64,000 nt of DNA from Thermoanaerobacterium sp. RBIITD. Lineage in GTDB: Bacteria > Bacillota > Thermoanaerobacteria > Thermoanaerobacterales > Thermoanaerobacteraceae. The notes beneath the pieces are model-generated. The model saw only the letters and a program-made list of their open reading frames with translations. It did no database searches and had not been told where the DNA came from. The stretch lies in the NCBI RefSeq assembly GCF_900205865.1, contig NZ_LT906662.1, positions 2,245,411-2,309,410 on the forward strand, in the 5' to 3' direction. The position numbers and the translations under genes are program-made. Of the stretch, positions 1 through 64,000 are shown piece after piece; within the stretch, counting starts at the first letter, position 1; each line of letters opens with the position of its first letter.

Positions 1-198
1 CCAAATCATGTACTGCCGACAAGCGGGACGGCAAGATTTTTTTCACCACTTTCTGTTGATGATTTTATAAAAAAAATGAGCATTTTATACTATGATAAGG
101 AGTCTTTAAAAAGTGTATCAGATGACATTATAGAACTTGCGGAATCAGAGGGCCTTGATGCACATGCTAATTCTATAAAAGTGAGGTATAAAAGATGA
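1..198 (+). CDS. hisD: Histidinol dehydrogenase, C-terminal fragment
   Basis: Reading frame 1 is open from the first base to a TGA at 196-198 and gives 65 residues. They begin [19 protein letters not shown] and end in VRYKR, which matches the conserved C-terminal part of HisD, the NAD- and Zn-dependent enzyme for the last two steps of histidine synthesis. The rest of the gene lies before the window. The TGA overlaps the ATG of hisC (ATGA), so the two are probably translationally coupled in the his operon. Confidence 0.93.
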
Positions 199-1250
199 TT
201 AGCGATCTACTGAGAGAAGAAATAAAGAGATTTAAGAATTATGAAGTTTACAATATTGAGTGTAAGTACAAGATGGATGCAAATGAAATTCCTTTTAAAC
301 TCCCCGAGACAACTATTGAAAACCTGCAAGAAATAGTATGTAATGCAAATGTCAATAGATACCCTGATCCTGTTAGTATGAAATTAAAAAAGAGACTTTC
401 TGAATATTGTGGTGTTTTGCCTGAAAATATAATGGTTGGCAATGGCTCTGATGAGCTTATCCACATTATTATGAATGCCTTTGTCGATGTTAATGATTAT
501 GTAATATATCCTATGCCATCATTTAGCATGTATAAAGTATATGCACAGATAGCTGGTGCAAATCGAATTGAGATAAGTTTAAATGATGATTATTCATACG
601 ATGCAGATAAATTCATAAATGCTATTAAAAAATATAATCCAAAAGTTACAATTTTATGCACTCCTAATAATCCTACTGGCACTGTCATTAGTAAAGAAGA
701 TATTATAAAGATACTAAAACATAATCATGGGCTTACTGTTGTTGATGAAGCATATTATGAGTTTTATGGTGAAACAGTTGTTGATTTAATAAAAGATTAT
801 GAAAATCTTATTGTCCTAAGGACACTTTCAAAGGCATATGGACTTGCTGGCCTTAGAGTTGGCTACCTTGTTGCAAATGTTGAAACAGTAAAATGCCTTA
901 GCATGGTTAAATCGCCATATAATGTAAATAGCATATCACAGGCAATTGCACTAAATGTATTGGAAAGTGATGTTATAAAAAATAGAGTAGAATACATCAA
1001 AAATGAAAGACAATATCTTTTAAATGAGCTAAATACAATACAGGGGATTAAGATATACCCTTCAAATGCCAACTTTATACTTATTAAGTTTAATAATGCA
1101 GATTATGTGTACAATAAGCTTATTAAATGTGGCATACTTGTGAGAAATTTCTCAAAAGATCCGGGACTATATGAAACACTTCGCATAACTATAGGCACAA
1201 GGGAAGCCAATAATTATCTTGTAAAATGTTTGAAAGAAATTTTGCAATGA
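195..1250 (+). CDS. hisC: Histidinol-phosphate aminotransferase
   Basis: This 351-residue fold-type I PLP enzyme transfers the amino group from glutamate to imidazole-acetol phosphate. The family motifs are visible: NPTG at about 159-162, the cofactor-contacting Asp in VVDEAYYEF (D184), and the Schiff-base lysine K213 in [15 protein letters not shown]. The length is normal for HisC. The start overlaps the hisD stop by four bases. The enzyme is cytosolic. Its position between hisD and hisB in a complete his gene order makes HisC much more likely than a general aromatic aminotransferase. Confidence 0.95.
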
Positions 1251-1299
1251 ATGTAAACACTGTGTCATTTTGAGCAATCTTGAAAGGAAGAAAGTTAAT

Positions 1300-1884
1300 A
1301 TGAGATATGGGGAAATCACAAGAAAAACAGGTGAGACGGATATAAAAGTCAAGATAAATATAGATGGCAGTGGAAATTCCGATATCGATACAGGGGTCGG
1401 ATTTCTTGATCATATGCTTACACTATTTTCAAAACACGGACTTTTTGATTTGGATGTCAAAGCAAAAGGCGATTTATATGTTGATTCTCACCATACTGTT
1501 GAAGACATTGGCATAACGTTGGGACAGGCTTTTTTAAAAGCCATCGGTGATAAAAAATCTATTAAGAGATATGGTGTATCATATGTTCCAATGGATGAAA
1601 CCTTGGTAAGAGTAGTTGCTGATATAAGCGGAAGACCTTATATATATTATGATATGAATTTAAATGCGCAAGTGCTTGGAAATTTTGAAACAGAGACGGT
1701 TGAGGATTTCTTGAGGGCATTTGCACTTAATTCGGGCATAACACTTCATGTAGAACTACTTCACGGCAAGAATACACATCATATTATTGAAGCAGCTTTT
1801 AAGGCATTAGGCAGAGCACTTGATGAAGCAGTGAAAATCGATGAACGAATTAATGGGGTACCATCCACAAAGGGAATCTTATAA
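1300..1884 (+). CDS. hisB: Imidazoleglycerol-phosphate dehydratase
   Basis: This 194-residue protein matches monofunctional IGP dehydratase, the Mn-dependent enzyme that makes imidazole-acetol phosphate. The duplicated metal motif is present: HHTVED at residues 64-69 and a second HHIIEAAF near residue 160. I chose the ATG at 1300 because GAAAGGAAG lies just upstream and the protein then begins MRYGEITRKT, the normal N-terminus. An in-frame TTG at 1270 would add ten atypical residues. There is no fused histidinol phosphatase domain, so that activity must be encoded elsewhere. Confidence 0.95.
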   Translation: MRYGEITRKTGETDIKVKINIDGSGNSDIDTGVGFLDHMLTLFSKHGLFDLDVKAKGDLYVDSHHTVEDIGITLGQAFLKAIGDKKSIKRYGVSYVPMDETLVRVVADISGRPYIYYDMNLNAQVLGNFETETVEDFLRAFALNSGITLHVELLHGKNTHHIIEAAFKALGRALDEAVKIDERINGVPSTKGIL

Positions 1885-1917
1885 TTAAACTATCTTTTCT
1901 TAAAAGGTGGTGTTATT

Positions 1918-2520
1918 TTGATAGGTATTATTGATTATGGCATGGGAAATTTAAGAAGTGTCGAAAAGGCTTTTCAGTATATAGGAGAAGATGCTAAAAT
2001 AATCGATGATGTAGGCATGATAAAAGAGGCTGATGCACTTGTACTACCTGGTGTAGGTGCATTTCCAGATGCTATGGAAGTACTTGACAAAAAAGGTCTT
2101 ACAAATGTAATAAAAGATGAAGTAAAAAAGGGAAAGCTCTTCCTTGGCATATGCCTCGGCATGCAGCTTTTATTTGAGAGAGGCTATGAAGTAAAGGAAG
2201 TGAAAGGACTGGGCTTTCTAAAAGGAGAGATAAGGGAGATTGAGACAGATTTAAAGATTCCTCACATAGGGTGGAATTCTCTTTTAATCAAAAGGGATAC
2301 ACCCCTTTTGAGGGGATTAAAAGATGGTGACAATGTTTACTTTGTTCATTCATATTGCCTTGTAAATGGTGATGAAGGAGATATCTGCGCTGTAGCAGAA
2401 TATGGCGTAGAAATACCGGCTGTCGTATGTAAAGGCAATATATTTTCGTGCCAGTTTCACCCCGAAAAAAGTGGAGATATTGGTCTTCAAATATTAAGAA
2501 ATTTTGCAGATATGCTGTAA
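1918..2520 (+). CDS. hisH: Imidazole glycerol phosphate synthase, glutaminase subunit
   Basis: This 200-residue class I glutamine amidotransferase supplies ammonia to HisF. The triad is visible: nucleophile C79 in LGICLGMQLL, and H181 and E183 in QFHPEKSG. The conserved start IDYGMGNLRSV is also present. Translation begins at TTG 1918, preceded by an AAGGTGGTG ribosome site. Its partner hisF lies two genes downstream, with hisA between them, a common Firmicute order. Confidence 0.95.
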   Translation: MIGIIDYGMGNLRSVEKAFQYIGEDAKIIDDVGMIKEADALVLPGVGAFPDAMEVLDKKGLTNVIKDEVKKGKLFLGICLGMQLLFERGYEVKEVKGLGFLKGEIREIETDLKIPHIGWNSLLIKRDTPLLRGLKDGDNVYFVHSYCLVNGDEGDICAVAEYGVEIPAVVCKGNIFSCQFHPEKSGDIGLQILRNFADML

Positions 2521-2550
2521 TGTCATGATTGAATTTAACGGAGGGATTTA

Positions 2551-3258
2551 ATGTTAATAATACCTGCTATAGATATAATCGATGGGAAATGTGTTAGACT
2601 TACTAAAGGTGATTATGATACAAGTACAGTTTATTATGAGAACCCTGCAGAAGCTGCAAAAATGTGGTGTGATTATGGCGCGAAGAGGATTCATGTAGTT
2701 GATTTAGATGGAGCGAAAAATGGATATATAATAAATATCAAAGCTATCGAAGATATAAGAAAATCCTGTAATGCCGAGATTGAGGTTGGTGGAGGAATAA
2801 GGGATTTGAAAACAGTCGATTTGCTATTTGATATGGGAATCGACTATATAATACTTGGAAGCATCGCTGTTTATGATAGAGAGTTTGTTCGTAATTTGGT
2901 ATCACAATATAAAAATAAGATTATAGTTGGCATAGATGCCAAAGACGGGTATGTTGCAGTAAAAGGCTGGATAGAAAAAAGCGATATAAAAGATGATGTA
3001 CTTGCATCTGACATGAAGGAGATCGGTGTAAATACAATTATATATACAGACATTAAAAAAGACGGCATGTTGAACGGACCAAATTTTGATTCTATTACAA
3101 AAATTATTAAAACAGGTGTTAATGTTGTTGCATCTGGTGGCATTACAACTATAGATGACATAATAAAGTTAAAAAAGATAGAAGCGTATGGAGCAATTCT
3201 TGGCAAAGCGCTATATACTAAGAAACTTAATTTAAAAGATGTACTGGAGGCGGTATGA
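2551..3258 (+). CDS. hisA: ProFAR isomerase (phosphoribosylformimino-AICAR-P isomerase)
   Basis: This 235-residue TIM barrel performs the Amadori rearrangement of ProFAR to PRFAR. The catalytic Asp D8 sits in [14 protein letters not shown]. The half-barrel phosphate loops VGGGIRDL and VASGGIT are both present. GGAGG lies eight bases before the ATG. The stop codon overlaps the start of hisF, so the two homologous barrels are coupled. Confidence 0.95.
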
Positions 3259-4022
3259 TGCTTTCAAAGAGAATAATACCATGTCTTGATGTAAAAGATG
3301 GAAGAGTTGTAAAAGGGGTTAATTTTGTAAATCTCAAAGATGCTGGTGATCCTGTAGATATTGCAGAAGTCTACAACAAAGCAGGTGCAGATGAGATAGT
3401 TTTTCTTGATATTACAGCGTCATATGAAAAACGTGACATAATGATAGATGTTGTCAAAAGAACATCTGAAAAAGTCTTTATTCCACTTACTGTTGGTGGT
3501 GGTATCCGCACAGTTGATGATTTTAGAAAGATATTAAAATCTGGCGCAGATAAGATATCAATAAATTCGGAGGCTGTCAAAAATCCCGATTTAATAAAGG
3601 ATGCGGCAGTGAAATTTGGATGTCAATGTGTTGTTGTTGCAATAGATGCCAAAAAAAGGAAGGATAATACCGGATATGATGTCTATATTAATGGCGGGAG
3701 AGTTAATACAGGGTTTGATGCGGTTGAATGGGCAAAAAAAGTTGAAAGCCTTGGAGCAGGTGAAATTCTTTTAACAAGCATGGATGCTGATGGTACAAAA
3801 AACGGCTATGATGTAGAACTTACGAGGATTATAGCCGAAGAAGTGAGGATTCCTGTTATAGCATCTGGTGGTGCAGGGAAAAGGGAACATTTTAGGGAAG
3901 TATTGACCGATGGTAAAGCTGATGCAGCATTAGCAGCGTCATTATTTCACTATGGTGAGCTTAAGATAAGTGAACTTAAAAAGTATTTAAGAGAATGTGG
4001 TGTACCAGTTAGAATAATATGA
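3258..4022 (+). CDS. hisF: Imidazole glycerol phosphate synthase, cyclase subunit
   Basis: This TIM-barrel subunit uses HisH-derived ammonia to convert PRFAR into imidazole-glycerol phosphate and AICAR. The N-terminus [20 protein letters not shown] contains catalytic D11, and the second catalytic Asp lies in VVAIDAKK. Two adjacent ATGs exist at 3255 and 3258. The second gives the canonical N-terminus and better spacing from GGAGG at 3246-3250. Length is about 254 residues, normal for the family. Confidence 0.95.
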
Positions 4023-4036
4023 AAGGAATTATGCAT

Positions 4037-4705
4037 ATGAATATAGAAGAGTTAAAATTCAATGAAAGAGGGCTTATTCCTGCGATAGTACAAGATTACA
4101 ATACAAAAGAAATCCTTATGATGGCATATATGAATAAAGAAAGTCTTAAATTAAGCATAGAAAAGGGCGAGACATATTTTTTTTCAAGAAGCAGACAAGA
4201 GCTGTGGCATAAAGGTGAGACATCAGGGAATACGCAGAAGATTAAAAAAATCTCATATGACTGTGATGGTGATACACTTCTTATAGAGGTAGAACCGAAA
4301 GGACCTGCATGCCACACCGGAAATGTAAGCTGCTTTTATAGAGATATATTAAAGAGCGAAGATATAAATAATAGCGATGCATCGATACTTTATAATCTCT
4401 ATGGTAGAATAAAGGGAAGAAAAGAAAATCCTGTTGAAGGGTCGTATACAAATTATCTTTTTGATAAAGGGCTTAATAAGATTCTTAAAAAAATCGGCGA
4501 AGAAAACACAGAAATAGTTATTGCCGCAAAAGAAGATTCAAAAGACGAAGTTATTTACGAAATTGCAGATTACTTATATCACCTTATGGTTCTTATGGTT
4601 GAGAAAGAAGTAAAACTTGATGAGATTTTTAATGAACTTTCCAAAAGATATTACAAAACTGATGAATTCAGAGAGGAACATAAAAAGAGGAAAGATATAA
4701 AGTGA
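4037..4705 (+). CDS. hisI (hisIE): Fused phosphoribosyl-AMP cyclohydrolase / phosphoribosyl-ATP pyrophosphatase
   Basis: This is a bifunctional HisI-HisE fusion for steps two and three of histidine synthesis. The N-terminal half has cyclohydrolase motifs ([30 protein letters not shown], the metal-site DCDGD, and CHTG). The C-terminal roughly 90 residues are the helical pyrophosphatase ([29 protein letters not shown]). In-frame ATGs at 4019, 4031 and 4037 are all possible. AAAGGA at 4022-4027 best fits 4037, while 4019 overlaps the hisF stop. It is the last gene of the visible operon. Confidence 0.93.
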
Positions 4706-5018
4706 TTTGCATTACTGCATCTTCTTTTGTAACAATAAAAAATCACCACAGTTACTTGCATTTCTGATAAGACTTGCATTTTGTATGAAAATCAATTTAG
4801 TGGTGAAGAAAAAGGTTTATCAATGCATCGTTATGGTCTATAAAGGAAACTAAGAGGAATAGCTTGAACTTTGCTGTTAAAAAAATTGAATTTGGATTTA
4901 AACCTTATGAAACCAATATACAAAAATAAAATGAAAAAGTTGGGAAGGAAACAGCCCTCTTTCCAACTTTTATTTCAAATCAAAATATGCTATAGTGTAT
5001 AGCTAATTTATTACAATT
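4706..5018. other. Non-coding gap between his operon and PIG-L gene
   Basis: I find no convincing gene in this 313-base gap. It holds a direct repeat of ACTTGCATTT (4754-4763 and 4772-4781) and a 7-bp inverted pair TCACCAC/GTGGTGA (4743-4749, 4800-4806). A terminator hairpin lies at the right end. The frames are stop-rich, so this may be degraded sequence. Confidence 0.5.
4934..4973. terminator. Hairpin terminator between convergent his operon and PIG-L gene
   Basis: AAAAGTTGGGAAG pairs with CTTTCCAACTTTT around a short purine-rich loop. A-rich and T-rich flanks would let it serve both strands, ending the his operon (+) and the PIG-L gene (-). Confidence 0.7.
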
Positions 5019-6419
5019 TTATTGTATTTTATACATGTTCCATGGTATTTTATCTATTAATCTACCCTTGTAAATAGAATCAGCTCCCATGAATATATAA
5101 TTTAAATCTTGCCTTTCAGGTATATTTATTCTTACCCATATTCTATTCTTATATATTAAAGGCTTTGATATAAGGACATGCGTGAGAGAATTTTCCGCGC
5201 TCTTATATTCATACATTTTTCCTTTAATTAAACCTAGATCAACCCTTTTAATATTATTTTTATAGAACAATCTCATCTCCAAGTGGTATGACACGTCTCT
5301 AGAGAAAGGTGCTACAGATTGCATTCCTACATAAAGTTCATGATTTTTATGGTAAAAAGCGGCAAGCTTTGTTAGATCTGCGCTTCTATATATTTCTTGG
5401 CTTAAAATACCACCCGTTGGTATTCTGATTAGTGTGTACGGCAATTCATTTTGTCTTAGGTCAGGAATTGTTTGTGTCACAGGTATAATCAGTACAGGCT
5501 TAGTGCCGAAAAGCTCATTTTTTCTTACAAATCCCATTAAGAAAGGTCCCATAGCATCAACTTGTGTTTTATATTTCTTAAGGGCCAATTCCTTTTTTGT
5601 TATTTCACTCTGCTTTAGTTTAAAGATCTGCCAGTTAGTATTGCTGTCTTTCATATCAACTGGCGGAAGTTGTGGTTTGTTGGGTTCTAAAAGCCATGGA
5701 ACCGGCCATTGGGGATGATGAACCAAAAACATATGCTGTCTTACATTGAGGTTCATGGCCGTTATAGCGTACCTTACGAAATTACTAACAGCCCAATGGT
5801 CTGGGTGCACATCATCCGCAATTGGATAATATATATCAGTCGGATTAAATGACTTTATAATTTCCTGTATACTATTTTCAAGGTTGTTACCTGTATAAGC
5901 AATACCTGGCTTATATACATTGCTGTATGGCGAATATGCTACATGGGTTCCGCCGCTCACCCTTGGATGTGTATTATCCCAATAATCGCTCCATAAAAAT
6001 CTTGTACTGCCATCTGCAAAGCCAAGGAATATTACATCATTTTTTGGTAGACCGAGCTCTGCCATAGCAGCAATACTTTCCCTTTGCCTTTGAATTCCAA
6101 GCTTATAAAAATCCGATGATGTAGGTTCAGTATGACCACTGTATAGCGCAGCAGCTTTTTTATAGCTTTCACCGTCTGTTGCAATAACTACTTTAATAGG
6201 TTCTTTAAGTTCTACGGCTCTTTGAATTACACCCGCCATTCCCAAGGATTCATCGTCTGGATGTGGAACAATGACGAGGATTCTTTGGCCAGGGTCATCA
6301 TACTCTGGTACGGGCTTTTTTTCAGTAAAATTTGCAAAAGTCGTTTTTAAATTCATTACATATGATACTATTATTGCTAATATAACTAAAGAAATTATTA
6401 AAATGTACTTCTTTTTCAT
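5019..6419 (-). CDS. Membrane-anchored PIG-L (LmbE-like) family deacetylase
   Basis: The 466-residue protein has an uncleaved signal-anchor-like helix at about residues 5-24, so the catalytic part is probably outside the cytoplasmic membrane. The Zn motif PHPDDE (52-57) and the later HPDHWAV motif define the PIG-L family, which removes N-acetyl groups from N-acetylglucosaminyl substrates. The catalytic domain ends around residue 260. About 200 further residues form a C-terminal extension I cannot assign. It is monocistronic and diverges from the M19 peptidase gene. The substrate is unknown; an envelope amino-sugar polymer is plausible. Confidence 0.8.
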   Translation of the reverse strand: MKKKYILIISLVILAIIVSYVMNLKTTFANFTEKKPVPEYDDPGQRILVIVPHPDDESLGMAGVIQRAVELKEPIKVVIATDGESYKKAAALYSGHTEPTSSDFYKLGIQRQRESIAAMAELGLPKNDVIFLGFADGSTRFLWSDYWDNTHPRVSGGTHVAYSPYSNVYKPGIAYTGNNLENSIQEIIKSFNPTDIYYPIADDVHPDHWAVSNFVRYAITAMNLNVRQHMFLVHHPQWPVPWLLEPNKPQLPPVDMKDSNTNWQIFKLKQSEITKKELALKKYKTQVDAMGPFLMGFVRKNELFGTKPVLIIPVTQTIPDLRQNELPYTLIRIPTGGILSQEIYRSADLTKLAAFYHKNHELYVGMQSVAPFSRDVSYHLEMRLFYKNNIKRVDLGLIKGKMYEYKSAENSLTHVLISKPLIYKNRIWVRINIPERQDLNYIFMGADSIYKGRLIDKIPWNMYKIQ

Positions 6420-6470
6420 TGCCCTATCCCTCCAATTATGTCATAATTGTATCATAAATTTATTAATAAT

Positions 6471-6500
6471 TTGTTACAAAATAAAAATTTAATGTAATAT
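6471..6500 (+). promoter_or_regulatory. Candidate sigma-A promoter for the M19 peptidase
   Basis: TTGTTA (6471-6476) and TAATAT (6495-6500) are separated by 18 bases and lie about 80 bases before the start. The match is moderate, in a very AT-rich intergenic stretch. Confidence 0.35.
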
Positions 6501-6581
6501 ATTTTATGTAATGAATATCCATTAAGGTTATATATTCTGAATATGTATTTTAATGGAAAATTTTATAATGGAGGCGCTATT

Positions 6582-7517
6582 ATGTTCGTAGATTTTCACT
6601 GTGATACACTATATTTGCTTGAAAAACATGATAGAGATTTAACAAAGAGGAATTTAGAAGGTCATATTGATTTAATAAGACTCGAAGAAGGAATGGTACA
6701 TCTTCAGGTTTTTGCCGCATTTGTCGATCCAGAACATATGAGGAAAAATGCTGCTACAAAGGTTCTTAAGATGATAGACAAATTATACCAATTGATGGAT
6801 AAAACAGATAAATTAAAATTAATTTTAAAAGGCGATGATATTGGCATCATCAAAAAAGAAAATAAAATAGGTGCTATTCTATCGATTGAAGGCGGTGAAG
6901 CCTTAGAAGGTGATTTAGCCCTTTTAAGAATGTTCTATAAACTTGGTGTTAGGGCTATGACACTGACGTGGAGCTTGAGAAATGACCTAGGAGATGGCGT
7001 TGAAGGAAACGAAAACTCAGGGCTCACAAACTTTGGGAAAGAAGTTATAAAAGAGATGAATCGGCTTGGGATGATTGTCGATGTATCACATCTCAATGAA
7101 AAAGGATTTTGGGATGCTGTAGAATTAAGTAAGAAGCCTGTTATCGCATCACATTCTGACTGCAAGGCACTTTGCAAACATCCGAGAAATCTCAATGATG
7201 ATCAAATAAAGGCAATTGCAGATAAAGGTGGTGTTATAGGAATAAACTTTTGCACGTATTTCTTAAGAGACGATGGGAACTCATCAATCGATGATGTTTT
7301 AAACCACATTGATCACATTGTAAATATTGTCGGTATGAAACATGTAGGATTCGGTTCTGACTTTGATGGAATAGAAAAAACACCTGAAGAACTATATGAT
7401 GTAACATGCTTTCCAAAGATTATTGATGGTTTAAAGCAAAGAGGTTATAGCGATAGCGATATAGATCTTATTTCCCATGGAAATTTTGAGAGAGTCATTA
7501 AAAATATCTTGGCATAA
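6582..7517 (+). CDS. Membrane dipeptidase (peptidase family M19)
   Basis: This 311-residue Zn-dependent dipeptidase of the renal-dipeptidase family cleaves dipeptides, including some with a D-residue. Metal-binding motifs are visible: HCD at residues 6-8, SIEGGEAL (the bridging Glu), VSHLNEKGFWD, ASHSDCKAL, and GFGSDFDG near the C-terminus. I use ATG 6582, preceded by GGAGG, because it gives the standard MFVDFHCDT N-terminus. An upstream ATG at 6543 lacks a ribosome site. No signal peptide is seen, so the enzyme is probably cytosolic despite the family name. Confidence 0.88.
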   Translation: MFVDFHCDTLYLLEKHDRDLTKRNLEGHIDLIRLEEGMVHLQVFAAFVDPEHMRKNAATKVLKMIDKLYQLMDKTDKLKLILKGDDIGIIKKENKIGAILSIEGGEALEGDLALLRMFYKLGVRAMTLTWSLRNDLGDGVEGNENSGLTNFGKEVIKEMNRLGMIVDVSHLNEKGFWDAVELSKKPVIASHSDCKALCKHPRNLNDDQIKAIADKGGVIGINFCTYFLRDDGNSSIDDVLNHIDHIVNIVGMKHVGFGSDFDGIEKTPEELYDVTCFPKIIDGLKQRGYSDSDIDLISHGNFERVIKNILA

Positions 7518-7842
7518 AAAATAGCCCCTGAACTTTCCATGGGGCTTGCATATGTTAAAGGGGGAGTCATTGTTTTGACCAAGTATACATTATACATTTT
7601 TTGCAAAAAAAAATCAAGAGAAAATATAAAATTTTTTAGGGATAGGGGGTTGTATTAGGGAGCTCATTTATATTATACTAGATAAATTAAAAATGTTAAT
7701 TAAATCAATGTTAATTATGTAAATTGCATGTTAACTTTTAGAGCATTTTTTGTTGAAGTATTATATCAAAATATTTATAATATTAATATGACACTTTATT
7801 ATAGTAGCGTGAAAATATTTAATTAATACAGGAGGTAAAGTG
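7518..7842 (+). other. glyA upstream region
   Basis: This 325-base stretch has no gene. It contains a weak hairpin after the M19 gene (AGCCCC/GGGGCT, 7523-7528 and 7541-7546). It also contains three copies of ATGTTAAY (7693-7700, 7708-7715, 7728-7735) and the glyA promoter and ribosome site. I see no recognised riboswitch fold. Confidence 0.5.
7753..7781 (+). promoter_or_regulatory. Sigma-A promoter of glyA
   Basis: TTGAAG (7753-7758), a 17-base spacer and a perfect TATAAT (7776-7781) lie 61 bases before the glyA start. Spacing is optimal and the leader is short. Confidence 0.7.
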
Positions 7843-9075
7843 ATGAACATCGATGTCATAAGGGAAACGGATCCGGAGGTAGCTGACGCTATTTCTAAGG
7901 AGATTGAAAGGCAAAGAAACAAAGTTGAATTGATAGCATCAGAGAATTTTGTAAGTCCTGCTGTTATGGAAGCAATGGGGTCTCCACTGACAAATAAGTA
8001 TGCGGAAGGTTATCCTGGCAAAAGGTACTACGGTGGATGTGAATTTGTTGATATTGTAGAGGATCTAGCAAGAGAAAGGCTTAAAAAATTGTTCGGCGCA
8101 GAGCATGCAAATGTGCAGCCACATTCTGGCGCACAGGCAAACATGGCGTCATATTTTGCACTTATAAAGCCTGGAGATACGATAATGGGGATGAATCTCG
8201 CACATGGGGGTCATCTTACACATGGAAGTAAGGTCAACTTTTCTGGTAAAATATACAATATTATACCATATGGGGTAAGAGAAGATACAGGATACATCGA
8301 TTATGATGAACTTGAAAGACTTGCAAAGGAGTATAGGCCAAAACTTATCGTTGCAGGTGCCAGTGCATATCCAAGAATAATTGATTTTAAGAAGTTTAAA
8401 GATATTGCAGATTCTGTTGGTGCATATCTCATGGTAGATATGGCACATATTGCAGGATTAGTTGCAGCAGGTTTGCACCCAAATCCAGTAGAATATGCCG
8501 ATGTTATAACATCTACAACACATAAGACATTAAGAGGACCAAGAGGTGGAATCATACTCTCAAAAGAGACACATGCAAAAGCAATTGATAAAGCAGTTTT
8601 CCCGGGTATACAAGGGGGCCCACTTATGCATGTTATCGCAGCAAAAGCTGTATGCTTTAACGAGGCTCTTAAACCTGATTTCAAGGAATACCAAAAGCAA
8701 ATAATCAAAAATGCAAAAGCATTAGCAGAAGGGCTTTTAGAAAGAGGCATAAATCTTGTATCAGGTGGTACAGATAATCATTTATTACTTCTTGATTTGA
8801 GAAATACGGGGATAACTGGTAAAGACCTAGAGAAGCGCCTTGATGATGTAGGAATAACCGCAAATAAAAATGCTATACCAAATGACCCATTAGGGCCAAA
8901 TGTGACATCAGGTCTAAGGCTTGGCACACCGGCGGTTACGACAAGGGGTATGAAGGAAGATGACATGGATATTATTGCGGATATTATTTACAATGTTTTA
9001 AAAGATGAAAATTATGTTGATACAGCAAAAACAAGGGTAAAGGAGCTATTAGCGAGGTACCCGCTATATAAATAA
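7843..9075 (+). CDS. glyA: Serine hydroxymethyltransferase
   Basis: This 410-residue PLP enzyme interconverts serine plus tetrahydrofolate with glycine plus methylene-tetrahydrofolate. Hallmarks include [15 protein letters not shown], the PLP-stacking loop [24 protein letters not shown], and the Schiff-base lysine in [17 protein letters not shown] at 7831-7835 fits the ATG at 7843; an in-frame GTG at 7840 is less likely. It has its own promoter and terminator, so it is monocistronic. Confidence 0.97.
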
Positions 9076-9080
9076 GATAA

Positions 9081-9112
9081 ATAAGCCTGCATTGTGCGGG
9101 TTTATTTTTTTT
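9081..9112 (+). terminator. glyA terminator
   Basis: AAGCCTGC pairs with GCGGGTTT around a short loop and is followed by a run of T residues, starting six bases after the glyA stop. Confidence 0.75.
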
Positions 9113-9209
9113 ATTTCTTCATTTAACTAAATATATTTAAGTTTAGTATTATGACGCATGTTCGCTATTGGTATTGTAACCTAAATGAGGGATACCATAT
9201 CTCATAAAT

Positions 9210-10298
9210 CTACTGCTGTTTTTGCGGTTTTTTTATGAAAGATATTATCAATATTATTAACGGTATAATTATTTGCAGTGGTACATGTATGTATAATGGT
9301 GTCAATTTTAATCCCAATGCAATATGCATAGGATATGAATCTGCTATAATAATCGATAACGCAAAAACAATTGTACCAATAGGTAGAAGTAAAAATTTGT
9401 ATTCTTGTAAATTAAAGATAGATTGAATGGATTTTATGCCCGCATATGTAAAGACAATAACTTTAATTATGCCTCCAATTATAATTTCAACGACATAAAA
9501 TGAGTCTAAATTTTTGAAATTACCAAACTTTATAAGGCATGCTATTTGATAATATGGGAAATTGGCTCTTTCAGTTTCGACAATACCGAGGGTTGACAAA
9601 GTATTAATTATATTTAATGTAAGCAATAACCCTGTTATTGCTACAACAAGAAAGCAACATTTATTTAAACCTGTTTTATTAGACATTTCTGGAAATATCA
9701 TCATAAATGCGATTAGTTCTCCAAATGGGAATGTTAATATTTCCGGGAAAGCTGCTTTTAATACGGGTAAAATCCCATTTTCAAGTACGGGAGTTAATTT
9801 TGTTAAATTAATACCACTTATAGTAGTAAACGAGGCAAATAATTTGAAAATGATTAAAAATAGCATAATTGGCAACAATAAATGTGCTGATTTCATTGTA
9901 ACACTTATATCGAATAAAAGATAATAAAGTACAACGATTCCCATTGTCAATGAAATAGCTATGATTGGCGCTTTCGGATATATTGAACCTACACTCAACT
10001 CATCGAAATCTCTTGTGACACGGGCAGCAATATATAAAAAATAAATTACGTATATTGCTGACAAAACTTTGCCTAAGAATTTTCCAAAGGTTGCTTCAAG
10101 TATCTTGGCAAGATTTACATTGTATATTTTAAATAATGTCAAATACAAATATATAAGGGGAAACGCTGCCAATGTGGCTATTATAATAGCGATCCATGCA
10201 TCCTGCTTTGCAGAGATTCCCAATGCAAATAATATTGCGCTTCCAATTTCAAATAAAAACATCGTAGAAAAAAGCTCTTTAATTGTAATACTCTTCAT
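9210..10298 (-). CDS. GerAB-family spore germination permease (orphan)
   Basis: The 362-residue protein is almost wholly hydrophobic, with about ten membrane helices. It starts MKSITIKELFSTMFLFEIGS, which resembles the GerAB/GerKB branch of the APC transporter superfamily. These proteins sit in the spore inner membrane and detect germinants together with GerAA- and GerAC-type partners. No partner gene is adjacent: on the same strand lies the Na/Pi gene upstream and the convergent glyA beyond. It may work with partners encoded elsewhere, or as an amino-acid transporter. Confidence 0.78.
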   Translation of the reverse strand: MKSITIKELFSTMFLFEIGSAILFALGISAKQDAWIAIIIATLAAFPLIYLYLTLFKIYNVNLAKILEATFGKFLGKVLSAIYVIYFLYIAARVTRDFDELSVGSIYPKAPIIAISLTMGIVVLYYLLFDISVTMKSAHLLLPIMLFLIIFKLFASFTTISGINLTKLTPVLENGILPVLKAAFPEILTFPFGELIAFMMIFPEMSNKTGLNKCCFLVVAITGLLLTLNIINTLSTLGIVETERANFPYYQIACLIKFGNFKNLDSFYVVEIIIGGIIKVIVFTYAGIKSIQSIFNLQEYKFLLLPIGTIVFALSIIIADSYPMHIALGLKLTPLYIHVPLQIIIPLIILIISFIKKPQKQQ

Positions 10299-10361
10299 TT
10301 AAGTCACATCCTGGTCAATAAATCTTATTATTATGTTATGGATATTTTATTATTTTAATCA

Positions 10362-11291
10362 TTAAATATCTTTTCCCATTAGTAATTCAATAAACCTAAA
10401 TATATATTTGATTATCGGGATAATTATTATAGTTGAAATAATATTGAAAAACATGTGCCCATTAGCAATTTGATGTGACAAACTTTTTGGTGTTATATAT
10501 TGTAGCATATAATAGTAATATTTTGTCATTGGTATAAATAAAATAGTTCCAATTATATTAAATAAAATATTAAATATTGCAATTTTTTTTCCTTCTTTAT
10601 TTGTTGCAAAGCTCATTATGAAGGCTTCAGAACATGTGCCGATATTAAGGCCATAAATTATGAATAAGGCATTGTATACAGGCAATAACTTTGCAGTTGC
10701 GAGTACTTGTAGCATAGCAATCCCCACAGTACTTGATTGCATAATAAGAGCTATAATTATTCCTGTTAAAACACCATAAATCGGATTTGCCATCATTTCC
10801 ATAAAACCTCTTATTTCATCAATCTTCCTTAATGGCTCAACGGCGATGTCCATTATTTTTAAACCTGCAAATATTATTCCAAATCCAAGTATAATATCAC
10901 CTAAAAATTTTAAACGGGTACTTTTTTGAAAATGCAAAATAGAACCTAATAAAACAGCATATGGTGTTAAAGCAAATAAGTCAAAAGCATAGAGCTGTAC
11001 AGCAATAGTCGTACCAATATTGGCACCCATTATGATACCGGCGGCATTGTATAGTTTTAATAGACCGGCATCTGCCATACTTACTGAAATAACCGTTACC
11101 ATACTGCTGCTTTGAATTATTACGGTTAAGACAAAGCCTATCAATAGAGATATGTAAATATTCCCTGTATAATTGTCTATTATGTTCCGTATTCTATTTT
11201 TTGAGAAGCTTTTTAATGCTGCTGTTAATATTATTAAACCTAAAATAAAAATTCCAATACCGAGGCATACAAAAAATATTATTTTAAACAT
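10362..11291 (-). CDS. Na/Pi cotransporter family membrane protein
   Basis: This 309-residue protein carries the two inverted QSSS/QSST repeats typical of PNaS (NptA/PhoU-less) transporters. The first is VIIQSSSMVTVISVS with GANIGTT. The second is IMQSSTVGIAM with GLNIGT. About eight membrane helices are predicted by eye. There is no C-terminal PhoU-like domain. The expected role is sodium-coupled phosphate transport, although short family members have been poorly studied. It lies 63 bases upstream of the GerAB-like gene on the same strand and may share its transcript. Confidence 0.82.
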   Translation of the reverse strand: MFKIIFFVCLGIGIFILGLIILTAALKSFSKNRIRNIIDNYTGNIYISLLIGFVLTVIIQSSSMVTVISVSMADAGLLKLYNAAGIIMGANIGTTIAVQLYAFDLFALTPYAVLLGSILHFQKSTRLKFLGDIILGFGIIFAGLKIMDIAVEPLRKIDEIRGFMEMMANPIYGVLTGIIIALIMQSSTVGIAMLQVLATAKLLPVYNALFIIYGLNIGTCSEAFIMSFATNKEGKKIAIFNILFNIIGTILFIPMTKYYYYMLQYITPKSLSHQIANGHMFFNIISTIIIIPIIKYIFRFIELLMGKDI

Positions 11292-11448
11292 ATTGGTCCT
11301 CCATGTTTTTGTTTATACATATTTATTTAAATTAAAAAATATTACAAATGTGTTTGTGTCAACAACAACGTCCCCTTATCACACTCCTTGAATAAAAAAA
11401 TAATTTTTCAAGATACTAAATAATAGTCGAATATTCATAGAAGGTGAT

Positions 11449-13809
11449 ATGATGAAGGCAATAATAATGGCAGGCGGTGAAGGAAGTAGACTTAGACCAC
11501 TTACATGCGGTATACCAAAGCCAATGGTACCTGTAGCAGGTAAGCCGGCAATTTGCCATATTATAAAACATCTCGAAAATCATGGTATAAATGAAATGGG
11601 TGTTACCCTTTTTTATTTACCTGATAAAATAAAGAATTATCTATATGACGAATATGGTGATAAGATAAGATATTATATAGAAGATAGGCCGCTTGGCACT
11701 GCTGGTAGCGTCAAAAATGCTAACGATTTCCTCGATGAAACTTTTGTTGTAATGAGCGGCGATGTTATTACAGATATTGACTTAAATGAAGCGTACGATT
11801 TTCACAAAAAAACAGGTTCAATGGCGACGCTTTTATTGACAAGAGTCGATATACCACTGGAATATGGTGTAGTAATAACAAATGGTGAAGGTAAAATTGT
11901 GAAGTTTCTCGAGAAGCCATCATGGGGTGAAGTCTTTAGTGATACTATTAACACCGGTATTTATATAATCGAACCGGAAGTTTTAAAATTAGTACCTGAA
12001 AACAAACAATTTGATTTCAGCAAAGATCTATTTCCGCTATTACTAGAGAAAGGAATACCTATGTACGGATATGTAAGTGATAAATACTGGTGTGATATAG
12101 GAAGTGGTGTACAATATCTAAAAAGCCATCTTGATTTGCTAAAGGGCGATGTTGATATAGGTTTTAAAGAAAAGGTAAAATGTGATGGGATTATTATTGG
12201 TAAAAATGTGAATATTTCAAAAGATGCCAAACTGATCCCCCCATTAATAATAGGTGATGGGACTTCTATCGAGGACAATACTATCATTGGACCATATGCA
12301 ATAATAGGCAAGGATAATTATATCGGATTTGGCAGTACAATTAAAAATAGCGTTCTATGGGATAGAGTAAGTATTGGGCCTAATAACGAGATAAGAGGAA
12401 CGATTTTTTGTAATGGCGTGAAAACCGAGAACAATGTGAGAACATTCGACAATTCTGTAATAGGAGAAGAATCAAAGTTAAATAGTTTTAGCGAGATAAA
12501 GCCTAATACAAAAATATGGCCGAAAAGAGTTATAGGAAGCGGAAATATTATCGACAAAGATATAGTATGGGGCTATAGTGATGAAACTTCAATTTTTGGT
12601 GAAAGAGGAATTAAAGGTAAACTTAATGACAATCTAACACCGGAAAATTTAGTTAAAATCGGTGAAGTACTTGGCAATGTGTTTGTTGGGGATATTCTTA
12701 TCGGTTATGATAACACATCTAAATCAAAATTTGCATTTGATTGTGTCAAGGATGGAATAAGGGCATCAGGTCAAAAGGCATTAATAGCTGGTTTAACAAT
12801 ACTACCTGCCATGAGATATTCAATTAGAAAAAATGGTTATAGTGCAGGTATATACATCAAAAATGATGATGAAGATATACTCAATATCATTTTGATAGAT
12901 AAAAATGGATGTGATGTGGATAAAAGTATCGAAAAAAAGATCCTAAATAAATTTAAAATAAATGACTACAAAATGTCATTTGATTTAAAAGATGAAGAAT
13001 TTAAAGATATAAATAAGGAATATTCTGATTTCATTACAAATAGTAGACTTAAGAAAAACATCGATTTGAAAGTAAAGCTGATGGATGACACAACGAGGAA
13101 TGTATTTCATATAGTGAGTCAAAATAGTTTTAAAGAGCCTGCTATAGCAAAATATGATGTAGGGATAAAAATATCTAATGACGGTGAAGGCATAGAATTA
13201 TATGACAATGAAGGAGAGAAATTTGACGAGGATGAGCTTAACTATTTAAGAATATTGATAGAAAAAGACAATGGTAAAGACGAATTTGTTTTACCTTTTG
13301 ACAGCTCACTATTTTTAAGTGAGATATCAGATGAGCTTAATTTTAAAATAATATCTAGCAAGATTTCTTTATCAGAAAAGATGAAAAAAATGATGGAAAT
13401 AGAAAAAAATAATTATGACCAGAATTCCCAGTTTAATTTAAGCTTTGATGGAATAAATTTTTCCTTCAAATTAATTGATTATTTAGGAAAAAATAAATTA
13501 AAATTATCTGAGATAAAAAAGGCTATACCGAAGAGGTTTAAGCTGAATAAAATGATTAATTGCGAATGGAAGGATAAAGGGCTTATAATAAGGAAATTTT
13601 ATGAAAATCCCGGAAATGCGAAAGCTGAGTTTCTTGACGGGATAAGATTTAATTATGGCAACTCATGGGTGCTTGTTATGCCAGATTCAGAGCTTCCGGC
13701 ATGTAGAATATATACGGAAGCACCGACGAAAGAAAAGGCAGAATTGCTATTAAACAAGTATATCGAATCAGTAAATAGCATCATTAATGGGGATACGAAC
13801 AATAATTAA
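11449..13809 (+). CDS. Sugar-1-phosphate nucleotidyltransferase fused to a degenerate phosphomannomutase-like domain
   Basis: This 786-residue fusion has three parts. Residues about 2-235 are an NTP-transferase with MAGGEGSRLRPLTCGIPKPM, the GDV metal site and EKPSWGE. Residues about 250-375 are left-handed beta-helix hexapeptides. Residues about 385-780 align with the phosphoglucomutase/phosphomannomutase fold. The first part should make an NDP-sugar, probably GDP-mannose or a glucose derivative. In the mutase part I cannot find the catalytic TASHNP serine loop, the DGDGDR metal loop (SNDGEGI stands at that point) or the RxSGTEP phosphate loop (MPDSELP instead). It may be regulatory. ATGs at 11449 and 11452 are both possible. 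Confidence 0.85.
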   Translation: MMKAIIMAGGEGSRLRPLTCGIPKPMVPVAGKPAICHIIKHLENHGINEMGVTLFYLPDKIKNYLYDEYGDKIRYYIEDRPLGTAGSVKNANDFLDETFVVMSGDVITDIDLNEAYDFHKKTGSMATLLLTRVDIPLEYGVVITNGEGKIVKFLEKPSWGEVFSDTINTGIYIIEPEVLKLVPENKQFDFSKDLFPLLLEKGIPMYGYVSDKYWCDIGSGVQYLKSHLDLLKGDVDIGFKEKVKCDGIIIGKNVNISKDAKLIPPLIIGDGTSIEDNTIIGPYAIIGKDNYIGFGSTIKNSVLWDRVSIGPNNEIRGTIFCNGVKTENNVRTFDNSVIGEESKLNSFSEIKPNTKIWPKRVIGSGNIIDKDIVWGYSDETSIFGERGIKGKLNDNLTPENLVKIGEVLGNVFVGDILIGYDNTSKSKFAFDCVKDGIRASGQKALIAGLTILPAMRYSIRKNGYSAGIYIKNDDEDILNIILIDKNGCDVDKSIEKKILNKFKINDYKMSFDLKDEEFKDINKEYSDFITNSRLKKNIDLKVKLMDDTTRNVFHIVSQNSFKEPAIAKYDVGIKISNDGEGIELYDNEGEKFDEDELNYLRILIEKDNGKDEFVLPFDSSLFLSEISDELNFKIISSKISLSEKMKKMMEIEKNNYDQNSQFNLSFDGINFSFKLIDYLGKNKLKLSEIKKAIPKRFKLNKMINCEWKDKGLIIRKFYENPGNAKAEFLDGIRFNYGNSWVLVMPDSELPACRIYTEAPTKEKAELLLNKYIESVNSIINGDTNNN

Positions 13810-13825
13810 TAAAAATTTAATGAAT

Positions 13826-13905
13826 AAGACATTGCAGACTATCTTAAAAATTGATATAGTAAATAGTGGATAGCGCGAAAATTTTGCAATGTCTTTTGTT
13901 TTTTT
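13826..13905 (+). terminator. Terminator after the nucleotidyltransferase gene
   Basis: AAGACATTGCA (13826-13836) pairs perfectly with TGCAATGTCTT (13885-13895) and is followed by a T-rich tract. Part of the loop can extend the stem (CTATC/GATAG). Confidence 0.72.
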
Positions 13906-13934
13906 AATTAAAACAATTTGAAATTGGTGATATA

Positions 13935-14204
13935 ATGGCAAATAAATATATATCGGCATCTGAAATAAATCAATACATGTATTGCCCATATCAATGGTAT
14001 TATGAAAAAAAGTACGGCCATAAGTATATAAATGAACTTCGTGATAAAATTGATACAAAACCTGAGCTTAGTAATTTTAAAAAAGGCATGGAATACCATG
14101 AGAAGTATTATAAAGATATAATATTCATAAGATATAAAAAGATAGCCATATGGATTTTTGTTATTTTGGCCTTAATTTTAATTGGGATAGGATTTTTTAA
14201 ATGA
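13935..14204 (+). CDS. N-terminal piece of a split, membrane-bound Cas4-like protein
   Basis: This 89-residue protein begins with SASEINQYMYCPYQWYYEKKYG. That pattern is typical of the N-terminus of Cas4/RecB-type PD-(D/E)XK nucleases, where the Cys (C17) is one ligand of the Fe-S cluster. The last roughly 22 residues (about 66-87) form one membrane helix. The nuclease core is absent and is encoded by the next gene, whose ATG overlaps this stop. I infer that the two chains assemble into one enzyme at the membrane. Taken alone it would be called hypothetical. Confidence 0.7.
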   Translation: MANKYISASEINQYMYCPYQWYYEKKYGHKYINELRDKIDTKPELSNFKKGMEYHEKYYKDIIFIRYKKIAIWIFVILALILIGIGFFK

Positions 14205-14773
14205 TATTATTAAATACAGTTTTTACACTATTGGTATTTTACATAATAGCAAAAGAGATATTTGAAAAAAGGCCGGCATACAAAGAAATGAAAAGGTCAA
14301 TAGGATTTAAACGTGGCAAGTTAATTTACATAGATAAACAGGAAGAAGTTAAAAGAAAAGGCGTCATATACAGTAAACTCTTAAAGTCTGAGAAATACGG
14401 GATATGCGGAAAACCCGACTATATATATGATATTGGCCGTGAATTGATACCTCTTGAATTAAAGAGCACGAGGGTTGAAGATAATTCACCATTATTGAAA
14501 GATGTTATGCAATTAACGGCATATTTTCTTATAATAGAGGAGGAATTTGGCAAAAAAGTTTTAAGAGGTAGAATTGTATATCAGAATACTATGTTTGAAA
14601 TTTACAATACAGCCAAATTGAGGAAAGATTTGCTTGAAATATTAAAAGAGATGAGGCTTTTAGAATCAGGCAAATTTTTCCCCGAAGAAAAAGGGGATTT
14701 TTTAAAATGTAGATTTTGCCCTTGTAGAGATACGGTATGCGAGGTATACAAAGACAGTAAAGCAAAAATTTAA
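14201..14773 (+). CDS. PD-(D/E)XK Cas4-like nuclease core with N-terminal membrane helix
   Basis: The 190-residue protein starts with a hydrophobic helix (about 2-17), followed by a PD-(D/E)XK nuclease core. The core has GKPD (D73), the LELKS motif (E86, K88) and the QLTAY motif (Q104, Y108). The C-terminus has a cysteine cluster, C170, C173, C175 and C180, in KCRFCPCRDTVC. This is the Cas4-type layout of three C-terminal Fe-S ligands, with the fourth supplied by the preceding protein. No cas gene or CRISPR array is present, so a role in CRISPR adaptation is not supported here. Other DNA processing is possible. Confidence 0.78.
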   Translation: MILLNTVFTLLVFYIIAKEIFEKRPAYKEMKRSIGFKRGKLIYIDKQEEVKRKGVIYSKLLKSEKYGICGKPDYIYDIGRELIPLELKSTRVEDNSPLLKDVMQLTAYFLIIEEEFGKKVLRGRIVYQNTMFEIYNTAKLRKDLLEILKEMRLLESGKFFPEEKGDFLKCRFCPCRDTVCEVYKDSKAKI

Positions 14774-14841
14774 ATTAAGAATACTAAAGATAATATTGCA
14801 AAAAATACAAAAGAAGATAGATTAGAAATGAGGATGATAAA

Positions 14842-15783
14842 GTGTTCAAGAAATTTACTACTTTAGCTATAATTATAACATTATTATTATCAATTACATC
14901 TTGCAGTTTATTAAGGGTCAGAAAGCCTTCAAATAATATAACTACAAAAAAAGCAGTGCAAAAGCCGAAAATTGATTTAAAAGCACAAGAAAATAAAGCC
15001 GCTGAAAATGAAAAATCTACTAATAATTCGGGTGAAAAGCCTAAGGCCGAGACAGTCAATGAAAATATCTATAAAGGCACTTTGAAGACAGACGGACTTG
15101 ATAATACACTATATGGTTGGGGCATGAGGGTCATGCCTGACCATAAAATACCAGAAATAACATCTAAGCAAATGAGCCTTATCAAAAAATACGATGGCAT
15201 ATTTACGGGTGATACCACAAAGAAAATTATATATCTTACATTTGATGAAGGGTATGAAAATGGATATACGCCAAAAATACTTGACATTCTCAAGGCAAAC
15301 AATGTAAAAGCAGCTTTCTTCGTAACAGGACCATATATAAAAGAGCATGGTGACCTTGTAAAAAGGATGGTAGATGAAGGTCATATAGTTGGTAATCATA
15401 CTGTAAATCATCCAAGCTTGCCAAAGGTTTCTGATGAGAGGGTAAAGGAAGAAATAACAAAGCTTGGTGAAATGTTTAAAAATCTTACAGGTAAAGATAT
15501 GCATTATTTTAGGCCGCCTATGGGAGAGTATAGTGAAAGGACACTTTATATAACAAAATCCCTCGGATATAAAACTGTATTTTGGAGCCTTGCTTTTGCA
15601 GACTGGCAGCCACTTCCTGGAGGCTCTGAGGAAAGTTATAATACGGTTATGAAGCGCATACATCCCGGTGCTGTAATACTGCTGCATGCCGTTTCTAAAG
15701 ATGATACGATGGCCCTTGACAGGATTTTAAAAGACCTAAAATCACAGGGATATGTATTCAAATCCCTCGATGATTTAAAGTAA
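14842..15783 (+). CDS. pdaA: Polysaccharide deacetylase, PdaA-type lipoprotein
   Basis: This 313-residue protein resembles Bacillus PdaA, which deacetylates muramic acid residues during spore-cortex muramic delta-lactam synthesis. The N-terminal signal ends in a lipobox (SITSC, C21), so it is a likely lipoprotein. This is followed by a low-complexity K/N/E linker (about 25-75). The NodB domain has TFDEGYENGYT, HTVNHPSL, RPPMGEYSERT, FWSLAFADW and LLHAVSKD. It starts at GTG 14842 after GAGG. An SNP-like difference, DEG instead of the DNG seen in Bacillus PdaA, makes the motif closer to ordinary NodB enzymes. Confidence 0.87.
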   Translation: MFKKFTTLAIIITLLLSITSCSLLRVRKPSNNITTKKAVQKPKIDLKAQENKAAENEKSTNNSGEKPKAETVNENIYKGTLKTDGLDNTLYGWGMRVMPDHKIPEITSKQMSLIKKYDGIFTGDTTKKIIYLTFDEGYENGYTPKILDILKANNVKAAFFVTGPYIKEHGDLVKRMVDEGHIVGNHTVNHPSLPKVSDERVKEEITKLGEMFKNLTGKDMHYFRPPMGEYSERTLYITKSLGYKTVFWSLAFADWQPLPGGSEESYNTVMKRIHPGAVILLHAVSKDDTMALDRILKDLKSQGYVFKSLDDLK

Positions 15784-15806
15784 AACTGTAAATTGGGGGG
15801 ATTGTT

Positions 15807-16832
15807 TTGAACCATATTTTGGAAAGAAAGAATCTTTACATGATGGCTATTGCACTTTTATTAAGTTTTGGTGCAATAGCTATCATAATGAAGTTTTCCG
15901 GATATCAAGGATTAAAAGATGTATTGAATATTAATCCTATATATATAGCAATTGTCTTATTTGTAGTGTTTTTAAGCCTTTTAGTTGATACTATTAGGAT
16001 AAAGGAACTTTTAAATGCCCTTGGTGAAGACCTATCAATAGGATATTTGTTTCAGTTTAACTTGGCAACATTTTTTATAGCCTATGTTACGCCATTTGGT
16101 TCAGGGGCTTTGCCTCTTTCTATATACCTTTTAAACAAGAAAAATGTTGCGCCAAATAAGGGACTGATGATAATTACAGCCAAACTATTATTTTCAGGAA
16201 TATTTTTTGGAACGATTCCACCTATACTTCTTATATTTTTCAGAGAGCAATTAGAATTGACACATGCACTTTCAGTATTTGCAATTCTTGTGTCGGCATT
16301 GCTTTTAATACTTTTAATAGTACTAATATACATAATATTAAAACCTGCTTTAATTATTGCGATAATTGATTGGATCGGTAAGTTAAGCTTTATAAAAAGT
16401 ATGAATTACAGTGAATATTTCGAAAGAGCGAAGACAGAGGTAATCGAGTATAATAAAAGATTCAATGAACTTTTCTTGGTGAGCTCTGGCGGTAAACTTT
16501 TGCTGTCACAGCTTTTTTATGCGATACTTTTTTGGATTTTATTTTACAGTATAGCGCCTATTTTAATGATAGCTATGAATATACCCTTTAGTTTGCTCGC
16601 TGTTATATCGAGGCAATTTATATTTTACGATGTGCTTGCATACAATGTTATACCTAGTGGGGCAGGCTTTGTAGAAGTCGGGTTTGCCAGTATATTTTCA
16701 AATATTGTTCCACATGAATTATTAGGAATATTTATAGGCATTTGGAGGTTCTTTACATACTATGTGTATTTAATAATATCAGGCATTGGATTTATTTTTA
16801 TGGTAAGAAAAGGAAATAGAAAATCTGCTTGA
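15807..16832 (+). CDS. Flippase-like integral membrane protein (LPG synthase transmembrane / UPF0104 family)
   Basis: The 341-residue protein has about eight membrane helices and resembles the N-terminal flippase-like domain of MprF and the YbhN/AglD family. The conserved TPFGSGALPLSIYLL near residue 95 and PSGAGFVEVGF near 285 support this. It lacks the cytosolic aminoacyl-phospholipid synthase domain. Translation starts at TTG 15807 behind a strong G-rich site. It follows pdaA by 23 bases and probably shares its transcript, suggesting an envelope lipid or lipid-linked precursor role. Confidence 0.8.
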   Translation: MNHILERKNLYMMAIALLLSFGAIAIIMKFSGYQGLKDVLNINPIYIAIVLFVVFLSLLVDTIRIKELLNALGEDLSIGYLFQFNLATFFIAYVTPFGSGALPLSIYLLNKKNVAPNKGLMIITAKLLFSGIFFGTIPPILLIFFREQLELTHALSVFAILVSALLLILLIVLIYIILKPALIIAIIDWIGKLSFIKSMNYSEYFERAKTEVIEYNKRFNELFLVSSGGKLLLSQLFYAILFWILFYSIAPILMIAMNIPFSLLAVISRQFIFYDVLAYNVIPSGAGFVEVGFASIFSNIVPHELLGIFIGIWRFFTYYVYLIISGIGFIFMVRKGNRKSA

Positions 16833-16855
16833 TAAATATTCCCATGGTATTTATA

Positions 16856-16890
16856 ACTTTTGATATAAATTATCAAAAGTATATTTTTTA
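16856..16890 (+). terminator. Terminator after the flippase-like gene
   Basis: ACTTTTGATA and TATCAAAAGT form a perfect 10-bp stem with a TAAAT loop, followed by a T tract. The same palindrome sits about 50-85 bases upstream of the sigma-54 promoter of glpP, so it could instead be an activator site. Confidence 0.6.
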
Positions 16891-16939
16891 GTAAAAACAT
16901 ATTTATTCAGATGATGATTTTTTTAAACAATAAAGATAA

Positions 16940-16955
16940 TGGCATGATTTTTGCA
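16940..16955 (+). promoter_or_regulatory. Sigma-54 (-24/-12) promoter before glpP-glpF-glpK
   Basis: TGGCATG, ATTT and TTGCA give GG at 16941-16942 and GC at 16953-16954, exactly ten bases apart, as sigma-54 requires. It lies 26 bases before the glpP start. A sigma-54 activator is encoded six kb downstream in the same metabolic block. Confidence 0.72.
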
Positions 16956-16981
16956 GTAATTACAAATTAGGAGGAATAGTT

Positions 16982-17551
16982 GTGGGGAATTTTATACTTG
17001 AAAAGATAAAAAGCTTTCCAATTATCGCAGCTATAAGAGATATCAATGACTTAGAAGATGTTTATAAATCAAATTCAGAAGTAATATTTTTACTGACAAG
17101 CAATATATTATTACTGAAAGATACAATAAGCAATATCAAAGAACACAATAAAACTGTTTTTGTCCATTTTGATTTAATTGAAGGTCTCGGAAAAGATTTC
17201 AAGGCTGTAGAATATCTAAAAGAAGAGGTAAAACCAGACGGAATTATATCAACAAGAAATAATATCTTAACGTATGCGAAGGAACTAGGTATGTGTAGCA
17301 TTGAGCGAATATTTCTTCTTGACACACAAGCACTTAAAACAGGATTGAATTCAATAAAGCAGATTGAGCCAACCGCAATTGAGGTTATGCCAGGAATAGT
17401 TCATAAAATAACAAAAGAACTTACGACTTTAGTATATCATCCTATAATTGCGGGGGGTTTAGTCAAAACAAAAGAAGATGTCATAAATGCTCTTAGTGCT
17501 GGGGCTGTCGCTGTTTCCACAAGTGAAAAGAGTCTTTGGTTTATCGATTGA
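16982..17551 (+). CDS. glpP: Glycerol-3-phosphate-responsive antiterminator
   Basis: This 189-residue TIM-barrel-like protein matches GlpP. In Bacillus, GlpP binds glycerol-3-phosphate and prevents termination in glp leader RNAs. Recognisable family features are VHFDLIEGLGKD, IISTRNN, IEVMPGI and the phosphate-binding end IAGGLVKTKEDV. The start is GTG 16982, with AGGAGG at 16969-16974. It heads glpP-glpF-glpK. Its likely RNA target is the leader of the glpA-like gene at 20035-20105. Confidence 0.92.
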   Translation: MGNFILEKIKSFPIIAAIRDINDLEDVYKSNSEVIFLLTSNILLLKDTISNIKEHNKTVFVHFDLIEGLGKDFKAVEYLKEEVKPDGIISTRNNILTYAKELGMCSIERIFLLDTQALKTGLNSIKQIEPTAIEVMPGIVHKITKELTTLVYHPIIAGGLVKTKEDVINALSAGAVAVSTSEKSLWFID

Positions 17552-17634
17552 AAGGGGGCGTTAAAAAATATTTCATAACCATAATTTCAATTATTTAGGG
17601 ACTATAATCTAAAAAAATTTATGGAGGGGTTTCA

Positions 17635-18369
17635 ATGGAAATATCAGTATTTGGTAAGATCTTATCGGAGTTTTTTGGTACGATGATTCTTATACTTCTC
17701 GGCGATGGTGTCGTTGCAAACGTTGTATTGAACAAGACAAAAGGCCAAAACAGTGGTTGGATTGTTATAACAACAGGATGGGCATTTGCTGTCGGTATAC
17801 CTGTATACATCACAGGATGGATAGGAGGAGCACATTTCAATCCTGCAGTAACAATAGGAATGGCAGTAATAGGGAAATTCCCTTGGGCACAAGTTCCGGG
17901 GTACATTGTAGCTCAATTTTTAGGCGCATTTGTTGGAGCAATCTTAGTATATATAACGTATAGAGATCATTTTGCTGTAACAGATGACAAAGATGCAAAA
18001 CTTGGTGTTTTCTGTACAATACCTGCAATTAGAAATCTTTTCAATAATTTTATAACAGAGGTTATTGGTACAGCGGTTTTATTGATTGGCATACTTGGAA
18101 TATCGAATGAACATAATCAGGTTGGTGCAATAGGTGCATTCTTAGTTGGTATTTTAATCTGGGTAATTGGTCTTACACTTGGTGGACCTACCGGATATGC
18201 AATCAATCCAGCAAGGGATATAGGCCCAAGATTTGCACATGCGGTATTGCCTATACCAGACAAGAGGGATTCTGACTGGGGTTATGGACTCATAGTTCCT
18301 TTATTTGGACCTATTGTAGGCGGAATACTTGGTGCAGTAATATATCAGGCCTTTATTAACATGATTTAA
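17635..18369 (+). CDS. glpF: Glycerol uptake facilitator (aquaglyceroporin)
   Basis: This 244-residue MIP-family channel has about six membrane helices and both pore NPA boxes: N69-P70-A71 in HFNPAVTIG and N191-P192-A193 in AINPARDIGPR. The Asp right after the second NPAR marks glycerol facilitators rather than strict water channels. It allows passive glycerol entry and hands glycerol to GlpK, encoded immediately downstream. It follows glpP by 83 bases and starts at ATG 17635 after GGAGGGG. Confidence 0.95.
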   Translation: MEISVFGKILSEFFGTMILILLGDGVVANVVLNKTKGQNSGWIVITTGWAFAVGIPVYITGWIGGAHFNPAVTIGMAVIGKFPWAQVPGYIVAQFLGAFVGAILVYITYRDHFAVTDDKDAKLGVFCTIPAIRNLFNNFITEVIGTAVLLIGILGISNEHNQVGAIGAFLVGILIWVIGLTLGGPTGYAINPARDIGPRFAHAVLPIPDKRDSDWGYGLIVPLFGPIVGGILGAVIYQAFINMI

Positions 18370-18380
18370 TGAATAGATAG

Positions 18381-18403
18381 GTGGGAGTAGCATTTACTCC
18401 CAC
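18381..18403 (+). other. Intercistronic hairpin between glpF and glpK
   Basis: GTGGGAGT pairs perfectly with ACTCCCAC around a 7-base loop. There is no T run, so it is more likely an mRNA-processing or stability element than a full terminator. Confidence 0.5.
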
Positions 18404-18437
18404 TCCTTAAGCTAATTAGGATAAATATATAAAATAG

Positions 18438-19940
<1,503 letters not shown>

Positions 19941-19970
19941 AAAGATTACAAAAATGAGTCAAGAATTTCT

Positions 19971-20000
19971 TAGGACAAATCTGAAGATTTGTAGTATAAT
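19971..20000 (+). promoter_or_regulatory. Candidate promoter with overlapping operator for the glpA-like operon
   Basis: A perfect TATAAT sits at 19995-20000, but the -35 region (about 19972-19977) is poor. The spacer is almost filled by the inverted repeat ACAAATC-TGAA-GATTTGT (19975-19992), a good place for a repressor or activator to bind. Confidence 0.45.
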
Positions 20001-20034
20001 TAAATTAAGAAACTTAAGATAAAATTAAATATTA

Positions 20035-20061
20035 GTATGGCGGAGAAAATGAGAGCCATAT
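20035..20061 (+). promoter_or_regulatory. Putative antiterminator stem in the glpA-like leader
   Basis: GTATGGC (20035-20041) can pair with GCCATAT (20055-20061). This uses up the 5' arm of the terminator that follows, so the two hairpins exclude each other. This arrangement fits control by GlpP bound to glycerol-3-phosphate. Confidence 0.5.
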
Positions 20062-20105
20062 ATAACCGGGATAAAACCGGCTATATGTGGCTCTGCCTTT
20101 TTATA
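20052..20105 (+). terminator. Leader terminator upstream of the glpA-like gene
   Basis: AGAGCCATATA pairs with TATATGTGGCTCT (one bulge), with an inner ACCGG/CCGGC-type helix, and ends in CCTTTTTA. It lies between the candidate promoter and the gene, as in Bacillus glpD leaders. Confidence 0.7.
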
Positions 20106-20138
20106 GATGATTATTAAATGATGAAAGGGATGAACACT

Positions 20139-21620
20139 ATGTATGATGTTTTAATAATTGGCGGCGGTGTTATAGGCTGTTCTATAGCGAGGGAATTATC
20201 AAAATATGAGCTCAAAACCGCATTAATAGAAAAGGAGGATGATGTGGCATCTGGTGGTGCATCAAAGGCGAATAGTGCTATACTTCATGCAGGTTATGAC
20301 CCAGTACCAGGCACATTGAAAGCCAAACTTAATGTAAGAGGAAATGAGATGTTTGATGACATATGTAAAGACCTTGATGTGCCGATAAAAAGGGTAGGCT
20401 CGTTAGTCGCTGCATTCGCAGACGATGAAGTTGATAGCCTCTATAAGCTATACGATAGAGGCCTTAAAAATGGTGTAAAGAAGATGTCTATAATCTCAAA
20501 GGACATGGTTAAGGAATTGGAGCCAAACATTAATGATACAATTGTTGCTGCACTGTATGCAAAAACAGCAGGGATCATCTGCCCGTATGGATATGTAATA
20601 GCATTAGCTGAAAATGCGGCACAAAATGGTGTCGAATTTATATTTAATCAGGAAGTCGTTTCCATAGAAAAGGAAGAAGATAGATTTATTGTCAAAACAC
20701 AAGATAAAGAGTATTTAAGTAAATATGTAATAAATGCTGCCGGCTTATATTCAGATGTTATAAATGATATGGTTGGCGCTAAGCCGTTCACGGTGCATCC
20801 AAGGAAAGGTGAATACCTTATACTCGATAAAGAAGAAGGATACCTTGCAAATACAGTTATATTCCAAGTACCTACAAAAATGGGGAAGGGGATACTTGTT
20901 GCACCGACAGTGGATGGAAATCTTTTAATAGGCCCAACATCTGAGGATATAAAGAATAAGGAATTCCGTAAAACAACTGTTATGGGACTGCAAAAGGCTA
21001 TAAGAGGTGCTAAAAAGAGTGTCGACAAATTTAATGAAAGAAAGACGATAACGCAGTTTACCGGTTTGAGATCTGTACCAGATGTTGAAGGTGAAGATTT
21101 TATTATAGGCGAATCCCAAGTTAAGGGATTTATAAATGTAGCTGGCATTGAATCACCTGGTTTTACATCATCACCTGCTATTGCAGAGATGGTAGCGGAA
21201 ATTTTACTTGACAGTGGACTTAAACTCATTGAAAAAGACGATTTTAATCCAAAGAGAAAACCTGTAATAAGGTTTAATGAATTATCAGATGATGAGAAAA
21301 ATGAGTTGATAAAAAAGAATCCAGCGTATGGGAAAATTATATGCAGATGTGAAACCGTAACAGAAGGTGAAATAATAGACGCGATAAAGAGGCCTGTTGG
21401 TGCAAAGAGCCTTGATGGTGTAAAAAGGCGTGTAAGAGCTGGAATGGGTAGGTGCCAGGGCGGTTTCTGCAGTCCAAGAGTTCTTGAAATACTTTCAAGG
21501 GAACTTAATATCAATCCGCTTGATGTTACGAAATTCGGAGGAAAGTCAAAAATTCTTACAGCAAAAGCTAAAGAATATGTAATTAACGCTTGTAAAGAAA
21601 TATTAAAAAGTGGGGTGTAA
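20139..21620 (+). CDS. GlpA-like FAD-dependent glycerol-3-phosphate dehydrogenase
   Basis: This protein of about 493 residues has an N-terminal FAD-binding Rossmann motif (LIIGGGVIGCSIARELSKY) and a DAO-type oxidoreductase domain. It ends in a BFD-like [2Fe-2S] domain with CRC, then C-x4-C in GRCQGGFCSP. This is the layout of anaerobic GlpA. I chose ATG 20139 because GAAAGGGA is nine bases upstream; ATGs at 20118, 20121 and 20130 are alternatives. It follows glpK and heads a trio with a GlpB-like flavoprotein and a DUF1667 protein, probably oxidising glycerol-3-phosphate to dihydroxyacetone phosphate. Confidence 0.85.
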   Translation: MYDVLIIGGGVIGCSIARELSKYELKTALIEKEDDVASGGASKANSAILHAGYDPVPGTLKAKLNVRGNEMFDDICKDLDVPIKRVGSLVAAFADDEVDSLYKLYDRGLKNGVKKMSIISKDMVKELEPNINDTIVAALYAKTAGIICPYGYVIALAENAAQNGVEFIFNQEVVSIEKEEDRFIVKTQDKEYLSKYVINAAGLYSDVINDMVGAKPFTVHPRKGEYLILDKEEGYLANTVIFQVPTKMGKGILVAPTVDGNLLIGPTSEDIKNKEFRKTTVMGLQKAIRGAKKSVDKFNERKTITQFTGLRSVPDVEGEDFIIGESQVKGFINVAGIESPGFTSSPAIAEMVAEILLDSGLKLIEKDDFNPKRKPVIRFNELSDDEKNELIKKNPAYGKIICRCETVTEGEIIDAIKRPVGAKSLDGVKRRVRAGMGRCQGGFCSPRVLEILSRELNINPLDVTKFGGKSKILTAKAKEYVINACKEILKSGV

Positions 21621-22895
21621 ATGATGCTGACACATGATATAGTAATTGTAGGTGCTGGTCCTGCAGGGCTTGGCGCGGCGGTTGAAGCTTATGAAAGAGG
21701 CATAAAAGATATCCTTATTATTGAAAGGGATAAATATCCAGGAGGTATACTTGAGCAGTGCATACACAATGGTTTTGGCCTTGTAGAATTTAAAGAAGAA
21801 CTTACAGGGCCAGAATATGCTGAACGTTTTATTGAAAAAGTTAAGAAATATGGTATTAATATTATGCTTAATACTATGGTATTAAATATTTCAGAAGATA
21901 AAATTGTCAAAGCTGTCAATCCAGAAAATGGTGTTATGAACATCAAAGCAAAAGCTATCATCCTAGCAATGGGGTGCAGAGAAAGGCCTAGGGGTGCTAT
22001 TAGCATACCAGGTACAAGACCGGCTGGCATTTTTACAGCAGGAACGGCTCAAAGATATGTAAATATGGAAGGTTATATGCCGGGGAAAGAAATCGTAATA
22101 CTTGGTTCTGGCGATGTAGGGCTTATAATGGCAAGGAGATTTACCCTAGAAGGTGCAAAGGTAAAGGCAGTTGTAGAGTTAATGCCATATTCCAGCGGAT
22201 TAACAAGGAACATAGTTCAATGCCTTGATGACTTTGGAATTCCTCTCCTTTTAAGCCATACAGTAATTGAAATACATGGGAAAGATCGCGTTGAAGGTGT
22301 TACAATAGCGGAAGTCGATGAAAATAGAAGGCCGATTTTAAAGACTGCAAGGTATATAAGCTGCGATACTTTGATATTATCAGTAGGTTTGATTCCGGAA
22401 AATGAGCTTTCAAAAGGTGCTGGTGTAAAACTTGACCCTGTAACAGGTGGACCTATTATGAATGAGAGTATGGAGACAAATATCGATGGAATATTCGCCT
22501 GTGGCAATGTACTACAGGTACATGATCTTGTTGACAATGTAACGGCGGAATCACGTCTTGCGGCAGATTCGGCAGTAAAGTATATTAAAGGTTTATTAAA
22601 AGAGGGGAAAATGATCACTGTAAAAGCTGGAAATGGAATAAGATATGTAGTGCCACAAATCGTAAATTATGAAAATATTGATGACAAAGTTAAATTTCAT
22701 ATGAGGCCGACAGGTGTATATAAAAATGGTTATGTAAAAGTAAAATTGGGCGACAAAGAGATACTTAGTAAAAAAATGCAGAGGCTTACACCTGGTGAGA
22801 TGGTCTTGATAGAGATTAAGAAGGATAAAATCATAGGACAGGGGACGGGTTCGTGTCCCATAGATAGCATAACATTTGAAGTAGAGGTGGATTGA
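21621..22895 (+). CDS. NAD(P)/FAD-dependent oxidoreductase, partner of the GlpA-like protein
   Basis: This 424-residue pyridine-nucleotide-disulfide-type oxidoreductase has an FAD motif IVGAGPAGLGAAVEA near the start. A second nucleotide-binding GSGDVGLIMARR lies about residue 160, and the FAD-closing segment GIFACGNVLQVHDLVDNV lies near 290. The central CIHNGFG and CRERPRGA are family-typical. It abuts the upstream stop with no gap and probably forms a complex with its neighbours, passing electrons between glycerol-3-phosphate and a carrier. It is related to GlpB in role, but the fold class differs from E. coli GlpB. Confidence 0.83.
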   Translation: MMLTHDIVIVGAGPAGLGAAVEAYERGIKDILIIERDKYPGGILEQCIHNGFGLVEFKEELTGPEYAERFIEKVKKYGINIMLNTMVLNISEDKIVKAVNPENGVMNIKAKAIILAMGCRERPRGAISIPGTRPAGIFTAGTAQRYVNMEGYMPGKEIVILGSGDVGLIMARRFTLEGAKVKAVVELMPYSSGLTRNIVQCLDDFGIPLLLSHTVIEIHGKDRVEGVTIAEVDENRRPILKTARYISCDTLILSVGLIPENELSKGAGVKLDPVTGGPIMNESMETNIDGIFACGNVLQVHDLVDNVTAESRLAADSAVKYIKGLLKEGKMITVKAGNGIRYVVPQIVNYENIDDKVKFHMRPTGVYKNGYVKVKLGDKEILSKKMQRLTPGEMVLIEIKKDKIIGQGTGSCPIDSITFEVEVD

Positions 22896-22896
22896 T

Positions 22897-23262
22897 ATGG
22901 AAAAACGCGAAATAACATGTATCGTATGCCCGAACGGATGCCACATAACAGCGGAAATTGAGGAGGGAAAGATTGTAAGTTTAAGGGGGTATGCATGCAA
23001 AAGAGGTTTGAAATATGCTGAAGATGAAATTATAATGCCGAAAAGGACTTTGACGACGACAGTAAAAGCAGAAAGCGGACATCTACCATTGGTAGCTGTT
23101 AGGACAAAGGAACCAATTCCCAAGGAAATGATAAAAGATGCTATGTTAGAACTGGCAAAAATCACTGTTAAGCCTCCTATAAACGTCGGAGATATTATAG
23201 TTAAAAATATCTTAAACACAGGTGTTGATGTAGTTGCAACAAGAGCTCTTTACAGTAAATAG
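22897..23262 (+). CDS. DUF1667 cysteine-rich protein
   Basis: This 121-residue protein opens with TCIVCPNGCHI (C-x2-C-x3-C), with another Cys at YACKRG, a pattern suited to an Fe-S cluster. It matches DUF1667, which is regularly encoded with the two flavoproteins upstream. It probably serves as the electron-transfer subunit of that complex, replacing the Fe-S role of GlpC. The start is one base after the previous stop, behind GAGGTGG. Confidence 0.85.
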   Translation: MEKREITCIVCPNGCHITAEIEEGKIVSLRGYACKRGLKYAEDEIIMPKRTLTTTVKAESGHLPLVAVRTKEPIPKEMIKDAMLELAKITVKPPINVGDIIVKNILNTGVDVVATRALYSK

Positions 23263-23268
23263 ATGTAG

Positions 23269-23372
23269 ATGCGTATCACTATGTGAGCGTTGGTATTTAT
23301 AGAGCCAATTATACAGTAATGTGTGCTTTTAACAAATACCAATACTCTTATAGTGAATAATTCTTAACGCAT
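23269..23372 (+). repeat. Long imperfect hairpin / structured element upstream of the sigma-54 activator gene
   Basis: Bases 23276-23298 can pair with 23334-23356 as a nearly continuous 23-bp helix with two mismatches and two G-U pairs. The core is TTGGTATTT/AAATACCAA. Outer arms ATGCGT (23269-23274) and ACGCAT (23367-23372) and an inner AGAGC/GCTTT helix extend the fold. No T run follows. It may be a structured RNA, a mobile palindromic repeat or a protein-binding site. Confidence 0.6.
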
Positions 23373-23396
23373 TATACAGAAAGGAATGTAGGTTAA

Positions 23397-25028
23397 ATGG
23401 AGAAAATAAGTGAAATAATAAAGTCTCCAATAAATATACATTCGCAAATATCTGCTAAGATAGTCAGAAAAGTCAATGAGATCTGTATAAATTACAATGT
23501 AAAAGTGATGCTCAGAAAATCAGGAAGTATAAGGCTTATACCTGCCAGCAGCATGCTTTCTATGGCAACATTCTTTGTATCAAAAGGTAACGAAGTAGAA
23601 ATAATCATTGAAGGTGATGATTGTAGTATCGCAATGAAAGAAATAAAGAAATTTTTTATAGAGGATTTAAAGCATGTAGATGATGAAAGTGGAACATATG
23701 AGCTTCTAAAAAATACATCTATCGCATATGAAGAAATATTCAACTCTATCGCACTAGGACTTATCGTTACTGATGAAAATGGTATAATCACTATATTTAA
23801 TAAAGCTGCTGAAAAAGTTACAGGATTTAACCTTGATAAGGCAATAGGAAAAGCTATAAGCGATGTTATTCCGGATATTGATGTCAAAGATGTTTTAAGT
23901 AATGGTGATGAACTTCTAAATAAAAAATTCATGATAGAAGATAAGATACTCTTTATTAACATAACGCCTATTTATGTTGGAGGGAAAATAAGCGGATCCC
24001 TAATAGTTTTTCAAGATTTCCCGCAGGTTGAGTACCTTGAAGGAGAGCTTAAAAGGAGCAGGAAACTAGATAAAGCATTTGACATAATTATAGGTAATAG
24101 CGGCAAATTAAAAGATGCTTTGACTATTGCATCAAAGGCTGCTGAAACTGATTCAAATGTAATAATAAGAGGAGAAAGTGGTACTGGAAAAGAATTGGTA
24201 GCTAATGCGATACATTATTCTAGCAAAAGGAAAAATAAACCTTTTATAAGAGTAAATTGTGCAGCTATACCTAGTACGCTGCTTGAAAGTGAGCTTTTTG
24301 GGCATGAAAAAGGTGCATTTACAGGTGCAGTAACACAAAAAATGGGCAAATTTGAATTAGCAGATGGTGGAAGCATCTTTTTAGACGAGATAGGAGATAT
24401 TCCGATAGAGACCCAAGTAAAGCTTTTAAGAGTATTACAAGATAAAGAATTTGAAAGAGTTGGAGGTATTAAGACTATAAAAGTAGATGTCAGGATAATT
24501 GCTGCGACAAATAAAAATCTCGAAGAAGCCATAAAAAATGGCACTTTTAGAGAAGACCTTTATTATAGGTTAAATGTGATACCTATACTTCTACCATCTT
24601 TAAAAGATAGGAAAGAGGATATACCAATATTAATCGAACATTTTATAAAAAAGATAAATAAAAAACTTGGTAAAGACATCAAATTTGTTACAAATAAAGC
24701 CATAAAAGCTTTAATAAAGTATGATTGGCCTGGAAATATAAGAGAACTTGAGAATTTAATCGAAAGATGTATAACATTGTGCGATAAAGAATACATCGAC
24801 CTTGAGGACTTACCGTCATATATAAAAAATGTAAAAGATAATAAAGAAGATGATATCATATATCTTGGTAGAAATTACGACCTTGAAAAGATGGAAGACT
24901 ATGAGTACAAGATAATTAAAGCCGCGCTATCAAAATATAAAAGTTTTAATAAGGCAGGTAAAGCCTTAGGCTTAACACATAAAACAGTTGCATCAAAGGC
25001 AAGAAAATATCATCTTGTTGAAAATTAG
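23397..25028 (+). CDS. Sigma-54-dependent activator with N-terminal HPr-like domain
   Basis: The 543-residue protein has four parts. An HPr-like domain spans about 10-85, with H15 at the position of the HPr phosphorylation site. A PAS domain spans about 105-210. An AAA+ domain has the Walker A GESGTGKE, the sigma-54 contact loop GAFTGA, and DEIGDI. A Fis-type helix-turn-helix forms the end (NKAGKALGLTHKTVASKA). It lies between glpK and dhaK, and -24/-12 promoters occur before glpP and dhaK, so it very likely activates glycerol/dihydroxyacetone genes. The HPr-like domain could report PTS or DhaM phosphorylation, although the Arg that follows His in HPr is absent. Confidence 0.9.
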   Translation: MEKISEIIKSPINIHSQISAKIVRKVNEICINYNVKVMLRKSGSIRLIPASSMLSMATFFVSKGNEVEIIIEGDDCSIAMKEIKKFFIEDLKHVDDESGTYELLKNTSIAYEEIFNSIALGLIVTDENGIITIFNKAAEKVTGFNLDKAIGKAISDVIPDIDVKDVLSNGDELLNKKFMIEDKILFINITPIYVGGKISGSLIVFQDFPQVEYLEGELKRSRKLDKAFDIIIGNSGKLKDALTIASKAAETDSNVIIRGESGTGKELVANAIHYSSKRKNKPFIRVNCAAIPSTLLESELFGHEKGAFTGAVTQKMGKFELADGGSIFLDEIGDIPIETQVKLLRVLQDKEFERVGGIKTIKVDVRIIAATNKNLEEAIKNGTFREDLYYRLNVIPILLPSLKDRKEDIPILIEHFIKKINKKLGKDIKFVTNKAIKALIKYDWPGNIRELENLIERCITLCDKEYIDLEDLPSYIKNVKDNKEDDIIYLGRNYDLEKMEDYEYKIIKAALSKYKSFNKAGKALGLTHKTVASKARKYHLVEN

Positions 25029-25146
25029 GAACAACCTAAATAAAAGCTTGATACATTTTACCAAACAATGAAAATATGGTGTGATAAAACTTTAACAAAT
25101 TTATTGTTTCAACTTTGTCAATATACGGCCATTTTAGATTTATACA

Positions 25147-25184
25147 TGACATGGTATAATTAATTTAAGACCATGCCATTTTTT
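25147..25184 (+). terminator. Terminator of the sigma-54 activator gene
   Basis: TGACATGG pairs with CCATGCCA (one mismatch, plus one extra T-A pair) and six T residues follow. It lies just before the sigma-54 promoter of dhaK and separates the two units. Confidence 0.55.
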
Positions 25185-25191
25185 ATTTAAA

Positions 25192-25208
25192 TTGGCACAC
25201 ATTTTGCA
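25192..25208 (+). promoter_or_regulatory. Sigma-54 (-24/-12) promoter of dhaKLM
   Basis: TTGGCACACATTTTGCA is a near-perfect -24/-12 element: GG at 25194-25195 and GC at 25206-25207, ten bases apart. It lies 40 bases before the dhaK start. An AAACAAT/ATTGTTT inverted pair about 80-130 bases upstream could be the activator site. Confidence 0.85.
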
Positions 25209-25247
25209 TTATAAATTAATGAAAATATAAAATGGGGGTAAAATAAT

Positions 25248-26246
25248 ATGAAAAAGCTTATTAATAATCCGGATGACGTTGTAAAAGACATGATTTCAGG
25301 GCTTTTATATGCGTATCCATCATACTTGAGGAAGCTCGATAATGTAGATGTTGTAGTAAGAAAGTCATCACCAGTTAAGGACAAAGTTGGTCTTGTAAGT
25401 GGTGGAGGCAGTGGACATGAACCAACACATGCGGGATATGTAGGATATGGCATGCTTGATGCGGCTTGCTGTGGTGCTATTTTCACATCTCCGACACCAG
25501 ATCAAGTCTATGAAGCAATAAAAGCTGTAGACGGTGGTAAGGGTGTTCTACTTATAATCAAAAATTATACAGGAGATGTAATGAATTTTGAGATGGCAAA
25601 AGAAATGGCAGAAATGGATGGAATTAAAGTCGATGAAGTAATCGTAAACGACGATGTTGCTGTTGAAAATAGCACTTATACACAAGGACGGAGAGGCATT
25701 GCCGGGACTATTTTTGTTCATAAGATAGCGGGTGCAAAGGCGGAAGAAGGTGCAGAACTCGAAGAAGTTAAAAGAGTTGCAAAGAAGGTTATTGAAAATT
25801 TGCGGTCTATGGGGATGGCATTTACACCATGTACAGTACCGGCTGCCGGAAAACCTAGCTTTACACTTGCAGATGATGAAATTGAGATAGGGATAGGAAT
25901 ACATGGAGAACCTGGTACACATAGGGAAAAAATAAAAGATGCAAAGGGCATCGTAACAGAACTAATGAATAAAATCATAACGGATTTGCCATATAAGGAA
26001 AATGACGAAGTCGCTTTAATGATAAACGGATTAGGGTCTACACCACTTTCAGAGTTATTTGTTGCGAATAAGGAAGTCAACGAGTATCTCTTGGGAAAAA
26101 ATATCAAGGTATATAAGACATTTGTAGGTGAATACATGACATCCTTAGAGATGAGTGGATTTTCAATAACGCTATTGAAACTTGATGATGAACTTAAATC
26201 ATTACTTGACGCTAAAGCAGATACACCAGCATTTAGACAATTTTAA
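25248..26246 (+). CDS. dhaK: PTS-dependent dihydroxyacetone kinase, substrate-binding subunit
   Basis: This 332-residue subunit binds dihydroxyacetone covalently through a hemiaminal bond. The equivalent histidine is H219 in GIHGEPGTH. The substrate-pocket SGGGSGHEPTHAGYVG (H57) and NYTGD (D110) are present. It works with DhaL, which carries ADP, and the phospho-donor DhaM; there is no free-ATP kinase domain. The operon order dhaK-dhaL-dhaM and the upstream sigma-54 promoter support the call. Its product dihydroxyacetone phosphate enters glycolysis. Confidence 0.96.
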   Translation: MKKLINNPDDVVKDMISGLLYAYPSYLRKLDNVDVVVRKSSPVKDKVGLVSGGGSGHEPTHAGYVGYGMLDAACCGAIFTSPTPDQVYEAIKAVDGGKGVLLIIKNYTGDVMNFEMAKEMAEMDGIKVDEVIVNDDVAVENSTYTQGRRGIAGTIFVHKIAGAKAEEGAELEEVKRVAKKVIENLRSMGMAFTPCTVPAAGKPSFTLADDEIEIGIGIHGEPGTHREKIKDAKGIVTELMNKIITDLPYKENDEVALMINGLGSTPLSELFVANKEVNEYLLGKNIKVYKTFVGEYMTSLEMSGFSITLLKLDDELKSLLDAKADTPAFRQF

Positions 26247-26281
26247 TAAATCATGGATAATTGAAAGGGATGGTTAAAAAA

Positions 26282-26917
26282 ATGGAACTTACAACAGATG
26301 TAGTAGCAAAAATTATAGATAAAATTGCAGCAGTAATCGAAGAAAATAAACAGTATCTTACTGACCTTGATGCGGCAATTGGTGATGCAGACCATGGGAT
26401 AAATCTCGATAGAGGGTTTAAAGCAGTTAAAGAAAAGCTGCCACAGTTTTTAAATAAAGATTTAGGCACGATGCTAAAAGGTGTTGGTATGGCCCTAGTA
26501 TCAACCGTCGGTGGTGCATCTGGCCCATTATATGGAACATTATTTATGAGGATGGGTCAAGCAACATCTGGAAAAATGACTATAGATGAAAATGATATAG
26601 TGAGAATGTTAGAGTCTGGCATTGAAGGCATTAAGGCAAGGGGGAAAGCCCAAGCCGGTGATAAAACCATGATAGATTCATTGGAGCCTGCTCTGAATGA
26701 ATTAAAAAAATCCTTAAAAAACGGCCTTGAGCTGCCTGAGGCCTTAAATAGAGCAGTAAATGCCGCCAGTTATGGTGTTGAGTTCACTAAAGAAATTGCA
26801 GCAAAAAAGGGAAGAGCCAGTTACCTAGGTGAAAGAAGCATAGGGCATCAAGACCCTGGTGCGACTTCATCATATTTAATGTTAAAAGCCGCGGCAGAAG
26901 TAATTAACTTGCTTTAA
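26282..26917 (+). CDS. dhaL: PTS-dependent dihydroxyacetone kinase, ADP-binding subunit
   Basis: This 211-residue helical-barrel subunit keeps ADP bound as a cofactor that is rephosphorylated by DhaM. From ATG 26282 the Mg-binding aspartates fall at D30, D35 and D37 in DLDAAIGDADHG, the same numbers as in E. coli DhaL. That supports this start over ATG 26270. The glycine-rich TVGGASGPLYGT and GDKTMIDSLEPA motifs are intact. It sits 35 bases after dhaK. Confidence 0.95.
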   Translation: MELTTDVVAKIIDKIAAVIEENKQYLTDLDAAIGDADHGINLDRGFKAVKEKLPQFLNKDLGTMLKGVGMALVSTVGGASGPLYGTLFMRMGQATSGKMTIDENDIVRMLESGIEGIKARGKAQAGDKTMIDSLEPALNELKKSLKNGLELPEALNRAVNAASYGVEFTKEIAAKKGRASYLGERSIGHQDPGATSSYLMLKAAAEVINLL

Positions 26918-26942
26918 TAAAGTGAAAGGGTTGAAAGATTAA

Positions 26943-27335
26943 ATGGTAGGCATAGTTATCGTGTCACATTCAAGAAAAATAGTTGAAGGACTGTATGAAC
27001 TAATAAATCAGATGACAGCAGGAAAAATTGAGATAGGAATATCAGGCGGCACAGAAGATGGCCACCTTGGTACGAATATTAATGAAATAATGGAGGAAAT
27101 AAAAAGGTGTGAGAGCGGAGACGGGGTTTTAGTCTTAGTTGATATAGGAAGTTCTGTTATGAGTGCACAGATGGCTTTGGAATTACTTGGTGAAGAATAT
27201 GCCAATAAGGTAAAAATAGCCGATGCACCGCTAATAGAAGGAGCAATTGCAGCAAGTGTTGAAGCATCAATCGGAAGTGACATTGACAAAGTTTTAAAAG
27301 TAGCTGAGGCTACAAAAAACCTTGTAAAATTTTGA
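26943..27335 (+). CDS. dhaM: Phosphoryl-donor subunit of dihydroxyacetone kinase, single EIIA-type domain
   Basis: This 130-residue protein is the mannose-EIIA-like domain of DhaM, with active H9 in IVIVSHSRK and the LVDIGSSVMSA motif. It lacks the HPr and truncated EI domains fused to E. coli DhaM. It must therefore receive phosphate from general EI/HPr encoded elsewhere, as in other Gram-positive bacteria. It is the last gene of dhaKLM and is followed at once by a terminator. Confidence 0.94.
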   Translation: MVGIVIVSHSRKIVEGLYELINQMTAGKIEIGISGGTEDGHLGTNINEIMEEIKRCESGDGVLVLVDIGSSVMSAQMALELLGEEYANKVKIADAPLIEGAIAASVEASIGSDIDKVLKVAEATKNLVKF

Positions 27336-27366
27336 TAAGCCTGGACAAAAACCGGGCTTATTTTTT
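27335..27366 (+). terminator. dhaKLM terminator
   Basis: ATAAGCCTGG pairs with CCGGGCTTAT (one G-U), followed by TTTTTT. It also shows that any upstream extension of the next gene through this point is spurious. Confidence 0.82.
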
Positions 27367-27436
27367 GTGTAGAAATTTTTATAAAAAAATATTAAAATAT
27401 GTATATAAGGGGGTGGGACAAATTCATGATGATATA

Positions 27437-29350
27437 ATGCGTGAATACGATACCAGGTTGACGAAATATTTTGATGAAGGGAGGTATATCGATGCATATA
27501 AATATATATTCAAGCAAAAAAATATAGTTCATGACCTTGACAAAAACATTTATTCATACCTTATTTTGTGGCAAATATTAACTGAAATTTATCTTGACAT
27601 TATTGATGATGCAAAAGAGCATTTTTTAAATATTTTTAATAATGTATCTATAACGAAAAGGAATTTGGTTCTTTTTATAAAATGTGTACTTTTACTTGAC
27701 GAATTTGATATGTCTCTAAAAATTAAAGAACTTTACGACGAACTAATGAATTATGAGGATGAAAACCTTTGGATAAATATATACATTTTTTTGTTAACTT
27801 TGAAAAATAAAAGAAGGAATTATGATATTAAAGACGAACTATTATATATGATGCAAAATATTGATGACAAACTTTTGCTATCATTGCTACATTCTATAAT
27901 GGCAGAAATATTAAAGCTTGAAGGAGATGAAAGGTGGAAAGATGAACTAAAAAAAGCAAAGGTATTAAATCCACATAATTTATATATGCTAAGATGTGAG
28001 ATTGATTGGGGACTTATAGAAACTAATGACCTGAAAAAAAACAAGTATTTTAGATATTTTCCTGATAAGAAGAACATTTTAAGGCTATACTATGATATAT
28101 ATAAACAAGAACCATACCGTGACATGGAAGATTTTAAATTTAGTTTAATTGAAGGAGGTAGTACCGGTGGTAGTAGCTACTTGATAACATATCAAGGCAT
28201 TAACATACTATTGGATTGTGGTATTAATTTTAAAGATGGTAAGATATTTTACAGTGATTTAAAAGGATTAGAGATAGACATAAAGAATATCGATTTGCTT
28301 ATTGTAACACATTGCCATTTGGATCATTGTGGAGGAATTATAAGTTTTATAAATAATGGATTAAATTGCCCTATTATTATGTCAAAGGAGACATTGCATA
28401 TTTTAAATGGCATATTTTCAAAAAACTACAATATACATGATTTGAATATAAACATTGATGAACAGTTATCATTTAATATGCTTAATGATATGGTTTTTAC
28501 TGGATTGAATTATGAAAGTGTAATTAAGAATAAAAAGGTACGGATAAAACTTATTCCATCAGGACATATAATAGGAGCTTGTGCGGCATATATTGATGTG
28601 AACGGTTTTTCTATATTCTATACAGGCGATTTTACTGTTAAGGATGTAGAATCAAATAATGGCTTAAGTATACCTGATGGAATGCATGCGGATGTTTTGA
28701 TAACAGAAGCGACTTTTGGATATACATCAAATTTTAGCGTATACAACAAAGAAATACAGGACCAATTGATTTTAAATACAATATCTGATCTAATAGACCA
28801 TGGGATTGTTTTTATACCTGTATTTGCGGTCGGAAAAGCTCAAGATATGCTTTTGTTGCTTAAGAGAAGTTATGATTACATACCATATAATGTTTATGTT
28901 GACGGTGCACTTTCATATATAACAACATTATACGAAAAAATGATTGGAACAATTTATGGAAATGGTATATTAAATGCCAATGATATTAAGCTTTATTCGA
29001 GCAAGAGGGAATTTATAAAAAAAGAGATATCTTTGGGAAACTGTCTTGTTATGACAAGCTCGGATAACCTTACAGACGGAAGCACATCATTAATATATGG
29101 TCGGGAACTGATGTGTTTCAACAATGCTATTTTATTAAATATAAGCAATAATTTAAGAAAACCTATTGCTATGTCACAAGAAAATATACCTTTATTAAAT
29201 CATGGGATAGTACAGGATATTATTGAAGTTTTTTTAAAGCTTACCCCGAGGCAGGTTTATCTTGTCCATAGAGGTGCTAAGTCTAATATTCAGTTTAATA
29301 TCGAAGAAGTATTAAAATGGTTTAATGACATATCAGTTATTACTCCATAA
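27437..29350 (+). CDS. Beta-CASP metallo-beta-lactamase protein with N-terminal helical domain
   Basis: The 637-residue protein has about 200 N-terminal residues of unassigned, helix-rich sequence. A complete metallo-beta-lactamase/beta-CASP nuclease module follows: THCHLDHCGG (Zn motif), SGHIIGAC (Zn His), YTGDF (Zn Asp), TEATFGY (beta-CASP motif A) and the late His in LVHRG. Relatives are CPSF-73- and RNase J-like nucleases, so RNA or DNA cleavage is likely. The frame is open back through the dhaM terminator. I start at ATG 27437, but GTG 27413 is possible because a G-rich site lies close by. It heads a six-gene cassette. Confidence 0.8.
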   Translation: MREYDTRLTKYFDEGRYIDAYKYIFKQKNIVHDLDKNIYSYLILWQILTEIYLDIIDDAKEHFLNIFNNVSITKRNLVLFIKCVLLLDEFDMSLKIKELYDELMNYEDENLWINIYIFLLTLKNKRRNYDIKDELLYMMQNIDDKLLLSLLHSIMAEILKLEGDERWKDELKKAKVLNPHNLYMLRCEIDWGLIETNDLKKNKYFRYFPDKKNILRLYYDIYKQEPYRDMEDFKFSLIEGGSTGGSSYLITYQGINILLDCGINFKDGKIFYSDLKGLEIDIKNIDLLIVTHCHLDHCGGIISFINNGLNCPIIMSKETLHILNGIFSKNYNIHDLNINIDEQLSFNMLNDMVFTGLNYESVIKNKKVRIKLIPSGHIIGACAAYIDVNGFSIFYTGDFTVKDVESNNGLSIPDGMHADVLITEATFGYTSNFSVYNKEIQDQLILNTISDLIDHGIVFIPVFAVGKAQDMLLLLKRSYDYIPYNVYVDGALSYITTLYEKMIGTIYGNGILNANDIKLYSSKREFIKKEISLGNCLVMTSSDNLTDGSTSLIYGRELMCFNNAILLNISNNLRKPIAMSQENIPLLNHGIVQDIIEVFLKLTPRQVYLVHRGAKSNIQFNIEEVLKWFNDISVITP

Positions 29351-29379
29351 AAATAAATACGGGAGATAAAGGAGAAAAA

Positions 29380-31002
29380 ATGAAACCATATGTTGGTATA
29401 GACCTTGGAACGACAAATACTGTTGCAGCATGTGTAAATGTAATGCCAGATGGAAGCCTTAAAACAGATATAATAGATATGGAACAAGTAGATGATAGCA
29501 TGTATTCTATAACATATAAAAAAACGTTGCCATCTTGCTTGTATGTCGATGATGACGGGAAAGAATATATAGGTGAATTAGCGAAAAAAATGAAGGCCAA
29601 AAGATATGACAGAGTCATATACAACAGTAAGAACTACATTGGCAGTCATAATCATGTATGGGAAATTGATGGTAAGAATTATACACCTGAAGTTGTAGCA
29701 GAGAAGATATTAAGAGTTGTTAAAAAAAATATTGAAAGGTCACTTAACACAGATGTAAATGGTGCGGTTATTACTGTGCCGGCCTCTTTCAATCATGACC
29801 AGATTGAGGCAACTAAAAATGCCGCAAGAGCAGCAGGATTTGCGGAAAATGAACTTATTTTTATATCCGAACCGACTGCCGCATTGTTGGAATTAATAAA
29901 CGAAGAAAGTTTAATATCTCAGAAGGAAAGGATATTTGATTTTCAAAAACCTAATAAAGTACTTGTATTCGACCTTGGTGGCGGGACATGTGATGTTTCG
30001 ATAATGAAGGTCGAAATAACGGATGACGATTATAATGTTGAAGAAATCGCAATATCGCCTCATACACAGCTAGGTGGGATTAATTTTGATTTATGTGGTG
30101 TTATATACCTACTACATAAGTATTCGATAGTAAATAGCATCGATTTTAAGCGAATTACTATTGACGATGATATAAAAAGGTATGTATATAGCATATTATC
30201 GCTTGAAGTAGAAAAAGCTAAGATGATGTTTTCTACGAAGGAAAATATGCACTTTAATACCAATTATGATAATGATGTCATATATGATGGTTATATTGAA
30301 AAATTTATTGATGATATGCCTTTCCATTTTACGCTTAGTAAAAAAGAATACGATGAATGCATAAAGCCGCTTTTAACTAAAGGAGGAAATTTAGGTGTTA
30401 ATATTATAGACCCAATAATAGATACACTTGACAAGGCAAACCTTAAAAAGGAGGATATTGATGAGGTCTTTCTCGTTGGAGGTATGACAGCTTATAATTC
30501 TGTACAAAAAGCGATTGAAAGTTTTTTCGGAAAAAAGACTATAAGATGTCTTAACCCTGTATATTCTGTTGCAAAAGGTGCTGCAGTATATAATTATTAC
30601 AGTGAAAATAAAAAGAAAAGTGAAAAAGGTAAAATTATTATATATCCTGTCGTGGCTGAGAATATTTACCTTGATGTAAAGAATGGCTTACCAGTGTTAC
30701 TTGTAAAACAAGGGACAAAGGCACCTTACGAAAGAATCTATGATAATATAGTCAAAGTTGACAATGCTACAGGTATAAAACTTGATATATATTCTGGTAA
30801 AAGTATCTATGACCCAAAAATGAAAAGGTTAAGGTCTGCACAGCTTACCTTTACGAATGTTATAAAGCCCGGAACGCCTATATCACTGAAAGTAACATTT
30901 GATAAGAATAGGATTCTACATCTTGAAGCATGGATTACAAATGATGAAAAGCAAAAGATAGATGTAACCATCGGTAAAGGGGTGTTACATGATGGCCGTT
31001 AA
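29380..31002 (+). CDS. Hsp70-family (DnaK-like) ATPase without C-terminal lid
   Basis: The 540-residue protein has the Hsp70 nucleotide-binding domain with GIDLGTTNTVAA (phosphate 1), FDLGGGTCDVS (phosphate 2), VPASFNHDQ, SEPTAALLE and VFLVGGM (adenosine motif). A beta-rich region resembling the substrate-binding beta-domain follows (about 400-535). It stops there, roughly 70-100 residues short of DnaK, so the helical lid is missing. No DnaJ or GrpE is adjacent. It is encoded 29 bases after the beta-CASP gene and overlaps the HEAT-repeat gene, so it is a specialised Hsp70 and not the housekeeping DnaK. Confidence 0.88.
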   Translation: MKPYVGIDLGTTNTVAACVNVMPDGSLKTDIIDMEQVDDSMYSITYKKTLPSCLYVDDDGKEYIGELAKKMKAKRYDRVIYNSKNYIGSHNHVWEIDGKNYTPEVVAEKILRVVKKNIERSLNTDVNGAVITVPASFNHDQIEATKNAARAAGFAENELIFISEPTAALLELINEESLISQKERIFDFQKPNKVLVFDLGGGTCDVSIMKVEITDDDYNVEEIAISPHTQLGGINFDLCGVIYLLHKYSIVNSIDFKRITIDDDIKRYVYSILSLEVEKAKMMFSTKENMHFNTNYDNDVIYDGYIEKFIDDMPFHFTLSKKEYDECIKPLLTKGGNLGVNIIDPIIDTLDKANLKKEDIDEVFLVGGMTAYNSVQKAIESFFGKKTIRCLNPVYSVAKGAAVYNYYSENKKKSEKGKIIIYPVVAENIYLDVKNGLPVLLVKQGTKAPYERIYDNIVKVDNATGIKLDIYSGKSIYDPKMKRLRSAQLTFTNVIKPGTPISLKVTFDKNRILHLEAWITNDEKQKIDVTIGKGVLHDGR

Positions 31003-32569
31003 CTGGAAAAGCCTTCTTCAAGAAAATAAGGATTTATTCTTTAATATACATAAAGATGATATTGAAGATGGTAAAAATTTTCTTGGAGCAAAGATAAATG
31101 TCCAAAAAGAAAAAATATTAAATGAAAATATTTTTGAAAATTATATATCAGATGTTAATGCAAAATTAGTTTTTGAAAAAACAACAAAGATTAAAAATAT
31201 GGATGTAAAAACATTAAATAGAATAGAAATCGAAATAATAGACCTTTTAAAGAGCATATTTGAGGAAGGTCAAAACCCTGTTGAAATATTTTTATATAGC
31301 ACAAAGGCACTTGATTTAAAAGAAAAGGCTGTATTTCAGTCAATTCAGAGAATTTTAATAAGTGTTTGCAATTCAAGTCAGGCTGGTCGAGATGCCTTAA
31401 TTTGTATATTAAAAAATTGGACTTGGGATAATCAGCTAAAACTTGCTATAGAGACAATTAGAACAATCAAAGAGAAGTCTGCCTTTGATAGTCTTTTAAC
31501 GCTGCTTAATAATGACAATTTAAAAGATTGTGCCGCAGAGTGTTTGATAGACTTGGGTGATACAAGATGCATTGAACCTGTTCTTAATATGGTAAATACT
31601 TTTAATGGTTTTAATATAAATGAAAGAAATATCGCATTTAGAATAATTGATAAGCTTTCACATTTTGGCGATGAAGCAATATCTGCGATAATAAAGTGCT
31701 ATATGAATAATGTGAATAAAAGCCTAAATACGGTTTACTCAAATGTCATATCACGTTCAAAAGAGATAGCCATCGAGAGCCTCTCAAAGATGCTTTACAA
31801 TGAAGAGTACAATCAAAAGGCAGCAATTACACTCGGAAAAATGAGGACTAGTGTGGCAACGAATTATTTGATAGAGGCTTTAAATAGCCCCCTGATCGAA
31901 AATAAGATTAATATTATAATCGGGATAGGATACACAAAGGATCCGAATGCAATAAATTTTTTAATCAAGTTGTTAAAAAAAGAGGCTATAAGTAAAGAAA
32001 TCAAGGCGTGTATAATTACATCCCTTGCAAATCTCGAAGCCTATGAAGCAAAAGATATAATTAAAGAGTATTTAACTGATAAGGATTTATGCATAAGTGC
32101 TATGTCAGCACTGATACAGCTTAATGAGTTAAGATACCTTGGCAGCCTTTTTGAATATTTGATTGTACCAAATAAGACCTATAGTGAGATAACATGTGCA
32201 ATTAAAGAGCTTAAGAGACTTAAAGGTTTTAAAGAAAATAAAATCAGCTATGAGATTATAGAAGGGATAAAATATTTAATAAGGAATGATGACGGCTATG
32301 CTTGTTTAAATACATTAAGAATACTTGATACAGACATTGATGATTCTATTGCAAAAGAGTTAATTGCGAAATTGAAAACTACTAAGAAAGAAGAAATTCA
32401 ATACGCAATATATAAGATTCTTGGGAAAAATACTGGCATATTAAATAACATAATAAATGAGAGGATTTTTATTGATGCTACATTAAATACGAGCACAAGA
32501 ATCAGATACCTTGCACAGAAAATTATTGAGAAAAACTACAAAGACCGCGACAAACTTATTAAGGCATGA
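30989..32569 (+). CDS. HEAT-repeat protein
   Basis: The 526-residue, almost entirely helical protein contains several HEAT/armadillo-like repeats between about residues 140 and 400, for example AAECLIDLGDTRCIEPVLNM and ITLGKMRTSVATNYLIEAL. These repeats make curved scaffolds for protein contacts. No catalytic motif is visible. It overlaps the end of the Hsp70-like gene by 14 bases and the next gene by four, which indicates tight translational coupling and probably a shared complex. Confidence 0.75.
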   Translation: MMAVNWKSLLQENKDLFFNIHKDDIEDGKNFLGAKINVQKEKILNENIFENYISDVNAKLVFEKTTKIKNMDVKTLNRIEIEIIDLLKSIFEEGQNPVEIFLYSTKALDLKEKAVFQSIQRILISVCNSSQAGRDALICILKNWTWDNQLKLAIETIRTIKEKSAFDSLLTLLNNDNLKDCAAECLIDLGDTRCIEPVLNMVNTFNGFNINERNIAFRIIDKLSHFGDEAISAIIKCYMNNVNKSLNTVYSNVISRSKEIAIESLSKMLYNEEYNQKAAITLGKMRTSVATNYLIEALNSPLIENKINIIIGIGYTKDPNAINFLIKLLKKEAISKEIKACIITSLANLEAYEAKDIIKEYLTDKDLCISAMSALIQLNELRYLGSLFEYLIVPNKTYSEITCAIKELKRLKGFKENKISYEIIEGIKYLIRNDDGYACLNTLRILDTDIDDSIAKELIAKLKTTKKEEIQYAIYKILGKNTGILNNIINERIFIDATLNTSTRIRYLAQKIIEKNYKDRDKLIKA

Positions 32570-33531
32570 AGGGAAGAGGTATTTTGTTCAACAAAAATGG
32601 TATTGATGAAAGTAAATGTATAGATATATTTTTATCTACACTGCCATATAGTATATTAATTAAACCATTTAAATTAGATAATAAACTACAAAAGAAATTG
32701 GCCGGCTTCAGGTTAAATGAGAAATCGAGCCCACTAAAGAAAATTATACCTATTTTGAGACAGGAAATATTAAATAATAATTTTAAATATGATAATTTTA
32801 TAAAAGAATGGATTATATTGCATAAAGATGTTCAAAAAAAATTAAGTAACATGGGTGTAAAAGAAATAGAATCAAACCTTCAAAATTTATGTACTGAATA
32901 TGGGACAAAATTAATTATATCTGGACTACTTATTGACAATAGAGAAAATATAATTAATATAATAAATGATGCTATTGAATTAGATATAAATGAAAATAGT
33001 AAAAAGAGTGAACCAAAAGATGTACAAAACAATGATAGCATCGATAAAAAATATTTAAAACTTGAAAAAGAGATAGAAAAGTTACAAGATAAATTGATAA
33101 AAGAAGAAAAAAAGAATATAATTGAGGTAGAAAATTTAAAAAGGGTTATAGAACATAAAGATAATGAGATATTAAGTTTAAATAAGAAGGTCGATGATTT
33201 AGAGCAAGAAAAAAGGCGTCTCGAGATGACACTGCAACATATTGGATTGGAGTTTGAGAAGCATGTATCAAAGCTTATTAAAGACAGTGTGTCAAAGGAA
33301 AGAAACAATGAGAATTTAAAGGTATCTATATATAAATTGTTTATGGACCTAAAACAGGAAAATCATGAAATAAAGAGTTATTTGGTGGAGTTAAAGGAAT
33401 CCTTAAATAAGATATCTGAAGAGATTAAATTGATTGATAAACATGTGTCAAATGAACAATCTGCAGTAAGTTTGGAAGCTAATGATTATTCATTGCTTGA
33501 TGATTTGTCTAAGATGTTAAAAAATTCGTAA
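32566..33531 (+). CDS. Coiled-coil protein of the Hsp70/HEAT cassette
   Basis: I do not recognise a family. The 321-residue protein has a globular helical N-terminal part (about 1-150). A long heptad-like coiled coil follows (about 160-240), rich in K, E and L, with shorter helices to the end. Coiled-coil length and position beside an Hsp70 make a GrpE-like or tethering role conceivable, but I see no GrpE signature. ATG 32566 overlaps the HEAT gene stop. An in-frame TTG at 32584 has a better ribosome site (GGGAAGAGG). Confidence 0.6.
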   Translation: MKGRGILFNKNGIDESKCIDIFLSTLPYSILIKPFKLDNKLQKKLAGFRLNEKSSPLKKIIPILRQEILNNNFKYDNFIKEWIILHKDVQKKLSNMGVKEIESNLQNLCTEYGTKLIISGLLIDNRENIINIINDAIELDINENSKKSEPKDVQNNDSIDKKYLKLEKEIEKLQDKLIKEEKKNIIEVENLKRVIEHKDNEILSLNKKVDDLEQEKRRLEMTLQHIGLEFEKHVSKLIKDSVSKERNNENLKVSIYKLFMDLKQENHEIKSYLVELKESLNKISEEIKLIDKHVSNEQSAVSLEANDYSLLDDLSKMLKNS

Positions 33532-33546
33532 CTGCGAGGTGTAAAA

Positions 33547-35031
33547 ATGCATCATGACGAAATTGAAAGATTTAAAAATATACTAGCGAATAATAATAGT
33601 TTAAATATTTCTGATACACTCAAAGAAATATTCAAAAAACAAAAAGGTATTATTATGATTATTTCTGTATTAGAGCTTATATATGAATCGATTTATATGT
33701 ACGATGTTATGCTCAAAAAAAATGGTGTTTTGAAGTCTATTAAATCTATTGATAATGATATTTGCGATAATATTGAAAGCTTTAGAGATGTAGTAAATAG
33801 AATCAAATATTATAAACAGATTGATTTTAAAATAAAAGAGAATATAATAAACGAACTTGAAAATAAAAAAGAAAATTTAGAATCTGACCTTGACGTGCTT
33901 TATGGGTATTTTATAGAAGCCCGTTATTGCAGCGACGTTCTTAATGATAAGCTTAAAAATTTTAATATAGGCCATAGCGATGTGAGCATAGAGGAATTTT
34001 ATAGAAATATCAAGGATTTTGTATTTGAAAATGAAGAAGAAAAGCGGGAGAGAATGCAGGAAGTTATATCATCTATTCCATTTGCACTATCAAAAAAGAG
34101 ATTTTTTGATTATATGAAAAATGGATTGACACACGAGTATAATGGATATGATAAGCTTATTCAAAATATTTTTGAGATTGAAGAGAATTTTTACGGGAAA
34201 TTAATCGAAGGTTATGGTGAAAAATTCGTTGACATAGCGGATAGGATAGAAAATCTTCAGGCATTGAATTTAAAATATGCGACAAAAGAAGAATTAGAAT
34301 CGTACTTAAAAGAATGTATAATGATTATAAGCAAAATCCAGGATATAAGAGAGGTATCATATTCACTTATAAGGATTGTAAATAGGCTTATAATTTTGTA
34401 TAAATCTGATAATCGGATAGAAGATGCAATGCAAAGAGAACCGAAAATAAAGATTTTTATAGATATTTACGAGGATATACATTCTGGTAGATATAATAAA
34501 AAGCAAATAAAGGAATGCCTAAGGAGATTAAATGACGATATATCTGATTGGTATTTCGAATTGTATAGCTACAACAGACTTTTAAATGAAATGAATTATT
34601 TAGAGTCTGATATAGAGAACATAATAGATGATGATATTTTAAATGACATAGAGACATTGGCAGAATATGAAAACCTCATGAATGATGATAGTGATGCATT
34701 TGATGACATGCCAGGTGATATCATTGAGGGAAGAATTGTAGACGAAGAAATTGAGAACCTGATTTCAATGATAGATGACATAAGCAAGAATATGAACCCA
34801 GACTATCGAAAAGCCCGTATGAGAAGACTATTGGGTATTATACCAGTGCCGGGGAATTTCGAAAATGAGTTTTTAAACTATTTAAAAAGCTCACTTGAAT
34901 TTGATACGACAGCAAATGTAAAGGCTGCTATCATAGAGAGTGTAGATAAAAGGATAAAATTATATAGAGATATGAAGAATAGCAAGCATCTTTATGAGGC
35001 ACTTATAAAAAACGTCAAGGAAGGATTATAA
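33547..35031 (+). CDS. Helical protein with internal duplication
   Basis: I do not recognise a family. The 494-residue acidic, helical protein has no membrane segment or catalytic motif. Two segments resemble each other: about 166-195 (KRERMQEVISSIPFA and on to FFDYMKNGL) and about 421-450 (RKARMRRLLGIIPVP and on to FLNYLKSSL). Weaker similarity lies before each, suggesting two repeats of about 220-250 residues. The region near 360-400 is strongly acidic. It starts 15 bases after the coiled-coil gene and is co-transcribed with the cassette. Confidence 0.6.
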   Translation: MHHDEIERFKNILANNNSLNISDTLKEIFKKQKGIIMIISVLELIYESIYMYDVMLKKNGVLKSIKSIDNDICDNIESFRDVVNRIKYYKQIDFKIKENIINELENKKENLESDLDVLYGYFIEARYCSDVLNDKLKNFNIGHSDVSIEEFYRNIKDFVFENEEEKRERMQEVISSIPFALSKKRFFDYMKNGLTHEYNGYDKLIQNIFEIEENFYGKLIEGYGEKFVDIADRIENLQALNLKYATKEELESYLKECIMIISKIQDIREVSYSLIRIVNRLIILYKSDNRIEDAMQREPKIKIFIDIYEDIHSGRYNKKQIKECLRRLNDDISDWYFELYSYNRLLNEMNYLESDIENIIDDDILNDIETLAEYENLMNDDSDAFDDMPGDIIEGRIVDEEIENLISMIDDISKNMNPDYRKARMRRLLGIIPVPGNFENEFLNYLKSSLEFDTTANVKAAIIESVDKRIKLYRDMKNSKHLYEALIKNVKEGL

Positions 35032-35034
35032 TGT

Positions 35035-35706
35035 ATGAGGATTTTGAATAAGATAGTTCCCATATTCATGGTTATTTTTTTGTTTATTTTTATAATGTTG
35101 TCAAATCTACAGTACATGGCATTTAATAGTGATTTTTATTATATGGAATTTTCAAAATATAATATTACCAACGTTACTGGTATGGATAAATATCAACTAT
35201 CAAAGGTTGCAACAAGAATACAGGATTATCTATCAGGTAAAGTTGACAGCCTTCAAACAAACGCAGTAATATATGGTCAGAATCAAAATGTATTTAATGA
35301 AAGAGAACTAAAACATATGAAAGATGTGAGAGAGCTCTTTAAAAGGGGATTTTTTATTAAAAATATTGTTATATTTTTATTTGTTTTGTCAATTTTCTTT
35401 TTGTATTTTAGTAAAAAAGATACATTTAATATTATATATCATGGTATGCTGTGGATAATCGGCATTATTATTGTTGCGACTATTATTGTTTCTTTGGATT
35501 TTAATAGATGGTTTACATATTTTCACCTTATCTTTTTTAATAATGATTTATGGGAGCTTGATATAACAAAGGATAGGCTTATACAGATGTTACCAGAAGG
35601 CTTTTTTAGTGATATTTCATATTTTACTATAAGGAACTCTGTCATTGTATTTTTAATTATTGGATTTATCTCATATCTTTTAAAGAATAAAGATGATAAA
35701 AAATAG
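35035..35706 (+). CDS. DUF1461 / TIGR01906-type integral membrane protein
   Basis: The 223-residue protein has four or so membrane helices: one at about 6-25, a large extracytoplasmic stretch at about 26-105, then helices near 108-128, 137-157 and 197-217. The layout and the FNSDFYYMEFSKYNI and GFFSDISYFT segments resemble the TIGR01906/DUF1461 family of unknown function. It starts three bases after the previous stop, so it could anchor the cassette to the membrane. Whether it belongs functionally or only positionally is unknown. Confidence 0.68.
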   Translation: MRILNKIVPIFMVIFLFIFIMLSNLQYMAFNSDFYYMEFSKYNITNVTGMDKYQLSKVATRIQDYLSGKVDSLQTNAVIYGQNQNVFNERELKHMKDVRELFKRGFFIKNIVIFLFVLSIFFLYFSKKDTFNIIYHGMLWIIGIIIVATIIVSLDFNRWFTYFHLIFFNNDLWELDITKDRLIQMLPEGFFSDISYFTIRNSVIVFLIIGFISYLLKNKDDKK

Positions 35707-35729
35707 GCTTCAATTAGAAGCCTATTTTT
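35698..35729. terminator. Bidirectional terminator at the end of the Hsp70/HEAT cassette
   Basis: AAAAATAGGCTTC and GAAGCCTATTTTT form a perfect stem with an AATTA loop and A/T flanks. It separates the cassette (+) from the convergent FtsH-like gene (-). Confidence 0.85.
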
Positions 35730-37260
35730 ATACACACATCTGTTTTTCATCGTCCATTAATTCATCGATTTCCTCTTTTGTTATTATTTCATTTGACAGA
35801 AGTCTATCAGCTATCTGGACTATCTTATCCTTCTTTTCTATGAGTATCTTTTTGGCATTTGTGTAGCACATATTTATAATCTTATTTACTTCCACATCAA
35901 TTTTATCAGTTGATTTCATCATTCGCATGTCAAATATTCTGTTTCCGAGTTCACTCATACCATAATTACATACCATCTGATATGAGATATTAGTAGCTTC
36001 TTTTAGGTCGTTTTCTGCACCTGTGGAAACTTCATTAAACATGATCTCTTCTGCAGCTCTTCCACCTAAAAGCATAGTTATCTTATTTTTTAATTCCGTT
36101 TTGGTCATCAAAAAGGCATCGTCTTTTGGAAAGTTAAGAACATATCCCAATGCTTCACCACGAGGAACAATCGATATCTTCTCGACAGTACTTGCATTGA
36201 GGATTTTACCAATTATAGCATGGCCAGCTTCATGATGTGCTGCAATTTTTCGCTCTTTTTCAAGCACATCAGGGTTTTTCTTTTGAAGTCCTGCGACAAC
36301 TCTTTCAATGGCTTCATCAAATTCTTCTCTTCCTATTTTTTGCTTATGCCTTATTACAGCTAAAATAGCTGCCTCATTGCAGATTGACGATAGATGTGCA
36401 CCTGTCATCCCATGGGTCTTTTTTGCCAATTCTTCAAGTACAACTGAACTATCAAGAGGTTTATTTCTTGTATGGACTTTTAAAATTTCAAGTCTTGCTT
36501 TGACATTTGGATTTCCTATGTGGATAGTCCTATCAAACCGACCAGGCCTCAATAGTGCTTCATCAAGCATATCGAGCCTGTTTGTAGCACCTATGACGAT
36601 AATACCATCGTTGCTGTTGAAGCCATCCATCTCTACTAAAAGCTGATTTAATGTCTGGTCTTTTTCAGAATTGTTATCATTGTTCCTTTTACTGCCAACC
36701 GCATCGATTTCATCAATAAAAATTATACTCGGAGTAGTTTTCTTCGCTCTTGCAAATAATGCCCTTATTCTGCTGGCACCAACACCTACATATTTTTCAA
36801 CGAATTCTGAGCCTGATGCTGTGATAAATGACGAATTTGTTTCACCGGCAAGTGCCGTTGCTAAAAGAGTTTTTCCAGTCCCAGGTGGGCCGTAAAAGAG
36901 TATTCCCTTTGGTATCTTGGCGCCCATCTTATTGTATTTTTCAGTGTTATTCATGAAATCAATGATTATCTTTAGTTCATCTATAACCTCATCAAGTCCT
37001 GCAACATCTCTAAATGTTATATTGACCTTTGTATTTGATTCTTTTTCTTTATTTAAAAATTCATTTTTATAGTTTACAGGCAACATTTCAGATATATTGT
37101 TTTTATACAGAATATACCCTATAAGTAAAAAGGATAGTGTTGATACAATAATAAAATCTATGTGATTTACCTTCGACGTATACAAGGAGATCCCAAAAAT
37201 TATGTTTATTAACAATGATAAAGTTAATAATATTATATGTAAGTTTTTTTTCATTGTCAT
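35728..37260 (-). CDS. FtsH-like AAA+ zinc metalloprotease, short form
   Basis: This 510-residue membrane protease has two N-terminal helices (about 5-27 and 33-52) joined by only a few residues. The large extracytoplasmic domain of ordinary FtsH is therefore missing. The AAA+ domain has GPPGTGKT, IIFIDEIDAVG and LLRPGRFDR. The protease domain has the Zn motif HHEAGH and the third ligand region GAENDLKEAT. Ordinary FtsH is about 600-650 residues. It is probably a second, specialised FtsH that degrades membrane or cytosolic proteins. ATGs at 37260 and 37254 are both possible. Confidence 0.9.
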   Translation of the reverse strand: MTMKKNLHIILLTLSLLINIIFGISLYTSKVNHIDFIIVSTLSFLLIGYILYKNNISEMLPVNYKNEFLNKEKESNTKVNITFRDVAGLDEVIDELKIIIDFMNNTEKYNKMGAKIPKGILFYGPPGTGKTLLATALAGETNSSFITASGSEFVEKYVGVGASRIRALFARAKKTTPSIIFIDEIDAVGSKRNNDNNSEKDQTLNQLLVEMDGFNSNDGIIVIGATNRLDMLDEALLRPGRFDRTIHIGNPNVKARLEILKVHTRNKPLDSSVVLEELAKKTHGMTGAHLSSICNEAAILAVIRHKQKIGREEFDEAIERVVAGLQKKNPDVLEKERKIAAHHEAGHAIIGKILNASTVEKISIVPRGEALGYVLNFPKDDAFLMTKTELKNKITMLLGGRAAEEIMFNEVSTGAENDLKEATNISYQMVCNYGMSELGNRIFDMRMMKSTDKIDVEVNKIINMCYTNAKKILIEKKDKIVQIADRLLSNEIITKEEIDELMDDEKQMCV

Positions 37261-37268
37261 CGCCCCCA

Positions 37269-37319
37269 GTAATTTACTAAAAATAGTTTTTACGTACTAT
37301 GGTAATTTATACGTAAAAA
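37269..37319. promoter_or_regulatory. Palindromic control region between ftsH-like and activase genes
   Basis: The divergent intergenic region has AGTAATTTACT (37269-37279) and a perfect 10-bp inverted repeat TTTTTACGTA (37287-37296) / TACGTAAAAA (37310-37319). These could be operators controlling either gene. I see no clear promoter consensus beside them. Confidence 0.35.
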
Positions 37320-37386
37320 AAGGTAGCGATATAGTAAGATTTTAAAGGTAAAAATGTTAAATAATTCATGAAAGAAGGCGTATTAT

Positions 37387-38373
37387 ATGGATGTATATAT
37401 GGGAATTGATGTTGGATCTGTAAGCACCGATGTCGCCCTAATTAATGAAAATCACGATATTGTAGATTCTATTTATATTAGAACACAGGGGCAGCCAATA
37501 AAGGCTATTCAAAAAGCACTGCTTATGCTTAAGGATAAAATAAGTTCTGATATAGTTGTAAAAGGTGTAGGTACAACAGGCAGTGCAAGGCAGCTGACAG
37601 GCCTTATAGTTGGTGCAGACATAATAAAAAATGAGATAACTGCCCATGCTGTTGCATCATCAAATCTTATTAAAGATGTGCATACAGTCCTCGAAATCGG
37701 CGGTCAAGACTCAAAAATAATAATATTGAGAGATGGTGTTGTAGTTGACTTTGCTATGAATACCGTTTGTGCAGCGGGAACAGGCTCTTTTTTAGATCAA
37801 CAAGCATTTAGGCTAAATATCCCAATTGAAGAGTTTGGCGATATTGCATTAGAATCGTCAAGTCCTGTTCGCATCGCAGGAAGATGTGGCGTTTTTGCAG
37901 AATCCGATATGATTCATAAACAGCAGATGGGCTATACATTACCCGACATTATAAGCGGACTATGCGAGGCACTTGTGAGAAATTATCTAAATAATGTTGG
38001 TAAGGGAAAGGATATAAGAGAACCTATTGTTTTTCAAGGTGGTGTCGCAGCAAATAAAGGTATAAAAGCAGCATTTGAGAAAGCTTTGGGCATGAAGGTT
38101 TATGTACCCAAATATTATAGTGTTATGGGGGCAATAGGTGCGGCTATCCTCGCAAAAGAGGCGGTAAAGAAAAAAGGATTTAGCACTTTTAAAGGATTTG
38201 AAGTGACTGATTTTGATTTCAGAGCACAGGGTTTCGAATGTGATGGCTGTCCAAACCACTGTGAAGTTGTAGAATTTATAAAAGATGATGAAGTATTATC
38301 CCGCTGGGGCGATAAATGCGGTAAATGGGCTAATTCCACCAACAAAAATATATTTTCACAGCATGTGTCTTAA
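37387..38373 (+). CDS. Acyl-CoA dehydratase activase-type ATPase (BadF/BadG/BcrA/BcrD/HgdC family)
   Basis: The 328-residue protein has an ASKHA ATPase fold (GIDVGSVSTDVALI, EIGGQDSKII). It has the two cysteines that hold the dimer-bridging [4Fe-4S] cluster of HgdC, in NTVCAAGTGSFLDQQ and AGRCGVF. Such activases use ATP to drive low-potential electrons into 2-hydroxyacyl-CoA dehydratases or benzoyl-CoA reductases. A short C-terminal tail adds CDGCPNHC and GDKCGKW, as in the start of longer fused family members. No dehydratase subunit gene is adjacent, so its partner is unknown. Confidence 0.85.
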   Translation: MDVYMGIDVGSVSTDVALINENHDIVDSIYIRTQGQPIKAIQKALLMLKDKISSDIVVKGVGTTGSARQLTGLIVGADIIKNEITAHAVASSNLIKDVHTVLEIGGQDSKIIILRDGVVVDFAMNTVCAAGTGSFLDQQAFRLNIPIEEFGDIALESSSPVRIAGRCGVFAESDMIHKQQMGYTLPDIISGLCEALVRNYLNNVGKGKDIREPIVFQGGVAANKGIKAAFEKALGMKVYVPKYYSVMGAIGAAILAKEAVKKKGFSTFKGFEVTDFDFRAQGFECDGCPNHCEVVEFIKDDEVLSRWGDKCGKWANSTNKNIFSQHVS

Positions 38374-38382
38374 ATAAAATAT

Positions 38383-38426
38383 ATATGATTATAAGGGTCC
38401 AATTAATTGAACCCTTATAATCATAT
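38383..38426. terminator. Long palindrome between convergent activase and FtsA-like genes
   Basis: ATATGATTATAAGGGT pairs perfectly with ACCCTTATAATCATAT. The interior CAATTAATTG is also palindromic, giving a 44-base near-perfect palindrome. It ends at the stop of the minus-strand gene. It probably terminates both units, though it lacks a clean T run. Confidence 0.55.
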
Positions 38427-40172
38427 CAAAATCTCAATTTTGTCCCCTTGTTTAAGCACATCAGTATATGAAGCTTTCCTGCCGTTTAATATCATTTCCG
38501 GAAGCTTATTTTTTGGTAATTCAAAATTTATGAAGTTAAATATATCAATAAAAATATACTGCTCTTTACCGGAAAGTATTGTTTTATCTCCATTAACATA
38601 AACAAAAAAATCGGTATACTTTGGCGATGTTCTTATATCATCACCATTTTTTATGGCATAATTATCATCTACAGCATCACCATTGACAGTAAATTTAGAT
38701 GCATTATACTTTCTTTTAAGTTCACTAATTGTAATAGATGCATCTTTACCATTTATACCGTCTTCAATAACTATATTATCACCATTTTGTACAATGGTTT
38801 TAAGATTTACAATCTTACCGTTTTTAAGTATTTTGGCAGGAGTTCCTATTTCACCGTCTATCACAACTTTTTTACCATCCAGATTAAAACTTAATTTCTT
38901 GCCGTTCCTCGCCATTAATTTTTTGGCATCAAAATTTACCCTTAAAAGAACATCCATGATGGAGATTTCTTTTACATTTAATAACTCTATTTTCTTACCA
39001 TTAAAATTTATATTTATAAAATTATTTTTCCTATCAATTAACGCAGAATATGCAATACCAATTGGGGTAATGCATTCTGGGCCTTTTAGCTTTCTTCCTT
39101 TATAATTAATAACATTTACAGAATTAATATTTCTTACAGATACCCTTTCACTAGGTATGGATAGATTTTTTGCAATTTCATCTGCAATATTCGGGAGGTT
39201 GCTGCTGCCACCAACTAAGAATACTGCAGATGGACTTTTACCATTGTATTTTAAAATCTCATCACAGATCTTCTTAGATAGCTTTTTTATTTCCGGATTA
39301 ATAAGTTCTACAACTTCACTTTTGGTTATTTTATGTTCATCACCGATCACATCTTTAAATTTTATTTCTTTTTTATTGCTTGTCTTTATCTTTTCGGCAG
39401 TATTAAAATCTGTAAGGTAATGCTGCTGAATTGCTTCAGTTATTTCATCGCCAGCAAATGGTACCATTGAATACGCAATAATATTGCCATCCCTTGATAT
39501 TGCTATATCAGATGTACCTGCACCAATGTCTACAAGTGCAATATTAAGCATTCTAATCTTTGGCATAATAGCAACACCTATAGCAGCTATAGGTTCTAAT
39601 GTAAGGTATGTAACATCTAAATTAGCTTTTTTTGCGACAGAATATAAACTTTCAACGACATCATATGGTAAAAATGTCGCTATTATTTCAACTGCGATCT
39701 CATGCCCTGTATGGTCTTTGAGGTTTGTAATAGGAAGACCATCTAAGTAAAAGTTCGATATAGAGTATCCAACCATATGATATTTTATTGTGAAGCTTTG
39801 CCTTGAAATCTGTTCTTTTGCTGTATTTAAAGCTGACAAAACGAGATTGTCTATGTCGCTCTCCATTATCACATGTTTATCATCGATACTTTTTTCAGTT
39901 CTAACAATTTGCGTCTTTAAAGACCTACCTGCAGCAGCTAAGCATACATTTTTTAGCTGCATTCCAAGAGTTTTTTCAAGTTTTTCCTTGATTTTATTAG
40001 CAACTATTGATACTTTATCTATATCATGTATTTGACCATCAAACATAACTCTATCGGTGTGTTCCATCTGCTCTACTGCGAGTATCTTTAATTTATCCTT
40101 ATCAGGTACACCGACTATACCTACGACAATTCTTGTACCTATATCAAGTGCAAAAATAACATTATCATACAT
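38421..40172 (-). CDS. FtsA-like actin-family ATPase with C-terminal beta-grasp-like tail
   Basis: The 583-residue protein begins with an FtsA/PilM-type actin fold: FALDIGTRIVVGIVG (phosphate 1), ALVDIGAGTSDIAIS (phosphate 2) and VFLVGGSSNLP (adenosine). About 200 extra residues follow. They include repeated units with the pattern hydrophobic-NG...K-x-GD-x-I, for example ILNGRKASYTDVLKQGDKI and FTVNGDAVDDNYAIKNGDDI, which suggests beta-grasp modules. I start at ATG 40172, where GGGGG lies nine bases upstream; the open frame continues 33 codons further without a ribosome site. It stands alone, so it is a paralogue and not division ftsA. Confidence 0.82.
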   Translation of the reverse strand: MYDNVIFALDIGTRIVVGIVGVPDKDKLKILAVEQMEHTDRVMFDGQIHDIDKVSIVANKIKEKLEKTLGMQLKNVCLAAAGRSLKTQIVRTEKSIDDKHVIMESDIDNLVLSALNTAKEQISRQSFTIKYHMVGYSISNFYLDGLPITNLKDHTGHEIAVEIIATFLPYDVVESLYSVAKKANLDVTYLTLEPIAAIGVAIMPKIRMLNIALVDIGAGTSDIAISRDGNIIAYSMVPFAGDEITEAIQQHYLTDFNTAEKIKTSNKKEIKFKDVIGDEHKITKSEVVELINPEIKKLSKKICDEILKYNGKSPSAVFLVGGSSNLPNIADEIAKNLSIPSERVSVRNINSVNVINYKGRKLKGPECITPIGIAYSALIDRKNNFININFNGKKIELLNVKEISIMDVLLRVNFDAKKLMARNGKKLSFNLDGKKVVIDGEIGTPAKILKNGKIVNLKTIVQNGDNIVIEDGINGKDASITISELKRKYNASKFTVNGDAVDDNYAIKNGDDIRTSPKYTDFFVYVNGDKTILSGKEQYIFIDIFNFINFELPKNKLPEMILNGRKASYTDVLKQGDKIEILI

Positions 40173-40410
40173 TACAATACCCCCGAAAGATATATCGTAT
40201 ATCGAAAAATATATTTTAATAAATTTTTTAATGCTGTATAATTTTATTAAGATTTCTTTTATATTATACATTTTTTATTTCGCATGGGAAAGTATAGAGA
40301 TTTTCATAAGATGCAAACAAAAAAGTTTTCTTGAATTTATTTCCCGAAAGGGATATTGGTTATTAATTTTTTTATGAATGTTTTAAAAGTATTTGTGTGG
40401 GGTGGTAATA

Positions 40411-41415
40411 ATGATTAAAAATAGTGATTCTACTCAGTTAGAAAGGCAGTGGAAGATTTTATCTATCCTATCATGGGAGAATAAAGGCGTAACGATAAAC
40501 CAAATATATAACCGCATTGCTAAAAATTTCGGTGAGAAGGTATCGCCAAAGACGATAAAGAGAGATTTAGATGACCTTACAATGGTTTTTCCTATATATG
40601 AAGACGGTGAAGGTAGAGGGACAACATATGCGCTAGAAAAATACAAAATTGAAGATTTTGTTTTTTCTGTTCAGGAGCTTTTTTCTCTATTCTTTCTAAG
40701 AGAAATAATTAGAAAGTATGATACATCGGAGCCTGGCAAGTTAGCGCTACAACTTTTAGAGAGAATTATATCATATATTCCATCTATATATGACGACTAT
40801 ATCGATAGATTATATAAGACATTTTTGATACAGAAAGATATAGATTCTGATACGAACGTAACTGTAGAGACTTTAAAGATGATAAATGATGCCATTGTAG
40901 AAAAGAAATGCATTAAGATAAGATATTATTCATTTACGTCAGATTCAGAAACTGTTAGAGAAGTTAATCCATACATAATGTATGAAAAAGATGGCCATTA
41001 TTATCTTACGGGCTTTTGCAAACTTCATAATGAAATAAGGGATTTCAGGATATCTAGGATGAAGGAAATTGAGGTTCTAAATAAATCTTTCGAGATTTTA
41101 CCCGAATTCGACAAAACTAAATATTATAAATACACATGGAATATTTTGAAGGGAAGTACAAGATACAAGATAGAAATAAAATTTACAGGTAATGCCGCAA
41201 GGCTTGTCAAGGAGTATGATAGATATAGGGCAGATGATTTGATAGAAAATGAAGATGGCTCCATCATATTTATTAAGACAGTATCACAACTTGATGAGAT
41301 AAAAAGATGGGTTTTGGGATTTGGATCAGATGCGGAAGTCCTTGGGCCTCAAGAATTTAAAGATATGATATATAATGAAATAATCAAAATGGCAGAAAAA
41401 ATAAAAGGGGCGTAA
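40411..41415 (+). CDS. WYL-domain transcriptional regulator (DeoR/YafY type)
   Basis: The 334-residue protein has an N-terminal winged helix (about 8-75, LERQWKILSILSWENKGVT and SPKTIKRDLDDL). The WYL domain (about 155-225, KKCIKIRYYSF, GHYYLTGFCKLH and the RDFRISRMKEIE tail) is thought to sense nucleic acid or nucleotides. A C-terminal WCX-like region follows. Start ATG 40411 follows GGGGTGG. It diverges from the FtsA-like gene and converges on the DUF4340 gene, so its target is not obvious from position. Confidence 0.87.
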   Translation: MIKNSDSTQLERQWKILSILSWENKGVTINQIYNRIAKNFGEKVSPKTIKRDLDDLTMVFPIYEDGEGRGTTYALEKYKIEDFVFSVQELFSLFFLREIIRKYDTSEPGKLALQLLERIISYIPSIYDDYIDRLYKTFLIQKDIDSDTNVTVETLKMINDAIVEKKCIKIRYYSFTSDSETVREVNPYIMYEKDGHYYLTGFCKLHNEIRDFRISRMKEIEVLNKSFEILPEFDKTKYYKYTWNILKGSTRYKIEIKFTGNAARLVKEYDRYRADDLIENEDGSIIFIKTVSQLDEIKRWVLGFGSDAEVLGPQEFKDMIYNEIIKMAEKIKGA

Positions 41416-41427
41416 TACCCCTTATTT
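41398..41427. terminator. Bidirectional terminator between WYL regulator and DUF4340 gene
   Basis: AATAAAAGGGG pairs with CCCCTTATT (one bulged A), overlapping both convergent gene ends, with A/T-rich flanks. Confidence 0.6.
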
Positions 41428-42312
41428 AATTGCACTATTTGTATCAGATATAAGCCCATTTAGCTGGTCTTTTGTTATATATAGACCAATGTTTTCATTG
41501 TTTTTTTCTATATAGTATTTTGAATTATCATCTGTTAAGAATTTAACTTCTTCACTTTTATTTCCGTCAGATATTGTCAGGGTAAAGCTTGAATTATTGC
41601 CCTTTGCTTTTTTATTTAAATCTAAACCAGAAGCATTTAATAATACTACATCATCTAATAATTTATCAGTGGTATCCTTGTTAATTTCTTTTCCATTATA
41701 TTTCCATTTCCCGCTTTTGTCCTTTTGAATATCATGAGTACCCGATGAATTTATATAAGTGATTTTAGCTATTTTATCTTTTGGTATAGTGAATATACCT
41801 TTATCAATATAGTTAAAAACATAATCACCTGACAATAAAAACTTTTCAACTGAGTTTGCATCAACGATATATATATCAGGAGACTTTGATGATTTTACAT
41901 AGTATGCATTACCTACAGGTGATTTATTGCCAATAATAATATTTTCTGTTTCACCTTTATTTGAAGCAATTTTAATTGTAAAACTGGTATTATCAAGCCC
42001 ATATTTTTTTAAATCGCTGTCAGAAAATTTCCTGCTATACTTTAATTGTGTCAGTGAATTTAATGTATCATCAGCATTTATACTGTCAGCTTTGTAGTTT
42101 ATAGGTTTGACAAGTTCATAGTTGCCACTGGACTTTTTTAAAGTAACTTCATTGTTGTTGCTTTTAATATCTATTGATTCAATATTGCTTTTACTAATAC
42201 TTACTACATTGGCCGTTGCTGTTGGTTTTTTTGTACTTTTATTATAGTAATAAAATCCAAGTAGTGCTGCAAAGACAATGAACAATATTATCGTATTTCT
42301 AAAAGTCTTCAT
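41422..42312 (-). CDS. DUF4340-domain membrane-anchored protein
   Basis: The 296-residue protein has one N-terminal membrane helix (about 5-22), then a region of repeated DUF4340-like beta-rich units (SNIESIDIKSNNNEVTLKK; KYSRKFSDSDLKKYGL; YYVKSSKSPDIYIVD). The bulk should lie outside the membrane. DUF4340 proteins commonly accompany GldG/ABC exporters, as here, where the gene overlaps the gldG-like gene by four bases. ATG 42312 follows GAGGG. The function is unknown but is presumably in the same complex. Confidence 0.82.
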   Translation of the reverse strand: MKTFRNTIILFIVFAALLGFYYYNKSTKKPTATANVVSISKSNIESIDIKSNNNEVTLKKSSGNYELVKPINYKADSINADDTLNSLTQLKYSRKFSDSDLKKYGLDNTSFTIKIASNKGETENIIIGNKSPVGNAYYVKSSKSPDIYIVDANSVEKFLLSGDYVFNYIDKGIFTIPKDKIAKITYINSSGTHDIQKDKSGKWKYNGKEINKDTTDKLLDDVVLLNASGLDLNKKAKGNNSSFTLTISDGNKSEEVKFLTDDNSKYYIEKNNENIGLYITKDQLNGLISDTNSAIK

Positions 42313-43691
42313 AGTGCCCTCCTTCTGAAGAAGACATATCCGCCTATGACCCATATGACTAAAGGAATAACAACAACTGTTACTAAAAACATTGAATTTG
42401 CTTGTTTTCCTGTCATAAATAGCCTTGCATAGTCAAGGGTTTTTGGACTTATAGATATCTGAGAAGTTTTATTTGAAAGCCAATTGGCACTATTCATCAA
42501 AAGGTCTTTATTTCCCTCTATGCCTATAACTTTATTCGTTGCAATGAGGTCATTTCCAAGAAGGACTATTTTCATTCCTGTCTTTTTGTCAGATATTGTA
42601 ACACCCAGCGTAAGAGGACCTTTTATATCATTGCTGTCAAAGCTTGCCTGTTTGCTGTTGAAGTTTGTTTCACCCCATGCTTTATCGCTTGTTGTTAAAA
42701 ATGATTGTATTGATAGGTTTCCGTCATTTGTCTCCTTATACGTGATGCTCCTTGAGCTTGGGGCAACAGAAGCTAAATTTGCCGACTCTAATTTATCGGT
42801 TATCTGGTGATAACCATATACAGGTACGGGTGATAATGCATCCATAAAATAATTTCTTGATGGATCGACTATTACATCATTGTCGATTTTTATATTCCAT
42901 GTCGACAATAAATCATTTATTGACTTTTGTTTTAAGGTTCCATTTTCAGCACCCATCATAATGATTGCTTTTCCGCCCTTATTAAAGTAATCCTTAAGTG
43001 CATTCATTTCTTGGTCAGTATAATCCATTTGGGGATTTGCAATTATTATAAGACCTGCATCTTTTGGTATACCTCCGGACTGACCTATATTTAAGTCGCT
43101 TACTTCATATCCTTCACCTTGTAATGCGGTTTGAAAATTCGTTAAAGATCCTGTACTGTTTACTTCATTATGGCCTTGGACGATATATGCTTTTATCTTG
43201 TTATTTTCTGTTACATTTATTATGGCTTGAGTAAATTGCTGCTCTCCGTTGAACACTGTCTGGCCTGTTTCCTGTGACTGCGTGAAGGTATCATATGAAT
43301 TAACGATTTGTCTTTTATTCTCATCTTTGCTATTCAAGAATAAAGTAGTATCGTAATCGGTAATTCCATATTTTTGAGCTAATGAAGGATTTTTATCGGG
43401 GTCTACAAAATTAACCTTTATTCTTTTTGATATTCCCGTATATTCATCAAGTAGGTTTTGCACCTGTGTCTTTGCACTGTCATCTTTGAAAAATGCATAT
43501 ACTGTTACATCAGTTTTTAAATTTTTTAAAACCTGTTTTGTCTTATCAGATAATGTAAATTGTTTTGTCTTTGTCAAGTCCCATTTTATCGGTTTTTGTG
43601 CTAATATAAGGTTTCCGATAATTAAAATGCCCAATAAAATAATGATTGCTAAAAACATGTTGCTGCCGTATTTTAATCTAATTTTATTCAA
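42309..43691 (-). CDS. GldG-family ABC system auxiliary protein
   Basis: The 460-residue protein has a membrane helix near each end (about 12-30 and 433-455) and a large extracytoplasmic GldG/IFT52-like domain between (WDLTKTKQFTLSDKTKQVL, VNFVDPDKNP, YIVQGHNEV, IIIANPQMDYTDQE). In Bacteroidetes GldG works with GldA/GldF. In Firmicutes such proteins form ABC exporters of unknown substrate. It lies between the permease gene and the DUF4340 gene in one operon. Confidence 0.87.
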   Translation of the reverse strand: MNKIRLKYGSNMFLAIIILLGILIIGNLILAQKPIKWDLTKTKQFTLSDKTKQVLKNLKTDVTVYAFFKDDSAKTQVQNLLDEYTGISKRIKVNFVDPDKNPSLAQKYGITDYDTTLFLNSKDENKRQIVNSYDTFTQSQETGQTVFNGEQQFTQAIINVTENNKIKAYIVQGHNEVNSTGSLTNFQTALQGEGYEVSDLNIGQSGGIPKDAGLIIIANPQMDYTDQEMNALKDYFNKGGKAIIMMGAENGTLKQKSINDLLSTWNIKIDNDVIVDPSRNYFMDALSPVPVYGYHQITDKLESANLASVAPSSRSITYKETNDGNLSIQSFLTTSDKAWGETNFNSKQASFDSNDIKGPLTLGVTISDKKTGMKIVLLGNDLIATNKVIGIEGNKDLLMNSANWLSNKTSQISISPKTLDYARLFMTGKQANSMFLVTVVVIPLVIWVIGGYVFFRRRAL

Positions 43692-43704
43692 TCATGTTAC
43701 CTCC

Positions 43705-44412
43705 TTAACTCCAGCGTCTTTTATCAACAACCATTATTGTAAGAAATATAAAGAAGATTATAAAACTTAGGTAAAAGACAATGTCATTTAAATTCAATAT
43801 GCCGTTTTGAAAGTTGTTGAACCTTTGCAAAAGTGAAATATTTTCTGCGATCGTCTTGGTTTTGCCTTGAAATACATCGCCAAGCCAGCTTATTATCCAG
43901 AATATAATAAGCAGCGAAAAGCCTATAACACCTGCAACAAGTTGATTTTCAGATAATGATGATGCAAATATTCCGACAGCTAAAAATGCCGCACCCATTA
44001 AAAGTATTCCAATATAGCCTGTTAGTATAGGGCCAAAATCTGGTGTGCTGTATATTTTTAGATATAGTGGGTATATAAAAGATATTACTAATGCAGATAT
44101 AAAGACAGTAAGTGATGCAAAAAATTTACCTAATACCATATCTGTGACTGTTAATGGCGACGTCATAAGAAGCTGATCTGTGCCATTTTTCATTTCTTCT
44201 GATAATAGTTTCATTGTTAAAATAGGACTTATAAACATGAATACGAAAATCATGTTGCCAAACACAGGGGTCATAAGTGCGTATTGTGATGAAAGCACGA
44301 ATGTAGCGAAAAAGTATCCTGATATAAGTAGGAAAAATCCTATAAGCACGTATGCCAACGGTGAAAGAAAATATGATTTAAGCTCCCTTTTGTATATTGT
44401 CAGGATTTTCAT
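43705..44412 (-). CDS. ABC-2 type permease (GldF-like)
   Basis: The 235-residue protein has six membrane helices and the family start LTIYKRELKSYFLSPLAYVL. TKLLSEEMKNGTDQLL-like text (LLSEEMKNGTDQLLMTSPL) precedes helix 3, as in GldF/NosY-type ABC-2 permeases. Its start overlaps the end of the ATPase gene by 35 bases. It is the membrane channel of the transporter energised by that ATPase. Confidence 0.88.
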   Translation of the reverse strand: MKILTIYKRELKSYFLSPLAYVLIGFFLLISGYFFATFVLSSQYALMTPVFGNMIFVFMFISPILTMKLLSEEMKNGTDQLLMTSPLTVTDMVLGKFFASLTVFISALVISFIYPLYLKIYSTPDFGPILTGYIGILLMGAAFLAVGIFASSLSENQLVAGVIGFSLLIIFWIISWLGDVFQGKTKTIAENISLLQRFNNFQNGILNLNDIVFYLSFIIFFIFLTIMVVDKRRWS

Positions 44413-45361
44413 TGTTCTTTACCTCCTCATCTGTCGTTAGTTGTAAGAAAATTTCTTCGAGGCTATAACTTACCGGCCTGAATTCGATAATTGGTATATT
44501 ACATTTTGCAAATGAAAAGAAGATATCTTTTCTTAAATCTTTATCAACTACGGTATCAATATTAATGTCGATGCAATTTTCACCCTTATTTTCCACAGTT
44601 TTAAAATCCTTGATTCCACTTAATTCTTTAAGTATAGGATTAATTTTATCTTGTGGCCCTGCAACTTTAAGGAAATATCTTTTTGATTTACTCAAGCTAT
44701 CTGTTAGATTTTCTGTAGTATCTATTGCGACGATTTTTCCTTTGTTTATTATTATAACTCTATCACATATCATGCTGACTTCAGGTAATATATGGGTACT
44801 TAGTATTATTGTGTGTTTTTCACCTAATTTTTTTATTATATCTCTTATCTCTTTAATTTGCTTAGGGTCAAGTCCTACTGTTGGTTCATCAAGGATAAGA
44901 ACATCGGGGTCACCGACTATTGCCTGTGCAAGACCTACCCTTTGTTTAAATCCCTTTGACAAATTTTTAATAAGACGATTCCTTACATCTTTTAATCCTA
45001 TCTCATTTACGACCTTGTCAATTGTAGATTTACGATCTTTTCGAGGCACCTCTTTTAATTCACATACGAATGCAAGATATGCTTCGACTGTCATATCAAG
45101 GTATAGTGGTGGAACTTCTGGTAGATATCCAATATGTTTTTTAGCCTTTATCGCATCTTCAATGATGTCATAACCAGCGATTTTTACAGTGCCAGAAGTA
45201 GGTGGCATAAAACCAGTTATCATTTTCATGGTAGAGCTTTTTCCAGCACCATTTGGTCCTAAGAAGCCGACAATTTCTCCAGTATCGACGGAAAAACTGA
45301 TGTTATCTACGGCTTTACGGCTTCCGTAGGTTTTTGTGATGTTATTTACTTCTATCATCAT
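44378..45361 (-). CDS. ABC transporter ATP-binding protein (GldA-like)
   Basis: This 327-residue ATPase has Walker A GPNGAGKSST, the Q-loop region, signature NLSKGFKQRVGLAQA, Walker B VLILDEPTVGLDP and the switch His in LSTHILPE. A C-terminal extension (about 225-320) is typical of ABC-2 exporters. AGGAGG lies 11 bases before ATG 45361. ATG 45358 is an alternative. It is the first gene of a four-gene operon with permease, GldG-like and DUF4340 genes. Confidence 0.92.
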   Translation of the reverse strand: MMIEVNNITKTYGSRKAVDNISFSVDTGEIVGFLGPNGAGKSSTMKMITGFMPPTSGTVKIAGYDIIEDAIKAKKHIGYLPEVPPLYLDMTVEAYLAFVCELKEVPRKDRKSTIDKVVNEIGLKDVRNRLIKNLSKGFKQRVGLAQAIVGDPDVLILDEPTVGLDPKQIKEIRDIIKKLGEKHTIILSTHILPEVSMICDRVIIINKGKIVAIDTTENLTDSLSKSKRYFLKVAGPQDKINPILKELSGIKDFKTVENKGENCIDINIDTVVDKDLRKDIFFSFAKCNIPIIEFRPVSYSLEEIFLQLTTDEEVKNNENPDNIQKGA

Positions 45362-45370
45362 AAGAGCCAA

Positions 45371-45737
45371 AACCTCCTTTTTGTATATACTATTTAATTA
45401 TAGTCAAGTATTATTAATAAATTGTTAACAAAATATGAAGAAAGTTTTAAAAATGCAAAAAAATAAAGTATTCAAGGCTTTATGTCATACCGTTACTTCA
45501 TTGGTTTATCATCAGGCATATCTATATTTAGTTGTGCATTTGCATCAGCCATTTCTTTGTAATTACACATACCGCCAATCATTGGATTTGACATCATAAG
45601 CGGGCTTTTTCTTTTATTTTTCACATAAAGGGTCATTTTGATTTATCACTTTCTATAAATATTAAATTGAAAAAATTTCAAAGAATTTAAGCTTTTAATA
45701 TGCGTGAAACTCATAAAAACCGCTTGGCTGTGAAAAA
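45371..45737. other. Intergenic region with one possible small gene
   Basis: Apart from a possible 47-codon gene at 45493-45636 (-), I see only AT-rich sequence here. It includes a TATAAT (minus strand) just before the ABC operon with no good -35, and the palindrome TTGTTAACAA. Confidence 0.4.
45493..45636 (-). CDS. Possible small protein of 47 residues
   Basis: An ATG at 45634-45636 (minus) opens a 47-codon frame. The product starts MTLYVKNKRKSPLMMSNPM, has GGMCNYKEMAD in the middle and ends MPDDKPMK. AGAAAGTGA lies about 12 bases upstream, a weak ribosome site. Composition looks protein-like (basic start, acidic end, no low-complexity runs), and no larger gene overlaps. I do not recognise a family, and chance cannot be excluded. 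Confidence 0.4.
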   Translation of the reverse strand: MTLYVKNKRKSPLMMSNPMIGGMCNYKEMADANAQLNIDMPDDKPMK

Positions 45738-45813
45738 TGGTGCGCCTGACAGGAATCGAACCTGCGACCTTTCGGTTCGGAGCCGAATGCTCTATCCACT
45801 GAGCTACAGGCGC
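45738..45813 (-). tRNA. tRNA-Arg (anticodon CCG)
   Basis: The minus strand folds as a complete cloverleaf. The acceptor is GCGCCTG/CAGGCGC. The D-arm is GCTC/GAGC. The anticodon stem TTCGG/CCGAA holds loop CTCCGAA, so the anticodon is CCG (codon CGG). The T-arm is GCAGG-TTCGATT-CCTGT. The discriminator A and the CCA end are encoded. Length is 76 bases. Confidence 0.96.
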
Positions 45814-45827
45814 ACATTACCATTAAC

Positions 45828-45857
45828 ATTATAAACTTATATAGTCTTTTTAGTCAA
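45828..45857 (-). promoter_or_regulatory. Promoter of tRNA-Arg
   Basis: On the minus strand TTGACT (45852-45857) and TATAAT (45828-45833) are 18 bases apart, and the -10 element ends 14 bases before the tRNA 5' end. It is a strong sigma-A type promoter. Confidence 0.72.
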
Positions 45858-45973
45858 CTAAGATAAATTAAAAAAATATTTCACTTTTTAATAAAATAAA
45901 GGAGGAATTTTTCAATTTATGTCGAATATATATAACAATAATGAAAAAAGAAAAAGAGAAAGAGGAGATGCCA

Positions 45974-46693
45974 ATGAAGGTACTAAAGGATATTGAAAAT
46001 GGACTTATAGTTTCATGTCAGGCGCTTGAAGATGAACCACTCCATAGCCCATTTATAATGGCGAAGATGGCAAAAGCAGCGGAAATGGGGGGAGCGGTAG
46101 CAATAAGAGCTAATGGTTATGAAGATATAAAAGCAATAAGGAAAGAAGTGAAACTCCCCATAATTGGTCTTATAAAAAAAAGCTATAGTGGTTATATACC
46201 ATATATAACGCCAACAATAGAGGAGGTTGATAAAGTAATAAAAGCAGGTGCGGATATTGTAGCTATAGATGCGACGAAGCTTATTAAACCAGGTAATATT
46301 ACTACAAATGATCTTTTAAAAGAAATTAAGAAGTTATACCCAAATGTATTAGTAATGGCAGATATATCAACATATGAAGAAGGGCTTGAGGCGGAAAAGA
46401 TAGGATTTGATATTGTTTCAACTACTCTTTCAGGCTATACGGATTATAGTAAGAAAAATGATAAACCGGATTTTGATTTGATAGAAAGTTTGGCTAAAGA
46501 TATCAAAGTACCACTAATAGCAGAAGGAAGAATATGGACACCAGAAGAGGCTATTAAAGCTTTGGATCTTGGAGCATACGCAGTAGTAGTTGGTACAGCC
46601 ATAACAAGACCACAGGAGATAACAAAACATTTTACTGAAGCAATTAAAAAAAGGGTGGTAAAAAGATGCAGGAACAAAATAGCGTCGTATTAA
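45974..46693 (+). CDS. nanE: N-acetylmannosamine-6-phosphate 2-epimerase
   Basis: This 239-residue TIM barrel converts ManNAc-6-P to GlcNAc-6-P. Family motifs are GLIVSCQALEDEPLHSP, AVAIRANG, PIIGLIKK, VAIDAT and PLIAEGRIWTPEEA. GAGGAG just upstream favours ATG 45974 (MKVLKDIENG); ATGs at 45941 and 45968 also lie in frame. It starts a cluster with an RpiR regulator and a ROK kinase, which overlaps at its 3' end by 28 bases with the regulator. It funnels amino sugars toward glycolysis. Confidence 0.92.
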   Translation: MKVLKDIENGLIVSCQALEDEPLHSPFIMAKMAKAAEMGGAVAIRANGYEDIKAIRKEVKLPIIGLIKKSYSGYIPYITPTIEEVDKVIKAGADIVAIDATKLIKPGNITTNDLLKEIKKLYPNVLVMADISTYEEGLEAEKIGFDIVSTTLSGYTDYSKKNDKPDFDLIESLAKDIKVPLIAEGRIWTPEEAIKALDLGAYAVVVGTAITRPQEITKHFTEAIKKRVVKRCRNKIASY

Positions 46694-47517
46694 AAATAAG
46701 AAGCGTATATAATTCATTAACAAATGCAGAAAAAAAAGTAGCCGATTATGTTCTTAACAATACTGAAGAAGTTATTTATTCTTCAGTGACGGAACTTGCA
46801 GAGAAAATTAATGTAGGTGAAACAACTATTGTAAGATTTTGCCGTCATATAGGTTTAACTGGGTTTCAGGATTTTAAATTGAATATAGCAAAAGAGACAG
46901 TCAGCCCGGAGACAAGCATACACGAGAATATAACATTTAATGATACGACTAATGTGCTCGTACAAAAAATAACGACAGAAAACACATTGGCAATTTCTAA
47001 TACAATGAGAATGCTGTCTATTAGTGAACTTGAAAGAGCTGTTGAAGAAATCACAAAAGCTAATAAAATCGAAATATATGGTGTAGGCGCATCTGGTTAT
47101 ACTGCACTTGATGCAAAATATAAATTTATGAGGCTTGGGTTAAATGTTGATGCGAATCTTGACGCACATATACAGGCTATATCAGCAGTAAACCTAAATG
47201 AGAATGACGTTGCTATTGGGATATCATTTTCAGGTAGTACAAAAGATACTGTAGAAACATGTAGGTTAGCTAAAGAATCTGGTGCAAAGATTATTTGCAT
47301 TACAAATTATGCAAGATCCCCAATTACGGCTGTAGCGGATATAATCCTTCTTACATCTGCAAAAGAAACTCCACTAAGAAGTGGTGCATTAACTTCCAAA
47401 ATTGCTCAGCTTCATATACTTGATATTTTATATACTTGTGTAGCAATAAAAATGAAGGATAAAGCGGTTCAAGGTCTGAATAAAACTGCTAAAGCAGTGC
47501 TCGATAAATTGTATTAA
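46666..47517 (+). CDS. MurR/RpiR-family transcriptional regulator
   Basis: The 283-residue protein has an N-terminal helix-turn-helix (about 1-77, VYNSLTNAEKKVADYVL and INVGETTIVRFCRHIGL). A C-terminal SIS domain (about 115-245, IYGVGASGYTALDAKYKF, GISFSGSTKDTVE) binds phosphosugars. Given its neighbours, the likely effector is an amino-sugar phosphate such as GlcNAc-6-P or ManNAc-6-P, and the likely target is this cluster. It overlaps the nanE end and its stop abuts the kinase gene. Confidence 0.92.
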   Translation: MQEQNSVVLKIRSVYNSLTNAEKKVADYVLNNTEEVIYSSVTELAEKINVGETTIVRFCRHIGLTGFQDFKLNIAKETVSPETSIHENITFNDTTNVLVQKITTENTLAISNTMRMLSISELERAVEEITKANKIEIYGVGASGYTALDAKYKFMRLGLNVDANLDAHIQAISAVNLNENDVAIGISFSGSTKDTVETCRLAKESGAKIICITNYARSPITAVADIILLTSAKETPLRSGALTSKIAQLHILDILYTCVAIKMKDKAVQGLNKTAKAVLDKLY

Positions 47518-47534
47518 TGAAAGGTGTTTATATA

Positions 47535-48431
47535 ATGAATAAAGTTATTGGTATAGATATTGGTGGTACAAAAATACTTGGTGGTGTTATTGATTCATAT
47601 GGAAATTTGCTAAAATCTAATGAAGTTTTAACAGAGGCAAAATTAGGTAGAGATCATATATTAAAAAAATTATTTAGCATTATAGATACTTTAATTGATA
47701 AAGATATAGAAGGAATAGGCATAGGCTCAGCAGGTAGAATCAATTTTAATACAGGTGAAGTTGTATATGCAACAGATAATTTACCAGGTTGGACAGGTTT
47801 GAATTTAAAAAATATAATCGAAGAAAAATATAGCTTACCAACAATTGTTGACAATGATGTCAATGCAGCAGCAATTGGTGAAAGCTGGGTTGGAGCAGGA
47901 AAAGGATTTAGAAATATGGTTATGTTAACTCTTGGCACGGGTGTTGGTGGTGCGATAATGCTTAACGGCAAAGTAGTTAGAGGTTATAACTGGAGCGCAG
48001 GAGAAATTGGACATACTGTTTTATTCCCAGATGGAAGAAAATGCAATTGTGGGCATAAAGGATGTGCCGAACAATATATATCAGGAACCGCACTTTATAA
48101 AAGATATAATAAAATTATAGGACATAATATGGTAAATGATGCAGAGGAAGTTTTTAGTCTATTTAAAAAAAGCAATAATACTTCAAAAATAGTTATAAAT
48201 GAGTTTCTAAAATCGCTATCATTATTAATTTTAAACATAAGAAATTTTATAGATCCAGAAGTGATTATTTTAGGGGGTGGTGTAATAAACTCAAAAGATC
48301 TATGGTGGGATGCATTAAAATTATCATTAAAAAGTGACATAAATATAATTCCTGCAAAACTAAATAATTATGCAACAATGTTTGGAGCAGCAAAATTAAT
48401 TTTATTAAATGGGGGTAATTTAATTGGTTAA
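47535..48431 (+). CDS. ROK-family sugar kinase (probably ManNAc or GlcNAc kinase)
   Basis: This 298-residue ROK kinase has the ATP motif GIDIGGTKILGGV. The catalytic Asp is in PTIVDNDVNAAAIGE, and LGTGVGGA and the sugar-contact EIGHTV are present. The ROK zinc motif is CNCGHKGCAEQY. ATG 47535 follows AAAGGTG. Its place between nanE/rpiR and an ABC importer suggests it phosphorylates imported N-acetylmannosamine or N-acetylglucosamine, although sequence alone cannot exclude glucose. Confidence 0.88.
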   Translation: MNKVIGIDIGGTKILGGVIDSYGNLLKSNEVLTEAKLGRDHILKKLFSIIDTLIDKDIEGIGIGSAGRINFNTGEVVYATDNLPGWTGLNLKNIIEEKYSLPTIVDNDVNAAAIGESWVGAGKGFRNMVMLTLGTGVGGAIMLNGKVVRGYNWSAGEIGHTVLFPDGRKCNCGHKGCAEQYISGTALYKRYNKIIGHNMVNDAEEVFSLFKKSNNTSKIVINEFLKSLSLLILNIRNFIDPEVIILGGGVINSKDLWWDALKLSLKSDINIIPAKLNNYATMFGAAKLILLNGGNLIG

Positions 48432-49707
48432 GGCTAAATATTCGAAAATTTTAGGCATATTACTTGCATTGGTTATGGTCATAACAACATTTACTGCATG
48501 TGGGAGCAATTCATCAAAATCAAGCTATAGCGATACTAACAAGAAAATAACACTACAATTTTGGACAATTTCGTTAAGACCGAAATTTGATAATTACTTT
48601 AATGATTTATTTGCCCAATATAAAAAGTTGCATCCTAATGTAACAATTAAATGGACAGATATGCCTTATGATGCTATTCAAAATAAACTTGTTGCATCGG
48701 CAGCAGGTAACGATGTACCTGATGTTGTAAACTTGAATACAGATATGGCTTTGCAACTAGCTTCAAAAGGAGCTCTTGTTGATCTCAATAAAGAAGCTAC
48801 AGCGGAACAAAAGAATATATATGTAAAGACATTGTGGGAATCAACAAAAATAAATAATGGAATATATGCATTTCCTTGGTATGGTGCACCATCTGTTTTG
48901 GTTTATAATAAATCGTTGTTTGAAAAAGCAGGAATGAATCCGCCTAAGACATATGATGAAGTATATCAAATGGCAAAAGAATTTAAAGATAAGACAGGTG
49001 CTTATCTATATGTTCCGGATTATTTTGCATCAGATGCCTTTTTCGGTAGTGGAATAAATACACTTAACAAGGATAAGACAAAAGCTGCATTTAATACGCC
49101 TGAGACTTTAGCATTACTGGAGAAATATAAGAACTTTTATCAAAATGATATTTTCCCATTAGATGCAGAAGGAAATTGGGCGAAAATGTTGCAATTATTC
49201 TCGACAGGAAAGCTTGGATTGATAAATTCTGGAGCTCAGTCTTTGTCTCGTATCAAAGATGAAGCACCAGATATTTATAAAAATATAGGCATTACACAGC
49301 CGATAATTGGTAAAAGCGGTATTGTAGAAAATGCAATAATGGATCTTGTTGTAATGCAAAAGAGTCAGCATCATAAAGAGGCCATAGACTTTGCAAATTT
49401 TGTGACAAATGACGCTAATCAGCTCGCATTTGCAAAAGCAGCACAAGTTTTTCCGTCAACTATTAAAGCTTCTAAAGATCCATACTTTAAATCAAATACT
49501 ACTACACCAGAAGGCTTGGCAGTATCAATTGCAGCTGATTTTCTTGATAAATCTGCAGATAAGACACTTGGTGTTCCAAATAGTGCAGATATAAATACAG
49601 AAATGATTAAAGAGACAGATGAAGCATTTCATGGTCAAAAGGCACCAAAGCAGGCACTAGATGATGCAGAAAAGAATATAAATCAAATGCTCGCGGGTCA
49701 GAAATAA
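48424..49707 (+). CDS. Sugar ABC transporter substrate-binding lipoprotein
   Basis: This 427-residue family 1 solute-binding protein has a signal peptide ending in a lipobox (TFTACG), then ITLQFWTISLRPKFDNYF. The rest is typical of oligosaccharide binders (GNDVPDVVNLNTD, FPWYGAPSVLVYNKSLFEKAG). It is anchored outside the membrane and delivers sugar to the two permeases downstream. It starts at TTG 48424, overlapping the kinase gene by eight bases. No ATPase gene is in this cluster, so it probably uses a shared MsmX-type ATPase. Confidence 0.93.
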   Translation: MVKAKYSKILGILLALVMVITTFTACGSNSSKSSYSDTNKKITLQFWTISLRPKFDNYFNDLFAQYKKLHPNVTIKWTDMPYDAIQNKLVASAAGNDVPDVVNLNTDMALQLASKGALVDLNKEATAEQKNIYVKTLWESTKINNGIYAFPWYGAPSVLVYNKSLFEKAGMNPPKTYDEVYQMAKEFKDKTGAYLYVPDYFASDAFFGSGINTLNKDKTKAAFNTPETLALLEKYKNFYQNDIFPLDAEGNWAKMLQLFSTGKLGLINSGAQSLSRIKDEAPDIYKNIGITQPIIGKSGIVENAIMDLVVMQKSQHHKEAIDFANFVTNDANQLAFAKAAQVFPSTIKASKDPYFKSNTTTPEGLAVSIAADFLDKSADKTLGVPNSADINTEMIKETDEAFHGQKAPKQALDDAEKNINQMLAGQK

Positions 49708-49716
49708 TACAATATT

Positions 49717-49740
49717 GAGCAGGGCTTTTTAGCCTTGCTC
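49717..49740 (+). other. Hairpin after the binding-protein gene
   Basis: GAGCAGGGCT pairs with AGCCTTGCTC (one G-U) around a TTTT loop, without a following T run. It probably protects or partly attenuates the mRNA, giving more binding protein than permease. Confidence 0.6.
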
Positions 49741-49757
49741 TATAAGGAGTTTTGAAA

Positions 49758-50639
49758 ATGGAGAATAAATTAAAAAAATCGCTGATAGCTTATATATTTA
49801 TTTTGCCAGCTATGATTTTTCTTATAATTTTTGTTTTTTATCCAATAGTGGCAAGTATTCCATTGGCATTTTATAATTATTCAGCTGTAGGTCAGTCAAA
49901 ATTTGTAGGATGGGCTAATTTTGTAAGGGCTATACACGATCACGAATTTTGGGTATCAGTAGAGAATTCAATACTATTTGTTGGAGTTGTTCCCCCACTA
50001 CAGATTTTGTCGATTCTATTAGCAATATTAGTTAACAGAAAAATAAAAGGAATCTCTTTTTTTAGAGTTTTGTACTATATACCTGTTGTAACATCAATGG
50101 TAGCTGTATCAATAACATGGGGATGGATCTTTGATCCGCAAGGTCTACTTAATACTTTCATGGTGAAGCACGGTATATTTAGTAAGCCGATATCTTTCCT
50201 TAATGATCCAAGATTTGCACTATTATCATTGATGTTCATTACTATTTGGCAAGGACTCGGCTATTATATGATGATATACCTTGCAGGTCTTCAGTCAATA
50301 CCAAAAGAATTAGAAGAGTCAGCTTATGTGGATGGTGCAACAAAAACGCAAACATTATTTAAAATTATTATTCCACTATTGAAACCATATATATGGTTGT
50401 GTACTTTTATGAGTATTTTATCTGCCGTTAGAGTATTTGATGTTGTATATGTTTTGACAAATGGCGGCCCAGGTGATGCGACTATGGTTACAAGTCTTTA
50501 TTCTTTTCAAAAAGCATTTACAGACTTTAACTTTGGTTATGCATCTGCAATAGGTTTATTAGTTGCCATTCTTACAACTGCATTAAGTATTATGGTATTT
50601 ATTTATGGAGGTAGAAAAGGAGGAATGAGTTATTATTAA
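49758..50639 (+). CDS. Sugar ABC transporter permease (MalF/LacF-like)
   Basis: The 293-residue protein has six membrane helices. The cytoplasmic EAA loop, ELEESAYVDGATKTQTLFKIIIPLL-type (EESAYVDGATKTQTLFKII), contacts the ATPase. It resembles family 1 sugar permeases. AAGGAG precedes ATG 49758. It pairs with the next gene as the transmembrane heterodimer. Confidence 0.93.
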   Translation: MENKLKKSLIAYIFILPAMIFLIIFVFYPIVASIPLAFYNYSAVGQSKFVGWANFVRAIHDHEFWVSVENSILFVGVVPPLQILSILLAILVNRKIKGISFFRVLYYIPVVTSMVAVSITWGWIFDPQGLLNTFMVKHGIFSKPISFLNDPRFALLSLMFITIWQGLGYYMMIYLAGLQSIPKELEESAYVDGATKTQTLFKIIIPLLKPYIWLCTFMSILSAVRVFDVVYVLTNGGPGDATMVTSLYSFQKAFTDFNFGYASAIGLLVAILTTALSIMVFIYGGRKGGMSYY

Positions 50640-50640
50640 T

Positions 50641-51501
50641 ATGGAAACTTTAAATAAAAAATTAAATAATTGCAAAAAGATAAAAGTTATTAAAAAGATA
50701 TTTGGCTTGTCAATAATTTATTTGATACTTATAGTAATAGCAATTTTTTTAGCAGGACCGTTTGTTTGGCTAGTGTCATCATCTTTTAAAACTGGGCAAA
50801 ACATATATACTATGAATTTAATTCTACATCCATTTAGTCTAGCAAATTATATTGGTGTAATTAACTTTGTTTCAATTCCTAAATATATACTAAACACCAT
50901 TATTATTACTGTATCGGGAATTTTACTTGATGTTGTACTAGCATCGCTTGCTGCATATCCACTTGCATGTATGGATTTCTATGGCAAAAAGTTTATATTT
51001 TCGGCTTTGATTAGCACAATGATTTTACCTGCTGCTGCAGGACTGATTGTAAACTACCTAACGGTATCTAAAATGGGACTACTTGATACATTAACTGGTG
51101 TTATTATCCCAGGAGCTGTATCAGTTTTCAGTATAATCCTTTTAAGACAGTCTTATTTGACTGTACCCAAAGAATTAATGGATGCTGCTAAGATAGATGG
51201 TGCATCAGAATTTAAGATATGGTATAAGATAATGCTACCTGAAGTTATGCCTGCTGTTTCAACAATTGTAATTTTTGACTTTATTGGACTTTGGAATTCA
51301 TTCTTATGGCCGATAGTTGTATTGCAAGACCCTAATAAATACCCATTAGCGACAGCACTTAAATACCTATCAGGTCAGTTCAATTATAAGTTTGGCTATG
51401 TAGCTGCTGGAACAGTCATATCGATTATACCGGTTATAATAGTATTTTTAGCATTCCAAAAATACTTTATAAATGCGGTTGCAGGAGCACTAAAAGGTTA
51501 G
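50641..51501 (+). CDS. Sugar ABC transporter permease (MalG/LacG-like)
   Basis: The 286-residue protein has six membrane helices. Its EAA loop is PKELMDAAKIDGASEFKIWY, and LATALKYLSGQFN lies near the C-terminus, as in MalG-type sugar permeases. It begins one base after the previous stop. With the binding protein and the first permease it completes an importer lacking only its ATPase. Confidence 0.93.
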   Translation: METLNKKLNNCKKIKVIKKIFGLSIIYLILIVIAIFLAGPFVWLVSSSFKTGQNIYTMNLILHPFSLANYIGVINFVSIPKYILNTIIITVSGILLDVVLASLAAYPLACMDFYGKKFIFSALISTMILPAAAGLIVNYLTVSKMGLLDTLTGVIIPGAVSVFSIILLRQSYLTVPKELMDAAKIDGASEFKIWYKIMLPEVMPAVSTIVIFDFIGLWNSFLWPIVVLQDPNKYPLATALKYLSGQFNYKFGYVAAGTVISIIPVIIVFLAFQKYFINAVAGALKG

Positions 51502-51513
51502 AGGTGGATTATA

Positions 51514-52734
51514 TTGGTTAAAGATTATTATCTTTGGATAGAGATACAGGCAAATAAAGATAGAATAATAGATGTTAAATATTTTGAAAATATCCTTAAT
51601 AAATGTATTAATTCGGGTATTGATTCAATAATACTAAGTGTTAAAGATACATCCGGCTTTGGCATATTTAATAGCAATATTGTTCCACATTATAGCGTTT
51701 TTGATGAGGAATTTGAGAAAGATAAAGATTATCTGGATTTGTATATTAAGATGGCACATGATAAAAATTTAAAAATTTTTGCTGCAATAGATGTATTTTC
51801 AGAGGGAAATAAAGATAAGAAAAATATTTTGTCAAAAGGCTTTGAAAAACCTAGATGGCAGACATATATGTATGGAATAGATAATTTTGGTAATGTTTCT
51901 ATAAGACCTATAATAGGAGTAAATGGGCTAAAAACGTTTGATTCTATCGATGATTTTTCTGATGTTTTTGTGAATCCGGTAAGAGATGATGTTCAGCAAT
52001 ATGAGGCAGATATAATAAAGGAAGTAGTCGAGAATTATGATATAGATGGTATCGTACTTGATAGAGTTAGATTTATAGGCCTTGCGGCAGATTTTAGCGA
52101 ATATACCAAAGACAAATTTGAAGAATTTATTGGTGAGAAAGTAAATAACTGGCCTGAAGATATATATAAGCTTAAAATGGATGAACATGGAAAAAAACAT
52201 GTCTTATATGGAAGTCTTTTTGGAAAATGGATAACTTTTAAAGCTTATATTATAAAGAGATTTATACTTAAAATTAGAAGTATAATTAATAACCTGAATA
52301 AAAAGGTGGAATTTATCGATTATGTGGGCTCGTGGTACTCTCTATATTATCAGGTTGGTGCAAACTGGGCTAGTGAAAAATATATTCCTGAGGATTATCC
52401 ATGGGTTAGTAAAGAATATTCAAAAACAGGATATGCAGAATATGTTGATAAACTTATGTCAGGTTTTTATTATCCCGAAGTGACTATAGATGAGGCAATC
52501 AAGAATAATAGACCCGCTTACTGGTATAGTGTTGAAGGATCATCTGTTATAGCAAAAAAAGCTACAATGGGTGTTACACCAATTATTGGGAGCCTTTTTG
52601 TAAAACAATATGAAGATAATCCTTATCAGTTTAATAAGGCAATTAATATGTGCTTAAATAAATCACAAGGTTGTATGATTTTTGATTTATGTTATATAGA
52701 TGATTATAATTGGTGGAATCTAATAAAAAGATAG
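51514..52734 (+). CDS. Glycoside hydrolase-like TIM-barrel protein
   Basis: The 406-residue protein reads as an (alpha/beta)8 barrel of the alpha-amylase-like / family-10-like (GHL) type: IEIQANKDRI, DSIILSVKDTSGFGIF, IFAAIDVFSEG, FVNPVRDDVQQYEADII and YDIDGIVLDRVRF. D and E/D residues at strand ends (for example in GIVLDRVRF) are candidate catalytic groups. There is no signal peptide, so it acts on imported material. It starts at TTG 51514, directly after the permeases. The exact substrate cannot be read from the sequence. Confidence 0.72.
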   Translation: MVKDYYLWIEIQANKDRIIDVKYFENILNKCINSGIDSIILSVKDTSGFGIFNSNIVPHYSVFDEEFEKDKDYLDLYIKMAHDKNLKIFAAIDVFSEGNKDKKNILSKGFEKPRWQTYMYGIDNFGNVSIRPIIGVNGLKTFDSIDDFSDVFVNPVRDDVQQYEADIIKEVVENYDIDGIVLDRVRFIGLAADFSEYTKDKFEEFIGEKVNNWPEDIYKLKMDEHGKKHVLYGSLFGKWITFKAYIIKRFILKIRSIINNLNKKVEFIDYVGSWYSLYYQVGANWASEKYIPEDYPWVSKEYSKTGYAEYVDKLMSGFYYPEVTIDEAIKNNRPAYWYSVEGSSVIAKKATMGVTPIIGSLFVKQYEDNPYQFNKAINMCLNKSQGCMIFDLCYIDDYNWWNLIKR

Positions 52735-52748
52735 GGCTGTGAGAATAA

Positions 52749-54110
52749 ATGGATATATATAATTTTGACAAAAGACAAATTCCTATAATTGATAAATATG
52801 ATGTTATAGTTGTTGGTGGCGGTACAGCTGGCTCTACAGCCGCAATTGCATCAGCAAGGGAAGGTCTTAAAACACTACTAATTGAAAAATATGGATTTCT
52901 TGGTGGTTCATCGACAGCGTCACAAGTTATGCCAATGATGCATGTCAATATAGAAAGCAACCCTGCGTCATCAATCGACAAAGAAATCCGGAAACGACTT
53001 ATGAATTCCGGGTATGGTGCGAAAGATCCATATGGAAACGATGGATGGTTTAATCCTGAAATGATGAAATTTGTCCTTGAAGAGATGTTTCTAGAATATG
53101 GTGGCATAATTTTATATGATACTGATTTTATAGATGCGATAGTAGACGAAAATACAATAAATGGTATTATAGTAAATAATAGATCTGGACTAAATGCAAT
53201 AATGGGAAAGATAGTAATTGATTGTACCGGTGATGCTAATGTGGCATTTTCTTCTGGTGTACCATGCTTTATTGGTGATGAAAAAACAGGCAAAAATCAG
53301 GCAATTTCTTTACGATTTATGATAGGAAATATTGATCTTATAAGGTTTCAGTCATTTCTTAAAGATATTGGCCAGAATTGGGGATTAGACTATCCACTTA
53401 TTGAAACTGCAATGGTATGGAAGAGCGGCTTCCCTCTCGAAAGTATTTTTAAAAAAGGCCTTGAGAATAAAGAAATTAATTACGAGGATGGGGCTTACTT
53501 TCAAGCATTTTCTATACCTGGTATGCCAGGTGTAATGTCATTTAATTGTCCGGAGATTCCAGATATTAATGATTCAATTAATGCAGAAAAAATATCTTAT
53601 TCATACCAAAAAGGCAGAGAAATGATTCAAAGGCTTTATAAATTCTTAAAAAAATATTTATCAGGTTTTGAAGAAAGTTATATATTGTCTGTTGCACCTA
53701 TGATAGGAATAAGAGAATCAAGAAGAATTAGAGGAAAGTATGTTTTAAGCATTAATGATTATAACAATAGGTCAAAATTTGATGATGCAATTGCAAAAAC
53801 GGCATATCCTGTTGACATACATGGTATGAGAGCGGAGTATGAGGTAATTCCACTTAAAAATAACGAATACTTCGAAATACCATTTAGATGTCTTGTACCG
53901 TTAAATATAGATGGGTTATTAGTTGCCGGAAGATGTATATCTTCAACCTTTATAGCCCAATCATCCATCAGAATTCAACCAACGTGCAGAGCAACAGGTG
54001 AAGCCGCAGGAATTGCTGCTGCCCATTGTATTAAATATAATATTAAAGTAAGTGAAATAGAAGGAAGTGACATAAGGAAAATTATGAGAACTTACGGTTA
54101 TAATATATAA
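52749..54110 (+). CDS. FAD-dependent oxidoreductase (FAD-oxidored / pfam12831 type)
   Basis: The 453-residue flavoprotein has an N-terminal FAD motif VIVVGGGTAGSTAAIASAREG. GGSSTASQVMPMMHVN, DCTGDANVAF and the C-terminal LLVAGRCISSTFIAQSS, RIQPTCRATGEAAG are typical of the pfam12831 family. Such enzymes are common in glycan clusters, where they may oxidise sugar hydroxyl groups. No substrate can be assigned. It sits 14 bases after the glycosidase-like gene. Confidence 0.85.
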   Translation: MDIYNFDKRQIPIIDKYDVIVVGGGTAGSTAAIASAREGLKTLLIEKYGFLGGSSTASQVMPMMHVNIESNPASSIDKEIRKRLMNSGYGAKDPYGNDGWFNPEMMKFVLEEMFLEYGGIILYDTDFIDAIVDENTINGIIVNNRSGLNAIMGKIVIDCTGDANVAFSSGVPCFIGDEKTGKNQAISLRFMIGNIDLIRFQSFLKDIGQNWGLDYPLIETAMVWKSGFPLESIFKKGLENKEINYEDGAYFQAFSIPGMPGVMSFNCPEIPDINDSINAEKISYSYQKGREMIQRLYKFLKKYLSGFEESYILSVAPMIGIRESRRIRGKYVLSINDYNNRSKFDDAIAKTAYPVDIHGMRAEYEVIPLKNNEYFEIPFRCLVPLNIDGLLVAGRCISSTFIAQSSIRIQPTCRATGEAAGIAAAHCIKYNIKVSEIEGSDIRKIMRTYGYNI

Positions 54111-54135
54111 AACCGAATATTTAAGGGGGAAAAAT

Positions 54136-55071
54136 ATGATAGTAATTGATAATATCTCGATAGCGGATGTTGATGAGATATTACATCTATGGAAAAATAA
54201 TTTTGATGAAAAATATCATATCGATAAAAATACATTTATAAAGAAAGTTTTTGATGATATTGATTTTTATTATGACGATTCGTTTATTCTGAAAATTGAT
54301 GGGAAAATCATTGGAGTTATAATAATTAAATTAAATAATAGGAATATAAAAGAGTATGATAATTGTGCATGGTTAAATACTCTGCTGATTGACAAAAGAT
54401 TTAGAAAACATGGTTATGGTTCATTACTTTATGGAAATTCCGAAGAAAAGCTTAAAGATTTAGGAATAAAAAAAATATTGCTTGGCGGTGATGTATATAA
54501 TTTCTTTTCTGGAATTCCGGAACCGAAAAGCGATGTAGAATTGTTCTTTAAGAAGAAAGGTTTTAAGTTAAATGAATTTCACTATGATTTAATGGCAGAT
54601 GTTTCAGAATTAGATTTTAACAAGTTAGATATAGAGATTAATATGGAAAGTGTTTTTTTAGTAAAAGAACTTCAATTAAATAATATAGAGAAGCTTAACA
54701 AGTTTTTCGATAAAAATTTTCCTGGTAGGTGGAAATATGAAATTAATAATTATATTAAATATAACGGCGATTTAAGAAATGTAATATTGTTATGGAATCA
54801 AAATGATATAATAGGTTTTTGTAAAATTGATATTAATATAAATAAAAATGGTTCACTTGGACCAATTGGAATTGATAAAAATTATCGAGGCAAAAAATTA
54901 GGGAATAAGCTTTTATGTGAGTCACTAAAATTCTTAAAATCGAGAGGTACAAAAAATGTTTTTATAGATTGGACAATTCTTAAAGAATTTTATGGACAAT
55001 TTGGCTTCAAACCATATAAGTTTTTTAAAAGTGGATTTAAAGAAATTGGAGGAATTCTAAATGTGCAATAA
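54136..55071 (+). CDS. Double-domain GNAT acetyltransferase
   Basis: The 311-residue protein has two GNAT-like halves. The N-terminal half has the acetyl-CoA loop DKRFRKHGYGSLLYG (about 91-105). The C-terminal half has DKNYRGKKLGNKLL (about 246-259). It probably moves an acetyl group to an amine, plausibly a deacetylated amino sugar in this pathway, but no acceptor is known. It overlaps the DUF4127 gene by 11 bases. Confidence 0.8.
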   Translation: MIVIDNISIADVDEILHLWKNNFDEKYHIDKNTFIKKVFDDIDFYYDDSFILKIDGKIIGVIIIKLNNRNIKEYDNCAWLNTLLIDKRFRKHGYGSLLYGNSEEKLKDLGIKKILLGGDVYNFFSGIPEPKSDVELFFKKKGFKLNEFHYDLMADVSELDFNKLDIEINMESVFLVKELQLNNIEKLNKFFDKNFPGRWKYEINNYIKYNGDLRNVILLWNQNDIIGFCKIDININKNGSLGPIGIDKNYRGKKLGNKLLCESLKFLKSRGTKNVFIDWTILKEFYGQFGFKPYKFFKSGFKEIGGILNVQ

Positions 55072-56596
55072 AGTAATGTACATACCACTTGATGAAAGGC
55101 CGTGCAATTACATATATCCTAAAATGATAATGGATATAAGTGATATTGAAATGATTGAACCTCCTTTAGACATACTGGGTAATAAAAAGATTCCTGCTGA
55201 TATAGATAAGCTTTCGGGATGGATTATTAATAATATCAATAATGTAAGCTATCTTATATTATCGATTGATATGCTTTTATATGGAGGAATTGTTCCATCG
55301 AGACTTCATAAGAAAACAACAGAAGATTGTATTAAAAGACTTGAGACATTGAAAAAATTAAAATCAATAAATAAAAATCTAAAAATAATAGGGTTCAATC
55401 TTATCATGAGGGCACCATCATATAATAGTTCTGATGAAGAACCAGATTACTATGAAAATTACGGTGAAAAAATATTTCAATATGGGGTTATATCAGATAA
55501 ATTAGAGCTTAATATTGCGTCGGATGATGATATTAGCAATCTCAATAAAATCAAAAATGAAATTCCTGAAGATGCTCTTGAAGACTTATTAAATAGAAGG
55601 CAAGTAAATCATATAATCAATTTGAAAGTTGTAGACTTTGTAAAAGAAGGAATAATTGATTTTTTAGTTATTCCCATGGATGATTGTTCGAAGTATGGAT
55701 TTTCTGCAAGAGAACGCAGAAAAGTCATGAAATATGTTGACGACCTTGATTTAACAGATAGGATATATTCATATCCTGGTGCAGACGAAGTGGGATGTGT
55801 ACTCACTGCAAGAGTATTTAATAATATAAAGGGCATAAAACCAACGGTTTTCATAAGATATTCATCAGATATAGGCAGTACATTAATACCTAAATATGAA
55901 GACAGATCTCTTAATGAAACTGTGAAATACCAAGTTATATCTTCAGGTGGAATAATTGTAAATGATAGCTCCGAAGCTGATTTCATTTTAATGATAAATC
56001 CACCATCTGATATTACATTGAAATTAGCAGATAATTGGCAGTCGATATTGAGTAAAGAGGATGTCAATGATCCTGAAAGAAATCTAAATGAATTTGTAGA
56101 AACGATTGATTATTATATTAAGAAAGGTAAATTATGTGCAGTGGCAGATGTTGCTATGCCAAATGGTGCTGATAATCGTTTAATGATGCTAATTAAGAAA
56201 TATAAGCTATTAAATAAGCTTCTTTCATATGGAGGATGGAATACATCATCAAATACGCTGGGGACAGTTATATCCCATAGCATGATTTCATCTTGCTATT
56301 TAAACAAAAACATATATACACAAGAACAAATGATTGCTTCCGAAAAATTTCTATTTCTTAGGTATCTTGAAGATTGGGGTTATCAACATTTTGTAAGGTC
56401 ATCTGTAACAGATTTATTAAGCATATATGGTCTTAATTATTTTAGCTTGAAGGATAAAGGCAACCTAATATCTGATATAATAAAAAAGAAGCTTTATGAA
56501 TTTAGAGATAGATATTTAAACGACTTTCATTATGACTTTGATGTATATATGCCTTGGAATAGGATGTTTGAAGTTGGTATAAAGATTGGAGGATAA
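55061..56596 (+). CDS. DUF4127 family protein
   Basis: The 511-residue protein starts CNKVMYIPLDERPCNYIYP and has ILSIDMLLYGGIVPSRLH, FNLIMRAPSYNSSDEEP and YPGADEVGCVLTAR, hallmarks of DUF4127. Its function is unknown. The DERP and DEVG segments suggest a metal or sugar site. It is embedded between a GNAT and a GH84 gene and overlaps the former, so it should act on the same substrate. There is no signal peptide. Confidence 0.85.
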   Translation: MCNKVMYIPLDERPCNYIYPKMIMDISDIEMIEPPLDILGNKKIPADIDKLSGWIINNINNVSYLILSIDMLLYGGIVPSRLHKKTTEDCIKRLETLKKLKSINKNLKIIGFNLIMRAPSYNSSDEEPDYYENYGEKIFQYGVISDKLELNIASDDDISNLNKIKNEIPEDALEDLLNRRQVNHIINLKVVDFVKEGIIDFLVIPMDDCSKYGFSARERRKVMKYVDDLDLTDRIYSYPGADEVGCVLTARVFNNIKGIKPTVFIRYSSDIGSTLIPKYEDRSLNETVKYQVISSGGIIVNDSSEADFILMINPPSDITLKLADNWQSILSKEDVNDPERNLNEFVETIDYYIKKGKLCAVADVAMPNGADNRLMMLIKKYKLLNKLLSYGGWNTSSNTLGTVISHSMISSCYLNKNIYTQEQMIASEKFLFLRYLEDWGYQHFVRSSVTDLLSIYGLNYFSLKDKGNLISDIIKKKLYEFRDRYLNDFHYDFDVYMPWNRMFEVGIKIGG

Positions 56597-56598
56597 AG

Positions 56599-58218
56599 AT
56601 GTTTGATATTATTCCAGAACCTAAAGAAATATTTTATACAGGTAAAGAAAAGATATATAAAGAATCTGTAAAAATCCTACTTAATAGAAATGCTGTTTTT
56701 AAAAAATTTCCCGACTTTATAAAAATAGTCAAAATGAATGGGGACATAAAGTTAATATTAAATAAAAATGATACAATACCAAGCGAAGGTTACAAAATAA
56801 CTATTAAAGATGATGTCATTATAGAGTATGGCGATGATAGAGGATGCCAATTTGCCGTTGACACATTTTTAAGTTTGTTTGAGAAAACTGGAGATTATAT
56901 TATTTTGCCCGAAATAGAAATAATCGATTGGCCTTCATTTAAGATGAGGGGCGTTATTGAAGGTTTTTATGGTAAACCATGGAGCTATGAAGACAGGCTC
57001 GAAATGATATCATTTTTGAGAAAATGCAAGATGAACACATATTTCTATGCGCCAAAGGATGATCCATTCCATAGGGAAAAATGGAGGGAACAATATTCTG
57101 ATGAGCTATTTAATAAATTAGATAATCTTATTAAGAAGTGCAAAGACGAAAGTGTGGACTTTATTTTTTCTATAAGCCCAGGTAACTCTATAAAATACAC
57201 TGATGAAAATGACTTTAGATTATTATGTGAAAAATACAATGCAATTGCAGATAAAGGCATAAGGAAATTTGCTTTACTATTAGATGATATTGATTATAAA
57301 TTAAAATATAAAGAGGATGTTGATAAGTTTATAACGCTTGGAAATGCACATGCATATTTATGCAATAAGATTTTTAATTATCTTGAAGGTAAATACGGCA
57401 ATATTGAATTTATAATATGTCCAACGGAATATCATCAAACTGGGGATTCTGAATACAGAAAAAGTCTCAGAGTAAATCTCGATGAAAATATATTAGTTAT
57501 TTGGACAGGAATAGGCGTATGTGCACCGACGATATCATCTGATGATGCCGACAAAATATCAAGTATATATGAACATAAGCTTTTATTATGGGATAACTAT
57601 CCTGTAAATGATTATTCGAAGAATAATTTGTATTTAGGAGCAGTAATAAATAGGAGCCGTGATTTGTATAAGCACAATAACCAGTTTATTCTATCAAACC
57701 CTATGAATCAGGCAGAAGCATCGAAGATTTCTCTTATTACGTATTCATATTATATGTGGAATCCTGAAGGATATAATCCCGAAATAGCACTTAAAAAAGC
57801 ATATAAGGATATTGGTGGGGATGGATGGCATTATATTAAAATATTGTGTGAAAATGCAGAAAATCCGCCTATGTGGCCTTTAATGACTCACGTAGGGTGG
57901 TTAATAGAAAAATATAAGCTAACAAAAAATAATACGGTGCTGGAAGAACTCAGTAATTTATTTGAAGACATATATAAGTTACCGGAAAATTTAGAAATGT
58001 TCGTAGATAATAAAAGATTTTTAGAAGATATAAGACCATGGTATAAAAGAATTAAGTTAGATGGTGAAATAGGGAAAGTAGCTATAAATGTAATAAAAGG
58101 AAAAGAAAATGTATGTGCTCTAAAAGAATTACTAAATGAAAGTACAAAAATTGAAAATAAATATTTGGACAAAACTGTATATAATTTTTATAATAACATA
58201 GCTGATGAATTGGGGTGA
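56599..58218 (+). CDS. GH84 family beta-N-acetylhexosaminidase
   Basis: The 539-residue enzyme has a small N-terminal domain (about 1-110), then a GH84 catalytic barrel beginning MRGVIEGFYGKPWS. The adjacent catalytic aspartates D229 and D230 lie in FALLLDDID, as needed for substrate-assisted cleavage by the N-acetyl group. APKDDP and FSISPGNS are also typical. It lacks a signal peptide, so it should release GlcNAc from imported oligosaccharides or glycosides. It starts two bases after the DUF4127 gene. Confidence 0.92.
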   Translation: MFDIIPEPKEIFYTGKEKIYKESVKILLNRNAVFKKFPDFIKIVKMNGDIKLILNKNDTIPSEGYKITIKDDVIIEYGDDRGCQFAVDTFLSLFEKTGDYIILPEIEIIDWPSFKMRGVIEGFYGKPWSYEDRLEMISFLRKCKMNTYFYAPKDDPFHREKWREQYSDELFNKLDNLIKKCKDESVDFIFSISPGNSIKYTDENDFRLLCEKYNAIADKGIRKFALLLDDIDYKLKYKEDVDKFITLGNAHAYLCNKIFNYLEGKYGNIEFIICPTEYHQTGDSEYRKSLRVNLDENILVIWTGIGVCAPTISSDDADKISSIYEHKLLLWDNYPVNDYSKNNLYLGAVINRSRDLYKHNNQFILSNPMNQAEASKISLITYSYYMWNPEGYNPEIALKKAYKDIGGDGWHYIKILCENAENPPMWPLMTHVGWLIEKYKLTKNNTVLEELSNLFEDIYKLPENLEMFVDNKRFLEDIRPWYKRIKLDGEIGKVAINVIKGKENVCALKELLNESTKIENKYLDKTVYNFYNNIADELG

Positions 58219-58225
58219 AGGTAAT

Positions 58226-58951
58226 ATGAGCAAAATTATGGTTGTAGGAAGTATAAACATGGATATAATCTTAAAGGTCGCTCATATCCCATCGATTGGA
58301 GAAACGATAATCGCAAAAACATGTAAAAAAGTGGAGAAAGAAAATGAGCAAATCAAGCGGTAGCATATGCTAAACTAGGCGGTAATGTTTATATGATTGG
58401 TCGAGTTGGTAGAGATGAAAATGGTAAAATATTTGTACAACGACTTAAAAAATATGGTATTAATGTTGAAGGTATTGTTTTAGACGATAATGTGCAAAAT
58501 GGATTGTTATAAAAGAGGTATAAAAGTAATATTAAATCCAGCGCCAGCTATCACATTACTGAAAAAAATATAAATTTATTTATTTGATTGTACCAAATGA
58601 AATGGAATTATCTATCTTAACAAAAAAGATTATTACTAATAAAGAATTTTTAAATGATGCATCGTGTGTTTTACTTAATAAGGGTGTAAAAAACGTTATT
58701 ACAACGCTTGGCGAGAAAGTTCCTTCTTAATGAATAATGAAATTATCAAATATTATTCTTTAATTAAAGTTAATGCAGTTGACACAACCGCTGCGGGTGA
58801 TACCTATATAGGTGCATTAGCTACATTACTTAGTGAAAATAAAAGCATTGATGCAACATATGCATCTGCAATAGCAGTGACGAGGGAAGGTGGCCAAGTA
58901 TCAATTCATTATAGAGACAAAGTTAATAAATTTATAATAAGGTATAGGTGA
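58226..58951 (+). pseudogene. Broken PfkB/ribokinase-family sugar kinase
   Basis: The N-terminus SKIMVVGSINMDIILKV is intact. A frameshift near 58335-58350 then interrupts the substrate-binding GGKGANQAVA region; ANQAVAYAKLGG continues in another frame. A stop at about 58509 follows, and roughly 60 codons of the middle are missing. KVILNPAPA and LIVPNEMEL appear in yet other frames. The end keeps the catalytic VDTTAAGDTYIGAL. Several separate lesions mean true decay rather than one sequencing error. A 73-codon frame at 58730-58951 is only its tail. Confidence 0.88.
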
Positions 58952-58958
58952 TGGTAAC

Positions 58959-60287
58959 ATGCAGACATGGTATTTAACGAACTGGGAAAGAGTACAATTG
59001 GAATTAATACAGGCCGATGAAGAAGGAAAAGACATAAAAGATTATAATGAAAAAGTAAAATCTATTGAAAATGAACCATATGACAAGAGAGAAAAATATT
59101 CGGGTCTACTACTTGGCGAATTGAATCAATTACCCGTAAAAGATGATTTTCCATATAAAGAACCAAATACATTAGAAGAAATTAAAAATAATATTATAGA
59201 AGTGCCAAAAATAGACATAAATCTTAGTGATGAAATTATATATGATAAAATCTATGGTGCATGGCTAGGTAGGATAGCAGGAAATTGGCTTGGACAACCA
59301 TTAGAAGTATATAGTATGGCTATGGGTAAAAATAGCATAAAAGCTTTTTTAAAAGAGATTGGAAAGTGGCCGTTAAATGAATATATAGATTTTGATTTAG
59401 ATGATATGATTTATGAGAAATTTAAACTTGATAAAAATTTAAAGAAATATAGTTATGATAAAGGACATAGCCCAGAGGATGACGATATTAATTATACAGT
59501 GTTGTGCCTTGAAATTATAAAAAAGTATGGATATGATTTTACTTCTGAAGATGTTGCTGAAGCATGGTTAAATTGTCTTCCTATATTGCATACATGTACA
59601 GCTGAACGTGTAGCATATTCCAACTTATGTCAACTTATTATGCCACCAGAGTCTGCAATATATCGAAACCCTTATAGAGAATGGATCGGTGCAATGATTA
59701 GAGGAGATTTTTGGGGTTATATTAACCCAGGAAATCCGTGGGAAGCGGCTGAATATGCATATCGTGATGCATCTGTATCACATATTAAAAATGGAATATA
59801 TGGCGAAATGTTTGTGTCTGCTATGTTAGCATCTGCATATGTATTTGATAATCCAATAGATGTTATTAATGCAGGGCTTTGTGTAATACCAAAGTTGAGT
59901 CGTCTTTCATTAGCAATACAGGATGTTATCAATTGGAGTAAAATCGAACCTGATTGGGAAAAATGCCTAAATAGAATATATGAGAAATATGGACATTATA
60001 ATGTTGTTCATACAATAAATAATGCCTGTATAGTTGCTTTATCATTAATTTATGGTAATAAAGATTTTGGAAAATCTATATGTTTAGCTGTTATGAGTGG
60101 ATTAGATACAGACTGTAATGCTGCTACGGTAGGTTCAATTGTTGGACTTATGCTTGGAGCAAAAAGATTGCCTGATAGATTCATAGAGCCTATATGCGAT
60201 ACCGCAATGACAGGAGTGTACGGCTATAACAAGGTTAAAGTACCAGATCTTACTAAAGAAACATTAAATTTAATAAGAAAAAGATAG
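58959..60287 (+). CDS. ADP-ribosylglycohydrolase-family protein
   Basis: The 442-residue protein has an extra helical N-terminus (about 1-85), then the helical ADP-ribosylglycohydrolase fold: YGAWLGRIAGNWLGQPLE, the metal motif SPEDDDINYT and the closing SGLDTDCNAATVGSIVG with its metal aspartates. The family cleaves N- or O-glycosidic bonds to ribose-like groups. Members next to PfkB kinases may act as nucleosidases or on small glycosides. The neighbouring kinase is broken. It is the last gene of the glycan cluster. Confidence 0.87.
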   Translation: MQTWYLTNWERVQLELIQADEEGKDIKDYNEKVKSIENEPYDKREKYSGLLLGELNQLPVKDDFPYKEPNTLEEIKNNIIEVPKIDINLSDEIIYDKIYGAWLGRIAGNWLGQPLEVYSMAMGKNSIKAFLKEIGKWPLNEYIDFDLDDMIYEKFKLDKNLKKYSYDKGHSPEDDDINYTVLCLEIIKKYGYDFTSEDVAEAWLNCLPILHTCTAERVAYSNLCQLIMPPESAIYRNPYREWIGAMIRGDFWGYINPGNPWEAAEYAYRDASVSHIKNGIYGEMFVSAMLASAYVFDNPIDVINAGLCVIPKLSRLSLAIQDVINWSKIEPDWEKCLNRIYEKYGHYNVVHTINNACIVALSLIYGNKDFGKSICLAVMSGLDTDCNAATVGSIVGLMLGAKRLPDRFIEPICDTAMTGVYGYNKVKVPDLTKETLNLIRKR

Positions 60288-60301
60288 GCCCCAATAAGAA
60301 T

Positions 60302-60330
60302 TTGCTATTTCAACCCAGTAGTGCTATAAT
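60302..60330 (+). promoter_or_regulatory. Promoter of the L25/Ctc gene
   Basis: TTGCTA (60302-60307), a 17-base spacer and a perfect TATAAT (60325-60330) lie 43 bases before the start. It looks like a sigma-A promoter; I see no sigma-B consensus. Confidence 0.7.
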
Positions 60331-60372
60331 TAATTAAAATTAATAACAATAACTTATGAAGGAGGAGAGACA

Positions 60373-60993
60373 ATGCAAAATGTCGATCTTGAAGCTGTTT
60401 TGAGAGAGCCGGGTAAGAATGCAGCCCGTAAATTAAAGGAAAAGGGCTACATTCCTGCCATTTTATACGGTAAGGGCATGGAGAGCATTCCACTGGCTGT
60501 AGAAACTAGTAAGCTTCGCACAATTGTACAAAAGCACGGCAGGAATGCCCTCCTCAATATAATAGTAAATGGTGCAACACATCAGGCTATTTTGAAAGAA
60601 GAACAGAAAGATAAACTCTCTGGGAAGGTAATACATATAGATTTTCAGAGGATTGATATGAATGAGAAGATTGAAGCTACAGTACCTCTTAAGGTTGAAG
60701 GCGTTGGGATTATTGAAAGCAAAGGATTCCTTGTTCAACATCAAATGTGGGAATTGCATGTTGAATCATTGCCTGGTTCATTACCAGAAGAAATAACCAT
60801 TGATGTATCAAGAATGAATGTTGGTGACACACTGCATGTTAAAGACATAAATGTTCCAGAAGGTGTTGATAAACTCGATGCACCTGACGAAGTTGTATTA
60901 ACTGTTGTTGTACCAAAGAATGCAGACGTTCCTGAGACAACAACAGAGGAAACTTCTGATACAACAACTGGAAATACAGATGAAAATAAATAA
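60373..60993 (+). CDS. rplY/ctc: Ribosomal protein L25 / general stress protein Ctc
   Basis: This 206-residue protein of the bL25 Ctc-type binds 5S rRNA. It has the N-terminal L25 domain (about 3-92, LREPGKNAARKLKEKGYIPAILYG, IHIDFQ-like VIHIDFQRIDMNEKI) and the longer C-terminal Ctc beta-domain (about 93-185, SLPGSLPEEITIDVS). It ends in a T/E-rich disordered tail. AGGAGG precedes the ATG. It has its own promoter and terminator. Confidence 0.95.
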   Translation: MQNVDLEAVLREPGKNAARKLKEKGYIPAILYGKGMESIPLAVETSKLRTIVQKHGRNALLNIIVNGATHQAILKEEQKDKLSGKVIHIDFQRIDMNEKIEATVPLKVEGVGIIESKGFLVQHQMWELHVESLPGSLPEEITIDVSRMNVGDTLHVKDINVPEGVDKLDAPDEVVLTVVVPKNADVPETTTEETSDTTTGNTDENK

Positions 60994-61017
60994 AAAGGAG
61001 CCTATAGCTCCTTTTTG
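60992..61017 (+). terminator. L25/Ctc terminator
   Basis: AAAAAGGAGC and GCTCCTTTTT form a perfect stem with a CTATA loop and T run, overlapping the stop codon region. Confidence 0.88.
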
Positions 61018-61174
61018 CTTTTCTGAATACTTTTAAAGATATTTAACTTCAATATATACATTTCATATATGACATTAAAAAATTAAAAAAAATACATAGT
61101 AAAAAATTATTTATCAAATAATAAATTACGATAAGCGCAATATTGAAAAAATTTTAATAAAGCGAGGTAATTGT

Positions 61175-63760
61175 ATGGTTACAAATATTGATGAATTAAA
61201 ACAAAAACTTAAAGAAATAAGAGCTGCCCAGAAGATATATTCGACATACACACAAGAACAAGTTGATGAGATATTTAGGCAGGCGGCAATGGCTGCAAAT
61301 GATAATAGGATAAATCTTGCAAAAGCCGCAGTAGAAGAGACTGGTATGGGCATTGTTGAGGATAAGGTCATAAAAAATCACTTCGCGGCCGAATATATAT
61401 ACAACAAGTATAAAGACGAGAAAACTTGTGGTATTATTGAAAGAGATGAATCGTTTGGAATAATAAAAGTTGCTGAACCAATAGGTGTTATAGCTGCAGT
61501 TATACCCACAACAAATCCAACATCGACGGCAATATTTAAGGCATTGATATCTCTTAAAACAAGAAACGGTATAATTTTTTCACCACATCCAAGAGCAAAA
61601 AAATGTACAATTGAAGCAGCAAAGATAGTTTATGAAGCAGCTGTAAAAGCTGGTGCACCAGAGGGCATAATTGGCTGGATAGATGAGCCTACACTTGAGT
61701 TAACACAGATGGTCATGAGAGAATCTGATATGATACTTGCAACAGGTGGACCGGGAATGGTAAGAGCGGCATATTCATCGGGAAAACCAGCTATAGGCGT
61801 AGGACCGGGAAATACACCTGTTATCATAGATGAAACTGCTCATATTAAAATGGCAGTTAGCTCAATACTTCTCTCTAAAACCTTCGATAATGGAGTTATA
61901 TGTGCATCGGAACAGTCTGTAATTGTTATTGACTCTATTTATGATGAAGTTAAGAAGGAATTTGAAGAACGAGGTGCTTATTTCTTAAAAGGTGATGAAA
62001 TAGATAAAGTAAGAGATGTGATATTTAAAAATGGATCTATTAATTCTGAGATAGTTGGTCAAAGTGCATATAAGATAGCAAATATGTCTGGTTTAAATGT
62101 GCCGGAAGATGTTAAAGTCTTAATCGGCGAAGTTGATTCAATTTCATTTGACGAACCTTTCGCACATGAAAAACTTTCGCCAATACTCGCGATGTATAGA
62201 GCAAATACATTTGATGATGCCTTAGATAAAGCTGTAAAGCTTATTGAGCTTGGTGGATTTGGGCATACGTCTGTTCTTTATACAGATCAGATTAGGTCGA
62301 GTGACAGGATCCAAAAATTTGGTGCAACGATGAAAACCGGGAGAACCATAATAAATATGCCATCATCACATGGTGCAATAGGTGACATTTATAATTTTAA
62401 ATTGACTCCTTCATTAACGCTTGGATGTGGTACATGGGGAGGTAATTCTGTATCCGAAAATGTAGGTGTAAAACATCTATTAAATATCAAAAGCATTGCC
62501 GAAAGGAGAGAAAACATGCTATGGTTTAGGGTTCCAGAGAAGATATATTTTAAATATGGAAGCCTTGGAGTTGCACTTAGGGAGCTTGATAGCAGCAATA
62601 AAAAAAGAGCGTTTATAGTAACAGACAAGGTTTTGTATGACCTTGGTTTTGTCAATAAGGTTACAAAAATACTAGAAGAAATTAGAGTGGACTACCGTAT
62701 ATTCTTCGATGTAGAACCCGATCCAACTCTCGCAACGGCAAGAAAAGGCGCTCAGGAAATGCTTAATTTTAAGCCTGATGTAATAATAGCTGTAGGCGGT
62801 GGTTCACCGATGGATGCTGCTAAGATTATGTGGGTATTATATGAGCATCCAGAAGTCCGATTTGAAGATTTAGCATTAAGGTTTATGGACATAAGAAAGA
62901 GAGTTTATACATTCCCTAAAATGGGTGAGAAAGCAATGCTAATAGCAATTCCCACATCTGCCGGTACTGGTTCAGAAGTTACACCATTTGCGGTTATAAC
63001 AGATGAAAAAACTGGTATAAAATATCCTTTAGCAGATTATGAATTGACACCAGATATGGCAATCGTTGATGCTGAGCTTATGATGAATATGCCGAGAGGA
63101 TTGACGGCTGCATCTGGTATAGATGCTTTAGTACATGGGATAGAAGCATATGTATCTGTACTCGCGTCAGAATATACTAATGGTTTAGCGCTGGAAGCAA
63201 TCAGGCTTATATTTAAGTATTTGCCTCAAGCTTATGAGGATGGCCCAAATAATGTAAAGGCAAGAGAAAAGATGGCACATGCTGCCACAATGGCTGGAAT
63301 GGCTTTCGCAAATGCTTTTCTTGGTATATGCCATTCAATGGCACATAAGTTAGGTGCAATGCATCGTATACCACATGGTGTTGCAAATGGGCTTTTGATT
63401 GACGAAGTAATTAAATTTAATGCTGCTGACAACCCTAGAAAACAGACGGCATTTCCTCAATACAAATATCCTAATGCAAAATGGAGATACAGTGTCATTG
63501 CTGATTATTTAAGGCTTGGCGGTACTACAGAGGATGAAAAAGTTGAACTATTAATAAAAGCCATAGATGATTTAAAGAATAGGATAAATATGCCTAAGAC
63601 AATAAGTGAAGCAGGTGTGTCAAGAGAGAAATTCTATGCTACACTCGATGAGATGTGTGAATCTGCTTTTGACGACCAATGTACAGGAGCAAATCCTAGA
63701 TACCCATTGATTGAAGAGATCAAGCAGATGTATATAAATGCATATGAAGGTGTTAAATAA
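61175..63760 (+). CDS. adhE: Bifunctional acetaldehyde/alcohol dehydrogenase
   Basis: The 861-residue fusion reduces acetyl-CoA to acetaldehyde and then ethanol. Residues about 1-440 are the aldehyde dehydrogenase, with the catalytic Cys in NGVICASEQSV and the nucleotide loop TGGPGMVRAAYSSGKP. Residues about 455-861 are the iron alcohol dehydrogenase, with AVGGGSPMDAAK, PTSAGTGSEVTPFAVITD and Fe ligands in GICHSMAHKLGAMHRIPHGVANG. The NADH-site GGGS is in the ordinary form. ATG 61175 follows AGCGAGG. It is monocistronic and is the main ethanol-forming enzyme expected here. Confidence 0.97.
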   Translation: MVTNIDELKQKLKEIRAAQKIYSTYTQEQVDEIFRQAAMAANDNRINLAKAAVEETGMGIVEDKVIKNHFAAEYIYNKYKDEKTCGIIERDESFGIIKVAEPIGVIAAVIPTTNPTSTAIFKALISLKTRNGIIFSPHPRAKKCTIEAAKIVYEAAVKAGAPEGIIGWIDEPTLELTQMVMRESDMILATGGPGMVRAAYSSGKPAIGVGPGNTPVIIDETAHIKMAVSSILLSKTFDNGVICASEQSVIVIDSIYDEVKKEFEERGAYFLKGDEIDKVRDVIFKNGSINSEIVGQSAYKIANMSGLNVPEDVKVLIGEVDSISFDEPFAHEKLSPILAMYRANTFDDALDKAVKLIELGGFGHTSVLYTDQIRSSDRIQKFGATMKTGRTIINMPSSHGAIGDIYNFKLTPSLTLGCGTWGGNSVSENVGVKHLLNIKSIAERRENMLWFRVPEKIYFKYGSLGVALRELDSSNKKRAFIVTDKVLYDLGFVNKVTKILEEIRVDYRIFFDVEPDPTLATARKGAQEMLNFKPDVIIAVGGGSPMDAAKIMWVLYEHPEVRFEDLALRFMDIRKRVYTFPKMGEKAMLIAIPTSAGTGSEVTPFAVITDEKTGIKYPLADYELTPDMAIVDAELMMNMPRGLTAASGIDALVHGIEAYVSVLASEYTNGLALEAIRLIFKYLPQAYEDGPNNVKAREKMAHAATMAGMAFANAFLGICHSMAHKLGAMHRIPHGVANGLLIDEVIKFNAADNPRKQTAFPQYKYPNAKWRYSVIADYLRLGGTTEDEKVELLIKAIDDLKNRINMPKTISEAGVSREKFYATLDEMCESAFDDQCTGANPRYPLIEEIKQMYINAYEGVK

Positions 63761-63786
63761 AAAAGGAGCGGTTTGCTCCTTTTTTA
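63759..63786. terminator. Bidirectional terminator between adhE and lysA
   Basis: AAAAAAGGAGC pairs perfectly with GCTCCTTTTTT around a GGTTT loop. It abuts the adhE stop and overlaps the stop of the convergent lysA gene. Confidence 0.88.
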
Positions 63787-64000
63787 ATAATTTATTATCT
63801 TTTTATTTTCATTTAAGAGTCTATTTGGAATGACATCATTTTTGACTAAGTCTTCATATGTTTCTCTCGCAACTATTAAATCTGATTCACCATTATTAAC
63901 TAATACAGCTGCCGGACGTGGAAGGCGATTGTAATTGCTTGCCATTGAGTAATTATATGCCCCTGTGCATGTAACAGCGATAATATCACCACTTTCAAGC
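63784..64000 (-). CDS. lysA: Diaminopimelate decarboxylase, C-terminal fragment
   Basis: The minus strand from the window end to a TAA at 63784-63786 encodes about 71 residues. They include ESGDIIAVTCTGAYNYSMAS, YNRLPRPAAVLV and VARETYEDLVKND, the characteristic C-terminus of LysA, the PLP enzyme that makes lysine from meso-diaminopimelate. The AGAYxxSMAS-type segment near the active site is clear. The rest of the gene lies beyond the window. Confidence 0.9.
   Translation of the reverse strand, partial: LESGDIIAVTCTGAYNYSMASNYNRLPRPAAVLVNNGESDLIVARETYEDLVKNDVIPNRLLNENKKIINY

Follow-up and report, generated by a model that had tools for sequence, protein, structure and literature searches.

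Two Overlapping Genes Tile the Cas4 Profile and Probably Encode One Membrane-tethered Nuclease

A Probable Cas4-type Nuclease Divided over Two Reading Frames

Two adjacent genes in the window (the whole 64-kb stretch of Thermoanaerobacterium sp. RBIITD DNA that was analyzed) together tile the Cas4 profile, with a predicted membrane helix on each side of the break. Judging from their sequences, the two genes probably specify one enzyme, a membrane-tethered Cas4-type nuclease composed of two chains. Chain A (13935..14204, + strand, 89 aa) consists of the Cas4 N-terminal segment followed by a C-terminal membrane helix, and chain B (14201..14773, + strand, 190 aa) consists of an N-terminal membrane helix followed by the PD-(D/E)XK core of Cas4. 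The first-pass annotation had described a first gene with an N-terminal cysteine motif and a terminal membrane helix, a second gene with an initial membrane helix and a PD-(D/E)XK core, and an overlap of the two at ATGA. All of these features were seen; the 4-nt start-stop overlap is located at 14201..14204 (+ strand).

Chain A matched positions 1-47 of the 180-position model TIGR00372, and the rest of the model, up to position 179, was matched by chain B, whose score of 99 bits exceeds the cut-off of 65. The PADLOC Cas4 profile was matched by chain A at positions 3-53. For PF12705 (PDDEXK_1), the start was matched by chain A and the end by chain B. When compared profile to profile with six aligned intact Cas4 proteins, chain B fell on columns 57-191 (probability 99.4) and chain A on columns 6-24, around the N-terminal cysteine. 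The break between the chains lies downstream of the GxxxH motif and upstream of the nuclease core.

Residues of the Predicted Iron-Sulfur Cluster and Active Site

Cys17 in the YCPY motif of chain A (13983..13985, + strand), the predicted fourth Fe-S ligand, aligns with the invariant N-terminal cysteine of intact Cas4 and is itself invariant in all split relatives. The sequence G51-x3-H55 (GMEYH, 14085..14099, + strand) is equivalent to the GxxxH motif of Cas4 with its predicted metal-binding histidine; both G51 and H55 are invariant in the split relatives and are matched by G38 and H42 of intact Cas4. On the same strand, chain B harbors GKPDY (14408..14422), the first acidic catalytic motif with the invariant D73; E86-L-K88 (14456..14464), the (D/E)xK catalytic motif, in which E86 and K88 are invariant; Q104-x3-Y108 (14510..14524), the likewise invariant QxxxY motif of Cas4/AddB-type nucleases; and C170-x2-C173-x6-C180 (14708..14740), which provides three predicted Fe-S ligands. 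The catalytic signature of the Cas4 family, a PD-(D/E)XK core with D, (D/E)xK, and QxxxY, is thus present in chain B.

Across three lineages, chain A retains ISA, YC, G51, and H55, and the proline of YCP is replaced by alanine in Singulisphaera. Chain B retains D45, S63, G70-x-P72-D73, P84-x-E86-x-K88, Q104, and Y108 as well as E113, G123, N136, C170, C173, and C180. Intact Cas4 proteins keep the matching cysteine, G-x3-H, D, K, Q, and three cysteines. Cysteine conservation, which the first-pass annotation had put forward as a point on which its reading depended, was borne out for Cys17 of chain A and Cys170, Cys173, and Cys180 of chain B in the relatives. Its description of four clustered cysteines in the second gene held in part, because three are invariant across lineages, whereas Cys175 is confined to the family. 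The conserved set is therefore one cysteine in chain A plus three in chain B, the normal count for Cas4.

In Cas4, a single N-terminal and three C-terminal cysteines bind one Fe-S cluster, and the metal is chelated by His, Asp, and Glu of the RecB motif (PMC12538437). The one N-terminal and three C-terminal cysteines are present here but are distributed over two chains, and the usual form of Cas4, a single soluble polypeptide (not a formal criterion of the family), is replaced by two open reading frames with membrane helices. From residue conservation, we strongly infer that the Fe-S cluster is composite, with ligands from both chains. Beyond what the first-pass annotation had noted, the predicted metal-binding histidine of GxxxH resides on chain A, so that the active site would be shared between the chains, too. 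If the folds match, both the cluster and the active site would require both chains.

Membrane Segments

The predicted membrane helix of chain A spans approximately residues 70-88 (14142..14198, + strand) and has basic residues on its preceding side. That of chain B spans residues 2-20 (14204..14260, + strand), as indicated by hydrophobicity and by a helix at residues 2-23 in the predicted model. The mean Kyte-Doolittle values over 19 residues were 3.0 from residue 70 of chain A and 1.9 from residue 2 of chain B. Each chain thus contains one strongly hydrophobic segment, which adjoins the break, and the same was true for all relatives scored. The basic flanks are RYKK before the helix of chain A and KEIFEKRP..KR after the helix of chain B. 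From this placement of the basic residues, we infer that the soluble parts of both chains face the cytoplasm. An AlphaFold model of chain B built from three sequences had a mean pLDDT of 38, with values of ∼70-85 for helix 2-23 and an unreliable remainder.

Occurrence on Plasmids and Relation to Intact Cas4

Chains A and B were used independently as tblastn queries against 72,556 plasmids, and the same architecture was encountered in plasmids of Bacillus subtilis (three) and planctomycetes (two). The best matches of chain B were three B. subtilis plasmids of ∼64 kb, and chain A alone matched only these same three. Their chain B comprises 162 aa and is annotated as "Dna2/Cas4 domain-containing protein"; their chain A comprises 81 aa, contains YCPH and GTKYH, closes with a membrane helix, and ends 4 nt upstream of chain B. 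The planctomycete plasmids, PALBO2 of Paludisphaera borealis and pSINAC03 of Singulisphaera acidiphila, were reached by searching with the Bacillus chain B. They encode A chains of 91 and 88 aa, respectively, and B chains of 169 aa, joined by an ATGA overlap. In the annotation inspected, covering four of the Bacillus and planctomycete plasmids, chain A is labeled "hypothetical protein." The Bacillus and planctomycete B chains scored 58.7 and 46.7 with TIGR00372, below the cut-off of 65. Plasmid pPL62-2 of Planctomyces sp. SH-PL62 carries a decayed pair (locus 380-2342), with an IS701-family transposase gene in the place of chain A and chain B in two frames.

Intact Cas4-like relatives, 24 in number and read among the higher-scoring hits of a search of 348 Bacillota_A genomes, possess their own N-terminal cysteine and no strong membrane helix. 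A fused two-helix version was not found among them. A search of 398 genomes with a chain A profile yielded no further split pair; one further hit was judged to be due to chance. No relatives of the pair were found in the phages and viral contigs searched. In a tree of the soluble parts, 12 split forms grouped together against the 24 intact Cas4 proteins with a support of 94/93 (not starred; long branches), and a single origin of the split forms is likely.

Genomic Context and Possible Role

The gene directly downstream of the pair in 21 of the 21 Thermoanaerobacterales genomes that contain it, by coordinates, and in nine of nine by gene order, is pdaA, encoding a delta-lactam-biosynthetic de-N-acetylase of the spore cortex (14842..15783, + strand; TIGR02884, 344 bits). 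It is followed by a gene for a flippase-like membrane protein (15807..16832, + strand; TIGR00374, LPG_synthase_TM). In the two genomes of a third family of the order, pdaA comes after glyA with no pair between them. Upstream, at 11449-13809 of the window, lies the gene for a 786-aa protein with nucleotidyltransferase, hexapeptide-repeat, and phosphomannomutase domains; several Thermoanaerobacter-like relatives have four other conserved genes between this gene and the split pair. At 13828-13910, inspection by eye reveals an inverted repeat with imperfectly matching arms (GACATTGCA ... TTGCAATGTC) and, after it, a T-rich run. This arrangement is possibly a terminator separating a unit of the two chains and pdaA from the upstream gene, although the terminator scan did not list it.

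On the Bacillus plasmids, a gene for a DEAD/Helicase_C_2 helicase lies ahead of the pair within a series of overlapping genes, and the pair is followed by a plasmid hfq. On B. subtilis plasmid NRS6107_2, this Hfq gene (locus 4433-4657) is immediately downstream of the two chains, and the helicase and chain A are separated by the gene for an unknown 77-aa protein (locus 3453-3686). On the planctomycete plasmids, genes near the pair encode a methyltransferase (N6 or MmeI-like) and a MobF relaxase. The sole constant of the context across lineages is the pair itself.

The first-pass annotation had claimed that no CRISPR locus is present, and indeed no CRISPR repeats or arrays were found within the 64-kb window. 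Neither cas1 and cas2 nor an array, as would adjoin a Cas4 of CRISPR adaptation, accompanies the pair. In the order, where it occupies a constant chromosomal position ahead of pdaA, its setting is that of a solo-Cas4, outside any CRISPR or mobile context; the copies of Bacillus and planctomycetes are carried by plasmids. Two other Cas4 genes exist in the genome, each beside cas1 sequence and more than 0.9 Mb away, and a search of the genome detected cas1 sequence only beside these two. One of them is a complete Cas4 next to a Cas1 match that covers no more than positions 1-47 of 283 (genome positions 1257684-1258309), and this adaptation locus looks truncated. At 689123-690464, a full Cas1 adjoins Cas4.

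Tethering suggests that the substrate is DNA at the membrane. By analogy, the enzyme might process or destroy DNA there, e.g. incoming DNA that is taken up, transferred by conjugation, or injected by phages. We put this role forward tentatively and rank it ahead of general repair, with sporulation third. Its basis is the plasmid neighbors (helicase, methyltransferase, and MobF relaxase) together with analogy; the chromosomal neighbors, pdaA and the flippase gene, do not point to DNA metabolism. A Cas4-like nuclease of Synechococcus restricts the transfer or maintenance of plasmids (PMC10653904), showing that solo Cas4-like enzymes can act in this way.

Somewhat less probable is a general DNA repair nuclease that is held at the membrane by happenstance and has no role toward incoming DNA. 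Such an enzyme would fit with the vertical inheritance of the pair at one constant locus in Thermoanaerobacterales and with the helicase adjoining the pair on the Bacillus plasmids, but two conserved membrane helices would be left unexplained, and the chromosomal copies have no repair gene next to them. The constant neighborhood of pdaA on the same strand, with no terminator found between the pair and pdaA by the terminator scan, invoked the idea that the pair is co-transcribed with pdaA and serves sporulation at a membrane of the forespore or mother cell, with chromosomal DNA as one conceivable substrate. This is unlikely, as the two genomes of the order mentioned above have pdaA without the pair, the plasmid pairs of Bacillus and planctomycetes have no pdaA neighbor, and planctomycetes are not known to form endospores.

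Conservation of the Split

By protein and profile searches, chain B was detected in 21 of 24 genomes of Thermoanaerobacterales, namely in 19 of 20 genomes of Thermoanaerobacteraceae and in both genomes of the sister family. In the twentieth genome of the family, the contig stops at the start of pdaA, the expected site of the pair. The same two open reading frames were seen in all members of the family and the sister family that contain the locus, and ∼29-40% identity is kept in both frames in the sister family. The overlap amounts to 4 nt (ATGA) in the 17 family loci read without interruption and to 16 and 25 nt in the two sister-family genomes. Two draft genomes show a 1-nt indel in chain A with an otherwise normal locus, for which mutation and assembly error are indistinguishable.

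Pooled over six Thermoanaerobacterium loci, dN/dS was 0.056 for the soluble part of chain A and 0.036 for that of chain B, as compared with 0.29 and 0.17 for the respective helices. The soluble parts are thus under strong purifying selection and both chains are maintained, whereas the membrane helices vary in sequence but stay hydrophobic. Conservation of both frames in the sister family and the low dN/dS of the soluble parts show that the pair of reading frames is not due to chance. The first-pass annotation had proposed a natural split and had suggested that relatives be examined for the same split or a fused two-helix form. The former was seen throughout, and no close relative carries one undivided gene at the locus.

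A programmed -1 frameshift at the overlap, by which a single fused two-helix protein would also be produced, is very improbable. Chain B does occupy the -1 frame of chain A in members of the order, and A AAA TGA is present at several junctions. The slippery run is not conserved, however (GAAATGA, TAAATGA, and GAGATGA occur), the -1 frame in the window carries TAA just upstream of the ATG, and a 4-nt gap separates the genes on the Bacillus plasmids. Cas4 genes normally form one reading frame, but we give virtually no credence to the idea of an ordinary solo-Cas4 gene that recently suffered a frameshift or became a pseudogene, as the split is kept across the order and in three lineages under strong purifying selection with membrane helices flanking the break on both sides; a strain-specific frameshift is ruled out by the same two reading frames in all relatives with the locus. 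The occurrence of the two-halves design in three distantly related bacterial lineages points to an ancient arrangement rather than a broken gene.

Proposed Mechanism

For the two-chain membrane nuclease, we propose that the overlap couples translation, so that chains A and B would be made in step. Both chains would insert into the membrane, where their helices may pair into a hairpin, taking the place of the short linker that follows GxxxH in ordinary Cas4. Pairing would bring the segment of chain A onto the core of chain B, with chain A contributing one Fe-S cysteine and the metal-binding histidine and chain B contributing three cysteines, D73, E86, K88, Q104, and Y108. Cluster and active site would then form only where the chains meet in the membrane, and DNA cutting, by exonuclease or flap cleavage in analogy with Cas4, would be confined to the membrane surface.

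If true, this would be an unusual natural case in which an Fe-S cluster and a nuclease active site are both shared by two membrane chains. A membrane-anchored version would give solo-Cas4 a place, the cytoplasmic face of the membrane, and two short genes with catalytic residues in each offer a clean genetic handle. With chain A recorded as a "hypothetical protein," a nuclease of this type gives the impression of being truncated, and its Fe-S site escapes notice. It is conceivable, although we would not count on it, that two-subunit membrane nucleases of this kind are widespread and unrecognized, with cutting switched on only where the subunits meet and DNA crossing the membrane thereby gated.

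Comparison with Known Systems

According to an earlier survey, most Thermoanaerobacterales and many Chloroflexi possess a solo-Cas4 that is monophyletic, and the functions of solo-Cas4 proteins are described there as uncharacterized (Hudaiberdiev et al. 2017, PMC5704561). The solo-Cas4 counted there for Thermoanaerobacterales is probably chain B. Neither "split" nor "transmembrane" occurs in the main text of that paper (PMC5704561), and no split or membrane Cas4 was found in the open-access library searched.

The domain and its chemistry are known, and the two-chain membrane architecture is new. The pair shares the PD-(D/E)XK core, QxxxY, GxxxH, one plus three cysteines, and the lack of a CRISPR context with solo-Cas4 (COG1468/TIGR00372/PF01930) but differs in being two polypeptides, each with a membrane helix, and in the break between GxxxH and the core. 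CRISPR-associated Cas4 has the same domain and motifs, whereas the pair has neither a cas1/cas2 neighbor nor an array. The AddB/PDDEXK_1 (PF12705) Fe-S nucleases exhibit the same layout of Fe-S and nuclease elements; AddB, however, is one large helicase-like chain, and the pair consists of two short membrane chains.
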